Shown in pieces: positions 1-64,000 of a stretch of 64,000 bases of DNA. Every line of letters begins with the position of its first letter. The stretch's first letter is position 1. Source of the stretch: Thalassotalea marina (GTDB taxonomy: Bacteria > Pseudomonadota > Gammaproteobacteria > Enterobacterales > Alteromonadaceae); NCBI RefSeq assembly GCF_014656435.1, contig NZ_BNCK01000001.1, positions 124,001 to 188,000 of the forward strand. Reading direction: 5' to 3'. The notes beneath the pieces are model-generated. The model was not told the origin of the DNA. It saw nothing but the letters and a program-made list of their open reading frames with translations, and did not search any database. The position numbers and the translations under genes are program-made.

Positions 1-51
1 TTTACATTCCTTTACAAACAGAGAATTGAACGGGATATTCTCGGCTTTTAA

Positions 52-82
52 AGCGCCAAATAAAGTAGTTTTACTTGGCGCT
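52..82 (-). terminator. Hairpin after the first TonB-dependent receptor gene
   Basis: Arms AGCGCCAA (52-59) and TTGGCGCT (75-82) form an 8-bp perfect stem with a 15-base loop. It starts 10 bases past the stop codon of the minus-strand receptor gene. On the minus strand it is followed by a short mixed T/A tract, so it is a plausible but not textbook rho-independent terminator. Confidence 0.45.
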
Positions 83-91
83 AGTACACAA

Positions 92-2143
92 TTAGAAGTG
101 ATAGGTAATTGATGCACCTATAGTTTGTGGTTGTAATATGGTTGCATTTCTAATAACCGTTGGGTCTGTTCTATCCATAAATAAACGTGTGTATTCTTCG
201 GTATCAAACAGGTTATTAACAAAGGCATTGATCTGCCAAGTATCGGCTTCATAACCAAACGCTAAGCGTGTTAATACATAGTCGCCTGATTTAGTCGTGT
301 TTTTAACGTCAGTGAAATATTCACCAACATAAGATGCTGAAATGTTGACATAAGCTTGTTCAAGTAACCAGTATTTAGCACTGATACTTGATGTAACCGA
401 TGGAGCATTTGATAATTCTTTGTCTAAGAATCCTGGGTTGAACTTGTCAGTGTCAGTAATTTCAGTTTTGAGTAAACCGAGACCCCAGTTAAGCTCAAAA
501 TCTTCTGTTAACATGGTTGAAATAGACATTTCAGCACCGTAAGTTTGTGCTTGTTTTACGTTGATTATACGGTAGTCGTCTATTTTGCCTGAGTCACCAA
601 AGCCACCATCTTGATAACCATCGTAATCATTAAAAAAGATGTTGGCACTAAATTGAGTGTCACCACCAAAAAACTCACTGCGGCTGCTTAGCTCATAGGT
701 CGTTACTTTTTCCTGATCAAAATAGTAGTGTTCGCCTAAACCAAAATTAAATGAGCCACCACCAGCGTTATAACCCTTTCGAGCACTTAAACCTAAGGTT
801 GTATGTTTAGTAATGTCGTAAGTTACTGCTATCTTTGGTAAAAATATATTTTTATCGGTATTTAATTCATACTCAATGTTGTAAGCTGGCATAGAAAATG
901 GACGGTCTTGACGCTCGTTTTCATAACGACCGCCAACAACGATGTTCAGCTTGTCGTTAACATCAAAACTTGCTTCACCATAAATAGCTCTTGAGCTACT
1001 ATCTTCAGTACCTGAGTATATTGGTTTGTTAGAAAACTCTTGTTCACGTTCAAAGTAATATACACCAATAAAACCTGAGAAATTGCTGTCTTTTGGGGTA
1101 TAGTTCAGCTTAGTGTCGGTGGTCAGGCTATCTTCGTCCATCACGACATGCCAACTCATTGGATATTGAAGCATATTCCACGAAAAACTCATGTCAGCTA
1201 CCGTCGAGCTAAGTGATAAAGTGTCACTAATATCATAGTTCAATGTTAAGCTGAGCACGTCAGACTCGGTATCAACATGGCGAGTAAGTGAACGCTCTAG
1301 CTTGAATGGGTCTGGACCATCAAATGTGGCTCTACCATTGTTTCCTTGTTCCCTGTTGTGACTATAGCTAAGTAGTGCAGAAAAGCCGTCTAGGTTTTTA
1401 GGCTCCCAAAGCAACTTGGCGCGAATACGGCGAGATTCTAATTCATTAGGATCAAACGGATACTCTTTTTCTATATAGTCACCAAAAACATCACCTTTTA
1501 CCTGCTGTGCGGTTAATCGAAACGCCAATTCTTCCTCTACGATAGGGCCAGAAATAACCCCTGAAGTTTCAATTAAACTGTCTTGGTTTCTATAACCTAA
1601 ACGAGCTGCGCCTTCCCAGTCAAAGCTTGGATCTTTAGTTTTAACAAAGATCAGGCCGCCAATACTATTACGACCATTAGTTGTCGATTGTGGACCTCTA
1701 AATACTTCAATTTGTTCGATATCCCAAATAGCACTATCACCACTTAGCTCGGCAACAAAGGGTTCAACCACACCGTCAATAATTGTCGAAACACGTGGTT
1801 TAGCACCGCTACCAAACGTATCAAAGCCAGAGGCTGAACCGTTACCAACAACACCACGAATATTTGGTGCATCACCTTGCACAGAAACTAAATTAGGAAT
1901 GTCGGCAATTGCATCAGTAAAGGTTAAAAATTGTCCACCGTTAAGCTCTTCTTCTGTGATCACAGCAACAGAGGAAGTGGTGTCTTTTAACGAGCGATTG
2001 GCTTTTTCACCTAACACTGTAATGGTTTCCATAGACTGGCGTTCTGCGTCTGGAGTGACGACATTAGCTTGAGTTGTAGCGGTGATCAATGCACCAACTA
2101 CTGCTGTGAATACAGGTTTAATTTTAAATAGAGAGTGTTTCAT
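92..2143 (-). CDS. TonB-dependent outer-membrane receptor, probably siderophore/iron uptake
   Basis: A 683-residue protein with a signal peptide (about residues 1-26, ending TTQA), an N-terminal plug domain (about 45-170; ITVLGEK TonB-box-like start, then VFRGPQSTTNGRNSIGG, the conserved plug end) and a C-terminal 22-strand barrel ending in aromatic F, as outer-membrane barrels do. The family imports ferric siderophores or other scarce ligands across the outer membrane using TonB energy. A Fur-like palindrome 75 bases upstream of the ATG suggests iron control. The substrate cannot be read from the sequence. It is divergent from a second receptor gene at 2718. Confidence 0.9.
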   Translation of the reverse strand: MKHSLFKIKPVFTAVVGALITATTQANVVTPDAERQSMETITVLGEKANRSLKDTTSSVAVITEEELNGGQFLTFTDAIADIPNLVSVQGDAPNIRGVVGNGSASGFDTFGSGAKPRVSTIIDGVVEPFVAELSGDSAIWDIEQIEVFRGPQSTTNGRNSIGGLIFVKTKDPSFDWEGAARLGYRNQDSLIETSGVISGPIVEEELAFRLTAQQVKGDVFGDYIEKEYPFDPNELESRRIRAKLLWEPKNLDGFSALLSYSHNREQGNNGRATFDGPDPFKLERSLTRHVDTESDVLSLTLNYDISDTLSLSSTVADMSFSWNMLQYPMSWHVVMDEDSLTTDTKLNYTPKDSNFSGFIGVYYFEREQEFSNKPIYSGTEDSSSRAIYGEASFDVNDKLNIVVGGRYENERQDRPFSMPAYNIEYELNTDKNIFLPKIAVTYDITKHTTLGLSARKGYNAGGGSFNFGLGEHYYFDQEKVTTYELSSRSEFFGGDTQFSANIFFNDYDGYQDGGFGDSGKIDDYRIINVKQAQTYGAEMSISTMLTEDFELNWGLGLLKTEITDTDKFNPGFLDKELSNAPSVTSSISAKYWLLEQAYVNISASYVGEYFTDVKNTTKSGDYVLTRLAFGYEADTWQINAFVNNLFDTEEYTRLFMDRTDPTVIRNATILQPQTIGASITYHF

Positions 2144-2217
2144 ATGCTTATTTATTAGTAAAAACGAGAGGTTAGATAAAATTTTCCGCGATCATACATA
2201 AAGATAAAAATGCAATA

Positions 2218-2230
2218 AAGAATCATTCTT
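2218..2230 (-). promoter_or_regulatory. Candidate Fur box
   Basis: AAGAATCATTCTT is a perfect 6-1-6 palindrome. On the minus strand the surrounding bases read AATAAGAATGATTCTTTATT, close to natural Fur sites derived from GATAATGATAATCATTATC. It lies about 75 bases upstream of the minus-strand receptor start at 2143, in promoter position. The call is by similarity to the consensus only. Confidence 0.65.
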
Positions 2231-2673
2231 ATTTAGGTGTAACAAAATGTAACTATATTGTAAGGTTTTTGTGAATATGGTGGTAATTAGGGTTTATTTG
2301 ACTAGAAGTTCAGTACTGAGATTTACAATGCTTTGTTAATAGAGGCTAAAGCTGTACTTATGCTGCCTTCAAAAGTTCAGCGGTATTATACTTAATTATT
2401 CCTTTGCATAAGTGAACCCTTAGGTTTTTGATATTTCACTTCATTGCTTTATCGGTTGATAAGCAGCTCTTAAGCCATAACATTGCGCGCTGCTAGCGCA
2501 ATACTCACTGTCTTGAGCATGTTCAACACCAAATTTTGATCGCACAATCTAATTTTTCCAACCAAGCGTCATGCCTTCCTTTGTCATCAGTTGATATTGA
2601 TATTTATCTTCAATTTACGGAAAAACACATAAAATTCAGCTGACTTATCTCAATCCGTTTTACCTATAGCTAG
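2231..2673. other. Intergenic region between divergent receptor genes
   Basis: About 440 bases with no convincing gene. A GC-richer patch around 2482-2502 holds an inverted repeat (ATTGCGC / GCGCAAT). On the minus strand, 2441 to about 2543 reads as a roughly 33-codon open fragment with stops on both sides and no start. It looks like a decayed gene or dispersed-repeat piece; no family was recognised. Confidence 0.4.
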
Positions 2674-2688
2674 TGTTATGTTATAACA
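2674..2688 (+). promoter_or_regulatory. Candidate Zur box upstream of the second TonB receptor
   Basis: TGTTATGTTATAACA matches the gammaproteobacterial Zur core TGTTATANTATAACA at every defined position but one, and the right flank TTTT fits the longer consensus end TTTC. It sits 29 bases before the ATG at 2718. A longer possible reading from GTG 2673 would place the operator inside the coding region, so the downstream start is preferred. The same core recurs at 19264 and 19439. Confidence 0.65.
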
Positions 2689-2717
2689 TTTTGATTTTTT
2701 CGGTGGTGAGTTATTTC

Positions 2718-4724
2718 ATGTCTCGAAAGTTAAATGTTGTCAGTTATCTTTTATTAAGTTCATTATTGGTGCCTAGCTTTTCTGTCGCAGCGCAAGAGCA
2801 AGATTTTCCAGCCGTTTTTTTTGTTGATTTTGCGCCTCAACATGCATTGGATGTAGTGCAAAACATCCCAGGGTTTCGTGTTGATCTTGGCAAAGATGTG
2901 CGAGGTTTAGCTGGTGGTGCTGGGAATGTGTTGGTTGATGGTATACGAGTTTCAGCCAAATCTGGCGGTTTAGAAGAAGTACTAAAAAGAATTCCCTTTG
3001 CACAAATTGAAAAAGTAGTTGTAGTGCGAGGTAACCAAGGGGTTGGGGATGCCAGTAGTCAAAGTATTATTGCTAATATCATTCGTAAAAAAGTTGAAAC
3101 CACAGGGCAACTTTCTTTAAGTGTTCATCATGATGCTGGTGGTAAAACCTACCCTCAAGCTGAGGTTTCATATGCAAGCCAAATTGGCGATTGGCAAAGC
3201 AACGCTAAGTTTGATGTGTTATTGCAAGATAATGTGCAAAAAAGTCGTTATACGCAGCTTGATATGAACTTTGATGAAACATCCTCTGAAAAAGAAGATA
3301 AAAGCACAGCACTTAACGAAATATTTGCCTCTGCTGATTTATCGAAACAACAAGGTGATGAGAGTCTTCAGCTGACCATGCGTGCAGGTAAAAGCCAATA
3401 TCGCCCAGCATTAACGCGACAACATGTTGGCGAAGACAGCCAATTTAAGAACGATAGAAATAGTATTTATCATACCGCAGAAGTTGGCGCAGATTGGCGT
3501 CGACCTTTTACTAATTGGCAGTGGCGCACTATTGGTCTTGCCGCCTTTACTCATTGGACTATTGATAGATCATCTAGTGAGTTTAATGGTATTGCAAAAA
3601 GCAGTGAGCAATATGATTTTCAGCGCAATAAATGGGAATCTATTATTCGTAATAGCTGGTTAAAAACAGAAAAAGAGCGAGCAATAGAGTTTGGTTTTGA
3701 AGTTGCTTACAACCATATCAATGTTAATACTAACTACGTGAAAACTGACGCTCAAGGTCAAACCTCTCGTGTGATATTACCGGCAGCTAATGTTGAAGTT
3801 AGTGAATTAAGAGGAGATGCTTTTTATAGCACGCAGTGGCAGTGGCAAGGTGGTTTATCCATGTCTTTGGGCTTAGCGGCTGAATATTCAAAAATTACCG
3901 CAGAAGGTGATAGCGAAAGTGACGAAGACTATCAATTTATAAAACCTTCATTTAACTTGAGTAAACAGTGGCATAAACATTGGCAATCACAACTGACCAT
4001 AGATCGCACCGTTAATCAGTTGGATTTTAAATTGTATGCGGCCCAGTCAAACGCTGATACTAATAGAGATCATGGAGGCAATACCCAACTAAATCCGGAC
4101 AGTTTTTATCAACTGGCAATAGCTAACGACTATCAGTTTACGGAACAAAGTGCCCTTAGATTAACCGCTTATTATCGTTGGTACCAAGATGTGTTAGAGC
4201 ATCAACTAAGCGCTAGTGGCGCCTCTTCGTTAGTTAACAGTGGTGATGCAAGTGCAATAGGCGGTAAAATCGTGCTAACTTATTCTACCGATGCTTATTT
4301 ACCCGGTGGTTTATTGTCAGCTACTTGGCAAACACAAACCTCCTCCCATGATGACTTGTTAACCGGAAAATCACGACGCTTAACCGGTGAAACTTACCCA
4401 GAAGCAGAGATTTCTTTTCGGCAAGATTTAGCATCTAACAACATCGCATGGGGCGTTACTGCGTTGTTAGAAGATAAAACTCGGTATTATTATGTTGATG
4501 AAGTGTCCACACAAAACACAGATATCAATTGGTTGGGGTTCGTTGAATATCGTGGTTGGCGTTATGGTAATTTGAAACTCTCATTTGAGCGCTTGGGTGA
4601 TTATCATAGCGATGAAAATAGAGCGTTTTATCTCCCTGATCGCACAGGTGAGGCACACGCTTATACTCATATTAAAAAGGTAGAACAAACGCTGGCCAGT
4701 TTGACATTTAATACCAGCTTTTAA
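2718..4724 (+). CDS. TonB-dependent receptor-like outer-membrane protein, probably Zur-regulated
   Basis: 668 residues from ATG 2718, which has GGTGGTGAG seven bases upstream. The signal peptide runs to about residue 25 (SFSVAA). The plug domain is short: GFRVDLGKDVRG, VLVDGIRV and IEKVVVVRGNQGV correspond to the usual plug motifs. The rest is beta-strand-rich barrel, ending TLASLTFNTSF with terminal F. No TonB box was recognised. A Zur-like box lies just upstream, so a role in zinc or zinc-ligand uptake is inferred. Neighbours give no further clue: a divergent receptor on one side and a convergent HD-GYP gene on the other. Confidence 0.8.
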   Translation: MSRKLNVVSYLLLSSLLVPSFSVAAQEQDFPAVFFVDFAPQHALDVVQNIPGFRVDLGKDVRGLAGGAGNVLVDGIRVSAKSGGLEEVLKRIPFAQIEKVVVVRGNQGVGDASSQSIIANIIRKKVETTGQLSLSVHHDAGGKTYPQAEVSYASQIGDWQSNAKFDVLLQDNVQKSRYTQLDMNFDETSSEKEDKSTALNEIFASADLSKQQGDESLQLTMRAGKSQYRPALTRQHVGEDSQFKNDRNSIYHTAEVGADWRRPFTNWQWRTIGLAAFTHWTIDRSSSEFNGIAKSSEQYDFQRNKWESIIRNSWLKTEKERAIEFGFEVAYNHINVNTNYVKTDAQGQTSRVILPAANVEVSELRGDAFYSTQWQWQGGLSMSLGLAAEYSKITAEGDSESDEDYQFIKPSFNLSKQWHKHWQSQLTIDRTVNQLDFKLYAAQSNADTNRDHGGNTQLNPDSFYQLAIANDYQFTEQSALRLTAYYRWYQDVLEHQLSASGASSLVNSGDASAIGGKIVLTYSTDAYLPGGLLSATWQTQTSSHDDLLTGKSRRLTGETYPEAEISFRQDLASNNIAWGVTALLEDKTRYYYVDEVSTQNTDINWLGFVEYRGWRYGNLKLSFERLGDYHSDENRAFYLPDRTGEAHAYTHIKKVEQTLASLTFNTSF

Positions 4725-4748
4725 CTCATAACAAACAGATAATGGCTT

Positions 4749-4784
4749 ATACCAATTCGATTCCATATTTAATCGAGTTGGTAT
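4749..4784. terminator. Inverted repeat between convergent genes
   Basis: ATACCAATTCGATT (4749-4762) pairs with AATCGAGTTGGTAT (4771-4784), 14 bp with a single G-U pair and an 8-base loop. It lies between the convergent receptor and HD-GYP genes, so it could end transcription from both sides. There is no strong T run. It could equally be a dispersed palindromic repeat; this window contains only the one copy I noticed. Confidence 0.5.
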
Positions 4785-4799
4785 TATTCAGCTAGGCCA

Positions 4800-5909
4800 T
4801 TAATCTTGATGCTGTTTAATAATCGACAGTATTTGCTGCTGCTGCGCGGCAAGTGCATCAACACAGTTAATATCTATTTTACCCAGCTCGACCATGCGAT
4901 ATAACTCGTCAAAGGCATCTTGCAGCGACCAAGCATGTTTGTATGGGCGGGACGAAGTTAAGGCATCAAAAATATCAGCGACAGTTACCATGCGAGCTTC
5001 CAAACTTATTTCATCACCTGAAAGCTGTCTCGGGTAACCAGAGCCGTCTAAAAATTCGTGGTGTTGGCCAATAACATTAATGATTAATTTACTGTTGATA
5101 CAATCATTTAAGCAAAGGCTATGTAAAATTCGTTCTGCAATGTGTTCACCTTTTTCCACATGAGATTGCATATTTTGCCATTCTTGCTGATCAAGCTTAC
5201 CTGGCTTCAGTAATATACTGTCTGGAATGCCTATTTTTCCAATATCGTGCAATGGTGCGGCGCGATATACTCGTTCAATGTATTCATCGGTTAATTGATA
5301 TTTTTCAGCTAACTGGTTGGCAATGAGTTGAGTATAAAGTGCCATTCGCTCTAAATGTGCGCCCGTTTCAAAATCGCGCAAATGTATAAATTCGTTAGCT
5401 ACTTCTGTAGATGCGGTAATTGAGCGAATCGCATCAAATTCTAAAGCTAACGCCATCGCAATAAGATTGCTGATCAGCAGTAGCTCTTTTTGTAGTTGAA
5501 GATCAAACACATCACATTGGTCGGCATCAAAAAACAGTACACCAATAAATTCGCCACGATTATATAGTGGCACCGTATATGACGATCTATAGCCTTGCTC
5601 CAACAACCATTGGCTATGGGTTGCTTTGTTGCTTAACGTTTCTTGAATATTTTCAATCAGCCTAGGTTCTGCTGATTCTGCGATTTTGCTCAACGAAGGG
5701 CTGTCACTTAATTTAAATTGATAATGCGTTAAGGCATGGCCTTGATGCGTGCTGTGAATGTAAGTTTTTAACAAGTCAGTTTTATTGTCGTAAAGTGCAA
5801 AGGCAACCCTTGATAATGCTGGCGCTACTGAAAGTGCACGCTGATGTAATGAGTGCAAGCGCTGAGTTAGGTTGTTACCTAGAGAAGCTAAAGAGTTTGC
5901 TACAGTCAT
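4800..5909 (-). CDS. GAF-like plus HD-GYP domain cyclic-di-GMP phosphodiesterase
   Basis: 369 residues. The first ~155 look like a GAF-type sensor (SSYTVPLYNRGEFIGVLFFD is the typical core). The HD-GYP domain follows: HDIGKIGIP at about 220-228 supplies the metal-binding HD, HHEFLDGSGYP at about 284-294 contains the GYP signature, and DIFDALTSSRPYK is the usual downstream motif. All catalytic motifs are intact, so hydrolysis of cyclic-di-GMP in the cytoplasm is expected, gated by an unknown GAF ligand. No membrane segments. Stand-alone gene, convergent with the receptor gene. Confidence 0.9.
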   Translation of the reverse strand: MTVANSLASLGNNLTQRLHSLHQRALSVAPALSRVAFALYDNKTDLLKTYIHSTHQGHALTHYQFKLSDSPSLSKIAESAEPRLIENIQETLSNKATHSQWLLEQGYRSSYTVPLYNRGEFIGVLFFDADQCDVFDLQLQKELLLISNLIAMALALEFDAIRSITASTEVANEFIHLRDFETGAHLERMALYTQLIANQLAEKYQLTDEYIERVYRAAPLHDIGKIGIPDSILLKPGKLDQQEWQNMQSHVEKGEHIAERILHSLCLNDCINSKLIINVIGQHHEFLDGSGYPRQLSGDEISLEARMVTVADIFDALTSSRPYKHAWSLQDAFDELYRMVELGKIDINCVDALAAQQQQILSIIKQHQD

Positions 5910-5982
5910 ATCATTCCTTTTTGACGACTTATGTTAAAAAAATATAGGCTAGTGAGGATTACCTTGTAAAGTAACTGCTGGA

Positions 5983-6426
5983 TTAAATACCTGCTTTAAT
6001 TTGGCAGTGTAGATGCATCTCTACCAAACGATGTTGTGCAACCTTGCCGGCCTCACCATGATAAACAAAACCAAATTTTTCATAGTAGGGCTGCAGGTAA
6101 TAATGCGCATTAATTTTAATGACATGAAAATTATGTGTTTGAGCATAATCTACTAACATTTGGATAAGAGGAGTTGCCAGTTTTAACCCTCGATAACTTG
6201 GTAACACAGCAATACGCGATATGACCGCTATATTTTCGGTTTTAGGGGTTAAGCGTGCGGTCGCAATAGGCTTTGCGCAATCATAAAGTACAACGTGGAT
6301 TGAAGTTTGATCTAAGCCATCGAGATCATCCTCAGCTGAAATGCCTTGTTCTACTACAAATACTTGATGACGAATTTGTTGCCCTTGGCTAATGAGCTCG
6401 CTAGATTGTCCTAGTTTTGATTCCAT
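5983..6426 (-). CDS. GNAT family N-acetyltransferase (ElaA-like)
   Basis: 147 residues from ATG 6426. A GTG two codons earlier is possible, but AGGA lies 9 bases before this ATG and only 3 before the GTG. The N-terminus (IRHQVFVVEQGI) is typical of the ElaA/YjcF branch of GNAT acetyltransferases, and ISRIAVLPSYRGLKLATPLI is the acetyl-CoA-binding motif A. PYYEKFGFVYHGE is the usual C-terminal substrate-side motif. The acceptor is unknown. It lies in a run of four minus-strand genes but is separated from both neighbours. Confidence 0.85.
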   Translation of the reverse strand: MESKLGQSSELISQGQQIRHQVFVVEQGISAEDDLDGLDQTSIHVVLYDCAKPIATARLTPKTENIAVISRIAVLPSYRGLKLATPLIQMLVDYAQTHNFHVIKINAHYYLQPYYEKFGFVYHGEAGKVAQHRLVEMHLHCQIKAGI

Positions 6427-6520
6427 ATGCACACATCCTGTTAACGCGTTGCCATACTAGCGTTTAAAAATAGCGTGTGATAGTCGTCTAGATCAAGTTA
6501 TGCTTATTTAATTGGTAAAC

Positions 6521-7024
6521 TTATCGTTTGCTATTTTTTATTAGAGCGTAAACGTGTTCGTCACAATATTGCTCGTTTTGGTAAACGGCCATTTTGTGAA
6601 TACCTTCTAAGTTAAATCCTGCCTTTTGCATTACCCTTATCGAGGCGTGATTGGGCGAAGAGACTGGATTGTAAATTCGGAATACGGAGGTTTCACTAAA
6701 GACTAAATCACAAAACTTAGTTACGGCCTTTGTCGCAATGCCCTTTTGCCAAAATTCAGGGGCTAACCAATAACCCAGTTCCGCTGCATGGGCATATTCA
6801 TTTTGCTTAAGGTAAATACCAATGACTCCACAAAAATGGCCATGATAAGTAATGGCTTGTACCATGGCATTTTCCTGACTACCTGTCTCAATAAACCATT
6901 TCGCATCTTCATTAGAATATGGGCGTGGGATTTGGCTAGAAAGATATTGTGTGACAAGGTTATTATTTAACGCCGTGACTAAATGTTGTTGGTCGTTTAA
7001 ATCAAGTGGTCGAAATATAATCAT
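6521..7024 (-). CDS. GNAT family N-acetyltransferase (RimJ/RimL-like)
   Basis: 167 residues. ELGYWLAPEFWQKGIATKA is the acetyl-CoA-binding motif A, and NHASIRVMQKAGFNLEG is the diagnostic C-terminal stretch of the RimJ/RimL group, whose members acetylate protein N-termini or small amines and antibiotics. Substrate not predictable. It lies 21 bases downstream of the TetR-family gene stop on the same strand and could be co-transcribed with it. No strong Shine-Dalgarno precedes the ATG. Confidence 0.85.
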   Translation of the reverse strand: MIIFRPLDLNDQQHLVTALNNNLVTQYLSSQIPRPYSNEDAKWFIETGSQENAMVQAITYHGHFCGVIGIYLKQNEYAHAAELGYWLAPEFWQKGIATKAVTKFCDLVFSETSVFRIYNPVSSPNHASIRVMQKAGFNLEGIHKMAVYQNEQYCDEHVYALIKNSKR

Positions 7025-7045
7025 AAATAACGCTTATTTAACCGA

Positions 7046-7630
7046 TTAACGACAAACATCTTCAAATAGCTGGTTTGCTAGATAACACATGGTCTCAGAT
7101 TCTGGATGAGTGTGGGCATAGCTTCTTAAGCCATAAATCCCCATCACTAAGCTTTGTGCTCTTTGCAGCGGCGATCTCGCATTGTTAAGCTCACCTAATT
7201 GTTGTGCTTTTGCAAACATATCAACAAAACCCTGCTGCCAATCTAGCATGTTATTTGAAATATACTGCTCAACCAAAGGTTCTTGCTGTGCCAATTCATT
7301 CAGTGCCTTTTGTGATAAACAGACTTTCTCTGTACCACCTTGCGTGCAAGCAGTTACCGTATCTTCAAGATAATGTTTTAACCCGGTTAATACACTACTT
7401 TGGTTATCAAAATATTGCTTAAATTCATCGGCTTTATCTTTGTTGTATTGCTCAATCGCTGCAAGCAACAAGCCTTGCTTATTTTCAAATGCACAGTAAA
7501 TAGAGCCAGGGTGTAAGCCTGTCGCTTGTTTTAAGTCTTGCATACTTGTTTTGGTGTAGCCCTTCACCATAAAAGCTTTGATAGCTGCCCTTAACACTTG
7601 TTCACGGTTGAACTCTGCACTGCGCATCAT
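7046..7630 (-). CDS. TetR/AcrR family transcriptional repressor (NemR-like)
   Basis: 194 residues from ATG 7630; the adjacent ATG 7627 is equally good and the frame is open nine codons further to 7657. The N-terminal helix-turn-helix (about residues 15-60, TKTSMQDLKQATGLHPGSIY) is classic TetR. The C-terminal ligand domain has cysteines (TACTQGG, EKVCLSQ) that could sense electrophiles, as known for NemR. It is divergent from an Old Yellow Enzyme gene, the same arrangement as nemR-nemA, and three palindromic operators fill the intergenic space. Repression of itself and the reductase is inferred. Confidence 0.85.
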   Translation of the reverse strand: MMRSAEFNREQVLRAAIKAFMVKGYTKTSMQDLKQATGLHPGSIYCAFENKQGLLLAAIEQYNKDKADEFKQYFDNQSSVLTGLKHYLEDTVTACTQGGTEKVCLSQKALNELAQQEPLVEQYISNNMLDWQQGFVDMFAKAQQLGELNNARSPLQRAQSLVMGIYGLRSYAHTHPESETMCYLANQLFEDVCR

Positions 7631-7668
7631 GATTCTCAAAATGAATAATTGCCGCATTGTAGCCTAAT

Positions 7669-7750
7669 TTGAATACGTGTTCAAAATAGTTCTTGAATGA
7701 TCATTCAAAAATAGTTAAGGTAAAAAAAATTAATTTGAATGAGCATTCAA
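7669..7750. promoter_or_regulatory. Three palindromic operators between the TetR gene and the Old Yellow Enzyme gene
   Basis: Three 16-bp palindromes share the frame TTGAAYNNNNRTTCAA: TTGAATACGTGTTCAA (7669-7684), TTGAATGATCATTCAA (7693-7708, perfect) and TTGAATGAGCATTCAA (7735-7750). Centres are 24 and 42 bases apart. The first covers the 5' side of the TetR gene and the third ends 26 bases before the reductase ATG. They are the obvious binding sites for the divergent TetR-family protein. Confidence 0.75.
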
Positions 7751-7776
7751 GAAAAGAGATAGATTAGGATCAGATA

Positions 7777-8820
7777 ATGACAGACAACTTATTCCAACCT
7801 TTTGCCCTAAACAGTGAAATTGAATTACAAAACCGAATTGTGATGGCGCCACTAACCCGTTGTATGGCAGACGACGATTTAGTGCCAACCCAACAAATGG
7901 TTGATTATTATGCTAAACGCGCAGACAGTGGTTTAATTATTTCAGAAGCAACCATAATTCGCCCTGATGGACAAGGTTATCCAAATACGCCTGGCTTGTT
8001 TTCACAGGCGCAAATAGGCGGCTGGCGAAAAGTCACGGCGGCGGTTCATGATAAAGGCGGCAAAATATTTGCCCAGCTTTGGCATACCGGGCGTGTTGCA
8101 CATCCGTATTTCTTTGATGGCGACTATGTGCTTGCCCCTTCAGCACAACGCGTTGATGGCACTGTGCCGAGAATGCGTGATTTAATCTACACAACACCCA
8201 AAGCAGCAACTAAAGAAGAAATTGCTCAATTGGTTGAAGACTATGCTATCGCTGCCAAAAATGCTATTGATGCGGGTTTTGATGGTGTGGAAATACACGG
8301 CGCAAACGGCTATTTAATTGACCAATTTTTACATCACTCATCAAATAAACGTAATGATGAATTTGGCGAAACGCCTGAAAACATGTCGCGTTTTGCCTTA
8401 GCAGTGGTTGACGCCATTATTGATCGCATCGGTAAAGAAAAAACCGCGCTGCGCGTATCGCCTGGTGCATATTTTAATATGGAAGGTGACGCTCGTGATA
8501 AAGCGGTATTTGAATACTTATTACCAGAGCTGGAAAAGCGCGACTTAGCTTATTTACACGTTGGTATTTTTGAAGATTCAATGACGTTCGATTATCTAGG
8601 TGGCACGGCAAGTGAATTTATTCGAGCCAATTATGGTAAAACTTTTATCGGCAACGGCGGTTATACTGCAGAGTCGGGTAATGAAGCGATTAAAAACAAT
8701 AAATTTGACTTATTGGCCATTGGACGCCCATTTATCGCCAACCCTGACTATATCAGCAAAGTCAAATCAGGTGAGGCACTTACCGACTACAGCGAAGAAA
8801 TGTTAGCAGAGTTAGTATAA
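7777..8820 (+). CDS. nemA: Old Yellow Enzyme family ene-reductase (NemA-like)
   Basis: 347-residue FMN-binding TIM barrel that reduces activated C=C bonds, and in relatives also nitrate esters and N-ethylmaleimide, with NAD(P)H. Visible landmarks are NRIVMAPLTRCMA at the N-terminus, QLWHTGRVAHP, the substrate-binding pair H174 and N177 in VEIHGANGYLIDQFLHH, RVSPG, and the FMN phosphate region IGNGGY / LAIGRPFIANPDY. Length is normal for the class. It is probably cytoplasmic and probably induced by electrophiles through the divergent TetR regulator. The gene symbol is by family resemblance and genomic arrangement. Confidence 0.85.
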   Translation: MTDNLFQPFALNSEIELQNRIVMAPLTRCMADDDLVPTQQMVDYYAKRADSGLIISEATIIRPDGQGYPNTPGLFSQAQIGGWRKVTAAVHDKGGKIFAQLWHTGRVAHPYFFDGDYVLAPSAQRVDGTVPRMRDLIYTTPKAATKEEIAQLVEDYAIAAKNAIDAGFDGVEIHGANGYLIDQFLHHSSNKRNDEFGETPENMSRFALAVVDAIIDRIGKEKTALRVSPGAYFNMEGDARDKAVFEYLLPELEKRDLAYLHVGIFEDSMTFDYLGGTASEFIRANYGKTFIGNGGYTAESGNEAIKNNKFDLLAIGRPFIANPDYISKVKSGEALTDYSEEMLAELV

Positions 8821-8838
8821 AGTTAGCGAAAGACCAAA

Positions 8839-8877
8839 AAAAGCCAACAAACGCATATATAAAGTTTGCTGGCTTTT
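8839..8877 (+). terminator. Rho-independent terminator after the ene-reductase gene
   Basis: AAAAGCCAACAAAC (8839-8852) pairs with GTTTGCTGGCTTTT (8864-8877): 14 bp with one wobble pair, ending in a T run. Convergent genes on both sides mean it may serve both strands. Confidence 0.8.
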
Positions 8878-8882
8878 AAGGC

Positions 8883-8909
8883 TTTAAATGTTTTAAATGT
8901 TTTAAATGT
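8883..8909. repeat. Three tandem copies of a 9-bp repeat
   Basis: TTTAAATGT is repeated three times head to tail immediately before the stop codon of the minus-strand M14 peptidase gene. It lies wholly in the short intergenic space next to the terminator and has no evident role; a slippage-type microsatellite is the simplest reading. Confidence 0.8.
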
Positions 8910-8916
8910 TTTCAGG

Positions 8917-11826
8917 TTATAGCTTAGGTATCGCTTGGCTGGCACCTAAACCTGCACCATATACAATGGCATTTAATAGCAGTCGATTGGTGGCTAAAGT
9001 TGATCCTCTAAACACTGGCTGGCCAGAAAATAAGATAATTTGACCTCGGCCTTTACGTTCTCTGGTTAAATAAGCAGAATTGGCGATACGTTGGCTTGCT
9101 TCTGGCCATAATAAACCACTCATACGCAAGGTTAATGCGTGATTTTCTGGCATGCTAGCCCAACCAATTTTATGGCTATTTGATTTATCTTTTTCATTAG
9201 TGGTTTTAGCTGGTTGATAAACACCATGCCTAACTGGTGAATCTACCCCATCTTTAGCCATTAATACTGGACCACGAGCTGTCATCACAGGGATAACTTT
9301 GGGAGCGCCAAAAGTAAGCCAATGTTTTTGATCTGTTCTTGCCGCAACAATCGACCCAGCAGGTCTAAACTTAGCTAACCATTGATCTTGCTTTTTAAGC
9401 TGCTTAACACTGGGGTTTTTTGCCTTCTCATCCCATGGATAGTTAATGTCGTCTGAGGCGTGATGTTGCCAAACATTAGCGATTTCAGGGTAACTTTCCT
9501 GTTGCGCAAGCCATTCCCGTTGCAGCGAAATGTCATATTGTTCGATATTGTCAAAGGTGTCTTGTAGCTGTCTCACTCGGCTAAATTTAGCATCTTTATT
9601 TGTTAAGCTTGCTGCTGAACCTTCAACGGCGATTATTGTTCCACCTGCTTCTGTCCAAGTTTCTATCGCTGAAATTTGGCTTTTACCTAAGGTACTTCCC
9701 CAAGATGATGGCAATACCAGTGTGTTATAACGTCTAAGGTCTGCATAATTTAATTGGTTGCTGTCGATATGAGAATGACGAATTCCAAGGTGTGTATCAA
9801 TGCTGTGCCAAATTGAACCATAGTCTAGTGAATTAACGCCAGCGCCGGTTAATATTGCTATTTTGGGTTGTTGCAACATTTTAAAGTGAGCACCACCAAT
9901 GTCTGGTAGATCTCGGTTACCTAAACCAGCACTTATCGCTTGCGCGCTGACTTGCATTTCTTTTGCTGTTTTCTCTATTACAGCATCAAGATCGGCTTTT
10001 AGGTATTCATTGTCATAGCGCGAAACGATAACAGAGCCACGGCTAATATTTACCCCATCTAATACAGTGTCTTTATCAATAATGCGTGTCATCACACCAC
10101 GTTCCATCAAACGTGCGGCAAATCCGACGGAAGCATCATCTTCGCCGTCAATCACATACGCTATAGAGTTAGCCTTTTTAATGATGGCGGGGCGTTGTGC
10201 TGGTGTTTGATAAGGGCGAATATTTGTGTCAATGTCGCTGGCAATGGTCAGTGTTTCTAAGCCGTGAAGCATAGTAATATTCCATGCTGTGGCGTCATAC
10301 ATCATGCTTGAACCGTCACGCAATACACGTTGACGCTCCTTCACTAAAACGTCGTTGGAAATTTTAGTATCAAACTCCAACATGGTAGCGAGTAAACGAC
10401 CTTGAGACTGGCGATTACGAAGAATTAAGGTGCCAACTGGTAATTCTTGTTCTACCGTTTCTCCTAATTGATTTTTTGCATTTTTTACTTTGGTTGGCTT
10501 TGTTGTTTGATACATTTCAAAGCCTTGCAGTTGCATCAGATCAACAAACTTTGCCATGCGTTGATGGTTTTTTGATGGTAATACAGCAAAAGTGCGATTG
10601 GCATAAGGGCTGTCTTTTGAAATTAACAGACGTTTGTCTTTAACAAAATCTCGATAAATTGCTTTAGAGTGTTTAGCTAAGGTTTTTAAATTGGCAATGC
10701 TACTGACCAGTTGCTGATCTACCGATTCGGCATAACTTTTTATTCTGCCATTGGGCTGCATGATACCGTCTTCTTTGATCCGTGCTTGCTCATAAATAAT
10801 GTGAATCGAACCTCTAAATGCCGTGTAACTTGAATAACCTGGGTAGAGGTTTTCTAACCATTCTCCGGTAAAATAAGGCCAATTTTGTTGATCAAAGGCA
10901 TTAGCTTGATCGGTTTCAAATTCTTCAGCCCATTGCCTAGACTTTTCCGACCAGTTACTGTTGATGGGGTCGCGTGCTAAGCCAAATAGATAAGAGGCCG
11001 TTGGTCCCATCTCATGGGCGTCAATCATCAACTGTGGGTTCCATTCGTTAACGGCTTTTACTATGCCGCGTGTTTCCGGTTGTACGCCTAAGATAAAGTC
11101 ACGATTTAAATCAAAAAAGTAATGGTTACTTCTGCCAGTTGCCCATGCGTCAGTGTGTAATGCTGACTGACTATCAACGTTAGGTGCAACCCCTCGTCTT
11201 TGTTGAAGCTGTTTGGTAAAACGTGCTCGGCCATCAGGGTTCATTAGTGGGTCAATGATCACCACACTTTTATTTAACAGCGTTTTAATCTCTTGTTCTT
11301 CTGACGCAATTAGTTGATAAATCGCGGCAAGCGCAGCATCAGCGCCTGAACCTTCATTACCGTGAATTGAATAACCCATCCAAGCAACAGCAGGTAAACG
11401 GTCAATAATCGCCTTTTCTTGAGATTTACTCAGATCTTTTGGATTAGCTAATTTGCTAAGGTCTGACTTTATTTGCTCAACATTGGCTAAGTTTTCCGGT
11501 GAAGAAATGATGACATAATGCAGCGGTCTTCCTTCATGAGAGCGCGCATATTCGACAATTTGCATTCGATCGCTAGCTTGTTGCCACTGTTTAACTGCCT
11601 CTGTAATTTGCTCTGGCGTCGCGGCTCTTTGTCCAACGGGAAAACCTAAAATACTTTCTGGAGAGGGAATAGTTAAATTGAGTTGGCCACTGATTAGTGC
11701 CTTTTGATAATGCAACCCTTCGAGCTCGGTAGGACTAAGCTTGCTGTTGGCGAAGACTTGAGTGCTTATGGTTAAGCTGCTGGCTATGGCTAAGATGAGT
11801 AACTTGTTTCGATAGCGAATACGCAT
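8917..11826 (-). CDS. Secreted M14 family zinc metallocarboxypeptidase
   Basis: 969 residues with a signal peptide ending at about residue 26 (TQVFA). The M14 zinc site is visible: H155 and E158 in SIHGNEGSG, and the third ligand H271 in DAHEMGP, with NPDGR between them as usual. The peptidase part covers about residues 50-400. The remaining ~550 residues, including IAILTGAGVNSLDYGSIW and GGTIIAVEGSAASL, resemble the glutamine-amidotransferase-like fold that follows M14 domains in large marine bacterial peptidases. It probably degrades peptides in the periplasm or outside. It is divergent from a small secreted protein gene. Confidence 0.85.
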   Translation of the reverse strand: MRIRYRNKLLILAIASSLTISTQVFANSKLSPTELEGLHYQKALISGQLNLTIPSPESILGFPVGQRAATPEQITEAVKQWQQASDRMQIVEYARSHEGRPLHYVIISSPENLANVEQIKSDLSKLANPKDLSKSQEKAIIDRLPAVAWMGYSIHGNEGSGADAALAAIYQLIASEEQEIKTLLNKSVVIIDPLMNPDGRARFTKQLQQRRGVAPNVDSQSALHTDAWATGRSNHYFFDLNRDFILGVQPETRGIVKAVNEWNPQLMIDAHEMGPTASYLFGLARDPINSNWSEKSRQWAEEFETDQANAFDQQNWPYFTGEWLENLYPGYSSYTAFRGSIHIIYEQARIKEDGIMQPNGRIKSYAESVDQQLVSSIANLKTLAKHSKAIYRDFVKDKRLLISKDSPYANRTFAVLPSKNHQRMAKFVDLMQLQGFEMYQTTKPTKVKNAKNQLGETVEQELPVGTLILRNRQSQGRLLATMLEFDTKISNDVLVKERQRVLRDGSSMMYDATAWNITMLHGLETLTIASDIDTNIRPYQTPAQRPAIIKKANSIAYVIDGEDDASVGFAARLMERGVMTRIIDKDTVLDGVNISRGSVIVSRYDNEYLKADLDAVIEKTAKEMQVSAQAISAGLGNRDLPDIGGAHFKMLQQPKIAILTGAGVNSLDYGSIWHSIDTHLGIRHSHIDSNQLNYADLRRYNTLVLPSSWGSTLGKSQISAIETWTEAGGTIIAVEGSAASLTNKDAKFSRVRQLQDTFDNIEQYDISLQREWLAQQESYPEIANVWQHHASDDINYPWDEKAKNPSVKQLKKQDQWLAKFRPAGSIVAARTDQKHWLTFGAPKVIPVMTARGPVLMAKDGVDSPVRHGVYQPAKTTNEKDKSNSHKIGWASMPENHALTLRMSGLLWPEASQRIANSAYLTRERKGRGQIILFSGQPVFRGSTLATNRLLLNAIVYGAGLGASQAIPKL

Positions 11827-12029
11827 GTAAATTTCCTTATTGTTTTTATCTAATTGTTACAATATAACGTGAATTTTTATTGGGCAATTTTTGTACGACC
11901 AAATGCTAAAAGAAAGCGACCAATGTATTTTCAACAATAAAACAAAGCGTTAACTAGGGTTTTGCGTTGATTAAAACCCTTAAATACTTATACTGATGTT
12001 TGTTTTTAGAGCAAAATAAGGACCTTGCC

Positions 12030-12584
12030 TTGACAGTTAAATCCGTTTTATTTGCCGTAATTTGTGCAAGTTTTACCAGTACCGCCAGTGCTGATCTCAA
12101 TCCTAAAAACTGGCGTTATGCGACCGATCCACACGGTAGTAAAGCGATTTACGACAAGCCATTAGTTAACGATGAATTTGTGGCAATTTCTTTTGTACGT
12201 GTACCCAGAGTTGATAAAGAAAATAACTCTTGGGTAGAGCTGATTTACGACCTACCAAATCAATCACTTAAGGATGCAATGCAAATTGAACTCACATACC
12301 AGAGTGATAAACCGCTAGTGATAAAGTTGTCACAAAAGCAATATGGTGGTGAGGGGGATGGCAGTTATGCGCATTATCAAACGATATTGCCTAAGGCTGA
12401 CAACTGGCGCACACAAACCGTTAGCTTAGAAAGCTTTAGCCGACCTGATTGGACGCCGGCTTGGTCAAAAGATAAAGGTATTATCAAAGACAGTGTTTCT
12501 GCTCTTTACTTTGTACCGGATTTAAAAGATGAACAAGGTGGTGATGCCTTAATCAAAATAAAACATCTTTCTTTGATGAACTGA
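12030..12584 (+). CDS. Small secreted protein of unknown function, beta-sandwich-like
   Basis: I start this at TTG 12030 because TAAGGA lies seven bases upstream and the product then begins with a clean signal peptide ending TSTASA (residue 21), giving 184 residues. An in-frame TTG at 12000 has no ribosome-binding site. The mature part (NSWVELIYDLPN, WRTQTVSLESFSRPDW, ALYFVPDL, IKIKHLSLMN) has the alternating pattern of a galactose-binding-like jelly roll, as in carbohydrate-binding or CIA30-type domains, but no family was recognised. The neighbouring genes give no functional clue. Confidence 0.7.
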   Translation: MTVKSVLFAVICASFTSTASADLNPKNWRYATDPHGSKAIYDKPLVNDEFVAISFVRVPRVDKENNSWVELIYDLPNQSLKDAMQIELTYQSDKPLVIKLSQKQYGGEGDGSYAHYQTILPKADNWRTQTVSLESFSRPDWTPAWSKDKGIIKDSVSALYFVPDLKDEQGGDALIKIKHLSLMN

Positions 12585-12796
12585 TAGCTGTTGATTCAAA
12601 TCACCACACTTTATATGTTGTTTTTTCTTGTAGCTATTTCAATTGGAGTTAGCTGCTAGTGTGATATTAAAAAACTTGCTGTGCAAAGGTAGCAGCATTT
12701 ATGGCTTTAGTTTTATCGGGCGATTGAGCAAAAGACCTCCGCTAATGCACTAAAGCCAATGTTGACCATATCATTTGGGTACTTTTGAGCAAAATA

Positions 12797-12827
12797 AAAG
12801 GCCAAAGTGGCAGTCACTTTAGCCTTT
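12797..12827. terminator. Bidirectional terminator between convergent genes
   Basis: AAAGGCCAAAGTG (12797-12809) pairs with CACTTTAGCCTTT (12815-12827) with one mismatch and a 5-base loop; the right side continues into a T run and the left side is preceded by A-rich sequence. It lies between the secreted-protein gene and rsgA. Confidence 0.75.
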
Positions 12828-12857
12828 TTAATCATTTATTCAATCGTTTTTATTAAC

Positions 12858-13901
12858 TTACGACATTTTCTTCAATTGTTTTTTCCCCCGTGTCACTTGG
12901 CGAATTAACTTACCAAACTGGCGTTCTTTCTCACGCTTTTCTCTTAAGCTTGCGTGATTAAATGCCTGCTCTCGCAGCAGCTTTTGGTAGTTTTTAAAAC
13001 GTCTAGTATCTAATTCTCCACCATCAATCGCACGCTGGACAGCACAATTAGGTTCGTCTTGGTGCTGACAGTCACTAAAACGACAATGTGAAGCGAGTTG
13101 TTCAATGTCTGCAAAGGTGGTGTGCAAACTTTCTTCACTACCAACAAGTTGCAGTTCTCGCATGCCGGGTGTGTCAATAATTACACCGTGCTCTGCGCTA
13201 ATATAAACTGAGCGCGAGGTTGTGGTATGTTTGCCTTTATCATCACCTTGGCGAATATCATTAGTTAACGCAACCTCGTCTTGCACTAATTGGTTGATTA
13301 ATGTCGATTTTCCGACTCCTGATGAACCAACAAATGACACCGTTTTACCTGATTTACACCAGGGTTGAAGCTGTTCAATTGCGCAACTTTCTAAGCCATT
13401 TATCGCAACGATTTCAAGTAAAGGATCAAGTGCTTGAACTTGAATGACTTTTTCTGCGACATCTTGGCATAGATCTGACTTACTTAAGATCACTACCGGT
13501 TCTACTTGAGCGTCGTGCGCTAAGGTTAAATAGCGCTCTAAACGGTTTAAGTTAAAATCTTGATTAAGTGACATCACGACAAACAGTGTATCTATGTTTG
13601 AGGTAATGTGCTGAAGCTTCATTTCGGCTCCAGCACCTTTTCTCGACAACAGCGTTTTACGCTCTAATAAGCGTTTAAATTGCTGATTTTGATCTAGTAA
13701 AAGCCAGTCACCGACAGTCATCATCGGTAAATTTGCATGAATAGGTAAACGCACTTGTTCACTGTTAGTTTGAACTATGTATTCGCTGCGATGATGGTTT
13801 ATGACACGAGCACAAATACTGTGTTCATATTCTTCTAGTGTTAATTGTTGTTGATAAAATGGTTGCCAACCTAATTGGCTTAATGAATAAATAGTATTCA
13901 T
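12858..13901 (-). CDS. rsgA: Ribosome small subunit-dependent GTPase A
   Basis: 347 residues from ATG 13901, chosen because AAGGGA sits six bases upstream; the frame is open to 13937. RsgA is a circularly permuted GTPase that helps mature the 30S ribosomal subunit. The order seen is an N-terminal OB-like region, then SKSD (in place of NKxD), GSSGVGKSTLIN (P-loop) and DTPGMRE (G3), followed by a zinc site with three cysteines and a histidine in CRFSDCQHQDEPNC. All motifs are intact. The protein resembles the second, more diverged YjeQ-like paralogue found in some gammaproteobacteria, so it may not be the main RsgA. Confidence 0.85.
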   Translation of the reverse strand: MNTIYSLSQLGWQPFYQQQLTLEEYEHSICARVINHHRSEYIVQTNSEQVRLPIHANLPMMTVGDWLLLDQNQQFKRLLERKTLLSRKGAGAEMKLQHITSNIDTLFVVMSLNQDFNLNRLERYLTLAHDAQVEPVVILSKSDLCQDVAEKVIQVQALDPLLEIVAINGLESCAIEQLQPWCKSGKTVSFVGSSGVGKSTLINQLVQDEVALTNDIRQGDDKGKHTTTSRSVYISAEHGVIIDTPGMRELQLVGSEESLHTTFADIEQLASHCRFSDCQHQDEPNCAVQRAIDGGELDTRRFKNYQKLLREQAFNHASLREKREKERQFGKLIRQVTRGKKQLKKMS

Positions 13902-14184
13902 TGGAATATCCCTTCGTTTATGCGAAAAAATGCACAATAAGAAGTAGTAGGGATAATGAGATACATTAACCCCGTGTTAGAGAAACACCGGGCAGAGTTG
14001 AGATATGAGCTTGTCGTTTTTTATGCTAAAACTAGCGCTGACTCACTGCCGGGTGGGTTGAACTTACAATCATTAAATACTCCTTAAAAAATTATACTTA
14101 TTGGAAAACACGGGTTGATTGATGGAAAATACTACACGCTATCGCTTGTGACAACAATAGCGCGTAACTGATTTGTTAAAATGT

Positions 14185-15063
14185 TTAACTAGCAAAACCT
14201 GCAGGCATTGATTTTTCGTGGCCATTAACAGAAAGCTGCTTAATTATTTCAGCTTTATTTGGATAAGCTTGGCAAAGCTCATTCACCGTTGCTGCTTCAA
14301 AACAGTCTCCAGTAAAGCCTGGCGCCATAGTACAACCAAAGAGTGCAAAACGTCCGCCTTCATTTAAGCAGCCCGCTTGCCAAACTCCCGCAGGTATAAC
14401 GTATTGAACTAAATGCCCCTGAGTGGGATCCATGCCCATGACAATTTCTTCACTTGTTCCGTCAGGGTACAGTAAATAAAGCGTAAAGGGATCGCCGCCG
14501 TATACATGCCAAATTTCATCGTGTGTTAATTTGTGAAAACAGGAAACACTCTCAGGCGAATTGGCGTAAAGACCGATCATTGCTGTGCCCAGAGGCCCAT
14601 TATCAGCGGTTACTTGCTCAGAACGATAAGTACTTGTAAATAACGTTCCTTCTACCGGCAGTCGCTGAAATTGATAATGGCGTATTATCGCCGCGGTATC
14701 AGGGTGAATGGGTTTAGCGTTAAATCGTTCGAGATCAATCACATCAATTATGGCGTTAGTATTTAATGCACCATAAAGGTGTGGAAATACGTCGTGGTCA
14801 AAGGCATTGGTAACTAATTTTCCTGCTGGCGCTTCATAGCGCAACTCAGCATCGAGTAAGCTGGTATCTATAATAAGCAATTTTAAATCGGTCTGCTCTG
14901 CATAAAAGCTATCAACTACCACTTGCACTTGATGATATCGACACAGGTGCATAAAGCCTTCTGTGACAATGCTGGGGGCTTGATAATGAGATTGCGCTAA
15001 GATGGTGTCGACTTGATCTGCGTAGGCAATACTATATACACAGTTGTCTTGCGGTGTTGTCAT
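14185..15063 (-). CDS. DUF952 and cupin (DUF985 type) fusion protein
   Basis: 292 residues from ATG 15063 (a TTG at 15075 is the only alternative). The N-terminal ~110 residues match the DUF952 pattern (YQAPSIVTEGFMHLC, LLIIDTSLLDAELRYE, FPHLYGALN). From about residue 125 a second domain begins that resembles the cupin_5/DUF985 family (HYQFQRLPVEGTLFTSTYRS, FHKLTHDEIWHVYGGDP, VIPAGVWQAGCL, GFTGDCFE). These are normally separate small proteins. Neither domain has a firmly established function; the cupin part is a likely small-molecule binder. No signal peptide, so cytoplasmic. Confidence 0.75.
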   Translation of the reverse strand: MTTPQDNCVYSIAYADQVDTILAQSHYQAPSIVTEGFMHLCRYHQVQVVVDSFYAEQTDLKLLIIDTSLLDAELRYEAPAGKLVTNAFDHDVFPHLYGALNTNAIIDVIDLERFNAKPIHPDTAAIIRHYQFQRLPVEGTLFTSTYRSEQVTADNGPLGTAMIGLYANSPESVSCFHKLTHDEIWHVYGGDPFTLYLLYPDGTSEEIVMGMDPTQGHLVQYVIPAGVWQAGCLNEGGRFALFGCTMAPGFTGDCFEAATVNELCQAYPNKAEIIKQLSVNGHEKSMPAGFAS

Positions 15064-15296
15064 GATATATCTCAAGTACGAAGCGGGGGCTTATACTAAA
15101 ACGGATCAGGCTCGTGGTGCAAAGAACAATTAATAAATAATGTAAATTACACCTATTGGCAAAAGTTTCGTTCAAAGTACTTTGTTCTCTAAAATAAAAG
15201 ATTTTTTAACAATTCAGTATTTATTCATCTTTTTTTAGTATGCTGTAGCCAAGTCATTGATTTGTATCAATAGAGTTATGGAGTTCACGCACAATC

Positions 15297-16016
15297 ATGG
15301 AGTATGAAAGGTTACCACCAAGGATTAAAAAAGTCCTCAAAACCACACAAAATGGCGACGTAGCTTTGCCACTTAACACAGAAATAACCTGTAAAGTTGC
15401 CGGAATTCTCTGTTTGATACCAAGCATTATCAGTGTATTGATGCTTGTAGTTGCCGGAAATAGCAGTAGCTTATTCTTTATTTTAGGTGCATTGGTTTTT
15501 TCTTTGGCGAGCTTCTTATTGCTGGGCAAGCGAAAGCGCTTTGTTTTTGATAAGCAATCCCTGCAGTTGAACTTAGTGATGTCAATTTGGCAATGGGGAC
15601 ATAAGCAGCAAGTTGTTGGCAAGTTGACAGAATTTGAATGTGTTATTAGCCGATTAGAAAACTCAGGTGACTATTTAGTAAAGTTTGCTGGCGAGCAATA
15701 TCACCTTAAGCGGCGAGAAGAAGCTTTTGCTATGGTGGAGTTTATTGCAACGAACTACTCGATTAAGTGTGCAGAAACGATTTCAGATTGGCCAAATAAA
15801 AAAGCAATATTTCAAACGCCTGTTGAGCATGAACATGAGTATGAAAAAGAACAACAAAGCCAGCAATCAGTCGAGAACAATGATTTAAGTAATTTAGGGC
15901 AAACATCATTCGAGATTATTAAAATTTGGTCGCTAAGGAGTTTGTTAACGCTATCCATTCCGTTTTGGGTTTTCACTGCGTTAGCTGGCTTTATGCAAAT
16001 TTGGAGGCAATGGTAA
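15297..16016 (+). CDS. Membrane protein of unknown function
   Basis: 239 residues. Two hydrophobic helices lie at about residues 32-54 and 59-76 and a third near the C-terminus (about 212-232). The region between (about 85-150) is soluble and strand-rich, and residues 175-205 are acidic and glutamine-rich. No family was recognised. The stop codon overlaps the start of the next gene (TAATG), so the two products are translationally coupled and probably work together. Confidence 0.65.
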   Translation: MEYERLPPRIKKVLKTTQNGDVALPLNTEITCKVAGILCLIPSIISVLMLVVAGNSSSLFFILGALVFSLASFLLLGKRKRFVFDKQSLQLNLVMSIWQWGHKQQVVGKLTEFECVISRLENSGDYLVKFAGEQYHLKRREEAFAMVEFIATNYSIKCAETISDWPNKKAIFQTPVEHEHEYEKEQQSQQSVENNDLSNLGQTSFEIIKIWSLRSLLTLSIPFWVFTALAGFMQIWRQW

Positions 16017-16492
16017 TGTTTAAAGTGCTTTCTGATAGTAAAGGGATTTATCGACCGCTAACCAGAGTAAAGTTATTGGTGATGCTTGTCAGTGCTTTCA
16101 TTTTTATCATAGGCTTGATGAATGTGTATTTTGCTGATGGCAACAAAGACTTACCCATTTGGGCAACGGGCTTTTTTTGCTGGTTAGGTTGGGTTGGGTT
16201 GTTTACCCGTTATCATTGTCAATTTGATCTAGCAAAAGGTGAGGTGAGGGCAAAAGCTAGTAGTCTTTTCCCTATTTTTGAACGTCGTTACAATTTAGCT
16301 CAGGTTAAAGGCTTTAGAGCATTAGCGCGCACTGGAATGCAACGGGATTACTGCGTGTATATGGTACTTAATAACAATACTCATGTGGTCATTGCTAATT
16401 TACCGGGGCGGGCAATAGCAGCGAGTGAATGTGAAAAAATAGCTGAGTTTACCCAAAAGCCGCTTGAAATTAATTTAGGGCAAACGGAGTAA
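16016..16492 (+). CDS. Membrane protein of unknown function, coupled to the preceding gene
   Basis: 158 residues from ATG 16016, with GGAGG eight bases upstream inside the end of the previous gene. Two membrane helices (about residues 17-38 and 46-62) are followed by a ~90-residue soluble part (FDLAKGEVRAKASSLFPIFE, then NLAQVKGFRAL) with the strand spacing of a PH-like domain. The upstream partner shows the same layout of two helices then a strand-rich region, so the pair may be distant relatives. Function unknown. Confidence 0.65.
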   Translation: MFKVLSDSKGIYRPLTRVKLLVMLVSAFIFIIGLMNVYFADGNKDLPIWATGFFCWLGWVGLFTRYHCQFDLAKGEVRAKASSLFPIFERRYNLAQVKGFRALARTGMQRDYCVYMVLNNNTHVVIANLPGRAIAASECEKIAEFTQKPLEINLGQTE

Positions 16493-16517
16493 TAAAGATT
16501 GTAAAGTTAATAAATAA

Positions 16518-16535
16518 GAGGTGCCGTAGCACCTC
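16518..16535. terminator. Hairpin terminator between convergent genes
   Basis: GAGGTGC (16518-16524) and GCACCTC (16529-16535) form a perfect 7-bp GC-rich stem with a CGTA loop. It separates the coupled membrane pair from the convergent S9 peptidase gene. Confidence 0.7.
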
Positions 16536-16548
16536 GATGATTTTGCAA

Positions 16549-18966
16549 TTATTTATCTGATAGCAGATATTTATCTAACCACTGCTCTTGTTCCCAGAGC
16601 ACGTGCAAAATGCTTTCTCTTGCACGGTAGCCATGACCTTCATATGGTAACATCACAAGGCGAGCATCTTTTCCTAGGCCTTTTAATGCATTGTACATAC
16701 GTTCTGACTGCATTGGGAAGGTGCCCGAGTTTGGATCGTCTTTACCGTGGATCATCAACATAGGTTCATCGATTTTTTCCGCATGGAAAAACGGCGACAT
16801 AGTGGCATAGACTTGTTGGCCATCCCAAAAGTTACGTTCTTCACCTTGGAATCCAAACGGTGTTAATGTTCTGTTGTAAGCGCCACTGCGAGCAATACCC
16901 GCTTTAAACAGATCACTGTGTGCCAGCAAGTTAGCTACCATGAAGGCACCGTAAGAATGCCCTGCAATAGCAATTTTGTCTTTATCAGCAACGCCTTTTT
17001 CCACTAATACGTCAACAGCGGCCTTGGCACTTGCAACAAGCTGAGAGCGAAATGTATCGTTTGGCTCTTTGCCTTCTGCACCCACAATTGGCATTTTTGG
17101 ATCGTCAAACACCGCGATGCCTTTCGCTAAATAAGGCATTGGGCCCCAGTAACCGATATAAGTGAATTCATAGGGTGAATCACGTACTTGAGAGGCAACG
17201 GCTTTGTCTTTGTACTCCAGAGGATAAGCCCACATTAATACTGGGATTGGCCCTTTAGATTTATCATAACCTGGCGGTAGATATAGAGTGCCACTGAGTT
17301 CAACGCCATCGTCGCGCGTGTATTTAACTAACTCTTTATTCAAGTTTTTAAATTCAGGGTAAGGGTGAGCGAAGTCGGTAAACTGTTTAACTGATTTATC
17401 TTTTAAGTTATGGACAAAAAAGTTTGGCTGTTCAGTTTTAGATTCACGAATAGTCATAAAGTTATCACCTGCATCATCTAATACAGTGACTACACGCTCA
17501 TAATAAGGAGCTTGGCTGTGCCAAATACGCGTTTTTTGATTAGTTTTCACATCATAACGGTCAAGAAATGGCACATTACCTTTTGGTGAGGCACCATTGC
17601 CTGTTAGCATCATGTATCTATCGCCAACAATTTTTAAGGTATAGCGACCAAATTTATTTTGCTCGTAGACAAAATTCCCCGGATCTTTGTAAACATCATT
17701 ATATGAACGCTCAACAAACAGGCGTCTGTTGTTGTCAGCGTCTTGTGGGTTGATGATAAAGGTGCGAAGTTTACGGTCGCTAAAGCGCCATTCTGTCAAT
17801 AGGGCAATATTATCATTACCCCACTCAATACCTGAGTAACGTCGCTCTGTTTTAGCAAAAAGATTTGGCTTTTTGTTAAATGGTGCAGCTAAGCTGTAAA
17901 CATAGTCGTGATGGGCAACGTCGGTTTTCATTGAACCGCCGTCTTGTGCTTCAGCCCAGATAAGCGTTGAAGGTTTATCACTACGCCACTCAATATCACG
18001 CTTACCGGTTCTAACACTGTCAAACCCTTGCGGAATGTTTTCAGCGAGTGGTTGACGCTCAATTTCTTTTACCAAGTTGCCTTTGTTATCGATAACACTC
18101 CAGGTTGTTGCAAAGCGAGAGTAAGGTACGATGTAAGAAAACGGCTCTTGAATTTGGCCAATTAAAATATGTTTGGCATCGGGCGATGTTCTAAACCCTC
18201 TTAACAGTGAAGGTTTACCTAAGCTCTCTACTGAACCATCAAGAGAAACTTTAACTAATTGCCCCAAGCCATAATATTTAAACAAGGCTTTATCATGTGG
18301 CGTAGCAAGTAAGTTTTGATAGGTACGTACCGGCGCTTTATCACCTGAAGTTTGGGAAATTACCGGGGTCGCCGTACTCAAAGATTCAACCGGCGCTGTT
18401 TTCCCCTTGTTAACGGCCTTATTAGCTAATAAACCTGAACTGTCTGGTAGCCACCTGTATGGTCTTGAGGTGATAACTGAGTTAAGGGCTAATCCGTCAA
18501 CTTTTTGTAGCTTATTATCTGCGATTGAGTATAGGTACAAATTGGCTTGATCTTGTTGCTCAATAATAAAAGCAAAGTGTTTACTGTCAGGTGACCAAGA
18601 AGGCGATAAAATTGTCCCAGCTGGCAAATCTGTTATTTCAAATGTTGCTTGGTTTTCAATATTTTTAAATGAGATAGATAAATACTTTGAGCCAGGGCGG
18701 GCTTGTGAGAAGTTTGCTGGGTTAAGCTTAATTCCCGCTAGTTTTAACTCCGACTTGGCTAAATCACTTAATTTGGCGATACGCTGACGCTCTAGAAATG
18801 TCATCCATTGATTGTCAGGAGAAATTCGAGTCGTTGGGGCTAACTTGGCATCAACCAAATTAGCCAAACTTTGAGAGGGAACTTGGTACCCTTGATCACT
18901 TGCTTGCGCATATTCAAGCGGCAGCAAAGCAATGCTCAAAGCTAATGCAATAGAGGCTTTTTTCAT
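16549..18966 (-). CDS. Secreted S9 family (prolyl oligopeptidase-like) serine peptidase
   Basis: 805 residues with a signal peptide ending at about 22 (YAQAS). The N-terminal two thirds form the beta-propeller typical of S9 peptidases (ISPDNQWMTFLERQ, SPSWSPDSKHFAF). The catalytic alpha/beta-hydrolase domain follows: nucleophile S671 in GHSYGA, acid near residue 743 in GKDDPNSG, and histidine near 777 in YEGHGYR. It is probably a periplasmic peptidase cleaving short peptides, most like the glutamyl endopeptidase/PrtQ branch that carries this GKDDPNSGT motif. It is divergent from the Zur-box region and ABC operon. Confidence 0.85.
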   Translation of the reverse strand: MKKASIALALSIALLPLEYAQASDQGYQVPSQSLANLVDAKLAPTTRISPDNQWMTFLERQRIAKLSDLAKSELKLAGIKLNPANFSQARPGSKYLSISFKNIENQATFEITDLPAGTILSPSWSPDSKHFAFIIEQQDQANLYLYSIADNKLQKVDGLALNSVITSRPYRWLPDSSGLLANKAVNKGKTAPVESLSTATPVISQTSGDKAPVRTYQNLLATPHDKALFKYYGLGQLVKVSLDGSVESLGKPSLLRGFRTSPDAKHILIGQIQEPFSYIVPYSRFATTWSVIDNKGNLVKEIERQPLAENIPQGFDSVRTGKRDIEWRSDKPSTLIWAEAQDGGSMKTDVAHHDYVYSLAAPFNKKPNLFAKTERRYSGIEWGNDNIALLTEWRFSDRKLRTFIINPQDADNNRRLFVERSYNDVYKDPGNFVYEQNKFGRYTLKIVGDRYMMLTGNGASPKGNVPFLDRYDVKTNQKTRIWHSQAPYYERVVTVLDDAGDNFMTIRESKTEQPNFFVHNLKDKSVKQFTDFAHPYPEFKNLNKELVKYTRDDGVELSGTLYLPPGYDKSKGPIPVLMWAYPLEYKDKAVASQVRDSPYEFTYIGYWGPMPYLAKGIAVFDDPKMPIVGAEGKEPNDTFRSQLVASAKAAVDVLVEKGVADKDKIAIAGHSYGAFMVANLLAHSDLFKAGIARSGAYNRTLTPFGFQGEERNFWDGQQVYATMSPFFHAEKIDEPMLMIHGKDDPNSGTFPMQSERMYNALKGLGKDARLVMLPYEGHGYRARESILHVLWEQEQWLDKYLLSDK

Positions 18967-19263
18967 CAGTTATTCCTTTATTATTGTTGGTATTTGGTCT
19001 GGTATAACACACAAATTACCGTTGCCATTTACGAGTGTCGCTAACAATGTAATTGCTTGCAAAGGGTATAGAGAAATAAATGTTAAAAATTGTGTCATTT
19101 ATTTTTCTGTCAATGATAGCAACGTTACACTCGTTAGTTTGAAGTAACACACCTTTATTTTGATCGATTAATTCCTGCTTTAATGAAGCTTTATCGCGTT
19201 AAATGGTGAAGTGGTCTCAAAGGTGATATTTTCTTTGTGTTAACTTATTGTAAATGTTGGCGC
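18967..19263. other. Intergenic promoter region upstream of the S9 peptidase gene
   Basis: About 300 bases between the divergent S9 peptidase gene and the first Zur-like box. It is AT-rich and I see no gene, RNA structure or repeat in it beyond presumed promoters. Confidence 0.5.
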
Positions 19264-19302
19264 TGTTATGTTATAACAATACCTGTGTGTGATAATATAA
19301 CA
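19264..19302 (+). promoter_or_regulatory. Pair of candidate Zur boxes upstream of the ABC/TonB operon
   Basis: Two near-matches to the 15-bp Zur core TGTTATANTATAACA: TGTTATGTTATAACA (19264-19278) and TGTGATAATATAACA (19288-19302). Each differs at one defined position. Their centres are 24 bases apart, and they lie about 165-200 bases before the first operon gene. The first is identical to the box at 2674. A third, weaker copy follows at 19439. Confidence 0.7.
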
Positions 19303-19438
19303 ATCTGTTGTTCGCTATGTAAATAACTTATTGTTTTTCGTTAATTAATATTTTGCGCTTTAGTTTTAATCACACAAAACAGTACCGAATTTTAGGTATC
19401 GCGGGTGTATGTATTATTGCATGCACCCATTTTTTATT

Positions 19439-19453
19439 TGTTATGTTATAACG
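19439..19453 (+). promoter_or_regulatory. Third Zur-like box, next to the ABC ATPase start codon
   Basis: TGTTATGTTATAACG has two mismatches to the Zur core and shares its first 14 bases with the boxes at 2674 and 19264. It ends 11 bases before the ATG at 19465, directly upstream of the ribosome-binding region, so a bound repressor here could block elongation or mask a short leader. Confidence 0.6.
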
Positions 19454-19464
19454 TAGGTTGAGTT

Positions 19465-20199
19465 ATGTTGGAAATAAACAATCTGTCAAAACAGTTTGGT
19501 GACAAACGAGCGCTCAATGGCGTGTCATGTTCAGTAAAGTCTGGCGAAATTATGTGCCTGTTAGGGGCAAATGGTGCAGGTAAAAGTACTACAGTAAACT
19601 TATGTCTTGGTTTTATTAAGCCAGATTCAGGCACCATTTCAATAGATGGTGAACTTGTAGATTTTGATAAAAAAGAATCTTTGGCGAATAGTCGCCAAAA
19701 ACTGGTGTACATACCTGAGCAAATGAATCTTTATCAAGATTTTAATGCCATCGAAAACATTCAATATTTGGCAAAGTTAAGCGATATTTCGCCAAACGTA
19801 AATGAAATTCAAGAGGCGCTAACGGCAACAGGCCTTGAGTCGGCAGCGTGGAATAAGCCATTAAAAAATTATTCTAAAGGTATGCGCCAAAAAGTAGGTA
19901 TTGCCTTTGCCATTGTTAGAAAAGCAAAAGTGTTGCTACTTGATGAGCCAACCTCTGGATTAGATCCAAGTGCGACCATCGAATTTATTAATATTATTAA
20001 AAAACTAGCAGAAAAAGGTGCAGCAATCTTTATGGTAACGCACGACTTTTACTGCGCCCATTCTTTAGCCAATAAAATTGGCATTATGAATCAAGGCAAT
20101 ATGGTGGAGTTTTTAGATAATAATCAATTGTCTCTCTCGTCATTAGAGCAAATTTATCACCAATCAGTTAACCCTGTTTCAAGCAGTAAAGTTGCCTAA
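19465..20199 (+). CDS. ABC transporter ATPase, first gene of the probable Zur-regulated operon
   Basis: 244 residues. Walker A is GANGAGKST, the signature is YSKGMRQKVGIA, Walker B is VLLLDEPTSGLD and the switch histidine is in MVTHDF. The sequence is of the CcmA/NosF type that pairs with ABC-2-like permeases. It would energise the two DUF3526-like permeases encoded at 22269 and 23698. It ends 19 bases before the TonB receptor ATG. Three Zur-like boxes lie upstream, so expression under zinc limitation is inferred. Confidence 0.88.
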   Translation: MLEINNLSKQFGDKRALNGVSCSVKSGEIMCLLGANGAGKSTTVNLCLGFIKPDSGTISIDGELVDFDKKESLANSRQKLVYIPEQMNLYQDFNAIENIQYLAKLSDISPNVNEIQEALTATGLESAAWNKPLKNYSKGMRQKVGIAFAIVRKAKVLLLDEPTSGLDPSATIEFINIIKKLAEKGAAIFMVTHDFYCAHSLANKIGIMNQGNMVEFLDNNQLSLSSLEQIYHQSVNPVSSSKVA

Positions 20200-20218
20200 T
20201 AAGTTGTTGGATGTAGTA

Positions 20219-22204
20219 ATGAAATTTAACCTATTATTTCTCGCCATTATCTCTGGAGTAACGTCTTCTCATGCTTCAGCAGAAACGGGAGCAGACACTA
20301 AAATTCGTATTGGTGAAATAATTGAAGTAACGGGGCACAGCAAAAAGCAGTTATCCCCAGAAGTTGTTGGTTCAGTTGATGTTATTGGTCGTGATCAACT
20401 TGAAAATGAACATGTCAACATCACTATGGACTTATTTAAAAAAGTACCAGGTGTATATTTTTCCCGCTTTAATCAAGGCGTAGTGTCAGCAGATATCGCT
20501 ATTCGAGGCTTTAACGGTGAAGGCTCTTTGCCACATACTAAACTGCTAATTGATGGTGTTCCTTCAAACTTACACAATGGCTTAAGTGAGATGGATGCAC
20601 TGTTTCCACTGGAAATCAGCCAAGTGGAAGTGGTGAAAGGTACCAATGACCCGCGTTATGGCTTACACAACTTAGCGGGAAATTATCATATGACATCTCG
20701 TCGAGATGTTGATGTTAACCAAGTTGAACTGCTATTGGGAAGTTTTAATACCAAAGAAGCTCAAGCCTATGTTTCGAGAGAATCTGGAGATTTTTCTCAA
20801 CATTATTTTGCTGGGGTTCGCCAAACTGATGGTTATCGCGATCAAGCGGAATTAGACAAACATACGTTTTCAGGTAAATGGTTTTATCAGGCCAGTGAAA
20901 ACACAGAGATCGGAGTTATTGCTCGTTATTTTAATTATGACGCTCAAGCACCAGGTTATTTGACGCGTGAAGAAGCACGTAAAAATCCAGAGCAATCAGC
21001 TGAATATGCCAGTGATGACGAAGGCACTAAAACGACAAAACACTTAAGTTTACATGTTGATCATAACTTTAGTGATGACAACGCGTTGTCACTAAAGATA
21101 TACCGCCAACAATTTGAGCGTGAACGATTTGTGCGTTTCACCGCTTCAGCTTCTCAGCAAGAGCGCCAAGAAGATGAAAAGCAATGGGGCGTGATTGTAC
21201 AACATGGTTATCAAATTAATGATGAATGGTTGATGCAAAGTGGATTTGATTACCACGCACAAGATAATCGTCATCAACGTTTTAAAACCGTAAATAAAAA
21301 GCGCACCGCCGCCACCCGTGACCATGATTTTGAATTCATCAACTACGGTGCTTTTACTCAAATTGAACATAAGTTTTCTGACAAGTTAACCTGGATCGCA
21401 GGTGTTCGCGCCGATAAATTTGACGGCGACTTTGTTGATGTTATCAGTACCAGTAAACGTGATATTCACGATTATGATGTCATTGTGCAGCCTAAATTCA
21501 GTGTAATTGCTGAGCCTAATGAACAAGTTACATTTTTTGCTAACTGGGGCGAAAGCTTCCAAACAGGTATTGGTAAAGGTGCTTATGCTGCGCCAGGTAC
21601 TAACTTTGACGTGTCTAAAAACACAGGGTGGGAGTTTGGCACAAAATGGCAACCAACTAGTGAACTTACTTTACGATTATCGTCATGGCAACAAGATGCC
21701 AGCGATGAGTTAGTGATGAAAACAGATGGCAGTGGTGATTTTGGCAACATTGGTGAAACTGAGCGTAAAGGCTGGGATTTTGCGTTTCAATGGTCGGCGA
21801 CAAAAAATACCTATGTGTGGGGTTCGTATACTGACCAGCAGGCAAAGTTAACTGAGCCAGGTGGTAATCAACAGCTGCAAAAAGGCAGTTGGCTACGCAG
21901 CGTACCGGATTACACCGCATCGTTTGGTATCGATCACTATCTAACTTCCAACCTCAAAGGTTCAGTGTATGGCAGCTACCAAGGTAATTCTCATATCAGT
22001 GATACCAATACTTATGGCAAATTTGGGCAATATTCATTGATTGATTTAGCGCTCGATTATCAAGCTGACTGGGGCAATATTGGCCTGAGAATAAGCAACC
22101 TATTTGATCGTTATTATGAATACGTTTATCTGCTAGGCGAGGAAGCTATTTACTCTCCAGGTGATGGTAGAGCGATCAATGTTTCATGGTCTTATCAGTT
22201 TTAA
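20219..22204 (+). CDS. TonB-dependent receptor inside an ABC transporter operon
   Basis: 661 residues from ATG 20219, which gives a clean signal peptide (MKFNLLFLAIISG to SHASA). Earlier in-frame codons would overlap the ATPase gene. The plug domain (about 35-160) has IGEIIEVTGHSKK, a TonB-box-like start, then IAIRGFNGEG, LLIDGVPSN and VEVVKGTNDPRYGL. The barrel ends with ISNLFDRYYEYVYLLGEE and terminal F (SWSYQF). The barrel holds several aspartate/histidine-rich loops that could contact metal. Its place between an ATPase and permeases in one Zur-type operon suggests uptake of a zinc-containing ligand, but the ligand is unknown. Confidence 0.85.
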   Translation: MKFNLLFLAIISGVTSSHASAETGADTKIRIGEIIEVTGHSKKQLSPEVVGSVDVIGRDQLENEHVNITMDLFKKVPGVYFSRFNQGVVSADIAIRGFNGEGSLPHTKLLIDGVPSNLHNGLSEMDALFPLEISQVEVVKGTNDPRYGLHNLAGNYHMTSRRDVDVNQVELLLGSFNTKEAQAYVSRESGDFSQHYFAGVRQTDGYRDQAELDKHTFSGKWFYQASENTEIGVIARYFNYDAQAPGYLTREEARKNPEQSAEYASDDEGTKTTKHLSLHVDHNFSDDNALSLKIYRQQFERERFVRFTASASQQERQEDEKQWGVIVQHGYQINDEWLMQSGFDYHAQDNRHQRFKTVNKKRTAATRDHDFEFINYGAFTQIEHKFSDKLTWIAGVRADKFDGDFVDVISTSKRDIHDYDVIVQPKFSVIAEPNEQVTFFANWGESFQTGIGKGAYAAPGTNFDVSKNTGWEFGTKWQPTSELTLRLSSWQQDASDELVMKTDGSGDFGNIGETERKGWDFAFQWSATKNTYVWGSYTDQQAKLTEPGGNQQLQKGSWLRSVPDYTASFGIDHYLTSNLKGSVYGSYQGNSHISDTNTYGKFGQYSLIDLALDYQADWGNIGLRISNLFDRYYEYVYLLGEEAIYSPGDGRAINVSWSYQF

Positions 22205-22214
22205 TAAAACAAGT

Positions 22215-22238
22215 CGTTAGCCCTATAAAGGGCTAACG
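22215..22238 (+). terminator. Perfect hairpin inside the ABC/TonB operon
   Basis: CGTTAGCCCT (22215-22224), loop ATAA, AGGGCTAACG (22229-22238): a perfect 10-bp stem followed by TTTAA. It lies between the receptor stop (22204) and the first permease start (22269), so it may act as a partial terminator or 3'-end protector that makes receptor transcripts outnumber permease transcripts. Confidence 0.7.
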
Positions 22239-22268
22239 TTTAATGGATTAATTTTACGAGGATTAAGT

Positions 22269-23705
22269 ATGAGTAACATCATGCATGTCTTCTCTCACGA
22301 GATAAACACTAAAAAGCGTAGTGCAGGATTAAAAACCCTGTTTGTCATTATGCAAGTGTTGCTGTTGGTGTCGTTACTGACCGGATGGAGTCAGTATGAA
22401 CGTACCAGTGTTATGCAGCAACAAACTCAGGCTTTGGTTGAGCAGCAATGGGCTGAACAACCTGATCGCCATCCACACCGTGTTGCCCATTTTGGACACT
22501 TCACCTTTAGGCCACCAGGAGCGTTGAGCTTTTTTGATGTGGGTGTTAGTAACTTTTTAGGCAACAGTATTTTCATTGAAGCGCATCGTCAAAACAGTGC
22601 AAATTTTGCCAACGATTATGATGCTGCCACCTTATTACGATTTTCAGAATTATCTGTGGCCAATATTTTATTGGTTATTTGGCCACTACTTTTAATTGCT
22701 TTTGCGTTTAATACCGTAAGCGCAGAGCGCCAGTTCGGGACTTTACGACAATTATTAGCGATTGGTGTGTCGCTTCGCCACGTTATAATTGGCAAAGGCC
22801 TAGGCTACCTTGCATTGACCTTAGCCTTTTTAAGTCCCATTTTTATTGCGACCTTGATACTAATAGGGGTATCAAGCATTGAGTTAACCGCTGATGTGCT
22901 TTTACGTGTCGGTTTGTTGGCCATACTGTATTTACTGTACTGTGTTTTTTGGATTGTCGTGGTATTGCTTATTTCCAGTATTGTTAAAGAGCCTAAACAC
23001 GTATTAGCCAGTTTAATTTCTTGTTGGTTTGTTTTAACTATTTTAATGCCACGCATGGTGGCCGATTACGCGGCAACGGCTGATCCGATATTAAAACGTA
23101 ATGACTTAGAGCTAGCGGTTAAACTTGAAACGAAAAAAGTGGGTGACAGCCATAACCCTAACGATCCACATTTTAATAGCTTTAAAGAAGGTGTATTAAA
23201 AGAATATGGTGTTAACACGGTTGAAGAGTTACCGATTAATTACCGTGGTCTTGTTATGGCCGAAGGTGAACGTATAAGCGCGGAAATTTTTGCTAATTTT
23301 TATCAACAAGAGCAAGACAAATTAAAGCGTCAACAAGCGCGTATTAGTGCCTTTTATTGGATTAACCCATATATGTTAGCGCGTGATCTTTCAATGGCGT
23401 TGGCGCGCAGCGATGCATGGCATTTTTATGATTTTGAACTGCAATCGGAAGCACATCGCTACGCCCGTACACAAAAATTAAATGAAATTCACACAAACCA
23501 TATTGAGTTAGCGCATGATCGCGACCAAAAAGCGAGTAGTGAGTTTTGGCAAGATTTCGATAAGTTTGAGTATCAGGCGCCAAACCTAGCGCAATCATTA
23601 GCGCCATTTAGTCAAATATGGCCGGTGCTGGCTTTACTCGTAGTTGTGCTGACCTCTCTTTTACTCTCTTCATTTGTTTCTCGGAGGGTATACGCCCATG
23701 CTTAA
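22269..23705 (+). CDS. ABC-2-like permease with DUF3526-type architecture
   Basis: 478 residues. Transmembrane helix 1 is at about 24-44; then comes a large extracytoplasmic loop of ~95 residues with histidines H68, H70, H74 and H77 in RHPHRVAHFGH. A block of five helices follows (about 133-260), then a second large soluble loop rich in histidine near its end (HFYDFELQSEAHRYARTQ, LNEIHTNHIELAHD), and a final helix at about 447-469. This matches DUF3526 permeases related to NosY. With the ATPase at 19465 it should form a membrane complex. The histidine clusters fit a metal role, which is inference. AGGA precedes the ATG. Confidence 0.8.
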   Translation: MSNIMHVFSHEINTKKRSAGLKTLFVIMQVLLLVSLLTGWSQYERTSVMQQQTQALVEQQWAEQPDRHPHRVAHFGHFTFRPPGALSFFDVGVSNFLGNSIFIEAHRQNSANFANDYDAATLLRFSELSVANILLVIWPLLLIAFAFNTVSAERQFGTLRQLLAIGVSLRHVIIGKGLGYLALTLAFLSPIFIATLILIGVSSIELTADVLLRVGLLAILYLLYCVFWIVVVLLISSIVKEPKHVLASLISCWFVLTILMPRMVADYAATADPILKRNDLELAVKLETKKVGDSHNPNDPHFNSFKEGVLKEYGVNTVEELPINYRGLVMAEGERISAEIFANFYQQEQDKLKRQQARISAFYWINPYMLARDLSMALARSDAWHFYDFELQSEAHRYARTQKLNEIHTNHIELAHDRDQKASSEFWQDFDKFEYQAPNLAQSLAPFSQIWPVLALLVVVLTSLLLSSFVSRRVYAHA

Positions 23706-25050
23706 ATTTGAACTTAAGTTATTATTCCAAGGTTTAGCAAATAAACTGGCTATCGCGATTTTCCTGATATCAGGCGGCCTAGCAATATATTTTGGCGCAC
23801 AAGGTTATCAAGCAATTAAAGTTGATCAACTTAAATCAGAAGCGATGTTTGCCAAGGAAGTAGAGTATGTTAAAAAGCGAGAGGCTTTTCCAGAAGCGGG
23901 CTCATTAGCTTATTATGCTTTCTCACCTACGCAGTGGCAGTTATCTCCTTGGTCTGCCTTGTTTGTTGGACAAAGCCAAGATAACTATGTGGCGATGAAA
24001 GTGCGAGCATTAGCGCTTCAGGGGCAAATTTATAACCGTGAAATTAACAACCCGAATCAACAAAAAGCAGGGCGTTTAGATCTAGGTTTTGTATTAATTT
24101 ACTTGTTGCCAATATTGATAGGCACTTTGTGTGTAACCTTGCTGGCCGATGAACGCCATGAAGGTAGATGGCGTATGTTATTGTCGCTGTCTCAAGGAGG
24201 CATTTCGCTGCTGTGGCGCAGACTAGTATTAAGATTAGTTTTTACTGTTGGTCTTATTTTGCTATTTTTTATCACAAGCGCACTCTTGTTATCTTTACCC
24301 CTTGATGGTGTGTTTTTCTGGTTTATTATTGCCTCGATTATCTATGCCATGATCTGGTTTGTAATTGCAGGCATTATTATCGGCGCGGGAAAGTCTAGTG
24401 TATTTTCTAGCTTAGCTTTTGTTAGCACTTGGTTAGTCGTTACGATCTTAGTACCGGGAAGTATCCACCTTTATTTAAATCATGCTTACGCAAATAACAG
24501 TGCGGTTGAAGCAGCACTAGAGCAGCGTTTAGTGATGAATAATGGCTGGGATCAAGATAAACAGGCCACACTTGACCAGTTTTTAGCAGATTATCCCCAG
24601 TATCAAAACACCTCTAAGTTGGGTGAAGCTTTTGATTGGAAGTGGTATTACGCTCAGCAACACATGAGTGATTTGGCTGTTGCAAATGAGTGGAATGAAT
24701 ACAAAACAAATCAGCAACAAAGAACTGCATTGTTAGATACGCTGAGTGTGTTGTCACCTAGCTTGTTCTTTCAGCATAAGTTTAATCAGGTAGCTAATAC
24801 TGACAGTGGCAGTTATTTAGCATATCTAGCGTCAATTGAAGCATATCATCAACACATTAGAGAGTTTTTCTATCCTTACCTCTTTACAGATAAAGCATTT
24901 ACCCCTGATGCAGTTGATGATTTTCCTAAATTCGAGACACCACAGCAGGTAAATCAATTTAGTTTTGTTACGCTGTTTATCGTTTTATTGCTCTTATGCC
25001 CAGCTATCTTTTGGGTAAATAAATATATGAAGCGTCTAACGGTCGATTAA
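23698..25050 (+). CDS. Second ABC-2-like permease with DUF3526-type architecture
   Basis: 450 residues from ATG 23698, with GGAGGG nine bases upstream; it overlaps the preceding gene by 8 bases, indicating coupled translation. The layout mirrors the first permease: helix at about 18-35, a ~90-residue loop, five or six helices (about 130-270), a second soluble loop (270-415) and a final helix near 420-440. It lacks the strong histidine clusters of its partner. The two are probably the halves of a heterodimeric permease served by the single ATPase. A terminator follows, closing the operon. Confidence 0.8.
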   Translation: MLKFELKLLFQGLANKLAIAIFLISGGLAIYFGAQGYQAIKVDQLKSEAMFAKEVEYVKKREAFPEAGSLAYYAFSPTQWQLSPWSALFVGQSQDNYVAMKVRALALQGQIYNREINNPNQQKAGRLDLGFVLIYLLPILIGTLCVTLLADERHEGRWRMLLSLSQGGISLLWRRLVLRLVFTVGLILLFFITSALLLSLPLDGVFFWFIIASIIYAMIWFVIAGIIIGAGKSSVFSSLAFVSTWLVVTILVPGSIHLYLNHAYANNSAVEAALEQRLVMNNGWDQDKQATLDQFLADYPQYQNTSKLGEAFDWKWYYAQQHMSDLAVANEWNEYKTNQQQRTALLDTLSVLSPSLFFQHKFNQVANTDSGSYLAYLASIEAYHQHIREFFYPYLFTDKAFTPDAVDDFPKFETPQQVNQFSFVTLFIVLLLLCPAIFWVNKYMKRLTVD

Positions 25051-25063
25051 GCTTTAAGTCAAA

Positions 25064-25094
25064 GCACGTACAGCTAATTATCAGTTGTACGTGC
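25064..25094 (+). terminator. Hairpin at the end of the ABC/TonB operon
   Basis: GCACGTACAGCT (25064-25075) pairs with AGTTGTACGTGC (25083-25094): 12 bp with one G-U pair and a 7-base loop, followed by ACTATTT. It separates the transporter operon from the LytS/LytTR pair. Confidence 0.7.
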
Positions 25095-25229
25095 ACTATT
25101 TCAACAACTCCTACCTTTTATAAATTCACACAAATCAATTGGATTTTGAGAAAATTTGCTGATGTTCTTGATTATTTTTGTCGTTTAGGACGACACTAAT
25201 AAAAGACTGTTAGCTCATCAGGATCTAAA

Positions 25230-26348
25230 GTGATAGTAGAACAAGATGCAACGTTACGGGTAGAACCACAATTGTTTTCCAAGCAAAGCCATCAATTTTG
25301 GACTCTGCAAATTTCAGGGTGGATAGGTTATACCCTGGTGGTTTTTATCGCGATAATTCGCCCACAATTTGACGATCCTCAATTTAATTTGTCTGGTCAA
25401 ATCATTAATCTCGGCATCGAGGTATTAAGTGGCTTCATTTTGTCCTATGTATTGTGGTTAGTTATTCAAAAGACTGTACATTTGCCATTACGTTTAACGT
25501 TAACCATCAGCTTTGCTACCGCAGGTTTATTGGGGCTGATTTACAATATTATTAAGCTAGCCTCGTATAAAACGGTGGTTTATCACCAAGTCTGGTACCA
25601 GCAATGGAATATGCTTGAGTTTGGTGGCTGGCTGTTGTTTTCTTTATCCACCATGTTGGTGTGGACGGCCATATTTTTCATCATGTTATACAACACCCGA
25701 CTTCAAAAAGAACATGAAATGCTGCTTCGAGCGCAAACGGCTGCAAAAGATGCGCAGCTTCAGATGTTAAGGTATCAGCTCAACCCTCATTTTATGTTTA
25801 ATACTATGAATGCCATCTCGACACTGATCTATAAAAAAGATAACGATAAAGCGGGGGAAATGCTCGATAAACTATGCGCTTTTTTTCGTTTCACATTGGA
25901 TGAAAATACCTCGAAGGTAACTACATTGGCGCAAGAAATTAACTTGCTTGAGTTGTACTTGTCGATTGAAAAAGTGCGATTTGGCGAGCGATTGCAAGTA
26001 AAAACTGATATAGATAACAGCTTATTACAAATGAAAGTTCCGTCGTTGTTATTACAACCGATCGTAGAAAATGCCATTAAATATGGCGTAGAAATGAGTA
26101 AAGAGCGCGGCCTTATTGTTATTTCAGCAAAACAAAAAGATGGATACTGCCAAATTGCTGTAACAAATGAAGGTGCCGTTCCTCAGCAAAATCAGCGAAC
26201 TGGCTTTGGCATAGGGCTAAACAACACTAAAGAGCGTATTGATACAATGTACAGTGGTAATGCGATAATTACAGTAACACCAAGTTCAACTAGCACAACC
26301 GTTACCTTAAAATTGCCATATGCTTTGGAGGAAGCACATGCCATCTAA
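25230..26348 (+). CDS. LytS/YehU-type sensor histidine kinase
   Basis: 372 residues starting at GTG 25230, supported by AGGA six bases upstream. Four membrane helices occupy about residues 28-160. The His_kinase domain carries the phospho-acceptor H187 in LNPHFMFNTMNAIS, and the ATPase domain follows (VENAIKYG as N-box, TGFGIGLNNTKER as G-box). The short loops suggest sensing within or near the membrane. It overlaps the response regulator gene by 11 bases. The signal is unknown; the pair sits between the Zur-type operon and the laminarin locus. Confidence 0.9.
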   Translation: MIVEQDATLRVEPQLFSKQSHQFWTLQISGWIGYTLVVFIAIIRPQFDDPQFNLSGQIINLGIEVLSGFILSYVLWLVIQKTVHLPLRLTLTISFATAGLLGLIYNIIKLASYKTVVYHQVWYQQWNMLEFGGWLLFSLSTMLVWTAIFFIMLYNTRLQKEHEMLLRAQTAAKDAQLQMLRYQLNPHFMFNTMNAISTLIYKKDNDKAGEMLDKLCAFFRFTLDENTSKVTTLAQEINLLELYLSIEKVRFGERLQVKTDIDNSLLQMKVPSLLLQPIVENAIKYGVEMSKERGLIVISAKQKDGYCQIAVTNEGAVPQQNQRTGFGIGLNNTKERIDTMYSGNAIITVTPSSTSTTVTLKLPYALEEAHAI

Positions 26349-27189
26349 TACTAAGATTAAAGCCGTTATTGTTGACGATGAACCACTAGCTATTGAAGGG
26401 CTAAAGCTTAGGTTAAATAGTCTTGAAGGCGTTAGTGTAGTAGGTGAGGCTAGTGACGGTGATGCTGCAATTAAGTTATGTCATGAGTTGCAACCTGATG
26501 TGCTTTTTCTCGATTTGAGGTTACCTGGCATTAATGGTTTAGAAGTGGTGCAAATTCTGCAGTCTGATTCAATGCCGTTGGTGGTATTTGTCAGCGCTTA
26601 TAGTGAATATGCAATAGAAGCATTTGAACTTAATGCCATTGATTACATCATGAAACCTGCCAATTTAGGTCGTTTACAAAAAACCATTGAGCGTATAAGA
26701 GAAAGGTTAACCCCTCAACATCGCGATTTAGAAAAGTTTAGGTTATTAAAAGCCTTAGGTGAAACATCAGGTCTTGCTATAAGTGATATAGAAAACTGGT
26801 TAGAGCATTCTCAAGAGCCTTTACCGTCAGCTTTTGATAAAGAATTAGTGATTAAAAATTCAGATAATGAAAAAGTGTTTGTGCCAGTAAAATCAATTCG
26901 TTGGATCGACGCCGCAGGTGATTATATGTGCATTCATACCGCGGGCGAAAATTTCATTGTTCGTATTACCATGAAAAAACTGGAAACTATGCTTGATGAC
27001 AGCATTTTTCAGCGTATTCATAAATCCACTTTAGTAAATATTCATTGTGTCAAAAGTATTCAAGGCCTTAAAAACAATGAAAGTATGCTAGACCTTGGTG
27101 ACAACATTAAATTAAAAGTCAGTCGCAACTATAGTGACGCTGTCACGGCGATTGTCAGTAATAGAGGAGGAGAAAACACCTTGTCGTAA
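26338..27189 (+). CDS. LytTR-family response regulator
   Basis: 283 residues from ATG 26338, preceded by GGAGG within the kinase gene. The receiver domain (about 5-125) has the acidic pair in VIVDDEP and phospho-acceptor D59 in FLDLRLPG. The LytTR DNA-binding domain is at about 180-280 (VKSIRWIDAAGDYMCIHT, FQRIHKSTLVN). It is the cognate partner of the upstream kinase. Targets are not evident; LytTR proteins typically bind spaced short direct repeats, which I could not identify near either neighbour. Confidence 0.9.
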   Translation: MPSNTKIKAVIVDDEPLAIEGLKLRLNSLEGVSVVGEASDGDAAIKLCHELQPDVLFLDLRLPGINGLEVVQILQSDSMPLVVFVSAYSEYAIEAFELNAIDYIMKPANLGRLQKTIERIRERLTPQHRDLEKFRLLKALGETSGLAISDIENWLEHSQEPLPSAFDKELVIKNSDNEKVFVPVKSIRWIDAAGDYMCIHTAGENFIVRITMKKLETMLDDSIFQRIHKSTLVNIHCVKSIQGLKNNESMLDLGDNIKLKVSRNYSDAVTAIVSNRGGENTLS

Positions 27190-27486
27190 AAATGTTTCGT
27201 TTCATCGCTATTTTTTCGTATTTAACTCACAAAACGTAAATCTATTTCGCCACATCGCATAAAAATTGTTTGCTTAACAAAGCTATACCAAGATAACCCT
27301 GATCTAATTCCGATCACGCACCTCGTTTGTGCAATTTTTTAAATAGCAAAGTTGTATATCCGAATAAAAAAACGACAAGGGTATATTATTAGGTAAGGGG
27401 AGATATGTCTTAGAGAGGCTACTTAGCGGTAGCAAGCTGTTTCTCGAGACGAAGATACCTGCTTTGCCAAAATTGGAAATCAAACA
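27190..27486. other. Promoter region of the laminarin locus
   Basis: Nearly 300 bases without a gene. It holds a small inverted repeat near 27433-27453 (GCTAC/GTAGC) and the 8-bp palindrome TCTCGAGA close to the GH16 start. No terminator is evident after the LytTR gene, so read-through from the two-component pair is possible. No recognised regulator site. Confidence 0.4.
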
Positions 27487-30400
27487 ATGAAAAAAGCAGC
27501 AACAACTATATCGCATTTAATTGCGTTTACCGCTGCAGCAGTGTTAGTCGGTTGTGGTGGGGGAGCCACAACCAAAACTGATGCTTCTGCAATTAATCCA
27601 GCAGAACCAGTGCCAGATTGGCAAATGGTTTGGAACGATGAATTTGATGGCAGTGCGATCGATTCTCAAAAATGGACACACGAAATAAACTGTAACGGTG
27701 GTGGTAACAATGAACAACAATGTTACACCGACGCAGCAGAAAACTCTTATATCGCAGATGGTGTACTGCACATAGTGGCACTACCAGCTGAGGACGGGGC
27801 AGACAAGCCCTATACTTCGGCGCGATTAAATACCAAATACAAAGCCGACTTTAAATATGGCCGAATTGAAATGCGAGCCAAGTTGCCTAGCGGACAAGGC
27901 AGTTGGCCAGCTTTTTGGATGTTGCCAACAGATGAAGTCTATGGAGGCTGGCCTAAGTCAGGTGAAATTGACATTATGGAAGCGGTCAATTTAAAAGTGG
28001 CGGCACAAGATGGTAGCGTTGAAAGTAATGTTCATGGCACTTTACATTACGGTAGAGAGTGGCCAGACAATGAATCGAGCGGCAAGGCCTACAGTCTGCC
28101 AGATGGTGTTAATCCAGCTGATGACTTTCATACCTATGCAATTGAATGGCAAGAAGGTGAAATTCGTTGGTATGTTGATAATTATCTATACCAAACTCAG
28201 CGCCAATCTAAAGTTCGTTATAACAGTAAAGACGAAGCTGTAGGTCTTTCTCACCGCGGTTGGTTTGCAGAATATTTTGATCAAGGCTCAGGCGAGTTAA
28301 CAACTGATTGGGGGACAGCACCCTTTGATCAAAAATTTCATTTACTGCTTAATTTAGCGGTAGGAGGTAATTGGCCAGAAAACGTTAACAACTTAGGTGT
28401 TGACGCCAGTGCGTTTGCCAACGGTCAACATTTCGAAATTGATTATGTACGTGTTTTTGAATGCCAAAGTAATGTTGAAACTGGCAGAGGTTGTGAAACC
28501 GTGCGGGGTGGCTACGATAGTTTTGATGACGCCTTGGTTGAAGGCAAAGCGCCAATTCCATCCCCCCCTTCGACGGGCATTCCTTCTAATTTAATCATCT
28601 TCAGTGATGCTGCTAATCCAAATTGGCCTGCATGGGACTGTTGCGGAGGCTCTACGCCTCTGATTGTTCAAGATGAGCAGCAAGGCAATGTTTTTGAATT
28701 TAGTGTGGGTGCTTCACCTACGGTAAATGGCTTTATATCTCGTGATGAATTTATCACTGATCCCGCTGGTAAGGCGACACCATTTGATGCTAGTGCTCTA
28801 ATCAGTAGTGGATACGTTAGGTTCAAATTAAACGTCGTTTCAATGCCAAATGATGCCAGTGCTTCTTGGTTGTTCAAAGTGGAAAGTGCTGGGGCTAGTT
28901 CAGCAGCTGAGTTGGCTTTATCTGATAGCCTTGAAGGCGCAGCACCAGTGCAAGGACAGTGGCAAACTTATACGTTTTCGCTACAAACGCTAGCGGATGC
29001 GGGCCTCGATATAAGTGCAATTGACGTTATCATGGTATTTCCAGCCTGGGGAAGTGGTGAAGGCGCAGTATATCGCATGGATGATGTAATGATAGGCGCT
29101 GATAATACGGCACCTCAGTTAACTATTTTTACTGACAATGAAAATCCTAGTTGGCCTATGTGGGATTGCTGTGGCGGTTCAGTTCCTATAGTTGAAGTTG
29201 ATGACGAAACACACGGCAATGTGGCGCAGTTTTCTATCGGCGCAACGCCAACTGTTATGGGGTTTATCTCGAGAGCTGAGTTTATTACGTCACCTAACGC
29301 ATCACCTATGCCATTTGATGCTTCTGCAATTTTAGCTAATGGTGTGATCCAATTTGAAATGAAAGTGACCTCTGCTCCCAATTCCAGTGATGCAGTTTGG
29401 AAATTTAAGGTAGAAAGCGATAATGCAAGTAGTGCTGTAGAAGTTGACCTTAATACCAGTGTTGAAGGCCTTACACCGAGCACCGGAGAGTGGCAAACCT
29501 ATACGTTTAATTTGGCTGACTTAGCTAATGCAGGGCTAGATGTCAGTGCTATTGATGTGTTAATGATTTTCCCTGCTTGGGGCAGCGGTGAAGGCGCGGT
29601 TTACCGTGTCGATAACGTAAAAATTTACGACCCTACTGCAGCTTCTGGCTTCAATGGTCACATCTTATTTGCTGACTCTGTTAAAGAACAATGGACTATT
29701 TGGGACTGCTGTGGCGGCAGTACACCAAGTGTTGAAAATGATGATACTGCACATGGCATGACGGCAGAGTTTGTCATAGGTAGCTCACCCACAGTAATGG
29801 GGCTGTTAGCCGATGATGATGTTTACCTAGATGCCTCTTCATTGCTATCTCAAGGTGTTGTGCAATTTGAAATGAAAGTGATCAGCGCGCCCAACGATCC
29901 GAGCGCAGTCTGGAAATTTAAAATTGAATCGGGTGATGCAACCACGGCTGTTGAGTTAGATCTCAGCGCTAGCCAGGAAGGCCAAACACCAAAGTTGGGT
30001 GAATGGCAAACTTACACATATTCGCTACAAAGCTTATTTGATGCTGGTTTGGATATTAGTAGCATAGATGTTTTGATGGTCTTTCCTGCTTGGGGAACCG
30101 GTGAAGGCGCGATGTACCGCTTAGATAACGTCATGATCTTTGATCCCAATAGTGTGCCCAAAGCTCTTGGTTTAACACTATATGATAATCAGCAAAATGA
30201 CGAATGGCCTATTTGGGATTGTTGCGGTGGATCAACACCTACTGAAGTAAGTGACGATAGCGAACATGGTATGGTTGCTGAGTTTGTTATTGGTAGTCAG
30301 GCAACTGTAATGGGTTTTCAAGCCAATGATGATGTTTATTTTGATGCATCATCGCTATTGCAAAATGGTGTTGTGCGTTTTGACATGAAAGTGGTTTCAC

Positions 30401-30663
30401 CACCGAGTGATAGTAGCGCTATTTGGAAATTTAAAATTGAATCTGGTTATACAGCCAGTGCTGTTGAATTAGACCTTACTGATAGCTTAGAAGGGCTTGC
30501 ACCTACTACAGGTGAGTGGCAAAGCTACACCTTTCCATTACTTGATTTATTCGACGCTGGATTAGATGTCAGCGCAATTGATGTCGTAATGGTCTTCCCT
30601 GCTTGGGGAACAGGTAATGGCGCAGTGTACCGCATTGATAATGCTGCGATCACCGTGCCATAA
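27487..30663 (+). CDS. GH16 laminarinase-type lipoprotein with four C-terminal repeats
   Basis: 1058 residues. A lipoprotein signal ends in the lipobox LVGC (C23). The GH16 domain (about 40-330) contains GEIDIMEAV with nucleophile E160 and acid/base E165, the beta-bulge form typical of beta-1,3-glucanases. Four repeats of ~165-175 residues follow, starting near 370, 545, 724 and 895. Each opens with W-x-x-W-D-C-C-G-G-S and ends with WQTYTF and IDVxMVFPAWGxGxGAVYRxDN. The pattern is that of a galactose-binding-like jelly roll, resembling the C-terminal domain of ExoP-type GH3 enzymes. Surface endo-hydrolysis of laminarin with multivalent glucan binding is inferred. First gene of the locus. Confidence 0.88.
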   Translation: MKKAATTISHLIAFTAAAVLVGCGGGATTKTDASAINPAEPVPDWQMVWNDEFDGSAIDSQKWTHEINCNGGGNNEQQCYTDAAENSYIADGVLHIVALPAEDGADKPYTSARLNTKYKADFKYGRIEMRAKLPSGQGSWPAFWMLPTDEVYGGWPKSGEIDIMEAVNLKVAAQDGSVESNVHGTLHYGREWPDNESSGKAYSLPDGVNPADDFHTYAIEWQEGEIRWYVDNYLYQTQRQSKVRYNSKDEAVGLSHRGWFAEYFDQGSGELTTDWGTAPFDQKFHLLLNLAVGGNWPENVNNLGVDASAFANGQHFEIDYVRVFECQSNVETGRGCETVRGGYDSFDDALVEGKAPIPSPPSTGIPSNLIIFSDAANPNWPAWDCCGGSTPLIVQDEQQGNVFEFSVGASPTVNGFISRDEFITDPAGKATPFDASALISSGYVRFKLNVVSMPNDASASWLFKVESAGASSAAELALSDSLEGAAPVQGQWQTYTFSLQTLADAGLDISAIDVIMVFPAWGSGEGAVYRMDDVMIGADNTAPQLTIFTDNENPSWPMWDCCGGSVPIVEVDDETHGNVAQFSIGATPTVMGFISRAEFITSPNASPMPFDASAILANGVIQFEMKVTSAPNSSDAVWKFKVESDNASSAVEVDLNTSVEGLTPSTGEWQTYTFNLADLANAGLDVSAIDVLMIFPAWGSGEGAVYRVDNVKIYDPTAASGFNGHILFADSVKEQWTIWDCCGGSTPSVENDDTAHGMTAEFVIGSSPTVMGLLADDDVYLDASSLLSQGVVQFEMKVISAPNDPSAVWKFKIESGDATTAVELDLSASQEGQTPKLGEWQTYTYSLQSLFDAGLDISSIDVLMVFPAWGTGEGAMYRLDNVMIFDPNSVPKALGLTLYDNQQNDEWPIWDCCGGSTPTEVSDDSEHGMVAEFVIGSQATVMGFQANDDVYFDASSLLQNGVVRFDMKVVSPPSDSSAIWKFKIESGYTASAVELDLTDSLEGLAPTTGEWQSYTFPLLDLFDAGLDVSAIDVVMVFPAWGTGNGAVYRIDNAAITVP

Positions 30664-30736
30664 CCTGGAAATTAACAAGTTACATGATTGTAAAGTCATG
30701 AGAACTCATTTTAATTTTGAAATAAGTAGGGTAACT

Positions 30737-33697
30737 ATGAAACATTCTCAATTTTTTAAAACGCCAATCGCTTTATCTATCGCAGCGATTTGTGCGTCGA
30801 GCAGCACGCTGGTATTTGCTGCACAAGAAGCAAACTCAAGTAACGATAACAACATTGAAGTCATTGAAGTACGTGGTATTAAGGGAAGTTTAATCCGCTC
30901 AATGAATGTTAAAAGAGAAAAGTCAGGTGTTGTTGATGCCATTTCTGCAGAAGAAATGGGTAAATTTCCCGATACAAACTTAGCCGAATCGCTACAGCGT
31001 ATCACTGGTGTGGCTGTTAGCCGCAGTAATGGTGAGGGTAGTGAAATTACGGTTCGTGGATGGGGCCCAGATTTTAACTTAATTACCTTGAACGGGCGTC
31101 AAATGCCAGGCACTGGTAACTCACGATCATACAAACTCGAAAACCTTGCCTCGGAAGGCGTTTCGGCACTTGAAGTGTATAAAACGGCAAGAGCCGAAAA
31201 TCCAAGTGGTGGTTTGGGGGCGACCGTTAACATTGTTACGCGTAAACCTTTAAATAGCCCTGGGGAGAAGTTTACTGTATCAGGCAAGGGCATTCATGAT
31301 ACTTCAAACGAGGAAGGTAGTGATATTACGCCGGAATTTGCAGCGCTTTATTCCAACACCTATTTGGACAATACCTTAGGTTTTGCATTTTCGATATCGC
31401 ATCAAGAGCGCGATTTTCAAAAGCAATTGGCGAATATTCAAGGTTGGCAAGCTAACGTCGATTTACCAAGCAATCTAGATGAAGACAAAGTGATTGATCC
31501 TCGACCGTTAGATAGTGAAGGCAAACGTATTGGCAATCATTTTTTCCCTCGTGATATGAATTACGGCATTGAAAACTTAGAAAGGGAACGCACCAATGGC
31601 CATGCGGTTATTCAATACGCACCAACTGATGACATTGTCGTATCACTCGATTACACCCGTACAGAGGCAACTACAGGTAATAACTCTATTGGCTGGGGGA
31701 TGTGGAACGATTACGGCGGCAATATTAATGCCTACGAGCTAGATAAAAATGGTACTGCAGTATTTACCGACATTAGTGGTAATGACGGCTCGTTTACAGC
31801 ATCGAGAGAAACGGTCGATGTGCAAGAGGAATCAATCGGGCTCAATATTACGTGGCAAGTGGTTGATACCTTAGCGCTCGAGTTTGACTACCATGATTCA
31901 AGCAATGAAATTGATAATGGTGGTGATAAGGGAATGGGCGCGTCTGGCTCGTTGGTGCTGGGATCAGATCAATTGATCACTAAAACTTATGATTACCGCC
32001 AAGGAGAAGTGCCTCATGCTCAAATATTTTGGAAAAATGGCTCGACGGAGCTAGCAAAGTCTGAAATGGACTCTCACTTTAGCCAATTTATTCACTCACC
32101 GGGTAAATCTGAAATCGAACAAGCTCAGTTACATGCCACATGGGAAAACGATGTGTTTGATATTCCATTGGTGCAAGTAAAAGCTGGGATTGCTTATACC
32201 GATCAAAAAATTGGTGGTTCAAACGCGTGGAGTGGCTTAATTGGTGGCTTCTTATTTAACCCGTCTTGGCCAGAAATTTTTCCTGACAGCATGTTTATTC
32301 GTCATGATACCAGCGATTTCCTTGATGCTTTGAGTGGTGGAGGTAGTAGTTTAACTCCTGAATATTACTACACCTTTGATTTTGATGAGGTTGTTGCACG
32401 TTCTGAAGCCTTCTTAACCAATGAAGTGTTAGGTGGCAAAGACTATTTTGCTACTACGGCTTATCACGATATGGGAACTTATGCTGAGGGCTCTGTTCGA
32501 GAAGAAACCAAAAGCGTTTATTTACAATCTCAGTGGGAGTTTGAGGTTGCCGATTTACCAACACAACTTAATATTGGCTTTCGATATGAACAAACGGATG
32601 TCACAAGTAGTGTATTTCAGCCTATCGCATATGCGGTTTGGTGGAAAGGAGGCAGTGAGTTTTTGACTCAATACCTAGATGGAGAAAATAGCTTTTTCTC
32701 TGAGACAGGTGAGCATGATCTTTTCTTACCTATGATTGATTTGAAGGTTGATATTACTGACGATCTAGTGGGGCGCGTTTCTTGGGGAAAATCCATTACA
32801 CGAGCACCTTTAGGCGCTTTGGCCGGCGGCCGAAGTTTGTCTGGCAGTGTCAAACTTGATTCGCGTAGCGGTAATGAAGGTAATACTAATCTTCAACCTT
32901 TTGAGTCAACTAATTTTGATTTAAGCCTCGAATACTATTATGCCGAAGGCAGTTACGCAGCTATAGGTTACTTCAAAAAAGATGTTGAGAACTTTATCGG
33001 TAGTGAAATTGTTCAAACTACGATTGAAGGTATTCGAGATATCTATTTAGGCCCAAGATGGCAACAAGCAGCAGCTGATGTTGAGGCTCGGGGAGATCAA
33101 GTAACCACTGATGCAATCTTCTTACAGATGCAAGCCAACGGTGCAACGCTAAACAGTGGTGGCTTTATTGAGCCAGCAAGTGACGACCCATTAATGGAAT
33201 GGAACATTACTCGCCCTTTCAATGCAAATGAAACCAAAACTGTCGATGGTATTGAAATGGCTGTTCAGCATTTATTTGGTGAAACAGGATTTGGTGTTGG
33301 CGTTAATGCGACATTTGTTGATGGTGACGTAGAGTTTGATGTTGACAGTCTTGAATTACAAACACCATTAACGGGGTTGAGTGATTCGGCTAACTTCCAA
33401 GTGTTCTATGAAAAAGATGGCCTATCGGTTAAAGCGACTTATGCTTGGCGTGACGAATATCTCATTGGTGTTGGTCAGGGACAAGGCTCTGCTGATAATC
33501 CACCTCAGTTTGCTAAAGCGTTTGGTCAATGGGACGTCAGCGTAAATTATGATGTGAATGAACAGTTCACCGTATTTTTCGAAGGCATCAACATTAATAA
33601 CGAGACTGAACAAGGGTTTGGCCGATATAAAGAGCAATTTTTGTTTGCTCGACAATATGGACCACGCTACACCTTGGGTGCTCGTTATAGCTTTTAA
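30737..33697 (+). CDS. TonB-dependent receptor for beta-glucan oligosaccharides
   Basis: 986 residues from ATG 30737, with AGGG eight bases upstream; an open frame before it lacks a ribosome-binding site. Signal peptide to about residue 28 (LVFAA). The TonB-box-like VIEVRGIKGSL and plug motifs (EEMGKFPDTNLAESLQRITG, ITVRGWGPDFNLITLNGR) are those of the large Caulobacter-type receptor family that imports plant and algal oligosaccharides. The C-terminus ends YTLGARYSF. Its position between GH16 and the sugar permease makes laminarin oligosaccharides the likely cargo. Binding to the GH16 lipoprotein is possible but unproven. Confidence 0.88.
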   Translation: MKHSQFFKTPIALSIAAICASSSTLVFAAQEANSSNDNNIEVIEVRGIKGSLIRSMNVKREKSGVVDAISAEEMGKFPDTNLAESLQRITGVAVSRSNGEGSEITVRGWGPDFNLITLNGRQMPGTGNSRSYKLENLASEGVSALEVYKTARAENPSGGLGATVNIVTRKPLNSPGEKFTVSGKGIHDTSNEEGSDITPEFAALYSNTYLDNTLGFAFSISHQERDFQKQLANIQGWQANVDLPSNLDEDKVIDPRPLDSEGKRIGNHFFPRDMNYGIENLERERTNGHAVIQYAPTDDIVVSLDYTRTEATTGNNSIGWGMWNDYGGNINAYELDKNGTAVFTDISGNDGSFTASRETVDVQEESIGLNITWQVVDTLALEFDYHDSSNEIDNGGDKGMGASGSLVLGSDQLITKTYDYRQGEVPHAQIFWKNGSTELAKSEMDSHFSQFIHSPGKSEIEQAQLHATWENDVFDIPLVQVKAGIAYTDQKIGGSNAWSGLIGGFLFNPSWPEIFPDSMFIRHDTSDFLDALSGGGSSLTPEYYYTFDFDEVVARSEAFLTNEVLGGKDYFATTAYHDMGTYAEGSVREETKSVYLQSQWEFEVADLPTQLNIGFRYEQTDVTSSVFQPIAYAVWWKGGSEFLTQYLDGENSFFSETGEHDLFLPMIDLKVDITDDLVGRVSWGKSITRAPLGALAGGRSLSGSVKLDSRSGNEGNTNLQPFESTNFDLSLEYYYAEGSYAAIGYFKKDVENFIGSEIVQTTIEGIRDIYLGPRWQQAAADVEARGDQVTTDAIFLQMQANGATLNSGGFIEPASDDPLMEWNITRPFNANETKTVDGIEMAVQHLFGETGFGVGVNATFVDGDVEFDVDSLELQTPLTGLSDSANFQVFYEKDGLSVKATYAWRDEYLIGVGQGQGSADNPPQFAKAFGQWDVSVNYDVNEQFTVFFEGININNETEQGFGRYKEQFLFARQYGPRYTLGARYSF

Positions 33698-33704
33698 CAA
33701 ACAA

Positions 33705-33728
33705 GCCAAGTAGTTGAGGCTACTTGGC
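33705..33728 (+). terminator. Hairpin between the receptor and MFS genes of the laminarin locus
   Basis: GCCAAGTAG (33705-33713) pairs with CTACTTGGC (33720-33728), a perfect 9-bp stem seven bases after the receptor stop, with no T run directly after it. It may stabilise the upstream message or partly terminate, giving more receptor than permease. Confidence 0.55.
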
Positions 33729-33780
33729 AATTCCTACTGCATTTTTATCAAACTTTAACCGTGTTTTTTAGGAGCTTATT

Positions 33781-35046
33781 ATGGCTGGCGCTTCTACACC
33801 AATAGAACCATCTTTTGAACATCCATCGCCGGAACGTTCAAATCAATATGGTTTTGCTTTGACCTCATTAACGACATTATTTTTTATGTGGGGGTTTATC
33901 ACTTGTTTAAACGATATCTTAATTCCTTATTTGAAAGGTGCTTTTGAGCTGTCGTATACACAAGCCATGCTAATTCAGTTTTGTTTTTTTGGCGCATATT
34001 TTATCGTCTCAATTCCTGCCGGTAGCTTAGTGTCTAAAATTGGCTATCAACGTGGAATTGTCACTGGACTTACAATTGCCGCTTTGGGCTGTTTGTTGTT
34101 TTACCCTGCTTCTGAGCTTCAAATATACGCGTTTTTTCTCATTGCTTTATTTGTACTCGCGTCAGGGATCACCATTTTACAGGTGTCTGCTAATCCGTAT
34201 GTCAGTGCTTTAGGACCTGCAGAAACAGCGTCTTCACGATTAACTATGACACAGGCATTTAATTCTTTGGGAACCACAATTGCGCCATTTTTTGGAGCAA
34301 TGTTGATTTTCTCAGGAGCAGAACATAGCCCTGTTGAAGATGCCTCAGCGGTACAGCTACCGTATTTTATTTTAACGGCAGCGTTATTGTTGTTAGCACT
34401 AGTTTTTTCTCGTTTATCACTACCCAAGCTTGGTCAGAGTTCACATGCTCAATCTAGCTTTGCCAAAGCATTACAGCATAAACATTTAAAGCTTGGCGCT
34501 ATCGCGATTTTTGTGTATGTCGGTGCAGAAGTTGCTATTGGTAGCTTCCTAGTGAACTATTTAAATGATCCAAATATTGCCGGTTTGTCTGAAGCGCAAG
34601 CGTCTCAGTATATTGCCTATTACTGGGGCGGTGCCATGTTAGGGCGTTTTGTAGGCGCTATTGTCATGCAGCACATTTCAGCAGGTAAGGTGCTGTTTTT
34701 TAATGCCATTGTTGCCATGTTATTAATCGTTATTACTATTTCAAGCAGTGGACAAATAGCAATGTGGGCTATTTTGGCTGTTGGTTTGTTTAACTCCATT
34801 ATGTTTCCAACCATTTTTAGTTTAGCCATTACTGGGCTTGGGCATGATGCAAGCCGAGGCTCTGGAATTTTGTGTTTAGCGATCGTCGGTGGGGCGATTG
34901 TGCCGCTGATTCAGGGCATGCTGGCTGATGTTTTAGGCCTTCAGTTGGCGTTTATTTTACCGCTTGTTTGTTACGCCTACATTGCCTTTTATGGATTGCG
35001 CGGTTCCACTCCTTGTGTTGAGCATTCTACTAAGGAGGCCTTATGA
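33781..35046 (+). CDS. Sugar:cation symporter of the MFS FucP/GluP family
   Basis: 421 residues with about 12 membrane helices. The N-terminal signature [19 protein letters not shown] and [17 protein letters not shown] match the FucP/GluP group, which carries fucose, glucose or galactose with protons or sodium. [20 protein letters not shown] and [19 protein letters not shown] are further family landmarks. In this locus it would carry glucose released by GH3 into the cytoplasm. The stop overlaps the GH3 start by four bases (ATGA), so the two are translationally coupled. Confidence 0.9.
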
Positions 35047-37592
35047 AACTAGCAAACAAATTACTGTTGTTGGCTGTTCCTTTGTCTTGTTTAGCTGCGT
35101 GTAAAACACTGGTAACCAATGGCAATGAAAAACTCAATAATACCGCTCAAATTTGGCCAGTTATAAAATCGGAAGTACCAAAAAATACTGATATTGAAAG
35201 GCGTATAGATAAATTAATAGCGTCAATGACCCTTGAACAAAAGGTTGCTCAAATGATGCAACCAGAAATTAGAGACATTACTGTTGAAGACATGCGACGT
35301 TATGGTTTTGGCTCGTATTTAAATGGTGGTGGTTCTTTTCCAAACAACAATAAACATTCGACGCCGGCCGATTGGATAAAGCTAGCTGAGGACATGTATC
35401 AAGCGTCTATCGACGATAGTTTAGATGGAATTTCTATCCCGACTATGTGGGGCACAGACGCAGTTCATGGCCATAACAATGTGATCGGAGCAACTCTTTT
35501 TCCACACAATATTGGCCTTGGTGCTGCAAACAACCCGACGTTAATCGAACAAATTGCTCAGGTGACTGCAACAGAAGTGATGGTTACTGGTATAGATTGG
35601 GTATTTGCTCCAACAGTGGCGACGGTAAGAGATGATAGATGGGGGCGCACCTACGAAGGGTATTCAGAAGATCCTGAAATCGTAAAAAAATATGCCAATG
35701 CCATAGTTAAAGGGTTGCAAGGGCATGCCGGCAAAGACTTCTTAGCTGATAATCGTGTCATTAGCACAGTGAAGCATTTTATTGGTGATGGTGGTACCGT
35801 CGCTGGTGATGATCAAGGAGATAACATCGACAGTGAACAAACACTGTTTGATGTTCATGCTCAGGGTTACGTTGGCGGGCTAAGTGCTGGTGCCCAATCG
35901 GTTATGGCATCTTTTAACAGCTGGCACGGTGAGAAGATTCATGGCAGTAAGTATTTGCTCACTGACGTATTGAAAAATCGTATGGGCTTCGATGGTTTTG
36001 TTGTTGGCGACTGGAATGGCCACGGTCAAATTGCTGGCTGTACTAACGATAACTGTCCCCAGGCAGTAAATGCCGGATTAGATATGTATATGGTGCCTAC
36101 AGATGCATGGAAAGGTTTAATGCAAAATACCATTAAGCAGGTTAATCAAGGCATCATTTCACAGGCACGGATCGATGATGCAGTTCGACGTATTTTAAGA
36201 GTGAAGTTTCGTGCAGGACTTTTTGATAAACCTAGCCCTGCAAAACGTTTATTTTCGGGAAAAACGGAACTCATTGGTGCCGAAGCACACAGAAAAATTG
36301 CTCGGCAAGCAGTTAGAGAGTCTTTGGTTTTATTGAAAAATAAAAACAATATTCTCCCTTTGTCACCAAAAAAACACATTCTGGTGGCTGGTGATGCAGC
36401 ACATAACATAGGCAAACAATCCGGCGGCTGGACAATCACTTGGCAAGGAACCAATAACGCCAACACTGATTTTCCGGGTGGGAGCTCAATTCTGGACGGA
36501 TTGAAAAGTCAAATTACTGCTGCTGGTGGACAAGTGGAATTTAATGAACAAGGAAAATATTCTACAAAACCTGATGTAGCCATTGTCGTTTTTGGCGAGG
36601 AGCCATATGCTGAAGGGCATGGCGATAGAGCAAACTTAGCATATCAACGCAGTAAAAAAACTGATTTAGCGTTATTAACAAAACTTAAAGCTGACGGCAT
36701 TCCCGTGGTATCTGTTTTTATCAGCGGCCGCCCTATGTGGGTAAACCCTGAACTCAACGCCAGTGACGCCTTTGTTGCCGCTTGGTTGCCAGGCTCTGAG
36801 GGCAAAGCAATAGCTGATGTGTTGTTAACCGATGCCAATGGAATGGTGCAACATGACTTTGTTGGCAAGTTATCATTTTCATGGCCAAAAACTGCTGACC
36901 AAATGGTAAACCGTTTTGATAAAGACTATTCACCACTGCTGCCGTATGGTTTTGGCCTAAGGTATGGTGATACAAATATATTGTCTGACCATTTAAATGA
37001 GGTGGCTACAACTCATCATAGTGATGCACAGGCACTTGTTTTGTTTAATGGCCAAGTACCTGCACCTTGGCAAATGCAGCTGCTGTTAAACAACCAAGTT
37101 CAAACAATTAACTCAAGTACAGAGCAATTAGCAAATCTTAACTTCAGGACGATTGATCGTTTTGTCCAAGAAGATGCCGTTAAACTTAGCGCTAACGAGA
37201 TGAAAACTTCTGGTGTGCAGCTTATGACAGGTAATGGCTTTAGGGAAGATTTAAGCTCCTATCTAGAGTCTGACTTTTCTTTAACATTTGCCGTAAAACT
37301 CTCTGACAAACGTCCACAAAAACTGGCAGTTAATATGAGTTGTGAAAGTATTGGCGATACAGCAGGCTCATGTCGTGGCAGTGTCGATTTACTACCAGCC
37401 TTGCAAAAAATGGAGGTTAATACATGGCAAAATGTAGCTGTTCCATTATCGTGTTTTGCCAATCAACTCGTTAAATTTGATCAAATTGTTGTACCATTTC
37501 AATTAACGGCTGTTGGTGATTGGTCGCTGAGTATAAGTGATATCAAACTTGCTAAAGCACCAGAAGATGCCAAGAGTATTAGTTGCCCATGA
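35043..37592 (+). CDS. GH3 exo-beta-1,3-glucosidase lipoprotein (ExoP-like)
   Basis: 849 residues. ATG 35043 overlaps the MFS stop and has AAGGAGG just upstream. The lipobox is LAAC (C20). The GH3 N-terminal barrel carries [21 protein letters not shown] and nucleophile D323 in FVVGDWNGH; the second domain has ESLVLLKNK and the DADxAH-like GDAAHNIG. After about residue 660 an extra ~180-residue domain ([11 protein letters not shown] at its start, then [27 protein letters not shown]) corresponds to the ExoP galactose-binding-like C-terminal domain. It should trim laminarin oligosaccharides to glucose at the membrane. Closes the locus. Confidence 0.9.
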
Positions 37593-37600
37593 TCAAACTT

Positions 37601-37630
37601 AAACAAGGTGAGAGCAAACTCACCTTGTTT
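37601..37630 (+). terminator. Strong terminator at the end of the laminarin locus
   Basis: AAACAAGGTGAG (37601-37612) and CTCACCTTGTTT (37619-37630) form a perfect 12-bp stem with a 6-base loop, ending in T residues nine bases after the GH3 stop. Confidence 0.85.
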
Positions 37631-37708
37631 AATGCTATTTTTGCTTGAGTATCACAGCAACGCTAGGCAATATGTAGTGCACATGTTCATATTAAAACTT
37701 TATTAGGT

Positions 37709-38446
37709 TTGAATAACTTTACTGCACTTATTTGCTTTTTACTGGCTTTTGTTTCAAATACCGTAACCGCTGAAACGATTTATGTTGCTATCGCCTCGAA
37801 TTTTATTAAACCTGCCAATAAGATTATTCATCAGTTTGAGCAAGAAACTGGGCACCAAGTGAAAGCCTCTTTTGGTTCATCAGGTAAACTTTATGCACAA
37901 ATTAAACATGGCGCGCCGTTTTCTTTGTTTTTATCTGCTGATCAAGACAAACCAAAAAAGCTGATAAAAGAAGGCTATGCATCACAAGATGATGTAGCAA
38001 CTTATGCTGTGGGGCAGTTGGTCTTGTGGTCTGCTAATCCTGCGTTTAAGGGAAAAGAGCAACAGCGTTTAGCTAATGCTCAGTTTAATAAAATAGCAGT
38101 AGCCAACCCTAAACTTGCGCCATATGGCTTAGCGGCGCAGCATTTTTTAAAAAATTATCAATTTAAACCAAGCCAAATGGTGATTGGTGAAAATATCAAT
38201 CAAGCATTTCAATTTGTTGCTACAGGCAATGCCGATTTAGGTCTAATCGCCAAGTCACAATTACCCGATGGAGAAAGTGGTTGGTTGGTTCCTGATACGC
38301 TTTACCCTGCTATTCAGCAAGATATGTTACTGATTCAATCGTCTTCTCACTACCATGTCGCCAAACAATTATTTGATTATTTTAAAACACCAAACAGCCA
38401 AAATATTGTAGCGAGTTTTGGTTATAAACTGCCGGCGGAGGATTGA
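37709..38446 (+). CDS. modA: Molybdate ABC transporter substrate-binding protein
   Basis: 245 residues including a signal peptide ending NTVTA (residue 21). The mature N-terminus ETIYVAIASNF, then FGSSGKLYAQI and GAPFSLFLSADQDKP, are the oxyanion-binding landmarks of ModA; GNADLGLIAKSQ is a further family motif. It binds molybdate or tungstate in the periplasm. The only plausible start in the frame is TTG 37709, whose ribosome-binding site is poor (AGG almost touching), so expression may be weak or an upstream ATT could be used. The modB and modC genes follow in overlapping order. Confidence 0.85.
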   Translation: MNNFTALICFLLAFVSNTVTAETIYVAIASNFIKPANKIIHQFEQETGHQVKASFGSSGKLYAQIKHGAPFSLFLSADQDKPKKLIKEGYASQDDVATYAVGQLVLWSANPAFKGKEQQRLANAQFNKIAVANPKLAPYGLAAQHFLKNYQFKPSQMVIGENINQAFQFVATGNADLGLIAKSQLPDGESGWLVPDTLYPAIQQDMLLIQSSSHYHVAKQLFDYFKTPNSQNIVASFGYKLPAED

Positions 38447-38448
38447 GT

Positions 38449-39153
38449 TTGTTGGCGTTAAGTGCCCATGATTGGGGAGCTATTGGACTTACTATTAAAT
38501 TAGCAACCACAGTAACTGTACTCTTGATGTTAATTGGTACTCCCATTGCTTGGTGGTTGGCCAATACACAATCAAGGTTTAAAGGAGTGATAGGTGCTGT
38601 TGTAGCGCTGCCGTTAGTATTACCACCTACAGTGATTGGATTTTACGTGTTAATTGCCATGGGGCCTTCGGGCTTTATTGGACAATTGACCAATTGGTTG
38701 GGCATAGGCACCTTAGCCTTTAGTTTCTGGGGACTGGTTATTGCTTCTATGTTTTATTCTTTGCCCTTTGTTGTGCAACCTATTCAAAATGCAATGGAAG
38801 CGATTGGCCGTAGGCCACTTGAAGCAGCCGCAACTCTCAGGGCAAGCCCGCTGGATCAATTTTTTACGGTTGTCTTGCCGTTAGCCAAACCTGGGTTTAT
38901 TTCTGCGATGATTCTTGGTTTTGCTCATACTGTTGGCGAATTTGGTGTTGTACTGATGATAGGTGGTAACATTCCAGGGGAAACTCAGGTGGTTAGTGTG
39001 CAAATCTACGAACATGTGGAAGCACTAGATTATGCTCAAGCACATAAGTTATCTTTTTTAATGATAGCCTTTTCTTTTGTTGTTTTATTGTCGCTATACA
39101 GCTTTCAAGGTCGTTTTTCTAACCTAGTGTTCCATCATGACAAACAAAAATAA
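38449..39153 (+). CDS. modB: Molybdate ABC transporter permease
   Basis: About 234 residues with five to six membrane helices. GRRPLEAAATLRASPLDQF with VLPLAKPGF is the EAA coupling loop and AHTVGEFGVVLMIGGNIPGET is the diagnostic ModB segment. The start is uncertain: TTG 38443 overlaps the modA stop, but GGAG lies eight bases before TTG 38449, which I prefer. It forms the membrane channel with ModC and overlaps modC by 17 bases. Confidence 0.85.
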   Translation: MLALSAHDWGAIGLTIKLATTVTVLLMLIGTPIAWWLANTQSRFKGVIGAVVALPLVLPPTVIGFYVLIAMGPSGFIGQLTNWLGIGTLAFSFWGLVIASMFYSLPFVVQPIQNAMEAIGRRPLEAAATLRASPLDQFFTVVLPLAKPGFISAMILGFAHTVGEFGVVLMIGGNIPGETQVVSVQIYEHVEALDYAQAHKLSFLMIAFSFVVLLSLYSFQGRFSNLVFHHDKQK

Positions 39154-40228
39154 TCATAATACACCAGCGATAAAGGTGACATGTCAGCTTAACAGGGCGG
39201 GTTTTGCTTTGAACCTTGATCTTGAACTGCCAGCAAAAGGTATAACGGCTATTTTTGGCCAATCTGGTTCAGGTAAAACCACCTTGTTACGAATTATTGC
39301 TGGGTTGGAGCAAGTTGCAGGCAGTGAAGTTCATCTCGGGCATGTATGCTGGCAAAGTGGTGACAGCTTTGTACCAACTTATAAGCGGCAATTGGGTTAT
39401 GTATTTCAAGAAGCCAATCTTTTTTCTCATTTAACGGCGCAGCAAAATTTAGATTATGCAATCAAGCGTGCTGATGAAAAGGTTGATGCGCAGTACATAA
39501 CTCAGATCATTGATTTATTAGGTATATCGAGTATTTTATCTCAGTATCCAGCACAATTATCTGGTGGAGAGGCACAACGTGTTGCTATCGCTAGAGCTTT
39601 GTTGATTAAACCTAAATTATTATTAATGGATGAACCTCTGGCCTCGTTGGATGATGCTAAAAAGGCTGAAATTTTGCCTTACCTTGAGCGACTTCACAGC
39701 GAACTTAATATGCCTATATTGTATGTTAGTCACTCAATGCAAGAAGTCGCTCGTTTGGCTGATCATGCCGTTGTATTGCAAGATGGGAAAGTGGTTGTTG
39801 AAGGGGAGCTAACCCAGGTTTTTTCTCAATTAAATTTGCCTGAGCATATTGCCAAAGGAACAATTATTTCAGGAAAAATCACTGAGTACGATGATAAGTG
39901 GCAACTGGCAAAATTGACTTTTGTGGGCGGATATTTTTGGTTGCCAAAACAAAGTATCATCAACCCTGAAGATGTTAGAGTGCAGATCTTAGCTAAAGAT
40001 GTCGCGCTGTCATTATCTTGCCCTATAGATACCAGTGTTCAGAATAAAATTTCTGCCCGGATTGTTGATATTCAAACCGCCCAAGAGCCAACAACTATAC
40101 TGGTTAAATTAGCGATTGGTGAAAGTACTATTATTGCGCAAGTGACAAAAAAATCTGTTCAAATGCTCTCGTTAACTCAGGGCAAAGAAGTATGGGCGAT
40201 GATCAAAACCATGGCGATTGTACGATAG
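39137..40228 (+). CDS. modC: Molybdate ABC transporter ATPase with MOP/TOBE domain
   Basis: 363 residues. Walker A GQSGSGKTT, signature LSGGEAQRVAIARALL and Walker B LLLMDEPLASLD lie in the first 230 residues; SHSMQEVARLADH holds the switch histidine. The C-terminal ~75 residues (ISARIVDIQTAQEPTTILVKL, then QVTKKSVQMLSL) form the TOBE/MOP molybdate-binding domain of ModC. Drives molybdate import with ModAB. No ModE regulator gene is seen nearby. Confidence 0.92.
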   Translation: MTNKNNHNTPAIKVTCQLNRAGFALNLDLELPAKGITAIFGQSGSGKTTLLRIIAGLEQVAGSEVHLGHVCWQSGDSFVPTYKRQLGYVFQEANLFSHLTAQQNLDYAIKRADEKVDAQYITQIIDLLGISSILSQYPAQLSGGEAQRVAIARALLIKPKLLLMDEPLASLDDAKKAEILPYLERLHSELNMPILYVSHSMQEVARLADHAVVLQDGKVVVEGELTQVFSQLNLPEHIAKGTIISGKITEYDDKWQLAKLTFVGGYFWLPKQSIINPEDVRVQILAKDVALSLSCPIDTSVQNKISARIVDIQTAQEPTTILVKLAIGESTIIAQVTKKSVQMLSLTQGKEVWAMIKTMAIVR

Positions 40229-40233
40229 TTTTG

Positions 40234-40275
40234 AACTTGCTGCTCATAAGTAAATATGACTAAGAGCAGCAAGTT
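40234..40275. terminator. Inverted repeat between convergent modC and PepSY genes
   Basis: AACTTGCTGCTC (40234-40245) and GAGCAGCAAGTT (40264-40275) pair perfectly over 12 bp across an 18-base loop. Position between convergent genes supports a shared terminator, though T runs are short. Confidence 0.6.
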
Positions 40276-40279
40276 ATGG

Positions 40280-41902
40280 TTATTTAGATTCTGCTAAATT
40301 TAATGCTGGTTGAGCAACTGGTGTTTTTCCAATATACCAAACACTGTTTTCTTCACCATTTAATGCCCTGTGTTTTGTTTTTTGTGCGGCGACATAAAAA
40401 ATAATGGCAAAAACAACAGCAACAAAATCTACAATAAGTGTTGAAGTGTCAAAAGTTGACCAAATATGCCACTGTGGCACTAATGCGGTTACAACCGTGG
40501 TCATGACAATGCCTGCACATGCAAAGCTTATTAACTGTTGCAAGTGAATTGCCGCAATTGCAGCACCTCGGCTAAAGCTATAAATAATCGTAGCAAAAAA
40601 CACTAAATAGTAACACCATAGGTAACCATGGTTTATCGAGGTTCCCATGATGTATAGCCACTTATTGGCAAACAAGGTAATTGCTACCCCGGCAATTGAA
40701 CCTAAACAAACAGCTACCGTTAATGCCGCCATAAATTTGCTAGAGCGTGTTTGTTGGGGAGATTTTTGTCGACGTTTTTCAAGCCACAGTAAGTTACCCG
40801 TATAAAACAAAAATGCTCCCATTAAACCGAGTAGAAAATAAATCCAACGGCCTGTGTTTCCAGCATAATTGCCAAAATGTAAGGCAAAAAATGATTTCAC
40901 TATGGTGTTGTAGCTATTTTCCCCTGGCGGCATGATAGAAGTGTATGCAATGTCCATGGTAAATGCGTGAATATAAATAAAATCACTAAAGCCACCGCGC
41001 ATCAGTTGGTTGTCAGTAACAACTTCTAAAGCAGCAGTAGGGGCGTCAGAGGTTAATCTTGAAAATTCGATCGATTTAAGTTGATAACCTGGTGCAAGTT
41101 CCGCGACTTTTTCACGATAGGTGTCAATCGAAGGCAGTTGTTCAATGTTATAAATTTGCTTATTGCTTTCTGCAGGATCTTCGGCAAATAAAGGCTTATC
41201 ACCGTAAATAGCTTGCAAGCCATCATACAGTGGGTGGTGGAATGCAAAAATGACCACGCTCCATGCGATGATAAAATGAAACGGTAAACTTAATACCCCT
41301 ACTAAGTTATGTGAGTCGAGCCAAAAACGACTTGCACCTTTGTTTGTTCGCAAAGCAAATAAGGTTTTTACTAAAGTGGGCAGTAAAAAGATCACGCCAG
41401 AGACAATAGCAATAAAATATAGCGCTGCGGCAATCCCTAGAATTTGCACACCAAGGTCTTCGTCACCAAGTTTGCCTGCTATGCCCGCCGTTCTATGCAG
41501 CTGATCAATCAAAGTGCCTAATTCACTACGCGGAGTTGTTTGTAACTGCAGTTGGTCATTTTTATCAAGCGTGGCATGAGTTAATGTATTACCCAGATTG
41601 ATACCACGACTGCCACCTTGTTCATACCAAGTGATAGGAGATTGGTCTTGCTCGAAATTGACCGTCAAGCTTCGTTTGGCTTTATCGGAATATGCATACG
41701 CTTGTTGAATTAATGCATCATAACGTTGCGGCTCAATTTGCGTTAGTTGATGTGTTGGTGGTGTAGCCCATGCCTCAATAGCAGGTTTAAACATGGTTAA
41801 CGAGCCTGCATAAAAACCAATAAATAACACCAAACCCGCACAAATACCTGTCCACGTGTGTAGTGTTTGATAGGTTCTTAAAATATCACTTCTTACTTTC
41901 AT
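40280..41902 (-). CDS. PepSY-associated membrane protein (PiuB-like)
   Basis: 540 residues from ATG 41902, which overlaps the previous stop (ATGA) and has AAGGA seven bases upstream. The N-terminal helix preceded by LRTYQTLHTWTGICAGLVLF carries the family histidine; LVGVLSLPFHFIIAWSV and FALHFGNYAGNTGRWIYFLLG are the other conserved helix-histidine segments of PepSY-TM proteins. About seven membrane helices. Relatives are linked to ferric-siderophore use and may reduce iron at the inner membrane. It ends a three-gene overlapping operon with a Fur-like site upstream. Confidence 0.82.
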   Translation of the reverse strand: MKVRSDILRTYQTLHTWTGICAGLVLFIGFYAGSLTMFKPAIEAWATPPTHQLTQIEPQRYDALIQQAYAYSDKAKRSLTVNFEQDQSPITWYEQGGSRGINLGNTLTHATLDKNDQLQLQTTPRSELGTLIDQLHRTAGIAGKLGDEDLGVQILGIAAALYFIAIVSGVIFLLPTLVKTLFALRTNKGASRFWLDSHNLVGVLSLPFHFIIAWSVVIFAFHHPLYDGLQAIYGDKPLFAEDPAESNKQIYNIEQLPSIDTYREKVAELAPGYQLKSIEFSRLTSDAPTAALEVVTDNQLMRGGFSDFIYIHAFTMDIAYTSIMPPGENSYNTIVKSFFALHFGNYAGNTGRWIYFLLGLMGAFLFYTGNLLWLEKRRQKSPQQTRSSKFMAALTVAVCLGSIAGVAITLFANKWLYIMGTSINHGYLWCYYLVFFATIIYSFSRGAAIAAIHLQQLISFACAGIVMTTVVTALVPQWHIWSTFDTSTLIVDFVAVVFAIIFYVAAQKTKHRALNGEENSVWYIGKTPVAQPALNLAESK

Positions 41903-42198
41903 GCCCATGTCCTTAAAGCAAAGAAAACTGCATAGCCAACCATGTTGGCGATCAATAAATATTTAAAAGCTTGCCCAGCGGTTTTGAACAGGTAAACAAA
42001 AGGCAGGCAGAGTAACCAAATTAAACCCACTAACCACATGTTTAATTGTACTTTTACTGGAGCATCGATTCCCCCAGGGCCATACCAAGCAAAGATGGCG
42101 ATAATTGAATAGGCGAATGACAAACCCAGAACAACACCAATCAAAGTTTTACGCCACCAATGGGGTTGAATTTTCTGTTCAGCGGTTAATCGGCTCAT
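41899..42198 (-). CDS. Small membrane protein of the PepSY operon (DUF3649-like)
   Basis: 99 residues with three membrane helices (about 17-38, 51-70, 77-95). It sits between the DUF3325-like and PepSY genes and overlaps both by ATGA, so all three are translationally coupled. The size and position match the DUF3649 member of siderophore-associated PepSY operons; the assignment is by context and general pattern. Function unknown. Confidence 0.7.
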   Translation of the reverse strand: MSRLTAEQKIQPHWWRKTLIGVVLGLSFAYSIIAIFAWYGPGGIDAPVKVQLNMWLVGLIWLLCLPFVYLFKTAGQAFKYLLIANMVGYAVFFALRTWA

Positions 42199-42458
42199 GA
42201 TTTTGCTCCAGCATTTTTAAATAGGGTAAAGAAAGGAATAGCGATAAAAATTAGCATTAAAGTCATAAGCCAGATAAAAACTGCTGAAATAGGGGATTGT
42301 ATTTGTTGCCATGCAATTAAGGCCAAAATCACGTTGGTATATGCAAGAACCTTCATTTTTTGGGGTAGAGGGCGGGCAAATATACGTTGATTTTTATGAC
42401 ATAGATAAAAGGTTAGCACACCACAAATTGAGGTTATCAGCGCAATTATTTGAAACAT
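42195..42458 (-). CDS. Small membrane protein of the PepSY operon (DUF3325-like)
   Basis: 87 residues from ATG 42458 (a TTG lies one codon earlier). Three membrane helices, with a positively charged cytoplasmic stretch CHKNQRIFARPLPQKMK after the first. This layout matches DUF3325, commonly the first member of PiuB-type operons. A Fur-like site lies about 135 bases upstream. Function unknown. Confidence 0.7.
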   Translation of the reverse strand: MFQIIALITSICGVLTFYLCHKNQRIFARPLPQKMKVLAYTNVILALIAWQQIQSPISAVFIWLMTLMLIFIAIPFFTLFKNAGAKS

Positions 42459-42590
42459 CAAAACAGTTAGTCCTTTTGTAAATTTGTTTGTAATTGCTAA
42501 GTGATTGCATCAAAAATTACCTTCGATAGCGCAATAGCTAATTTTAACTTCTTGATATCAATCATATAGGTAGATAATGGAAAGGCGAAT

Positions 42591-42603
42591 AATAACAATT
42601 ATC
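42591..42603 (-). promoter_or_regulatory. Candidate Fur box upstream of the PepSY operon
   Basis: On the minus strand GATAATTGTTATT matches the 6-1-6 Fur unit GATAATNATTATC at 10 of 12 positions. It lies about 135 bases before the operon start. The surroundings are very AT-rich, so chance similarity is possible; the gene content (PepSY/PiuB) makes iron control likely. Confidence 0.45.
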
Positions 42604-42820
42604 AATAAATTGCGCATGCTTTTTATCGAGGGACTTACATAGATAAAGAGGCGGCTTGTCTGTAATGATGGCGATTTTACGCTAGTCAAAATATTTACTA
42701 GTAAAATATATTATATTTAGGATGTTATATGGTGTGTGAGTGCAAACATACTGTGGTGTAGTAAATCCATGAACTCAAGGTTTTAAAGGCTTGTTGATCG
42801 TTGAAAGTTGTAACAAAATG
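42604..42820. other. Intergenic region between the PepSY operon and putA
   Basis: With the preceding ~140 bases this makes a gene-free stretch of about 360 bases. It is AT-rich; apart from the Fur-like box and the putA terminator I see no structure, repeat or short coding frame worth naming. Confidence 0.4.
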
Positions 42821-42850
42821 AAAAAGCCAGTCACAATGGACTGGCTTTTT
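42821..42850 (-). terminator. Rho-independent terminator of putA
   Basis: AAAAAGCCAGTC (42821-42832) and GACTGGCTTTTT (42839-42850) form a perfect 12-bp stem with a 6-base loop. On the minus strand it ends in five T residues, 23 bases beyond the putA stop. Confidence 0.88.
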
Positions 42851-42872
42851 GAATGCGAGATGTGTTCGTTAA

Positions 42873-45800
42873 TTAACCGACGTTAGATTCCATGGTCATT
42901 AACGATGCGTTACCACCTGCGGCTGTTGTATCAATAGTTACTGTTTTTTCAGTGACCATGCGATGGAACAAACCTTTATTCGAGTACGCAGTGATTAGCG
43001 GTAAAATGGCACCCTTGCGTGCAGCGATAGTTTCACCCACTAATTGCTTAAACGGACTTGAATTATCAACAATAGCACCTGCCAATGAAGCATGTTCAAG
43101 AACGCTTGGTAAGTGACCAAGTTTAACCGCTTGGAATACACCGTGTGGTAAACCAGCTTCTGCTAACAATCCTGCAATTGCTTGTGCTTCAGCGTAGTAT
43201 TCATTATCAACAATTGCGATAACACTGTTACCAGCTGCTAATGCCGAAATTACTGAGATTAACCAGAAATTAAATGGTGTATCTTTACAGCGTAATGCCG
43301 CTAATGTGCCACGTGATTCTAAATACAAGGTATTTGATTCACCTGTAGGGCCAGGTAATACTTTCGCCTTACTTAACACTTTTTCAATGAATAACAATTG
43401 CTCACGAGCTGCAGTTAATGTTTCAGAAACATTGGTTTCCTGAGTTAAAACTACTTTGTTTGAAGCAATTTTTGCCAATAACTGACGTAAGATTGAAATC
43501 TTATTGTTAACAGGAACAAAGCCCCATTCAACTTCGATTTGCTTAGCAGCAGTTAATTGCGTGTTTACTGCACTAACAGCCGTTGCACATTGAGTTACTT
43601 CAGCTTCAAAAGCAGCTTTAGTCTCTGCAGTCATCTCAACATTTGCTGTCGTGGTTTTTTCTTTCACTAAGCGAGTTAAGTACATTGGGCCACCGGCTTT
43701 AGGGCCTGTACCAGATAAACCGCGACCACCAAATGGTTGTACACCAACAACAGCGCCGATCATATTACGGTTAACATAAACGTTACCCGCGCGTGAGCGT
43801 GCCGCTAAGTATTGAGCTTTTTCTTCAATACGTGTGTGAATACCCATGGTTAGACCAAAACCTGTGCCATTGATTTGATCAATTACATTTTCAAGTTGAG
43901 ACGCCTTGTAGCGAATAACGTGAACACATGGACCAAATACTTCTTTCTCAAGTACTGATAAATCTTTGATTTCGTATAAACGAGGAACAAAGAAGTTGTG
44001 TTCATCTTCACCAATGCCTTCAGCTAATTCAGGTGCTTTACAAGCATAGTGTAATGTACCGCGAGATTTTAAGTAATCAACGTGTTCGTTAAGTGCATTT
44101 AACGCTTTTTTATCGATTACTGGACCAACGTCTGTTGTTAAAAATGCTGGGTCACCAATATGTAGTTCCTGCATAGCACCTTTGATCATGTTGATGATCT
44201 TGTCAGCTACTTCTTCTTGCAAGAATAAAACACGTAGTGCAGAACAGCGTTGACCAGCACTTTGGAAGCCTGAAGATACAACGTCATCAACCACTTGCTC
44301 TGGTAAGGCAGTTGAGTCAACTACCATACAGTTTTGGCCACCAGTTTCAGCAATAAGTGGCACTGGGTCGCCAGAACGCTCTGCTAGTTTTTGTGAGATC
44401 CAGCTACCTGTTTCAGTTGAACCAGTAAACATGATCGCTTGTACACGCTCATCAGGTACTATGGTTTGACCTACTTTGCTACCACGCGCAATGACTGGAA
44501 TAACAACATCTTCAGGTAAACCTGATTCAATCATTAATTCAATAGTGCGAAGAGCAACTAAGCTGGTTTGCTCAGCAGGTTTTGCAACAACAGTATTACC
44601 TACAACAATAGCAGCAGATACTTGGCCTAAGAAAATAGCTAATGGGAAGTTCCACGGGCTGATACATAACACAACACCACGTGATGTTAAGTTATCGTCA
44701 GCTAATAACTCTTTTGCTCTTGCTGCGTAGTAACGACAAAAATCTACTGCTTCACGGACTTCTGCTACACCATCAGGTACAGTTTTACCCGCTTCTTTAG
44801 TACACATAGCAATTAATTCATCGCGATGTGCTTCTAGAGCGTCAGCAGTTTTTAATAAGATCTCAGCGCGAGCTTCAACAGATGTTGTTGACCAAGAGTC
44901 AAATGCTTTGTGAGCGCGCTCAACAATAGCTTGCATCTCTTGTTCATCAGCATGTTTGATGTAACCAATAACTTCTTTGTTGTTAGCAGGGTTAGTTACC
45001 GCTTCGCCACCTTCAATTGGTGTTGCTTGTTTGGCTTTTTCAACCCAAGCGTTAAGGTTATCACGCATTTCGCTAACGTCATCAACGTCAGTTAAATCGA
45101 TACCTTTAGAGTTTAAACGGCCAACACCATGCTCTTCTTGATAGATATCAAGAGACTGAGGAATTTGTGGGTTGTACTTGTCTTGCCAGCTACGAACGGT
45201 TTCAACCGGATCTGCTAATAGCGACTCAACAGGAATATTGTCATCAACAATATTATTTACAAATGATGAGTTAGCACCGTTTTCTAATAAACGACGTACT
45301 AAATAGGCTAATAGATCTGAGTGTTCACCTACTGGTGCATAAACGCGACAAGGTACTTTCTTGCCATTTACCACTTGATCGTATAAAGACTCACCCATGC
45401 CGTGAAGGCGCTGGAATTCATAACCTGCGTCACCTTCGGCCATCTCAAGGATAGTGGCAACAGTATAAGCATTATGTGTCGCAAATTGTGGATAAATAGT
45501 GTCGCGATACTCTAATAACTTCTTCGCACACGCTTGGTACGATACATCAGTAGAAGGCTTGCGAGAAAACACTGGGAAGTCATTGTAACCTTCTGCCTGT
45601 GCTTCTTTAATTTCGCTATCCCAGTAGGCGCCTTTTACTAAGCGCACCATCATTTGACGGCCCACTTTTTGTGTTAACTGACGTACCCATTCAATGACGT
45701 GAATACCACGCTTTTGGTAAGCCTGTACTGCGATACCAAAACCGTTCCAACCGTCTAAATCTTTGTCAGCAAATACCGCTTCTATGATATCTAATGAGAT

Positions 45801-46697
45801 ATCTAAGCGGTCGGCTTCTTCTGCGTCAACCGTAAAACCAATGTCGTAAGCCTTGGCAGCAAGTGCTAGCTTTTTAAGGCGAGGAATTAATTCTTCGATT
45901 ACGCGGTCGCGATGCGAAAATTCATAACGAGGGTGAATCGCTGATAATTTAATTGAAATACCAGGGCTTTTTTGTGGACCTTTGCCTTTGGCGGCATAAC
46001 CGATAGCATCAATCGCTTTCATGTAGGCGTCAAAATAACGGTCAGCATCTTTCATGGTGCGTGCACCTTCACCTAACATATCGTATGAATAGGTATAGCC
46101 TTTAGCTTCGGTATCTATAGCACGCTTGATAGCGCCTTCGATGGTGTGGCCCATAACAAACTGTGTGCCCATGATTTTCATGGCATAACGCACAGCTTTG
46201 CGAATTACTGGTTCACCTAAGCGACCTACGGTTTTTTTCAATAAACCAAATTGTGCTTTTTTCTTTTCGTCTGAGTAATTGACTAACTTACCAGTAAGCA
46301 ATAGACCCCAAGAAGAAGCATTAACAAATAAAGAGTCAGAGTTACCAATGTGTGAACTCCAATCACCATCCGCTAATTTATCGCGGATTAGGCTATCAGC
46401 AGTTGATTTGTCTGGTACACGCAATAAGGCTTCAGCCAAACACATCAATACCACACCTTCTTCTGTTGAAAGTGAAAACTCATTTAATAGGGCATCTACA
46501 CCGCCTTTACCCACTTGGTCTTTACGGATATTAACCACAAGTTGGCGAGCATATTCCCACGCGCGAGATTTAGCATCAACGCTAATTTCTGCAATAGGCA
46601 ATAAGTTAGCTAATACGTCATTTTCATTTGCACGATAGTTGTCGCGAATCGTTTGACGAATGCTACTGTCAGTTTTTAACGAACCATTAAAAAGCAT
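42873..46697 (-). CDS. putA: Bifunctional proline dehydrogenase / pyrroline-5-carboxylate dehydrogenase
   Basis: 1274 residues. The N-terminus lacks the ribbon-helix-helix DNA-binding domain of enterobacterial PutA. The FAD-dependent proline dehydrogenase barrel spans about 160-480 (SIKLSAIHPRYEFSH, LVKGAYWDSEIKEAQ, FATHNAYTV). The aldehyde dehydrogenase domain spans about 560-1020, with the catalytic cysteine near residue 818 in SAGQRCSALR and ISPWNFPLAIFLGQ before it. A further ~200 residues form the C-terminal ALDH-superfamily-like domain of long PutAs. Converts proline to glutamate. Without a DNA-binding domain it cannot self-repress; the divergent Lrp-type gene is the likely regulator. 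Confidence 0.94.
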   Translation of the reverse strand: MLFNGSLKTDSSIRQTIRDNYRANENDVLANLLPIAEISVDAKSRAWEYARQLVVNIRKDQVGKGGVDALLNEFSLSTEEGVVLMCLAEALLRVPDKSTADSLIRDKLADGDWSSHIGNSDSLFVNASSWGLLLTGKLVNYSDEKKKAQFGLLKKTVGRLGEPVIRKAVRYAMKIMGTQFVMGHTIEGAIKRAIDTEAKGYTYSYDMLGEGARTMKDADRYFDAYMKAIDAIGYAAKGKGPQKSPGISIKLSAIHPRYEFSHRDRVIEELIPRLKKLALAAKAYDIGFTVDAEEADRLDISLDIIEAVFADKDLDGWNGFGIAVQAYQKRGIHVIEWVRQLTQKVGRQMMVRLVKGAYWDSEIKEAQAEGYNDFPVFSRKPSTDVSYQACAKKLLEYRDTIYPQFATHNAYTVATILEMAEGDAGYEFQRLHGMGESLYDQVVNGKKVPCRVYAPVGEHSDLLAYLVRRLLENGANSSFVNNIVDDNIPVESLLADPVETVRSWQDKYNPQIPQSLDIYQEEHGVGRLNSKGIDLTDVDDVSEMRDNLNAWVEKAKQATPIEGGEAVTNPANNKEVIGYIKHADEQEMQAIVERAHKAFDSWSTTSVEARAEILLKTADALEAHRDELIAMCTKEAGKTVPDGVAEVREAVDFCRYYAARAKELLADDNLTSRGVVLCISPWNFPLAIFLGQVSAAIVVGNTVVAKPAEQTSLVALRTIELMIESGLPEDVVIPVIARGSKVGQTIVPDERVQAIMFTGSTETGSWISQKLAERSGDPVPLIAETGGQNCMVVDSTALPEQVVDDVVSSGFQSAGQRCSALRVLFLQEEVADKIINMIKGAMQELHIGDPAFLTTDVGPVIDKKALNALNEHVDYLKSRGTLHYACKAPELAEGIGEDEHNFFVPRLYEIKDLSVLEKEVFGPCVHVIRYKASQLENVIDQINGTGFGLTMGIHTRIEEKAQYLAARSRAGNVYVNRNMIGAVVGVQPFGGRGLSGTGPKAGGPMYLTRLVKEKTTTANVEMTAETKAAFEAEVTQCATAVSAVNTQLTAAKQIEVEWGFVPVNNKISILRQLLAKIASNKVVLTQETNVSETLTAAREQLLFIEKVLSKAKVLPGPTGESNTLYLESRGTLAALRCKDTPFNFWLISVISALAAGNSVIAIVDNEYYAEAQAIAGLLAEAGLPHGVFQAVKLGHLPSVLEHASLAGAIVDNSSPFKQLVGETIAARKGAILPLITAYSNKGLFHRMVTEKTVTIDTTAAGGNASLMTMESNVG

Positions 46698-46773
46698 AGG
46701 AACACCTACATTAACATTAATAATTTTTAGGGGCGCATTTTAGCCAACAGACAACAGAATGTGTTTGCGTATT

Positions 46774-46789
46774 TTCAGTAATTACAGAA
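46774..46789. promoter_or_regulatory. Candidate operator between putA and the lrp-type gene
   Basis: TTCAGTAATTACAGAA is a 16-bp palindrome apart from one non-matching pair. It lies centrally in the 138-base divergent promoter region and has the AT-rich core of Lrp/AsnC-type sites. Assignment to the divergent Lrp-type protein is by position. Confidence 0.45.
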
Positions 46790-46835
46790 TAATCTATGGC
46801 ATAAATTTAAAAATGACATAAAAGATACTGTTGAT

Positions 46836-47324
46836 ATGAGTAATGTTAAAACACGCACCCTAGATCGTATTGATTTAACTATTTTAGACACTTTGCAAAA
46901 AGATGGTCGAATTTCGAACAGTGAATTGGCAAAAAAAGTTAATTTAAGTGCTAGCCCTTGTTTAGAACGAGTAAGGAAACTCGAAGCTGACGGTTACATA
47001 GAGCGCTATGGTGCATTTTTAAACGGTAATAAGCTTAACTACGGGCTTAATGCTTTTTTACAAGTAACCCTTGATCGCACTAAAGCGGAAGTGTTTGAGA
47101 ACTTCAAAAGAGAAGTGGTAAAAATCAAAGAAGTAGCAGAATGTCATATGGTGGCCGGTGGTTTTGATTATTTGTTGAAGTTACGTTACCAAAACATGGA
47201 GGCTTATCGAGATTTGCTTGGGGTAATTGTTGAACTGCCTGGTGTATCACAAACACATACCTATGTAGTGATGGAACATGTAAAACGTGACCTTGGTGTG
47301 CCTATTGATGTCAAAGCCAAATAA
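46836..47324 (+). CDS. Lrp/AsnC family regulator, probable proline-responsive activator of putA
   Basis: 162 residues. Helix-turn-helix at about 12-60 (LDRIDLTILDTLQKDGRISN, ELAKKVNLSASPCLERVRKL) followed by the RAM ligand-binding/oligomerisation domain (VAECHMVAGGFDYLLKLRY, LPGVSQTHTYVVMEHVK). Divergent from putA across 138 bases, the arrangement known for PutR/BkdR-type activators that respond to proline or other amino acids. Proline response is inferred from context only. Confidence 0.85.
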   Translation: MSNVKTRTLDRIDLTILDTLQKDGRISNSELAKKVNLSASPCLERVRKLEADGYIERYGAFLNGNKLNYGLNAFLQVTLDRTKAEVFENFKREVVKIKEVAECHMVAGGFDYLLKLRYQNMEAYRDLLGVIVELPGVSQTHTYVVMEHVKRDLGVPIDVKAK

Positions 47325-47370
47325 ATTGGCGCATTTGTAGACCAAGTGACAAAAATCTACGCTCTTCTAC

Positions 47371-47392
47371 ACTGGCGTTTTTAAGCGCCAGT
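47371..47392 (+). terminator. Hairpin after the lrp-type gene
   Basis: ACTGGCG (47371-47377) and CGCCAGT (47386-47392), a 7-bp stem with an 8-base loop, 46 bases after the stop codon. There is no T run after it, so it is only a possible terminator. Confidence 0.4.
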
Positions 47393-47468
47393 CGATATAG
47401 TAAACGCTTCATCAACGAAGGTTGGTGCTATCACTTATTATAATGATAAATAGTCCTAAGAGAATCTT

Positions 47469-49145
47469 ATGAAATTTTTACGTTTAACCTCAGCAAGTCT
47501 TTTGTCGCTTGCCGTGCTTGCTGGTTGTGGTCAGCAAGAAACAAAAACAGCAGAAACTGCTGTTTACCAACCAGAACAAGTTAATGCTGAGCGCATTAAA
47601 GCGCATGTTGAGTTTTTAGCTGATGACACACTGATGGGTCGTGATACTGGCAGTGAAGGCTATCAAATTGCAGCAAACTATGTGATTTCTAATTTCAAGC
47701 AGTTAGGTTTATCACCTCAAGGTGATCACGGTAGTTATCAACAACAAGTTACTTTTCGTCGTACCTTTTTAGAAGAAGGCTCGGCAACGTTAAAAGTTGA
47801 AACAGCAAATGGCCCAGTTGAACTTAAATTTCAGGACGAATTTATTACATCTGGCTCTGCACTTGAAAACGAATCTTTTGTTAAAGCAGAGTTAGTATTT
47901 GTTGGTTATGGAGTGGTAGCGCCAGACTTTGGTTATAACGACTATGCTGACATTGATGTTGATGGCAAAATCGTGGTTGTTTTAACAGGGCGTCCAGATG
48001 ATTTACCATCAGAAGAAGGTGCACATATTGGTTCTGGCAGCGAGAAGATGCGTCATGCCGTAGATAATGGCGCTGTTGGTCTTATTACCCTGCATACACC
48101 AAAACGTGACGAAGTACGTCCTTTTAGTGTTACTGCTAAATATGCAAGTTCACCTCGTATGAGTTGGTTAGGTAAAGATGGCAAGCCTAATGGTACATAT
48201 CCACAAATTAAGGGAAGTGCCTACATCAGTGATAAAGCGGCTGCACCATTGTTTGAAGGTGCTGAGTTATCATTAGAGCAAGTGTTTGCTAAAGACACTA
48301 ATAAAGAAAAAATTAAAGGTTTCCCTTTAAAAACAACGGTTGAAATTGCAAAGAAATCTCGTCATGAAGAGATCACAAGTCCAAACGTTGTGGCAACGTT
48401 AGAAGGTAGTGACCCTGAGCTTAAAAATGAGTATGTTGTTTTCAGCGCGCATTTAGACCATATTGGTGTTAATTCACATCATGGTGACCATGAAGAAGGT
48501 GAAGAAGTTGATAACATCAATAACGGCGCGCTTGATAACGCATCGGGTGTATCAATTTTATTAGAAACAGCACGTTTGTTAACGTCACAACCTGCGCCAA
48601 AACGTTCAGTACTTTTTGTTGTGGTAACAGGTGAAGAAAAAGGCTTGTTAGGCTCGTCTTACTACGCACAAAACCCAACGGTACCTGCAATGCAGATGGT
48701 GGCGAATGTTAACTTAGATATGCCATTAATTTTGTACCCGTTTGCTGATGTAATTGCCTTTGGTTCAACGCATTCTAGTTTAGGCCCAATTGTAGAATCA
48801 GCTGCTAAGAAAATCGATATCAGCTTAAGCCCTGATCCTATGCCAGAACAAGCACTGTTTACACGCAGTGACCACTACAGCTTTGTAAAAGAGGGCATTC
48901 CTTCTGTATTTTTAATGACAGGCTTTAAATCAAAAGATCCAAACATTGACGGTGGCGAAATGTTCCGCGACTTTTTGAAAAATCACTATCATCAACATAG
49001 TGATCAAATTGACCTGCCTATCCGCTGGGATGCAGCGGCAAGTTTTGCAGAAGTTAATATGATGATTGGCCTTGAAATCGCAAACGGCGCAGAACGCCCA
49101 ACGTGGAATAAAGGTGATTTCTTCGGTAAAACATTTGCACAATAA
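47469..49145 (+). CDS. M28 family zinc aminopeptidase lipoprotein
   Basis: 558 residues. The lipobox LAGC (C20) marks an anchored lipoprotein. A PA domain is inserted at about 110-270. The two-zinc M28 site is visible: SAHLDHIG (first His/Asp), LDNASGVS (bridging Asp), TGEEKGLLGS (catalytic Glu pair), NLDMPL and the late histidine in RSDHYSFVKEG. It would trim amino acids from peptides in the periplasm or outside. A strong terminator follows. Confidence 0.9.
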   Translation: MKFLRLTSASLLSLAVLAGCGQQETKTAETAVYQPEQVNAERIKAHVEFLADDTLMGRDTGSEGYQIAANYVISNFKQLGLSPQGDHGSYQQQVTFRRTFLEEGSATLKVETANGPVELKFQDEFITSGSALENESFVKAELVFVGYGVVAPDFGYNDYADIDVDGKIVVVLTGRPDDLPSEEGAHIGSGSEKMRHAVDNGAVGLITLHTPKRDEVRPFSVTAKYASSPRMSWLGKDGKPNGTYPQIKGSAYISDKAAAPLFEGAELSLEQVFAKDTNKEKIKGFPLKTTVEIAKKSRHEEITSPNVVATLEGSDPELKNEYVVFSAHLDHIGVNSHHGDHEEGEEVDNINNGALDNASGVSILLETARLLTSQPAPKRSVLFVVVTGEEKGLLGSSYYAQNPTVPAMQMVANVNLDMPLILYPFADVIAFGSTHSSLGPIVESAAKKIDISLSPDPMPEQALFTRSDHYSFVKEGIPSVFLMTGFKSKDPNIDGGEMFRDFLKNHYHQHSDQIDLPIRWDAAASFAEVNMMIGLEIANGAERPTWNKGDFFGKTFAQ

Positions 49146-49198
49146 GTAGTGTAAACCATACAAACTAAGTAGTTTGATGGTTTTTATTCACTAATTTG

Positions 49199-49222
49199 AA
49201 ACGCGACCTTGTGGTCGCGTTT
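49199..49222 (+). terminator. Rho-independent terminator after the M28 peptidase gene
   Basis: AAACGCGACC (49199-49208), loop TTGT, GGTCGCGTTT (49213-49222): a perfect 10-bp GC-rich stem ending in a run of five T. Confidence 0.92.
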
Positions 49223-49245
49223 TTGTTTGTATAACCTTGGATAGT

Positions 49246-49263
49246 GAATACCCTAGGGTATTC
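49246..49263. promoter_or_regulatory. Perfect 18-bp palindrome upstream of the first HDOD gene
   Basis: GAATACCCTAGGGTATTC is a perfect palindrome ending 34 bases before the HDOD start codon and 23 bases after the previous terminator, so it lies in the promoter/leader. It could be a repressor or activator site; the second HDOD gene at 61869 has no copy. No known regulator assigned. Confidence 0.5.
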
Positions 49264-49297
49264 CCAATAGTATTAATCGACCACAGAGACGTGAACT

Positions 49298-50140
49298 ATG
49301 AATGCACATGAATATGCGTTGCAAGCCAATGGATCTTTTGCTCTACCAGATGCCTGCTTTAAAATTAAATCACTGATGGAAGATGAAAACTCATCCATTG
49401 AAGATTTTGCCAATGTGATCAGTGTTGATCCATCGATGACATCTCGGTTGTTGCAAATTGCCAATAGTGCTATTTACAGTTTTCCTGGCGAGATTAGTAC
49501 CATTTCACGAGCGATAACTATCATAGGCACACAATCCATTTATAACATGATGCTAGTGGATGTGGCTGCGACGGCGTTTAAGCATTTCTCGAATCAGGCT
49601 ATTGATCTAAAACGATTTTGGCGGATGAGTGTTTTTACTGGTTTAGCAGCGAAAAATTTGTCAATAAAGGCAGGGATTCGTGATATCGAACGTTTGTTTG
49701 TTGCTGGCTTATTGCAAGACTTTGGCGAGTTAATTGTGGCAAAAATCAGCCCTGATTTAGCCAAACAGTGTGAACAGTACAGTGCTGAAACGCTACCTTG
49801 GACATTGCAACAAAATACCTTAGGTTTTACCTATACTGATGTGTCGGCAGAATTATTAAAAATTTGGCAAATCCCAGAAAAAATAATTTTGCCTATTCGC
49901 CACTATAACGATGCACACAACATTCAAATTAACAAAGACGTTAAAGTATTGTATTTGGCTTCCAGACTTTCTTTGGTGGATTCTCACCCGGAGCGATTTG
50001 AGTATGACGATACGGTTGATGAGTCAATGTGTAAAAGCTTAGCGATATCTAGTGATGATTTGGCGTTAGCAGCAGATTATGCCAGCCAAGAAGCTGAACA
50101 TATTCTGAGTATTATGGATGCCAAAACATTTTCACGATAG
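49298..50140 (+). CDS. HDOD domain protein
   Basis: 280 residues. The HDOD domain covers about 10-205 (ISVDPSMTSRLLQIANSAIY, ISTISRAITIIGTQSIYNMM, RLFVAGLLQDFGELIVAK). The HD pair is replaced by QD, as usual in HDOD proteins, which act as non-catalytic signalling scaffolds. It is a paralogue of the protein encoded at 61869: same length, same start layout (Y at the sixth position, KI or IR before the first acidic segment) and the shared LPW-LQ--T-GFT block. The accessory island begins just after its stop codon. Confidence 0.85.
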   Translation: MNAHEYALQANGSFALPDACFKIKSLMEDENSSIEDFANVISVDPSMTSRLLQIANSAIYSFPGEISTISRAITIIGTQSIYNMMLVDVAATAFKHFSNQAIDLKRFWRMSVFTGLAAKNLSIKAGIRDIERLFVAGLLQDFGELIVAKISPDLAKQCEQYSAETLPWTLQQNTLGFTYTDVSAELLKIWQIPEKIILPIRHYNDAHNIQINKDVKVLYLASRLSLVDSHPERFEYDDTVDESMCKSLAISSDDLALAADYASQEAEHILSIMDAKTFSR

Positions 50141-50191
50141 CACTTTGAGCAAGAGTAAATTCCAATATATAGCCTTATTAAACTTCACAAC

Positions 50192-50716
50192 GTGATCAAT
50201 GAGCATGGTCAGGTTTATAGAAAATGGACTATTCCAGCAGCTTACACTAGGAACAATGTTGAACGTGTTATAGAAGCACCTGAAATTTATTGTCAGGCAT
50301 TAGAAAAGTATCTTGAATGGTACGTCAAACAACCAATACCTGATGAATACAGGCACAACCGAAATACGCATCTAGGCATTAACGAAGAAGCACCAGTGTT
50401 ATTAAATGATAGGCTTTATAAATTTGCAATGAGTGAACGCAAAGTTAAAGACGGTATTAATAAGCAGCCTACCAATTTAAGAACAAAAGTTAATAAACTT
50501 TTAGCTAAGGCTAGTTTAGATTGGACTACACCTAAAACGTTCTATGACAGCCTCATTGTTAATCTGGCGCGTAATAATGCAGATATAGGACAAATAGTCG
50601 ATGCGTTTGGCTTGAGTTCTCGACAAGTTGTTTTAGATAAAGTAAACGGAAGTCTACTTGGATTAAGTGACGCTATTAACCAAGTGTATTCAAGAATCAA
50701 AGTCACAGGACACTAA
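50192..50716 (+). pseudogene. 5'-truncated, degenerate tyrosine-recombinase-like protein
   Basis: 174 residues from GTG 50192; the frame is open back to 50159, where protein-like sequence begins right at the inverted junction motif. The layout resembles the C-terminal half of a phage-type integrase: NEHGQVYRKWTIPAAYTRNN like the catalytic-domain hairpin, then TPKTFYDSLIVNLARNNADI followed by IVDAFGLSS in the place of the usual HxLR...G-H block. The N-terminal half with the first catalytic arginine is missing, and the expected HxxR and tyrosine are absent. It may be a decayed integrase or a non-catalytic derivative. Assignment is from pattern only. Confidence 0.55.
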
Positions 50717-50722
50717 ATTAAT

Positions 50723-51115
50723 ATGGAAGAATTGAAAGTACTACAACCCTATTTATGGAGTTTTGCCTGTCTATTATTTGGTTATCTTTTGGGTAACAGG
50801 TTCGCTTTAAATAGAGATAAGCGCAAGGAATACAATGACGCGGTAATACCTTTAAGGGAACGTCTGATTACTAGTGCATTTGTTAATAAAAACATTATTG
50901 ATAATTTAAAAATTAAATTAGGTGATAAAGCTAACAAAATAGTAGGTGCATACGAAAACGAATATTTGCCAGCATGGAAATTGCGTACAGATAATGGTGG
51001 ATATGATGATAGAGGAAACGTGCAACCTCCAATTGACGAAAACGTTATTAACGGCAACATTGAAAAGCAAAAACAAGCTAAAGAAAACCTCCTTAACTTA
51101 TGTAAGTTAAGGTGA
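50723..51115 (+). CDS. Unknown protein with one N-terminal membrane helix
   Basis: 130 residues starting six bases after the recombinase-like stop. A membrane helix (about 10-28, WSFACLLFGYLLGNRF) is followed by a charged, probably helical region and a ~35-residue asparagine-rich stretch. No family recognised. Close spacing suggests co-transcription with the previous frame. The upstream sequence AATATGGAA resembles a shortened junction motif. Confidence 0.6.
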   Translation: MEELKVLQPYLWSFACLLFGYLLGNRFALNRDKRKEYNDAVIPLRERLITSAFVNKNIIDNLKIKLGDKANKIVGAYENEYLPAWKLRTDNGGYDDRGNVQPPIDENVINGNIEKQKQAKENLLNLCKLR

Positions 51116-51152
51116 TTTTTGAAAACATCGAATTTAAGTCGCAAGGTATAAA

Positions 51153-51362
51153 ATGACACACAGCAAAACCAAAACAAGCCTATATAGGCGGGGTTATGTT
51201 ACTTGGCTCATTAGTACAGGGGTTAACACTGTACCTGCAATTAAAGAAGCCACAGGTATGCCACGAAGAACTGCACAAGATACTTTAGCCGCAATACCAG
51301 AGCGTCTATTGTCCTTGAAAACAAAGGTGGTTAATACGCAGTTGTTGAATGGGGAATGCTAA
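51153..51362 (+). CDS. Small helix-turn-helix protein (DUF977-like)
   Basis: 69 residues. RRGYVTWLISTGVNTVPAIK followed by EATGMPRRTAQDTLAAIP is a winged helix-turn-helix of the DUF977 kind, found on mobile elements of Vibrio, Pseudoalteromonas and relatives. A DNA-binding regulator of the element is the likely role. SD-like AAGG precedes the ATG by about seven bases. Confidence 0.7.
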   Translation: MTHSKTKTSLYRRGYVTWLISTGVNTVPAIKEATGMPRRTAQDTLAAIPERLLSLKTKVVNTQLLNGEC

Positions 51363-51446
51363 ATAAAATTGGTTAAAAAACAACCGGTGGTACGTCAAAG
51401 CCGTGCTTTTATATCCCTAGATTAAATGAATATTGGATTACAAACT

Positions 51447-51659
51447 ATGGCTTTAAGTGAAAAGAGATTGACTGCTAGACATTCTGCTTTAACAGATGCA
51501 GCGGCAATGATTGCAAGTCATGATGCTGGTACTTTGGAGAGTGATCCTGAGTTTTATAAGATGTTAATGGAAGAACGCAGAAAAGTAGCTGTTTTTCTCG
51601 AAAATAAAGCTAAAAAGCTTGTTGGAAATCGAAAGCTTTTAGACTTTGAATGCGATTAA
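51447..51659 (+). CDS. Small soluble protein of unknown function
   Basis: 70 residues from ATG 51447. An ATG at 51426 is in frame but the junction motif (51433-51439) would then be coding. Predicted almost wholly helical, with alanine-rich and charged helices (SALTDAAAMIASHDAG, MLMEERRKVAVFLENKAKK). No family recognised. Confidence 0.55.
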   Translation: MALSEKRLTARHSALTDAAAMIASHDAGTLESDPEFYKMLMEERRKVAVFLENKAKKLVGNRKLLDFECD

Positions 51660-51692
51660 TTAATCATATTGGAATGCAAGGAAATAACTTGA

Positions 51693-52148
51693 ATGCGACT
51701 TTCCCATAAAAAAAAACTAAGCAATAAAAATTCCTATTTTGAACGGAGATTTAAGTTCAAAAATTGTCATTTACTTATTTTTAAGTCTGACGGGAGTACT
51801 GAATATAAATTTGTTAATTTTGAACTCAAATCACATCGAGTCAATATAAATGAGAAAGTTGAGGAAGTTGTTTGCGCCTCAGAAATTTCACCAGATTTAA
51901 TTATAGCTGCTTTGTCGGCTGCAACTGGTCTGGGCAGTTTTGTATATGCAAAACGTTCTTTTGATAAATCAGAAAGATGTAAATTTAGAAGCCCGACACG
52001 CAAAACACTCTGTAATAGTTTAATAGTTCACCATGAGGTGGTCCAAGTTGATGAAAAGTCATGCTTGATTAGAGTTTGTAAAAAAAACCATAAGACTATA
52101 TCTAAAATTTCCAACTCAAAAATAGAGCAACAAGTTAAAATCAAATGA
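51693..52148 (+). CDS. Unknown basic protein with a single hydrophobic segment
   Basis: 151 residues, start supported by AAGGAA upstream. Lysine-rich N-terminus, then strand-like sequence (CHLLIFKSDGSTEYKFVNFE), a hydrophobic stretch at about 68-90 (LIIAALSAATGLGSFVYAK) and a basic tail with four cysteines. No family recognised. Preceded by a TTGGAAT motif nine bases after the previous stop. Confidence 0.5.
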   Translation: MRLSHKKKLSNKNSYFERRFKFKNCHLLIFKSDGSTEYKFVNFELKSHRVNINEKVEEVVCASEISPDLIIAALSAATGLGSFVYAKRSFDKSERCKFRSPTRKTLCNSLIVHHEVVQVDEKSCLIRVCKKNHKTISKISNSKIEQQVKIK

Positions 52149-52241
52149 TATTTAGTATAAAAATATATGGCGTTGGAATACAGAAGTTTTTGAAAAACGA
52201 AATGGTGACAAAGACCATTGCAGCAAAGGAAAGAGGTTAAA

Positions 52242-52958
52242 ATGTTGATTGCAAAAATAGAAAAAATACTCGAAAAGGTTAACTCCAGTCAAATCGCTAT
52301 TTTTGCAGTTCTTTTCATTACATTTGTTACGGGAGTAATAGCGGTTAAGAATGAATATTACTCTGACTCAAATTGGTTTGAAGGCACCTGGCAACTAGAT
52401 CCGAACAGGTCATATCAAAGCATCAATGATGAGCTCAAAACGCAAATTAGTGAAATGGAACTTAAACGAGAATATCTTGAACCTTTCTTTGAAGGGCATC
52501 CTGAATCCTCTAAATTGGTAAAAGGGCTATTAGTCTATAAAGGTAACGCTCAAAAAAGGTGGGAACTCTTTTTTGATAATATTTCGTTAACAGTAAATTT
52601 CGGAAATAGTTACGGTTTTTTTGAGACCAATTTACCACCAATAGAGAGGACAACTGTTAACTCGTCTATCCACTCGCTTTCCTATCGAAATAAAATGTTC
52701 GATTTTGATATTGAACGCATTGTTCGGAATAATAATGAAGAATTGATCTTAAAACCCTTACGCCAAAGACAGATTAAGACAGTCAATTCGGATGGTAAAT
52801 TAATAGAGCAAGAGAGAGCTTTTCAAAACTCGATCGCCTTTAAAAGCGGGGAATATTTAATAATCGACATGCCGCTTTTCAGTTTTTCCGAGGTAAGAGG
52901 CACAAATGCGAGCAATAAGGTAATAAGAGGGGCGCTTTATTTTCGTAAAATTGAGTGA
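52242..52958 (+). CDS. Unknown protein with an N-terminal membrane anchor
   Basis: 238 residues from ATG 52242, with GAGG six bases upstream; a TTG at 52218 lacks this support. A membrane helix at about 20-38 (IAIFAVLFITFVTGVIA) anchors a ~195-residue extracytoplasmic domain rich in beta-strand pattern (WFEGTWQLDPNRSYQSI, then a lipocalin-like alternation, ending VIRGALYFRKIE). The opening WFEGTW and closing strand suggest a small barrel such as those in lipocalin-like proteins, but no family was recognised. A TTGGAAT motif follows its stop with no gap. Confidence 0.6.
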   Translation: MLIAKIEKILEKVNSSQIAIFAVLFITFVTGVIAVKNEYYSDSNWFEGTWQLDPNRSYQSINDELKTQISEMELKREYLEPFFEGHPESSKLVKGLLVYKGNAQKRWELFFDNISLTVNFGNSYGFFETNLPPIERTTVNSSIHSLSYRNKMFDFDIERIVRNNNEELILKPLRQRQIKTVNSDGKLIEQERAFQNSIAFKSGEYLIIDMPLFSFSEVRGTNASNKVIRGALYFRKIE

Positions 52959-53025
52959 TTGGAATGCACAAAATTAAAAAATTTCGCGACATTTGCTGCA
53001 ACATTTAAAGGGCATTAATTTATAA

Positions 53026-53607
53026 ATGGAAAATCAATCGAATAGGTTTTACATCATTCTTTGCATCATGCTTGTACTTTCTGGCTATCTCATTGCTCAA
53101 ATGACAAATATTGGGGAAGCGTGGAATAAGAATTTTGACGTTAGCGACTATCTAACACTTTTAGTTGCTGCTATAACCTTCTGTTTTGCCTACCTAGGAG
53201 TAAAGCATAACAGCGATCAACGCACTCTTTCTGTAATGCCTTATGTAGAAAAAACAAGTATGGGTGATCAAATACAGGGTAAATGTGGATTACTTATAAA
53301 GAATTATGGAATGGCTCCTGCCATTAATATGAAACACACGATGTCACTTGATGGCAAGCCGTGCAACCTAATAACTTTTGATGAAATGCACAGAGAAATA
53401 TTTAACGAGGACGTAGATATTCATACACATAGAGCTTGAATTGTAGCGTTATCTCCTAATGAGTCAGGGTACTTAATAGAGTTTTCGGTATCTAGTAGGA
53501 ATGAAAGTAAATACATCAAAGCAAAAGGCTTTTTACAACGTATTACCATTATTACGGAATATGAGTCTATTTTAGGCCAAAAATTTACTAAAGAGTTTAA
53601 ATATTAA
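53026..53607 (+). pseudogene. Unknown membrane protein interrupted by an in-frame TGA
   Basis: Reading from ATG 53026 stops at TGA 53437-53439 after 137 codons. The same frame then stays open for 55 more codons to TAA 53605-53607, and that part reads like normal protein (SPNESGYLIEFSVSSRNES, then AKGFLQRITIITEY). The whole would be 193 codons. Two membrane helices near 8-25 and 41-62 precede a soluble C-terminal domain. A nonsense mutation is the simplest explanation; a sequencing error or leaky stop cannot be excluded. No selenocysteine hairpin is evident after the TGA. Confidence 0.65.
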
Positions 53608-53622
53608 TATTGGAATAACGTT

Positions 53623-53892
53623 ATGTGGGCGATTATTAGTACAAGTAAGAACTTAAAATTTTTTGATCTAAAAGGCACTACAGCAAAAGAAATAGAAGGT
53701 CTCAGCTATTTTGTAAAGCACAAAGGGCATGTACCAGAAATTCTGTTTGAACATAATTTTGCTGTAACAACGCTAATTGAACACGGAGTGCCTTTATTTA
53801 TCAATAAAGCCGATGCAAAAAGCGAGGCAGTGGCTTTGAATTTAACGGGGTTTAAGTACTTAAAATTAACCCCTACTATCATTAAGTTTTAG
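53623..53892 (+). CDS. Small soluble protein of unknown function
   Basis: 89 residues, no membrane helix, mixed helix/strand (MWAIISTSKNLKFFDLKG, then SYFVKHKGHVPEILFEHNF). The junction motif at 53610-53616 ends six bases before the ATG, and its GGA may double as the ribosome-binding site. No family recognised. Confidence 0.55.
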   Translation: MWAIISTSKNLKFFDLKGTTAKEIEGLSYFVKHKGHVPEILFEHNFAVTTLIEHGVPLFINKADAKSEAVALNLTGFKYLKLTPTIIKF

Positions 53893-53916
53893 TGATTGGA
53901 AAAAAGGGCTCAGTGG

Positions 53917-54312
53917 GTGGCAGTAGATAAAAGAATCAAAAAGCATGGGTTTAGTTTTATAGAAGCAACTGGACTAATGGTAGGATTAGTAATTCTTTGG
54001 TTTGTTTCTTTTTTGTTTTTTGTTTGCTTGTATCTTTCACACTCTATGTTTTCAACGGAGTCTGGCTCTTCATTATTTCAAAGAGCCGGTGGGTTGGTTG
54101 TTGTGCTAGCGGTATTTATTGAGTACGGAGTATTGAATTTGATTAACCGCTGGCTTGATAAGAACAACAATTGTGCTTCAGGTAAGACGTACCGAAAAGT
54201 ATCTTTTGTAATGCATGCAAGATTGTCATGTAAGATGGCAATTTTTATTACAGTGATTGCTGGAACTATTATATGGGCATATGGCGATCTTGTTTATTTA
54301 AAGTATTTTTAA
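53917..54312 (+). CDS. Unknown small membrane protein
   Basis: 131 residues from GTG 53917, placed about eight bases after AAAAAGGG; the TTG at 53896 would begin inside the junction motif. Three membrane helices (about 18-42, 58-77, 105-125) with a cytoplasmic basic loop RWLDKNNNCASGKTYRK between the second and third. No family recognised. Last gene of the island. Confidence 0.55.
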   Translation: MAVDKRIKKHGFSFIEATGLMVGLVILWFVSFLFFVCLYLSHSMFSTESGSSLFQRAGGLVVVLAVFIEYGVLNLINRWLDKNNNCASGKTYRKVSFVMHARLSCKMAIFITVIAGTIIWAYGDLVYLKYF

Positions 54313-54346
54313 TCTTGGAAAACGGGAGTATGTAACTTTGTTACTC

Positions 54347-54375
54347 AAAATAAGCTCCATTTTGGAGCTTATTTT
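54347..54375 (+). terminator. Rho-independent terminator after the accessory island
   Basis: AAAATAAGCTCC (54347-54358) and GGAGCTTATTTT (54364-54375) form a perfect 12-bp stem with a 5-base loop and a T-rich end. It may be the original terminator of the HDOD gene at 49298, displaced by the island. Confidence 0.85.
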
Positions 54376-54641
54376 CGTTTCAGTATGACATTTTATTTTC
54401 CTACTTAGACTTTTTCTGTCCAATATTAGTATTTGCAGAATCAGTTAGTATGAATCTTCATTGCCCTCCTACAGTAATAATGTTTATAGCTTGGTAGTGA
54501 CAAATAGAAGACTTTTGCATAAATCCTTGATAGCATCGGTCAACTAAAAAAACTGAATGTGTGCCCAATGGGTACAGCGCAAGCATTTAGTATATTCAAT
54601 TAACATTCGTGCCTAAAAAAATATTATAACGAAGGACATTT
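54376..54641. other. Gene-free leader region before the sodium symporter gene
   Basis: With the preceding terminator this leaves about 330 bases without a gene. I see no convincing repeat, RNA fold or short reading frame in it; it should contain the symporter promoter. A GAAGGA ribosome-binding site precedes the ATG at 54642. Confidence 0.45.
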
Positions 54642-56066
54642 ATGACCGCATCTAGAGAACATTTTAGCTCAAGGTTAGGCTTTATCTTAGCAGCTGCTGG
54701 TTCAGCTGTTGGTATAGGTAACCTAGTGGGCTTTCCAGTAAACGCTGCTAAAAATGGCGGTGGCGCATTTTTATTAATGTACGCCTTGTTTGTATTTTTC
54801 ATTTGTTTACCTGTGATGATTGCTGAAATGGCAGTGGGTAGAAAAACCCAAAAAGAGCCTGTAGGGGCTTATAAGTCATTAAGCGGAGACAGCAAGTTTT
54901 GGGGGGCTGCTGGCTTTCTTGGAGTATTAACACCATTTATGATCGCGGTATTTTATATGGTGATCACCGTTTGGATTTTTGGTTATATCGTCATGATACT
55001 CACTGGAAACCTTGATGCTTTAACCCAACCAGATTATTTCACCAACTTTGTAAAAGACGGTTACTTATTTGGTTATTTAGTCGCTGTTGCCATCATTGTA
55101 AATATTATTCTTGTTGCAGGCGTCAAAGACGGTATTGAACGAGCGGCTAAAATATTAATGCCAGCGTTACTAGTCATGTTATTGATGATGGTGGTATTTG
55201 TATTGACCTTAGACAATGCTTTTGCCGGCGTTAAGTTCTTCTTAATTCCAGATGTCAGTAAAATTACGCCAAGTGTGGTCAATAGTGCACTTTCTCAAGC
55301 CTTTTTCTCTTTATCATTAGGTATGGGTATTTTGATTACCTATGGTTCTTATATCACGCGTAAAACTGATATTGCAGGGTCAGCCAAGTTAGTTGCACTA
55401 ACAGATACTGCAGTTGCATTTACTGCGGGCTTAATGATTCTGCCAGCGATATTTTCATTTGATCCCAATGTAAACCCGGATGAGCTAAGCAACAGTGGTG
55501 TATCACTAATTTTCGTTTTACTACCTAAGATCTTCTTTGCCTTAGAGAGTAGTATTGGCTATGCAGGTGCTAGTGCCATTGCTGTGTTTTTCTTTACCTT
55601 AGTATTTTTTGCAGCAATTACTTCACTAGTATCAATTATTGAAGTACCGGTATCTTACCTTGTGACTGAAAAATCACATTCGCGTAAAAAGGCGCTACTG
55701 ACGCTGTTAATGACCGCAGGTGTATTAACGGTTTTTGCTCTTGTGTCTTATGGTATGGTTGACTTTTTCAGTAATTTCACTAGTTATGCGGGGCAAACTA
55801 AGCCGTTTTTTGATGTGGTTGTTGATGTGTTTTACGACACAATTTTACCGCTAAATGGTTTCTTACTTTGTATATTTGTTAGTTATAGATGGAAGAAACA
55901 TCAGTTATCAAAAGAGCTTAGTGAAGGTAATGAAAGCTACGCAGGTTCAATGATGGAAAAATACATTAACTTCTCATTAAGTACTTTTGTACCTGCTATT
56001 GTACTGTTCATTTTTATTAATACCGTTGCGACTAAATTCTTTGGTCAAAGTTTATTTGGCTTTTAA
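54642..56066 (+). CDS. Sodium-dependent transporter of the NSS/SNF family
   Basis: 474 residues with about 11-12 membrane helices. The N-terminal helix 1 signature SRLGFILAAAGSAVGIGNLVGFP, broken by glycine, is the sodium- and substrate-binding segment of neurotransmitter:sodium symporters; FSLSLGMGILITYGSY is the conserved helix 6 equivalent. Imports an amino acid or similar small amine with sodium; the substrate is not predictable. Length is normal for bacterial members. Monocistronic, with a strong terminator. Confidence 0.92.
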   Translation: MTASREHFSSRLGFILAAAGSAVGIGNLVGFPVNAAKNGGGAFLLMYALFVFFICLPVMIAEMAVGRKTQKEPVGAYKSLSGDSKFWGAAGFLGVLTPFMIAVFYMVITVWIFGYIVMILTGNLDALTQPDYFTNFVKDGYLFGYLVAVAIIVNIILVAGVKDGIERAAKILMPALLVMLLMMVVFVLTLDNAFAGVKFFLIPDVSKITPSVVNSALSQAFFSLSLGMGILITYGSYITRKTDIAGSAKLVALTDTAVAFTAGLMILPAIFSFDPNVNPDELSNSGVSLIFVLLPKIFFALESSIGYAGASAIAVFFFTLVFFAAITSLVSIIEVPVSYLVTEKSHSRKKALLTLLMTAGVLTVFALVSYGMVDFFSNFTSYAGQTKPFFDVVVDVFYDTILPLNGFLLCIFVSYRWKKHQLSKELSEGNESYAGSMMEKYINFSLSTFVPAIVLFIFINTVATKFFGQSLFGF

Positions 56067-56087
56067 TACCGTAACCGAGTAATGCCT

Positions 56088-56117
56088 AAAGGCCGTGTTA
56101 TAAATAACACGGCCTTT
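56088..56117 (+). terminator. Rho-independent terminator after the symporter gene
   Basis: AAAGGCCGTGTTAT (56088-56101) and ATAACACGGCCTTT (56104-56117): a perfect 14-bp repeat around a two-base centre, ending in TTT. Confidence 0.88.
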
Positions 56118-56137
56118 GTGTTTTAGGAGTTTCTTAC

Positions 56138-57040
56138 ATGCTGTTAAACCAGTTAAGTGCAAATATTAAAAATGCTGTTGATGATAACTGTTTTAGGTTG
56201 TTTCACGGCCGTGGCCATGCTTTTGAAGGGCTTGAACACGTTAATATCGATTGGTATGCCCCTGTAGTGGTCGTAACCTTGTATAAGGAAGATACCACAT
56301 CACTACTAGCAGATATTCAACAGTTTATTATTCAACACTTGCCTTTATGTCGTTCAATTCAGGTACAACACAGATACCAGTCGTTGGCGCCATTTACACT
56401 GTTGTGGGGCGAAGAAATTTTCTCTACCGTTTGTCAAGAAAATGGTCTTAAGTATCATATTGAATTGGGTAAATCACAAAATACAGGCCTGTTTTTGGAT
56501 ATGGCAAATGGTCGGCAGTGGGTTAAAGAAAATGCTGAGCATAAAACTGTTTTAAACCTTTTTGCTTATACGTGCGCTTTTTCTGTTGCGGCAATTGCTG
56601 GTAAGGCAGATAAAGTTGTTAATATTGATATGGCCAAAAACACGTTGACCAAAGGAAGGGAAAATCATCGATTAAATGCTCATGATTTGAAAAAAGTGCA
56701 CTTTGAAGGCGTTGATATTTTTAAGTCTTATAATCGCTTAAAAAAACATGGCCCTTATCAGCTACTCATATGTGATCCACCTTCATTTCAAAAAGGCAGC
56801 GTTAACATCGAGCGAGATTATAAAAAAATCATTAGCCGTTTACCTCAATGGCTAGATCAGCAGGCGGATGTGTTACTTTGCTTAAATTCTCCTGATTTAG
56901 ATGAAGAATTTTTATTGGCAGAAGTTGCCCGTGAATGCCCGAATTGCCAATTTCAATACAAAATTGACAATCCCGAAGTGTTTGTTGAAGCTGTAAAAGG
57001 AAAAGGCTTAAAAGCTCTGTATTTCAGATACAAGGCTTAA
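56138..57040 (+). CDS. Class I SAM-dependent methyltransferase (RlmI-like)
   Basis: 300 residues. Motif I is VLNLFAYTCAFSVAAIAGKA, preceded by NTGLFLDMANGRQW, and the catalytic motif IV is LLICDPPSFQKGSVNIERDY. These match the COG1092 group, which includes 23S rRNA m5C methyltransferase RlmI. The usual N-terminal PUA domain is absent or very diverged, so an RNA target is probable but the position is unknown. Its end overlaps the convergent LysE gene by four bases. Confidence 0.85.
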   Translation: MLLNQLSANIKNAVDDNCFRLFHGRGHAFEGLEHVNIDWYAPVVVVTLYKEDTTSLLADIQQFIIQHLPLCRSIQVQHRYQSLAPFTLLWGEEIFSTVCQENGLKYHIELGKSQNTGLFLDMANGRQWVKENAEHKTVLNLFAYTCAFSVAAIAGKADKVVNIDMAKNTLTKGRENHRLNAHDLKKVHFEGVDIFKSYNRLKKHGPYQLLICDPPSFQKGSVNIERDYKKIISRLPQWLDQQADVLLCLNSPDLDEEFLLAEVARECPNCQFQYKIDNPEVFVEAVKGKGLKALYFRYKA

Positions 57041-57660
57041 TTCACCACAACCCGTGTTGCGAGTAAAATTAAAAATGTGCCAGTGATCCTGTCGATGATA
57101 TGGCTGTTTTGTTTGAGCTTTTTAAGCACGGGCCCTCTTGAAAATAAAAAGGCAACAATGACGTACCATAAAGTGTCGATAATACCAACGGTTGCCACCA
57201 TAACCACCTTTTCCTGAACACTTGCATTGGCACTAACAAATTGACTAAACAAGGCTAAAAAGAAAATCGCAAGTTTTGGGTTTAAAAAGGCAATTAAAAA
57301 ACCGTCTCGCCAACCATTAATTTTTTGCTGTGTGTTTTGCTTTTCGCTTGTGGTATCGTCAACTTCAATTGACTGTTTTTTACTGAATAGCGATTTAATG
57401 CCGAGATAAAGTAAAAAAGCTGCACCTGCATATTTGATGATTGAAAATAGTAATGGTGATTGCACAATAATAACAGCGATACCTAACGTCGTTAACGCGG
57501 CATAAAGCGCTACACCTGCTCCATGGCTTATTGCTGTGGCATATCCTTGTTTAGCACCTCCAAATAGTGTGTTTTTAACAACAACAGCTAAGCTTGGCCC
57601 TGGTGACAAAGCCCCCATAATGCAAATCGCTACTAGCGATAACCACAAATGTATTTCCAT
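57037..57660 (-). CDS. LysE family amino-acid exporter
   Basis: 207 residues with six membrane helices. The N-terminal GALSPGPSLAVVVKNTLFGG and YAGAAFLLYLGIKSL are the family signatures, and GFLIAFLNPKLAIFFLALFSQF marks the fourth helix. Members export lysine, threonine, homoserine lactones or similar amino acids. Six bases downstream of the periplasmic DNA ligase gene on the same strand. Confidence 0.9.
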   Translation of the reverse strand: MEIHLWLSLVAICIMGALSPGPSLAVVVKNTLFGGAKQGYATAISHGAGVALYAALTTLGIAVIIVQSPLLFSIIKYAGAAFLLYLGIKSLFSKKQSIEVDDTTSEKQNTQQKINGWRDGFLIAFLNPKLAIFFLALFSQFVSANASVQEKVVMVATVGIIDTLWYVIVAFLFSRGPVLKKLKQNSHIIDRITGTFLILLATRVVVN

Positions 57661-57666
57661 CGTAAT

Positions 57667-58503
57667 TTACTCTGTTTGTCTGATACGTAGGTAACTAGCA
57701 AATTTAGGGATGCCCCTATCAGTTTTTCCAATATACCGATAAGTCACTATGCTGCCAACAGGCGGTGGGTTATTTCTTTCATGGTCACTAAAACCAGTAC
57801 CAATTTTAAATTGTTGCCCATCGGGCAGTTGGACTAATATCGCGCCCATTTTACCCGTATATTTGCCTTTACCTGCAATATGTTTGACTACTTGTGCCTC
57901 TGCATCAAAATACTGTTTATATTTCATCAGCTTTGCGTTGCGGCCGTTCTGATAATAAGCGTCTTGGTGATGTAACATTAGGCCTTCTGCGCCATTGGTT
58001 ACTATCTGCTGAAGCAGGGCATTAAGCTGCCTTATATTGCCGACACGGCTTTGAGGGATTGCAATTAAAGTAGGTGAATCAATTTGCTGTATAAGCTTGT
58101 TGTATTTGTTAAACCTTTGCTCAAATCTATCTTGCTCGGCTGGTAAATCAAAAACATGGAACCTTATGTTTTGCCAGCAATCTTGTTGATTTTTTGGCAA
58201 GCGACGTATACAAGAAACGATATTTTGAAAATCGCCGCGTTTACTCCAAAGTTCTCCGTCTAGAGGTGTTTCTGGCCATTTGGAAACAAACCATTGTGGT
58301 ACGTGAATTTTCTTGCCAGAGCGGGTTACCAGATTATTTCCATCCCAGTAGGCTCTAACACCATCAAGTTTTTCACTGACAAAATATTCAGTAATATTTT
58401 CTGGTGTTTGAAAGTTAATTCCTTTTTGTAAGCTAACCATGTTGGCGTTAGTCATTAAAGGAATAAATAAGCTGATTACAAGCCAGTTGTGAAGTGATTT
58501 CAT
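57667..58503 (-). CDS. Periplasmic ATP-dependent DNA ligase (LigE/LigA-type)
   Basis: 278 residues with a signal peptide ending near residue 20 (MTNA). Motif I is EKLDGVRAYW with the AMP-accepting lysine near residue 45; LDGELW is motif III, FHVFDLP motif IIIa, EGLMLHH motif IV and KLMKYKQY motif V. A short OB-fold completes it, the minimal form found in marine and naturally transforming gammaproteobacteria. It would seal nicked double-stranded DNA in the periplasm, possibly during DNA uptake; the role is inferred from the family. Confidence 0.9.
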   Translation of the reverse strand: MKSLHNWLVISLFIPLMTNANMVSLQKGINFQTPENITEYFVSEKLDGVRAYWDGNNLVTRSGKKIHVPQWFVSKWPETPLDGELWSKRGDFQNIVSCIRRLPKNQQDCWQNIRFHVFDLPAEQDRFEQRFNKYNKLIQQIDSPTLIAIPQSRVGNIRQLNALLQQIVTNGAEGLMLHHQDAYYQNGRNAKLMKYKQYFDAEAQVVKHIAGKGKYTGKMGAILVQLPDGQQFKIGTGFSDHERNNPPPVGSIVTYRYIGKTDRGIPKFASYLRIRQTE

Positions 58504-58709
58504 CGGGAACGTCCTTGTTCAAGAAGATGAGAGTGTTTAATGAATTTTGTCTTTTTACCTGCTTACTCGAATATACCCGATTAATTTTGTGGCGTTAACG
58601 AGAAACTTTAGTTGGGCTCAAGTATAGGAGAGTGTTGAATATTCGCTAGTTTTTTTGATGTAATGGTCTAGTATTAGTGATTCAATCATTTAACCAAAAG
58701 GATTTGGTC

Positions 58710-59195
58710 GTGAAAAAAATACTTTGTTGTGCCGTTTTTGTTAGCCTGGCTACGTCTGCGCATGCAACTCGGCCCGAGTGTCAATCACTTGCGGATAAAC
58801 TAGATAACATACAAGCTCAACAACGTTTAGGCTATGGTGCTGAAAAAGGCAAAAAACTTGCTGAACGAGAAAAGAAAGCACGAGAAAAGTGGTGGAATTG
58901 TCAAAATAAACGAACGAAAAACAAACGTAAAGTTAAAAAGAAAAAACAAGATACTCCTAGCCAAGCGTCAGAAAAAAGTAACTCATTATTATCTCACCCA
59001 ACAGGCCCTTTAACTAATACAATAAGAATTTCCAGTAAGTATAAAGGCAGGAAACAGCAAATGTGGTTGGATTATTATCAACAACCAGAGCAATGTGAAA
59101 AACCTAAACGACTAAATATATTTGCCTTTTGCATGGAAGATAGGCAAAAGCAACAGCAAGAATTTGAACAAGAACTACTGGCAAACAAAGAGTAA
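58710..59195 (+). CDS. Small secreted basic protein of unknown function
   Basis: 161 residues from GTG 58710, chosen because AAAGGA sits seven bases upstream and a signal peptide then begins directly (to ATSAHA, residue 19). The mature part is strongly basic, with lysine/arginine-rich segments at about 40-80 (GKKLAEREKKAREKWW) and four cysteines (PECQ, WNCQ, EQCE, AFCM) that could form two disulfides. No family recognised. Confidence 0.65.
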   Translation: MKKILCCAVFVSLATSAHATRPECQSLADKLDNIQAQQRLGYGAEKGKKLAEREKKAREKWWNCQNKRTKNKRKVKKKKQDTPSQASEKSNSLLSHPTGPLTNTIRISSKYKGRKQQMWLDYYQQPEQCEKPKRLNIFAFCMEDRQKQQQEFEQELLANKE

Positions 59196-59338
59196 AATCT
59201 GGCGAAATTTACACTTTAGTGACTAATCTAACTAACTTATAGATTGAGGTTTTATGATAAAGGTCTATTTATCAGTGAGTTATGTGTGTGGCGTGTAAGT
59301 TGCTGTTGATTATTCGTGTTCATTTTGGAGTAGTTATA

Positions 59339-59563
59339 GTGCATCAATTAAAAACAAGCGTGCAGATTGTATTAGGCTTTGTATTTTTAGCTATAGGTTT
59401 AGTATTTATCTTGTTACCAGGGCCTGCGGTTATATTTATTCCTCTGGGGTTAGCCTTGTTGAGTTTACATTTTTCTTGGGCGAAGAAGTGGTTGAAACAA
59501 AGCCAATATTGGATGAGGCAAAGTGCACAACGCGTGGACGCTTGGTTATTGAAACGAAAATAA
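59339..59563 (+). CDS. Small membrane protein of the PGPGW family
   Basis: 74 residues from GTG 59339, with GGAG eight bases upstream. Two membrane helices flank the conserved turn LPGPAVIFIPLGLALLS, the signature of putative transmembrane protein family PGPGW. A basic, tryptophan-containing C-terminal tail follows. Function unknown. A strong terminator overlaps its stop codon. Confidence 0.75.
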   Translation: MHQLKTSVQIVLGFVFLAIGLVFILLPGPAVIFIPLGLALLSLHFSWAKKWLKQSQYWMRQSAQRVDAWLLKRK

Positions 59564-59590
59564 AATAAAGCGACGAATGTCGCTTTATTT
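59563..59590. terminator. Bidirectional rho-independent terminator
   Basis: AAATAAAGCGAC (59563-59574), loop GAAT, GTCGCTTTATTT (59579-59590): a perfect 12-bp stem with A- and T-rich ends, between convergent genes. Confidence 0.88.
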
Positions 59591-59615
59591 ATGAGCTAAC
59601 ATGTATAACCGCTAT

Positions 59616-60326
59616 TTACGCAGCAAAGTAATTGGCTTTTTTATCGATGTAACCTTGTACTACATCGTCCATCACAGCTTGTTCAAATGGGCGTAAACCA
59701 CTTAAGATCATGTGCTTTTTACCATGACCAATTTGTTTGCCCGCTGAATATAAATTGAAAATTAAATCTGCAACGCCTCGTTTTCCATCTAAGGAAAGTT
59801 TAGATTCTGCAAGCTCTAATGTAAGTTCAGAAAACTCAACAGTGTCTAAGTCGATGCTCATGCTTTCATACATAACCATAGGGCGTGTAGGATTGATCAT
59901 TACCTGATTGTCGGCCATTAGGGATACAAGAATATGAGGAAAGGTTTGACCTGAAAACTCAACATATGCCGTGATTAAAGCATTAATTGCCTGTGCATCC
60001 TTTGTTGTTTCTCCTGATGCAGCAACTGATAAATACTCTTTACCATTATCATCACAAATTGCTGAGGTACTCGTAATGCTTTTTGGAAAATTAAGTGCAA
60101 TACCATCTGTTACCATGCCTGAAAAAGTAAAAGACATGTATTGAGAAAGCCCAGAGTTCTCCAACGTTAAGGCAAATAACAAATCGCCCGGCACACAAAA
60201 GCGCTTAGCATCAATATCGTGTAATGGGTTAAAGTCGTCGGCGACATTTTTGGCAAAATCACTCGCTTGTTGGCGGGTAAAACTTATTTTGTCATTGTCG
60301 GTTAGGCAATAATTTTCTAAAAACAT
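59616..60326 (-). CDS. DUF3581 family protein
   Basis: 236 residues from ATG 60326; a TTG at 60350 lengthens it by eight codons but family members begin MFL-like. The conserved FTRQQASDFAKNVADDFNPLHD, resembling a hotdog/MaoC-type motif, and FCVPGDLLFALTL are the family landmarks. No signal peptide. The DUF3581 family is common in gammaproteobacteria and has no established function; an acyl-CoA-related role is only a possibility. Confidence 0.82.
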   Translation of the reverse strand: MFLENYCLTDNDKISFTRQQASDFAKNVADDFNPLHDIDAKRFCVPGDLLFALTLENSGLSQYMSFTFSGMVTDGIALNFPKSITSTSAICDDNGKEYLSVAASGETTKDAQAINALITAYVEFSGQTFPHILVSLMADNQVMINPTRPMVMYESMSIDLDTVEFSELTLELAESKLSLDGKRGVADLIFNLYSAGKQIGHGKKHMILSGLRPFEQAVMDDVVQGYIDKKANYFAA

Positions 60327-60444
60327 GTTGGCTACTTCATTGCTTGTCAAAAAAAACGACGCATTCTACCAGCAGATTGACGAAAAATCGAAAATTTATT
60401 AGCAGTTACTAACAAAGCAGACCAGTCTGGATGGGTACTTCAGC

Positions 60445-60723
60445 TTACAGTTGTGTTTTTATATAGGAGTTGACAAGCTGTTCTTTCTTCGTTTTTGATA
60501 GCTTTCTTATTTGATATTCACGCTGACAGGCTTGTTGTCTTGTGTTAGCTGGCTCTGCATATGCCAAGGTAACAGGGCGGCGCACACGTGTATACTTAGC
60601 ACCTTTTACATTACAGGTGTTATGCTCTAGCAATCGTCTTGAAATATCTGTGGTTACACCTGCATATAAACTATTATCTGCACATCTTAGTAAATATATG
60701 AACCAAGGCTTATCTGCATTCAT
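60445..60723 (-). CDS. GIY-YIG nuclease domain protein (UPF0213/YhbQ-like)
   Basis: 92 residues, essentially a single GIY-YIG domain: FIYLLRCADNSLYAGVTTD provides the YLL...YAG motif, RRLLEHN the conserved arginine, and GAKYTRVRRPVTLAY and ACQREYQIRKLSK the rest of the fold with the catalytic glutamate. Relatives such as YhbQ cut branched or damaged DNA. Stand-alone gene. Confidence 0.88.
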   Translation of the reverse strand: MNADKPWFIYLLRCADNSLYAGVTTDISRRLLEHNTCNVKGAKYTRVRRPVTLAYAEPANTRQQACQREYQIRKLSKTKKEQLVNSYIKTQL

Positions 60724-60891
60724 GTAACTTTCTCTTAAGGCATTTGTTACTCGACGTTATACTAATGCTGATTATATAAAAGCTTAGTATGTTAAATCTA
60801 GGTAATAAGCGAGCCTGAGACGTATTGGGGCAAATACTCATCAGGTGAGGCACCATCAAAATATAAAATATTCATAAAATTGGCTATAAAT

Positions 60892-61719
60892 ATGCAAATA
60901 GAAACTGGACCATTGAAAAAAATGGTAAGCGAATTAGCGCAAGGGCAGGTGAGCTACGGGTTGCCTGTAGGCGAGCAGGTTATCCCAATGAACGAATTGA
61001 TTGGGCAACATGTGACACTAAATTATCATGAACATATCAGTTGCCAGCATTGTGGTAGAAAAACGAAAAAAAGCTATTCACAAGGGTTTTGTTTTCCATG
61101 TATGCAAAAGCTGGCGCAATCTGACATGTGCATCATGAAACCGGAAACCTGTCATTTCCATTTAGGAACTTGTAGAGAGCCTGAATGGGGTGAACAACAT
61201 TGTTTTATCCCTCATATTGTATATTTGGCGAATACATCTGGTTTAAAGGTAGGCATTACCCGTAAAACGCAAATACCAACTCGTTGGATAGATCAGGGGG
61301 CTACGCAGGCGCTCCCCATCTTTGAAGTGGATACTCGCTTGCAATCGGGCTTGGTTGAAATTGAGCTAGCAAAATTAATTGCGGATAAAACCAACTGGCG
61401 TGCTATGTTAAAGGGAGACAATAAAGAGCTTGATTTACTTGATGAAAAACAAAGGTTGATGCCGTTAATTTCTGACGCCTTAGCTGATATTAAATTAAAA
61501 TATGGTGAGTCTGCGGTTAAAGAGCTTGATCAACCAGTAGTTGAATTAACTTACCCTGTTGAGCAATACCCAAGTAAAGTTTCGTCTTTTAATTTTGATA
61601 AATCGCCAATAGTCGCTGGTGTATTGATGGGAATCAAAGGTCAGTACTTGATTTTCGATACAGGAGTCATCAATATACGAAAATTCACCTCTTATCATGT
61701 TGATGTAAAAGTAAGTTAA
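60892..61719 (+). CDS. DUF2797 family protein
   Basis: 275 residues from ATG 60892; a TTG four codons earlier is possible. A zinc-ribbon-like set of cysteines sits at about 48-70 (CQHCGRK, CFPCM), with more cysteine/histidine pairs after it (CHFHLGTC). IVYLANTSGLKVGITRKTQ and PTRWIDQGATQALPIFE are family landmarks and recall a GIY-YIG-like start, though nuclease activity is not shown. Function unknown. Confidence 0.8.
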   Translation: MQIETGPLKKMVSELAQGQVSYGLPVGEQVIPMNELIGQHVTLNYHEHISCQHCGRKTKKSYSQGFCFPCMQKLAQSDMCIMKPETCHFHLGTCREPEWGEQHCFIPHIVYLANTSGLKVGITRKTQIPTRWIDQGATQALPIFEVDTRLQSGLVEIELAKLIADKTNWRAMLKGDNKELDLLDEKQRLMPLISDALADIKLKYGESAVKELDQPVVELTYPVEQYPSKVSSFNFDKSPIVAGVLMGIKGQYLIFDTGVINIRKFTSYHVDVKVS

Positions 61720-61868
61720 TATAAGGCAGTGGTTAAAATTGTGTCTATACTGATGGAATAGATTTGCTATAAGTATATATATGAGACTTCATTATTTTGG
61801 GAGTATAAATTAGTGAATATGCCAACCTGTGTTAACTCTATTGATATTTTTATTTTGGAGTAACCTGT

Positions 61869-62711
61869 ATGGATGCAATTGAATACGCTGAAAAAGCCAG
61901 CGAGATTTTTGTATTGTCGGATTCGTTCATTCGAATAAAAGAATTGATCGATGATGAAGCTTCAACCATTGATGATATCGCTGATGTTATCCTATTGGAT
62001 CCCGCTTTATCCGGAACAATATTAAAACTTGCCAATAGCTCATTTTTTAATTATCCCGGTAAAATTGACACCATTTCAAAGGCGGTACTCGTACTAGGTA
62101 TTACCGAAGTCTATAACCTAGTTATTGCATACTTTACTACTAAAGCATTTAAGTCCATTAGTGCGCCTGCAGAATTTCTAGAAGTCTTTTGGGAAAAAAG
62201 CGTTGATTGTGCACTAATCATTAAATATTTAGGGTTCAAATTAAAAGTGGCCAACGCTGAGCGACTTTTCATTTTGGGGTTGTTGCATAACTTAGGTGAG
62301 CTGGTAGTACAACAGTTTGAACCGGAAAAAGTAACTCAACTTAATGAGCACAATGACAAATCATTACCATGGGCATTGCAGAAAGAAACCTTTGGTTTTA
62401 CTTTTGCTGATTGCACTGGAGAGTTGTTAAAGCAATGGCAATTACCTTTCAGTTTGATAGAGCCTGTGCGTTATCAAAATGAAGAAAACTTTGAACACTG
62501 TACCGATGAAACAAAGCTACTATATGTTGCTAAGCGTATTATGTTGTCTAATCACCACAGTCATTTTAACGTTGAAGACTTAGCTGACGAAGCCAAACTG
62601 CAAGAGCTACAAATAGACACTCAAATGATCAAAGCGGTAAACGAGTTTTGCGATCTTGAACGATTAGCAATTTTAGCTATTTTAAGTCCTGGTGCTGTCA
62701 CCATTTATTAG
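61869..62711 (+). CDS. HDOD domain protein, second copy
   Basis: 280 residues, the same length as the HDOD protein at 49298 and similar along its length (LDPALSGTILKLANSSFF, IDTISKAVLVLGITEVYNLV, RLFILGLLHNLGELVVQQ, LPWALQKETFGFTFADCTGELLKQW). The HD pair is replaced by HN. TTTTGGAG precedes the ATG. Probably a signalling scaffold; partner unknown. It lies about 12 kb from its paralogue, with the island in between. Confidence 0.85.
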   Translation: MDAIEYAEKASEIFVLSDSFIRIKELIDDEASTIDDIADVILLDPALSGTILKLANSSFFNYPGKIDTISKAVLVLGITEVYNLVIAYFTTKAFKSISAPAEFLEVFWEKSVDCALIIKYLGFKLKVANAERLFILGLLHNLGELVVQQFEPEKVTQLNEHNDKSLPWALQKETFGFTFADCTGELLKQWQLPFSLIEPVRYQNEENFEHCTDETKLLYVAKRIMLSNHHSHFNVEDLADEAKLQELQIDTQMIKAVNEFCDLERLAILAILSPGAVTIY

Positions 62712-62730
62712 TTTATTGTTAACCGTAAAA

Positions 62731-62768
62731 AGAGCCTGTTCGCTATAGAAGCTGAACAGGCTTTTTTA
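62731..62768. terminator. Rho-independent terminator between convergent genes
   Basis: AGCCTGTTC (62733-62741) pairs with GAACAGGCT (62754-62762), followed by a run of T. It separates the second HDOD gene from the convergent channel gene. Confidence 0.85.
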
Positions 62769-62779
62769 TTTCTCTTGCT

Positions 62780-63481
62780 TTAGTCGTCTTGATCTTGCAT
62801 ATAGCGATCTCTAAATCTCTGCGCATGTTTGTTGCTGATAGCTGAAATTCTTGAGCCCACCATACTTGCTACTAATATCGCCAGATAAAACTGCCCACAT
62901 ACTGCTTGAAAATAAACAAAAAACTGACTTAACGGCAACGTTGGTGCGATGTCACCAAAGCCCAATGTGGTAAGAGTCACAAAAGAGAAATAAACAAATG
63001 TTGGAAACAATTCAAACCAGTGCTCAGATGACTTTAAGCCTTTAAAAGAGCCAGGAATATTGAGTTCAATTAAGGTGTAGATAAGCGCCCAAATAAGCCC
63101 TAGCAATAAGTACAAACAAATCGCCCCTAGAATCTTATTGCTATCCACCTTGCCAGCTAGCATGACTAACTTGGTTGTTTGAATGGCGGTAAAAATAAAA
63201 AACACCAGTAACAATAATAAATGTGCATATTCTAAATTGACGTTATCAAGCCAATACCCACCCAAGGAAGTTAAAACGATAGCGACAGGAAATATAAAGG
63301 CTTTACGTAAAAACAGCTTTTCGTTTTTAGCTCCCCAAACGATTGATAATAAGGTAATGACGGTTGTTGATTGAACTAGCCGCTGTGCAGAGGGATCAAA
63401 AAACTGTTGAGCGAGTGCAGTGCTCAATAACAAAGTGGTTAAGGCAATCGTTAAATATATAAAATTATCTTTTGTTGTCAT
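62780..63481 (-). CDS. Two-pore-domain-type potassium channel protein
   Basis: 233 residues from ATG 63481; the frame is open to 63613 but the extra part has no convincing start. About six hydrophobic helices, the last two flanking the selectivity filter TLTTLGFGDIAP (TxGFGD), the hallmark of potassium channels. The short C-terminal tail has no RCK/TrkA domain. It should conduct potassium across the inner membrane; gating is unknown. Confidence 0.88.
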   Translation of the reverse strand: MTTKDNFIYLTIALTTLLLSTALAQQFFDPSAQRLVQSTTVITLLSIVWGAKNEKLFLRKAFIFPVAIVLTSLGGYWLDNVNLEYAHLLLLLVFFIFTAIQTTKLVMLAGKVDSNKILGAICLYLLLGLIWALIYTLIELNIPGSFKGLKSSEHWFELFPTFVYFSFVTLTTLGFGDIAPTLPLSQFFVYFQAVCGQFYLAILVASMVGSRISAISNKHAQRFRDRYMQDQDD

Positions 63482-63688
63482 ATCTTGCTCTGCTAACAAT
63501 GGCAATCTACATATCATTAATACAAAGAATTGCACCAAAAGTTTCACCTGCTCAAAAACTATGCACTGTCTTGGTGCGCTTCTATGGCAAGTATTATCAT
63601 TAATATTAAACAAGATATTGTAAATATTAAACTTTTATTGTTTGGCATAGCCATTGAATATTCATTGAAAAATGATAATTAGGGGTAA

Positions 63689-64000
<312 letters not shown>

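Follow-up and report, generated by a model that had tools for sequence, protein, structure and literature searches.

The window analyzed here, a 64,000-nucleotide stretch of the Thalassotalea marina genome, contains an array of small genes that is likely the relic of an integron-like gene-cassette platform with a different recombinase and a different site; recombination itself is inferred, and none was observed. The unit of such arrays is one small gene or toxin–antitoxin pair plus a short site, usually just behind the stop codon. Complete units are found again, with new neighbors, in other arrays or elsewhere in the same array, and their identity is often bounded at the site. An earlier note, made from the sequence alone, had suggested a cassette-like array joined otherwise than by attC, which our analysis supports; what it could not show is that such arrays are headed by a family of recombinases and that the window's own array is probably an orphan that has decayed.

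The array lies on the plus strand. At its left boundary is an inverted (minus-strand) copy of TTGGAWW (50159–50165; ATTCCAA on the plus strand), located by motif scan and starting at the same coordinate as the region described in the earlier note; TTCCAA is also found upstream of other head genes. The head gene (50159–50716; listed open reading frame [ORF] from GTG 50192) encodes a 5'-truncated relative, here termed type B, of the recombinases heading other arrays. It is followed by a gene for a 130-aa protein of unknown function (50723–51115; taken from the ORF list, no Pfam match) and one for a small winged-helix HTH_43 protein (51153–51362; Pfam PF09904, 3e-16), neither preceded by the motif, there being no site copy in the first two spaces (50716/50723 and 51115/51153). 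The first cassette starts at TTGGATT (51433–51439) and carries gene 1 (51447–51659; ATG 51447 chosen, longest ORF from 51426). Then come TTGGAAT (51669–51675) and gene 2 (51693–52148; 151 aa, unknown); TTGGAAT (52173–52179) and gene 3 (52242–52958; 238 aa from ATG 52242, longest ORF from 52218, unknown); TTGGAAT (52959–52965) and gene 4 (53026–53607); TTGGAAT (53610–53616) and gene 5 (53623–53892; 89 aa); and TTGGAAA (53896–53902) and gene 6 (53903–54312), whose start codon is uncertain, the listed ORF beginning at TTG 53896 inside the site. A terminal TTGGAAA (54315–54321) closes the array, and directly 3' of it is a perfect 13-nt inverted repeat (54347–54375, plus strand) that is terminator-like, its 3' arm ending in TTTT.

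What the earlier note had observed in this array was confirmed. Seven direct copies of TTGGA(A/T)(T/A) do lie in the spaces between small plus-strand genes, four of them exactly TTGGAAT, and five are within 9 nt of a stop codon (9, 0, 2, 3, and 2 nt). The site at 52173 is 24 nt from a stop codon, and for the site at 51433 no stop codon was found within the range examined. The genes are small, unidirectional, and of unknown function, the one exception being the HTH_43 protein; no other protein of the array had a Pfam match over the cut-off, and none had a PADLOC match better than E 0.02. One correction is that 53026–53439 is not a complete gene: read by eye, it is a single frame continuing to 53607 and interrupted by TGA at 53437–53439, and it is probably decayed. 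The array is missing from all four of the same-genus genomes, where its flanks lie 89 to 194 bp apart.

The array spaces contained six TTGGAA in 592 nt, whereas 2,000 dinucleotide shuffles gave 0.42 on average and never more than 4 (the start of the last gene being approximate in this test). Two more direct copies of the motif fall inside genes, at 50658 and 51622. Across the whole window there was no enrichment of either TTGGAAT (12 found vs. 14.6 expected) or TTGGAWW (56 found vs. 59.9 expected), and the pattern TAATTGGAAA was not enriched in the organism's own genome, with 25 matches vs. 35 for the reversed control. Among arrays of the TTGGAA group the site consensus is (A/G)TTGGAA(A/T)A, while other groups have a GGAA core. 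The 56 sites used for the analyses of stop-codon distance and folding were hand-picked from motif lists as intergenic, which partly accounts for how close they lie to stop codons. No second inverted arm was present in the site when these 56 were compared; a tyrosine recombinase acting on double-stranded DNA normally needs one.

We then consider the movement of cassettes, for which the earlier note had predicted homologs in varied order flanked by the motif. This was seen in the same genome, within and between arrays, and on Alteromonas plasmids; the predicted breakpoints at the motif were seen as well, though not every breakpoint lies at one. The window cassette at 53609–53904, containing gene 5, has a 296-nt copy with 95% identity on the plasmid-like, 41-kb contig C16 of the T. 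marina genome; the copy (20817–21112) is limited at motifs and lies inside a longer array. It is the only one of the window's own cassettes found elsewhere. In Pseudoalteromonas (P. peptidolytica, L027), one cassette is present twice and another three times, with differing neighbors and starts at TTGGAA, the third copy of the latter being cut by the contig end. In a Microbulbifer array (L031), three cassettes are each present twice in changed order. The head genes of L027 and G005 belong to different types; the two arrays have in common a 678-nt unit in which identity stops at ...TTGGA. Individual cassettes are found again on different Alteromonas plasmids, their order shuffled, and 51 of 87 match ends (matches of at least 120 nt, every match counted in both sequences) were within 8 nt of GGAA[ACT], compared to 10.7% of random positions; the other 36 lay away from the motif. 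A cassette common to the Vibrio loci L056 and L064 starts at GGGAATTT, and its right limit (L056 8461), the same place at which L056 and L067 diverge, is at no GGAA motif. Finally, cassette DNA gave 13 hits in plasmids, and of five opened, three were in arrays (L048, L050, and L052) and two were not (L049 and L051). Loci G336 and G387 were left out of those inspected.

The active-type protein at the array heads is a tyrosine recombinase of 223 to 258 aa that lacks the usual core-binding domain; that it is active is inferred from its sequence. At 11 of 13 active-type loci (C16, L027, L029, L048, L053, L056–L060, and L065) four or more small codirectional genes come directly after the head gene. 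The exceptions are L030, with two such genes and then conjugation genes, and L028, with a PIN-type pair and then the contig end. Ten aligned head recombinases carry the catalytic motifs R..E, SSHxGR, GH, and Y, except that L059 is without GH. Pfam PF00589 was matched at 3e-16 by the C16 protein and at 1e-7 to 2e-15 by those of L048 and L056–L060, and no core-binding family appeared in the Pfam scans of these same proteins; the active type thus meets both requirements, domain and catalytic residues, for a tyrosine recombinase. It is rare in the family, being found in 2 of 295 genomes (the organism's own included), and occurs in only one viral contig, with no match in the phage collection. Recombinase matches were obtained in 157 plasmid records, the surroundings being inspected for 10, two of which are nearly identical Vibrio plasmids; from a second list of 10 records, three were opened besides the query's own. 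Not every row is typical: in L053 only one of seven gaps has a TTGGAA junction and most genes almost touch, the L027 array includes a likely real minus-strand gene (12552–12830), and in distant arrays GGAAA is close to start codons and may be ribosome-binding sequence. Two further candidate head genes were rejected: that of L063, annotated "integrase," had no recombinase match, and that of pKD01 (L054 36741–37541) matched XerC at 2.6e-8, far below the cut-off.

The window head gene is 57 to 69% identical to proteins of 224 to 236 aa heading other arrays, and the type B alignment matched the active recombinases in a profile–profile comparison (probability 97.2, E 4.6e-11). The window gene itself had no Pfam, NCBIfam, or significant PHROG match, BLASTP with the C16 recombinase did not find it, and the type B protein of L041 showed a weak Pfam match, below the cut-off. 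The catalytic set is intact neither in the window gene nor in the other type B proteins: His and Tyr are replaced, and Arg I falls in the region missing from the window gene and is replaced in the relatives. Structure predictions were too poor for a fold search (mean pLDDT 40 for an active recombinase with 3 sequences and 44 for the window gene as a single sequence). Type B is present in 5 of 295 family genomes, the organism's own included, and the window gene had no match in viral contigs; the type B record G154, at a contig end, was excluded from judgement. Behind the type B gene of G137 there is a relative of the window's HTH_43 protein. Because its first gene is a 5'-truncated recombinase relative without catalytic residues, the array in the window is probably a relic, no longer active.

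Of 20 head genes, 16 have an inverted site 88 to 109 bp upstream. All 10 heads of the TTGGAA group have TTCCAA within 150 bp upstream (5% expected per locus), and eight of eight further heads have TTTCC at −94 to −109 (1 to 3.5% expected per 25 nt). This element matches the array's own motif in L048, L056, L065, and L100, agrees with the array motif only in the GGAAA core in L057–L060, and is lacking in L041 and L042. The upstream copy may serve either as an attachment site of the platform itself or as an operator.

The arrays resemble an integron, with its IntI, attI, and attC, in having single-gene unidirectional cassettes, some of them toxin–antitoxin pairs, a tyrosine recombinase at the head, and shuffling whose breakpoints are close to a site marking the 3' end of the gene; the exchange of single-gene cassettes between arrays, with breakpoints at the site, is thus a shared feature, though not every breakpoint lies there. 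They differ in that the recombinase is not IntI and has no core-binding domain, and that the short motif shows no detected attC folding, the spaces often being only tens of bases. In integrons, the integrase gene is divergent from the cassettes, with attI between; here, the recombinase gene is codirectional with them at all 11 loci named above. Could the array nevertheless be an orphan part of a classical integron (a CALIN) moved by IntI? In favor, its gene content resembles that of integrons, two IntI genes over the cut-off are present in the genome (C15 and C4, 438 and 454 bits), and IntI occurs in 41 of 59 family genomes. Against this, the fetched stretches showed no IntI next to these arrays, and 10 head recombinases (C16, L027, L029, L048, L056–L060, and L065; L028, L030, and L053 were left out) scored at most 32.7 bits for TIGR02249, with a cut-off of 265. 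In folding, the 56 junctions did not surpass random windows taken from the same arrays (mean z −0.01 and −0.47; z < −2 in 7% and 14%), and GTTRRRY overlapped the motif in only two, so the imperfect palindromes with RYYYAAC/GTTRRRY ends that define attC were not found there. The positive control was weak, however: in the genome's own IntI array the full gaps reached z < −2 in only one of seven, GTTRRRY was found in none of the seven, and there were two attC-like candidates overall; the best window reached z < −2 in five of seven gaps, but as the best of several windows this is not like for like. We regard the CALIN explanation as very unlikely.

Also very unlikely, in our judgement, is that the cassettes are real but have another mover, a small serine recombinase or host Xer, the tyrosine recombinase serving, e.g., plasmid dimer resolution. 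A serine recombinase of 207 to 208 aa is encoded next to the C16 array and also precedes the head gene of G005 (the similarity judged by eye), L060 and the vicinity of the L062 arrays have a gene annotated "recombinase family protein," and the symmetry of ATT-GG-AAT is the one a site with a 2-bp core would have. This symmetry, however, is retained at only part of the 56 sites, a tyrosine recombinase heads 11 of the 13 loci, and no serine recombinase gene was noticed beside most other arrays in the fetched stretches, without a dedicated search. With the dif modules (pdif) of Acinetobacter plasmids, the arrays share small gene modules, often toxin–antitoxin, short bounding sites, and exchange between plasmids. 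In dif modules the sites alternate in orientation, host XerC/XerD act on them, and the modules have no recombinase of their own, whereas the junction sites here, as looked for on the plus strand, are direct and the array head itself encodes a recombinase (Xer sites were outside the search). The head recombinases also resemble the short tyrosine DNA invertases, of the FimB/FimE type, in consisting of the catalytic domain only, and three gave weak matches to NCBIfam NF007370 "tyrosine-type DNA invertase" (E 7e-7 to 6e-4), but the sites of the arrays are direct and within a gene array.

Homologous or illegitimate recombination at short identical stretches, with no dedicated enzyme, could be argued from sites of only ∼7 to 10 bp, the 36 of 87 match ends off the motif, and the off-motif Vibrio change; it is very unlikely given that breakpoints cluster at one asymmetric site in several genera, that one recombinase family is at the array heads, and that order varies while direction is constant. 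Ordinary operons sharing a ribosome-binding or regulatory motif behind each stop codon would fit the short spaces, the single direction, the operon-like L053 row, and the resemblance of GGAA to part of a ribosome-binding sequence, more so in distant arrays, but hardly the duplicated and reshuffled cassettes or a motif lying 0 to 24 nt behind the stop and 9 to 69 nt before the next start (12 hand-chosen junctions, from five of seven window and seven of 20 C16 sites, one start approximate), making this rival very unlikely too.

On the cassette-platform reading, in which our confidence is slightly lowered by the weak fold control and the off-motif Vibrio breakpoints, the short tyrosine recombinase encoded at the head would recombine two direct site copies, with the exchange point within about TTGGA. 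A cassette would leave and then enter the same or another array, and the asymmetry of the site would keep most genes in one direction. Since the window head gene is a truncated paralog without catalytic residues, the window array would be sedentary unless a recombinase acts in trans; one such as that of C16 may have done so, as suggested by the cassette common to both arrays.

A bolder reading, toward which we lean by a narrow margin, is that this is a second, independent cassette platform beside integrons, with a catalytic-domain-only tyrosine recombinase, a short direct site whose core is GGAA in place of a folded attC, and an inverted site ∼88 to 109 bp upstream. It would be carried on gammaproteobacterial plasmids (and in Burkholderia by recombinase matches alone), in rows of up to ∼50 genes, with noncatalytic paralogs still heading arrays, perhaps as regulators. 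No description of such a platform was found in the open-licence literature searched. Integrons are regarded as the main bacterial system of cassette capture, and detection tools look for IntI and attC. If the reading is true, a platform without either would be invisible to those tools, and the mobile small genes that marine and environmental plasmids hold would therefore mostly have been annotated as hypothetical proteins. It would also suggest that folded single-stranded sites are unnecessary for cassette capture, and it would offer a minimal recombinase–site pair for study.

The earlier note had claimed that seven direct copies of the junction motif lie between the genes of the array at 50159-54321, four of them reading TTGGAAT, and that five fall within nine bases of a stop codon; a motif listing of the window and the distances from site to stop codon confirmed both. 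Across the whole window, motif counts showed no enrichment, but the spaces between the genes of the array were enriched, holding 6 TTGGAA in a total of 592 nt, against a shuffle mean of 0.42. At position 50159, one copy lies in inverted orientation.

When the array DNA was compared with its own genome, one further match was found, 296 nt at 95% (window 53609-53904, contig C16 20817-21112). This match spans a single cassette, bounded by consecutive motifs; outside it the sequences differ. Genes for ParA, ParB and a replication protein were recognized by eye on C16 (41 kb), which is probably a plasmid. The match sits in an array of ~8 kb, consisting of small plus-strand genes with many TTGGAA-like junctions, whose first gene encodes a 258-aa tyrosine recombinase (C16 13233-14009; Pfam PF00589, 3e-16). 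Behind this array sits a small serine recombinase (L003 7310-7933, minus strand) similar to the one before the head gene in genome G005 (3675-4301, minus strand, reverse of locus L039). The same genome also contains two classical integron integrases (G000:C15:46865-47812 and G000:C4:47793-48740; TIGR02249 438 and 454).

The C16-type recombinase is rare, being detected in 2/295 family genomes at E 1e-12 and 4/394 order genomes at 1e-20, its own included in both counts. Close relatives occur in Pseudoalteromonas peptidolytica (L027), Catenovulum (L028), a viral contig (L029) and P. donghaensis (L030), and in Microbulbifer (L031), although the last is broken. More distant matches were present in 157 plasmid records, 104 of which cover at least 80% of the query; the surroundings of 10 of the 157 were opened. 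Five relatives with 26-29% identity were sampled (Vibrio diabolicus, Halomonas, Pseudomonas siliginis, Teredinibacter and Shewanella); each stands at the start of a row of small genes that share its direction, most of which are hypothetical. An apparently active head gene is followed by at least four small codirectional genes at 11 of 13 loci; the exceptions are L030, with two such genes behind its active-type gene, and L028, where a PIN-type pair is followed by the contig end. Simple tyrosine recombinases usually possess a core-binding domain (PMC8138268), which is missing from the head recombinases, since in these active-type proteins of 223-258 residues Pfam finds the catalytic domain only. 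The IntI profile TIGR02249 (cut-off 265) gave at best 32.7 bits against ten head recombinases; the ten tested are not IntI. The head gene of genome G141 (L100 4178-4819), on a 6.7-Mb contig, encodes a recombinase relative with degenerate catalytic residues. On the viral contig L029 (IMG/VR), the array and its recombinase have phage-like genes behind them; phages or phage-plasmids may therefore carry the system.

Several lines of evidence indicate that cassettes move. In P. peptidolytica, one 300-nt stretch is present in two copies at 100%, and a different cassette in three, of which the last is truncated at the end of the contig; every copy starts with TTGGAA and has different neighbors. In Microbulbifer, three cassettes are each present twice, in changed order. 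The first units of L027 and G005, a MazEF-like pair, have 678 nt in common at 80.5%, ending in TTGGA, and stand behind head genes of different types. Alteromonas macleodii pKD01 carries 52 annotated codirectional genes in one run, most of them small, and single cassettes recur in other orders in three other Alteromonas plasmids. Among the ends of these matches (≥120 nt), 51/87 lay within 8 nt of GGAA[ACT], compared to 10.7% of random positions; because each match contributes ends from both sequences, the p value should be taken as indicative only. The Vibrio loci L056 and L067 are alike in backbone and array and differ in their last genes. One cassette is common to L056 and the Vibrio locus L064 (99.2%), with its left limit at GGGAATTT; no motif was found at its right limit, which is also where L056 parts from L067. 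Of 13 cassette matches in plasmids, five were opened, three lying within arrays and two not. Units, site, many breakpoints and the link to the recombinase family are shown; that the recombinase does the work, and that cassettes leave as circles, are both inferred.

Within the family, C16 cassette DNA matched two places outside its own genome. One is the G141 array, which has ACGGAAA junctions and whose first unit is a PIN-type pair resembling, by eye, the one in L028. The other, L099 (G005:C15:50000-57582), is a row of small genes with another repeated junction, TACTTAA/TACTTTA (4598-7583), which may be a further site type of this kind; no head gene was seen in the stretch fetched. In L099 one gene occurs twice (6328 and 7413), and one is related to a C16 cassette. 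MazEF-like pairs form the first unit behind the head at L027 10849-11443, G005 5352-5949, L056 6746-7353, L065 3346-3953 and L067 3347-3954; L050 and L066 have such a pair with no annotated recombinase in front. Similar proteins are encoded inside the arrays of L027 (12552-12830, minus strand) and L029 (8704-8994, plus strand), so gene orientation is not strict.

The consensus of 56 sites picked from seven arrays is (A/G)TTGGAA(A/T)A, preceded by an AT-rich stretch, with no inverted partner of the motif. Shared cassettes match up to TTGGA at their right ends and from TGGAA onward at their left ends, which places the exchange within about TTGGA. Folding of the junctions (mean z -0.01 and -0.47) did not exceed that of random windows taken from these arrays. 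The IntI array of the window's genome served as a weak control: the best window fell below -2 in 5/7 gaps and full gaps in 1/7, and the attC core pattern GTTRRRY appeared in none of its 7 gaps (two candidates overall). That no attC folding is involved is only an inference. Other groups use T(A/T/G)GGAAA, GGGGAAA, AGGAAA or ACGGAAA, variants that may overlap ribosome-binding sequences.

An inverted site also lies upstream of head genes. TTCCAA was found ≤150 bp upstream in 10/10 heads of the TTGGAA group (random windows, 5%), at -88 to -106 in 8 of them; L053 was assigned to this group for its TTCCAA element, its own row having TTGGAA junctions in 1/7 gaps. Further heads had TTTCC at -94 to -109 in 8/8 cases (random, 1-3.5% per 25 nt). 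In L048, L056, L065 and L100 the element corresponds to the variant used by the array itself; in L057-L060 it agrees with that variant only in the GGAAA core, and none was found in the upstream regions of the L041 and L042 heads. The window's inverted copy at 50159 is this element, inferred to be an attachment site or operator.

Searches of the open-licence literature returned IntI integrons, dif modules and general plasmid genomics (including PMC8138268, PMC9892861, PMC5217437 and PMC4119200) and no account of such arrays; an earlier description is not excluded, subscription papers and preprints being outside the scope.

The first gene of the window array had no family match of its own in family-profile scans. 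It is homologous (57-69%) to 224-236 aa proteins heading arrays of G137, G217 and G005, and ~24% to those of Marinobacter pSMR5 and Alteromonas pKD01. Profile comparison linked this group to active recombinases (probability 97.2), and in the aligned relatives Arg I, His and Tyr are all replaced. A function for the dead type is possible, given that these proteins remain intact and are conserved in different genera; we infer a regulator or a remnant. The window copy is itself truncated, ~40 codons and the upstream region missing to the right of the 50159 copy; a shorter stretch, relative to C16, is missing at the matching place in L027 (by eye). An in-frame TGA (53437-53439) splits one cassette gene, otherwise a continuous frame (53026-53607). 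No more than one of the window's cassettes turned up elsewhere, and 4/4 same-genus genomes lack the array, their flanks lying 89-194 bp apart. The window array is thus likely a sedentary relic.
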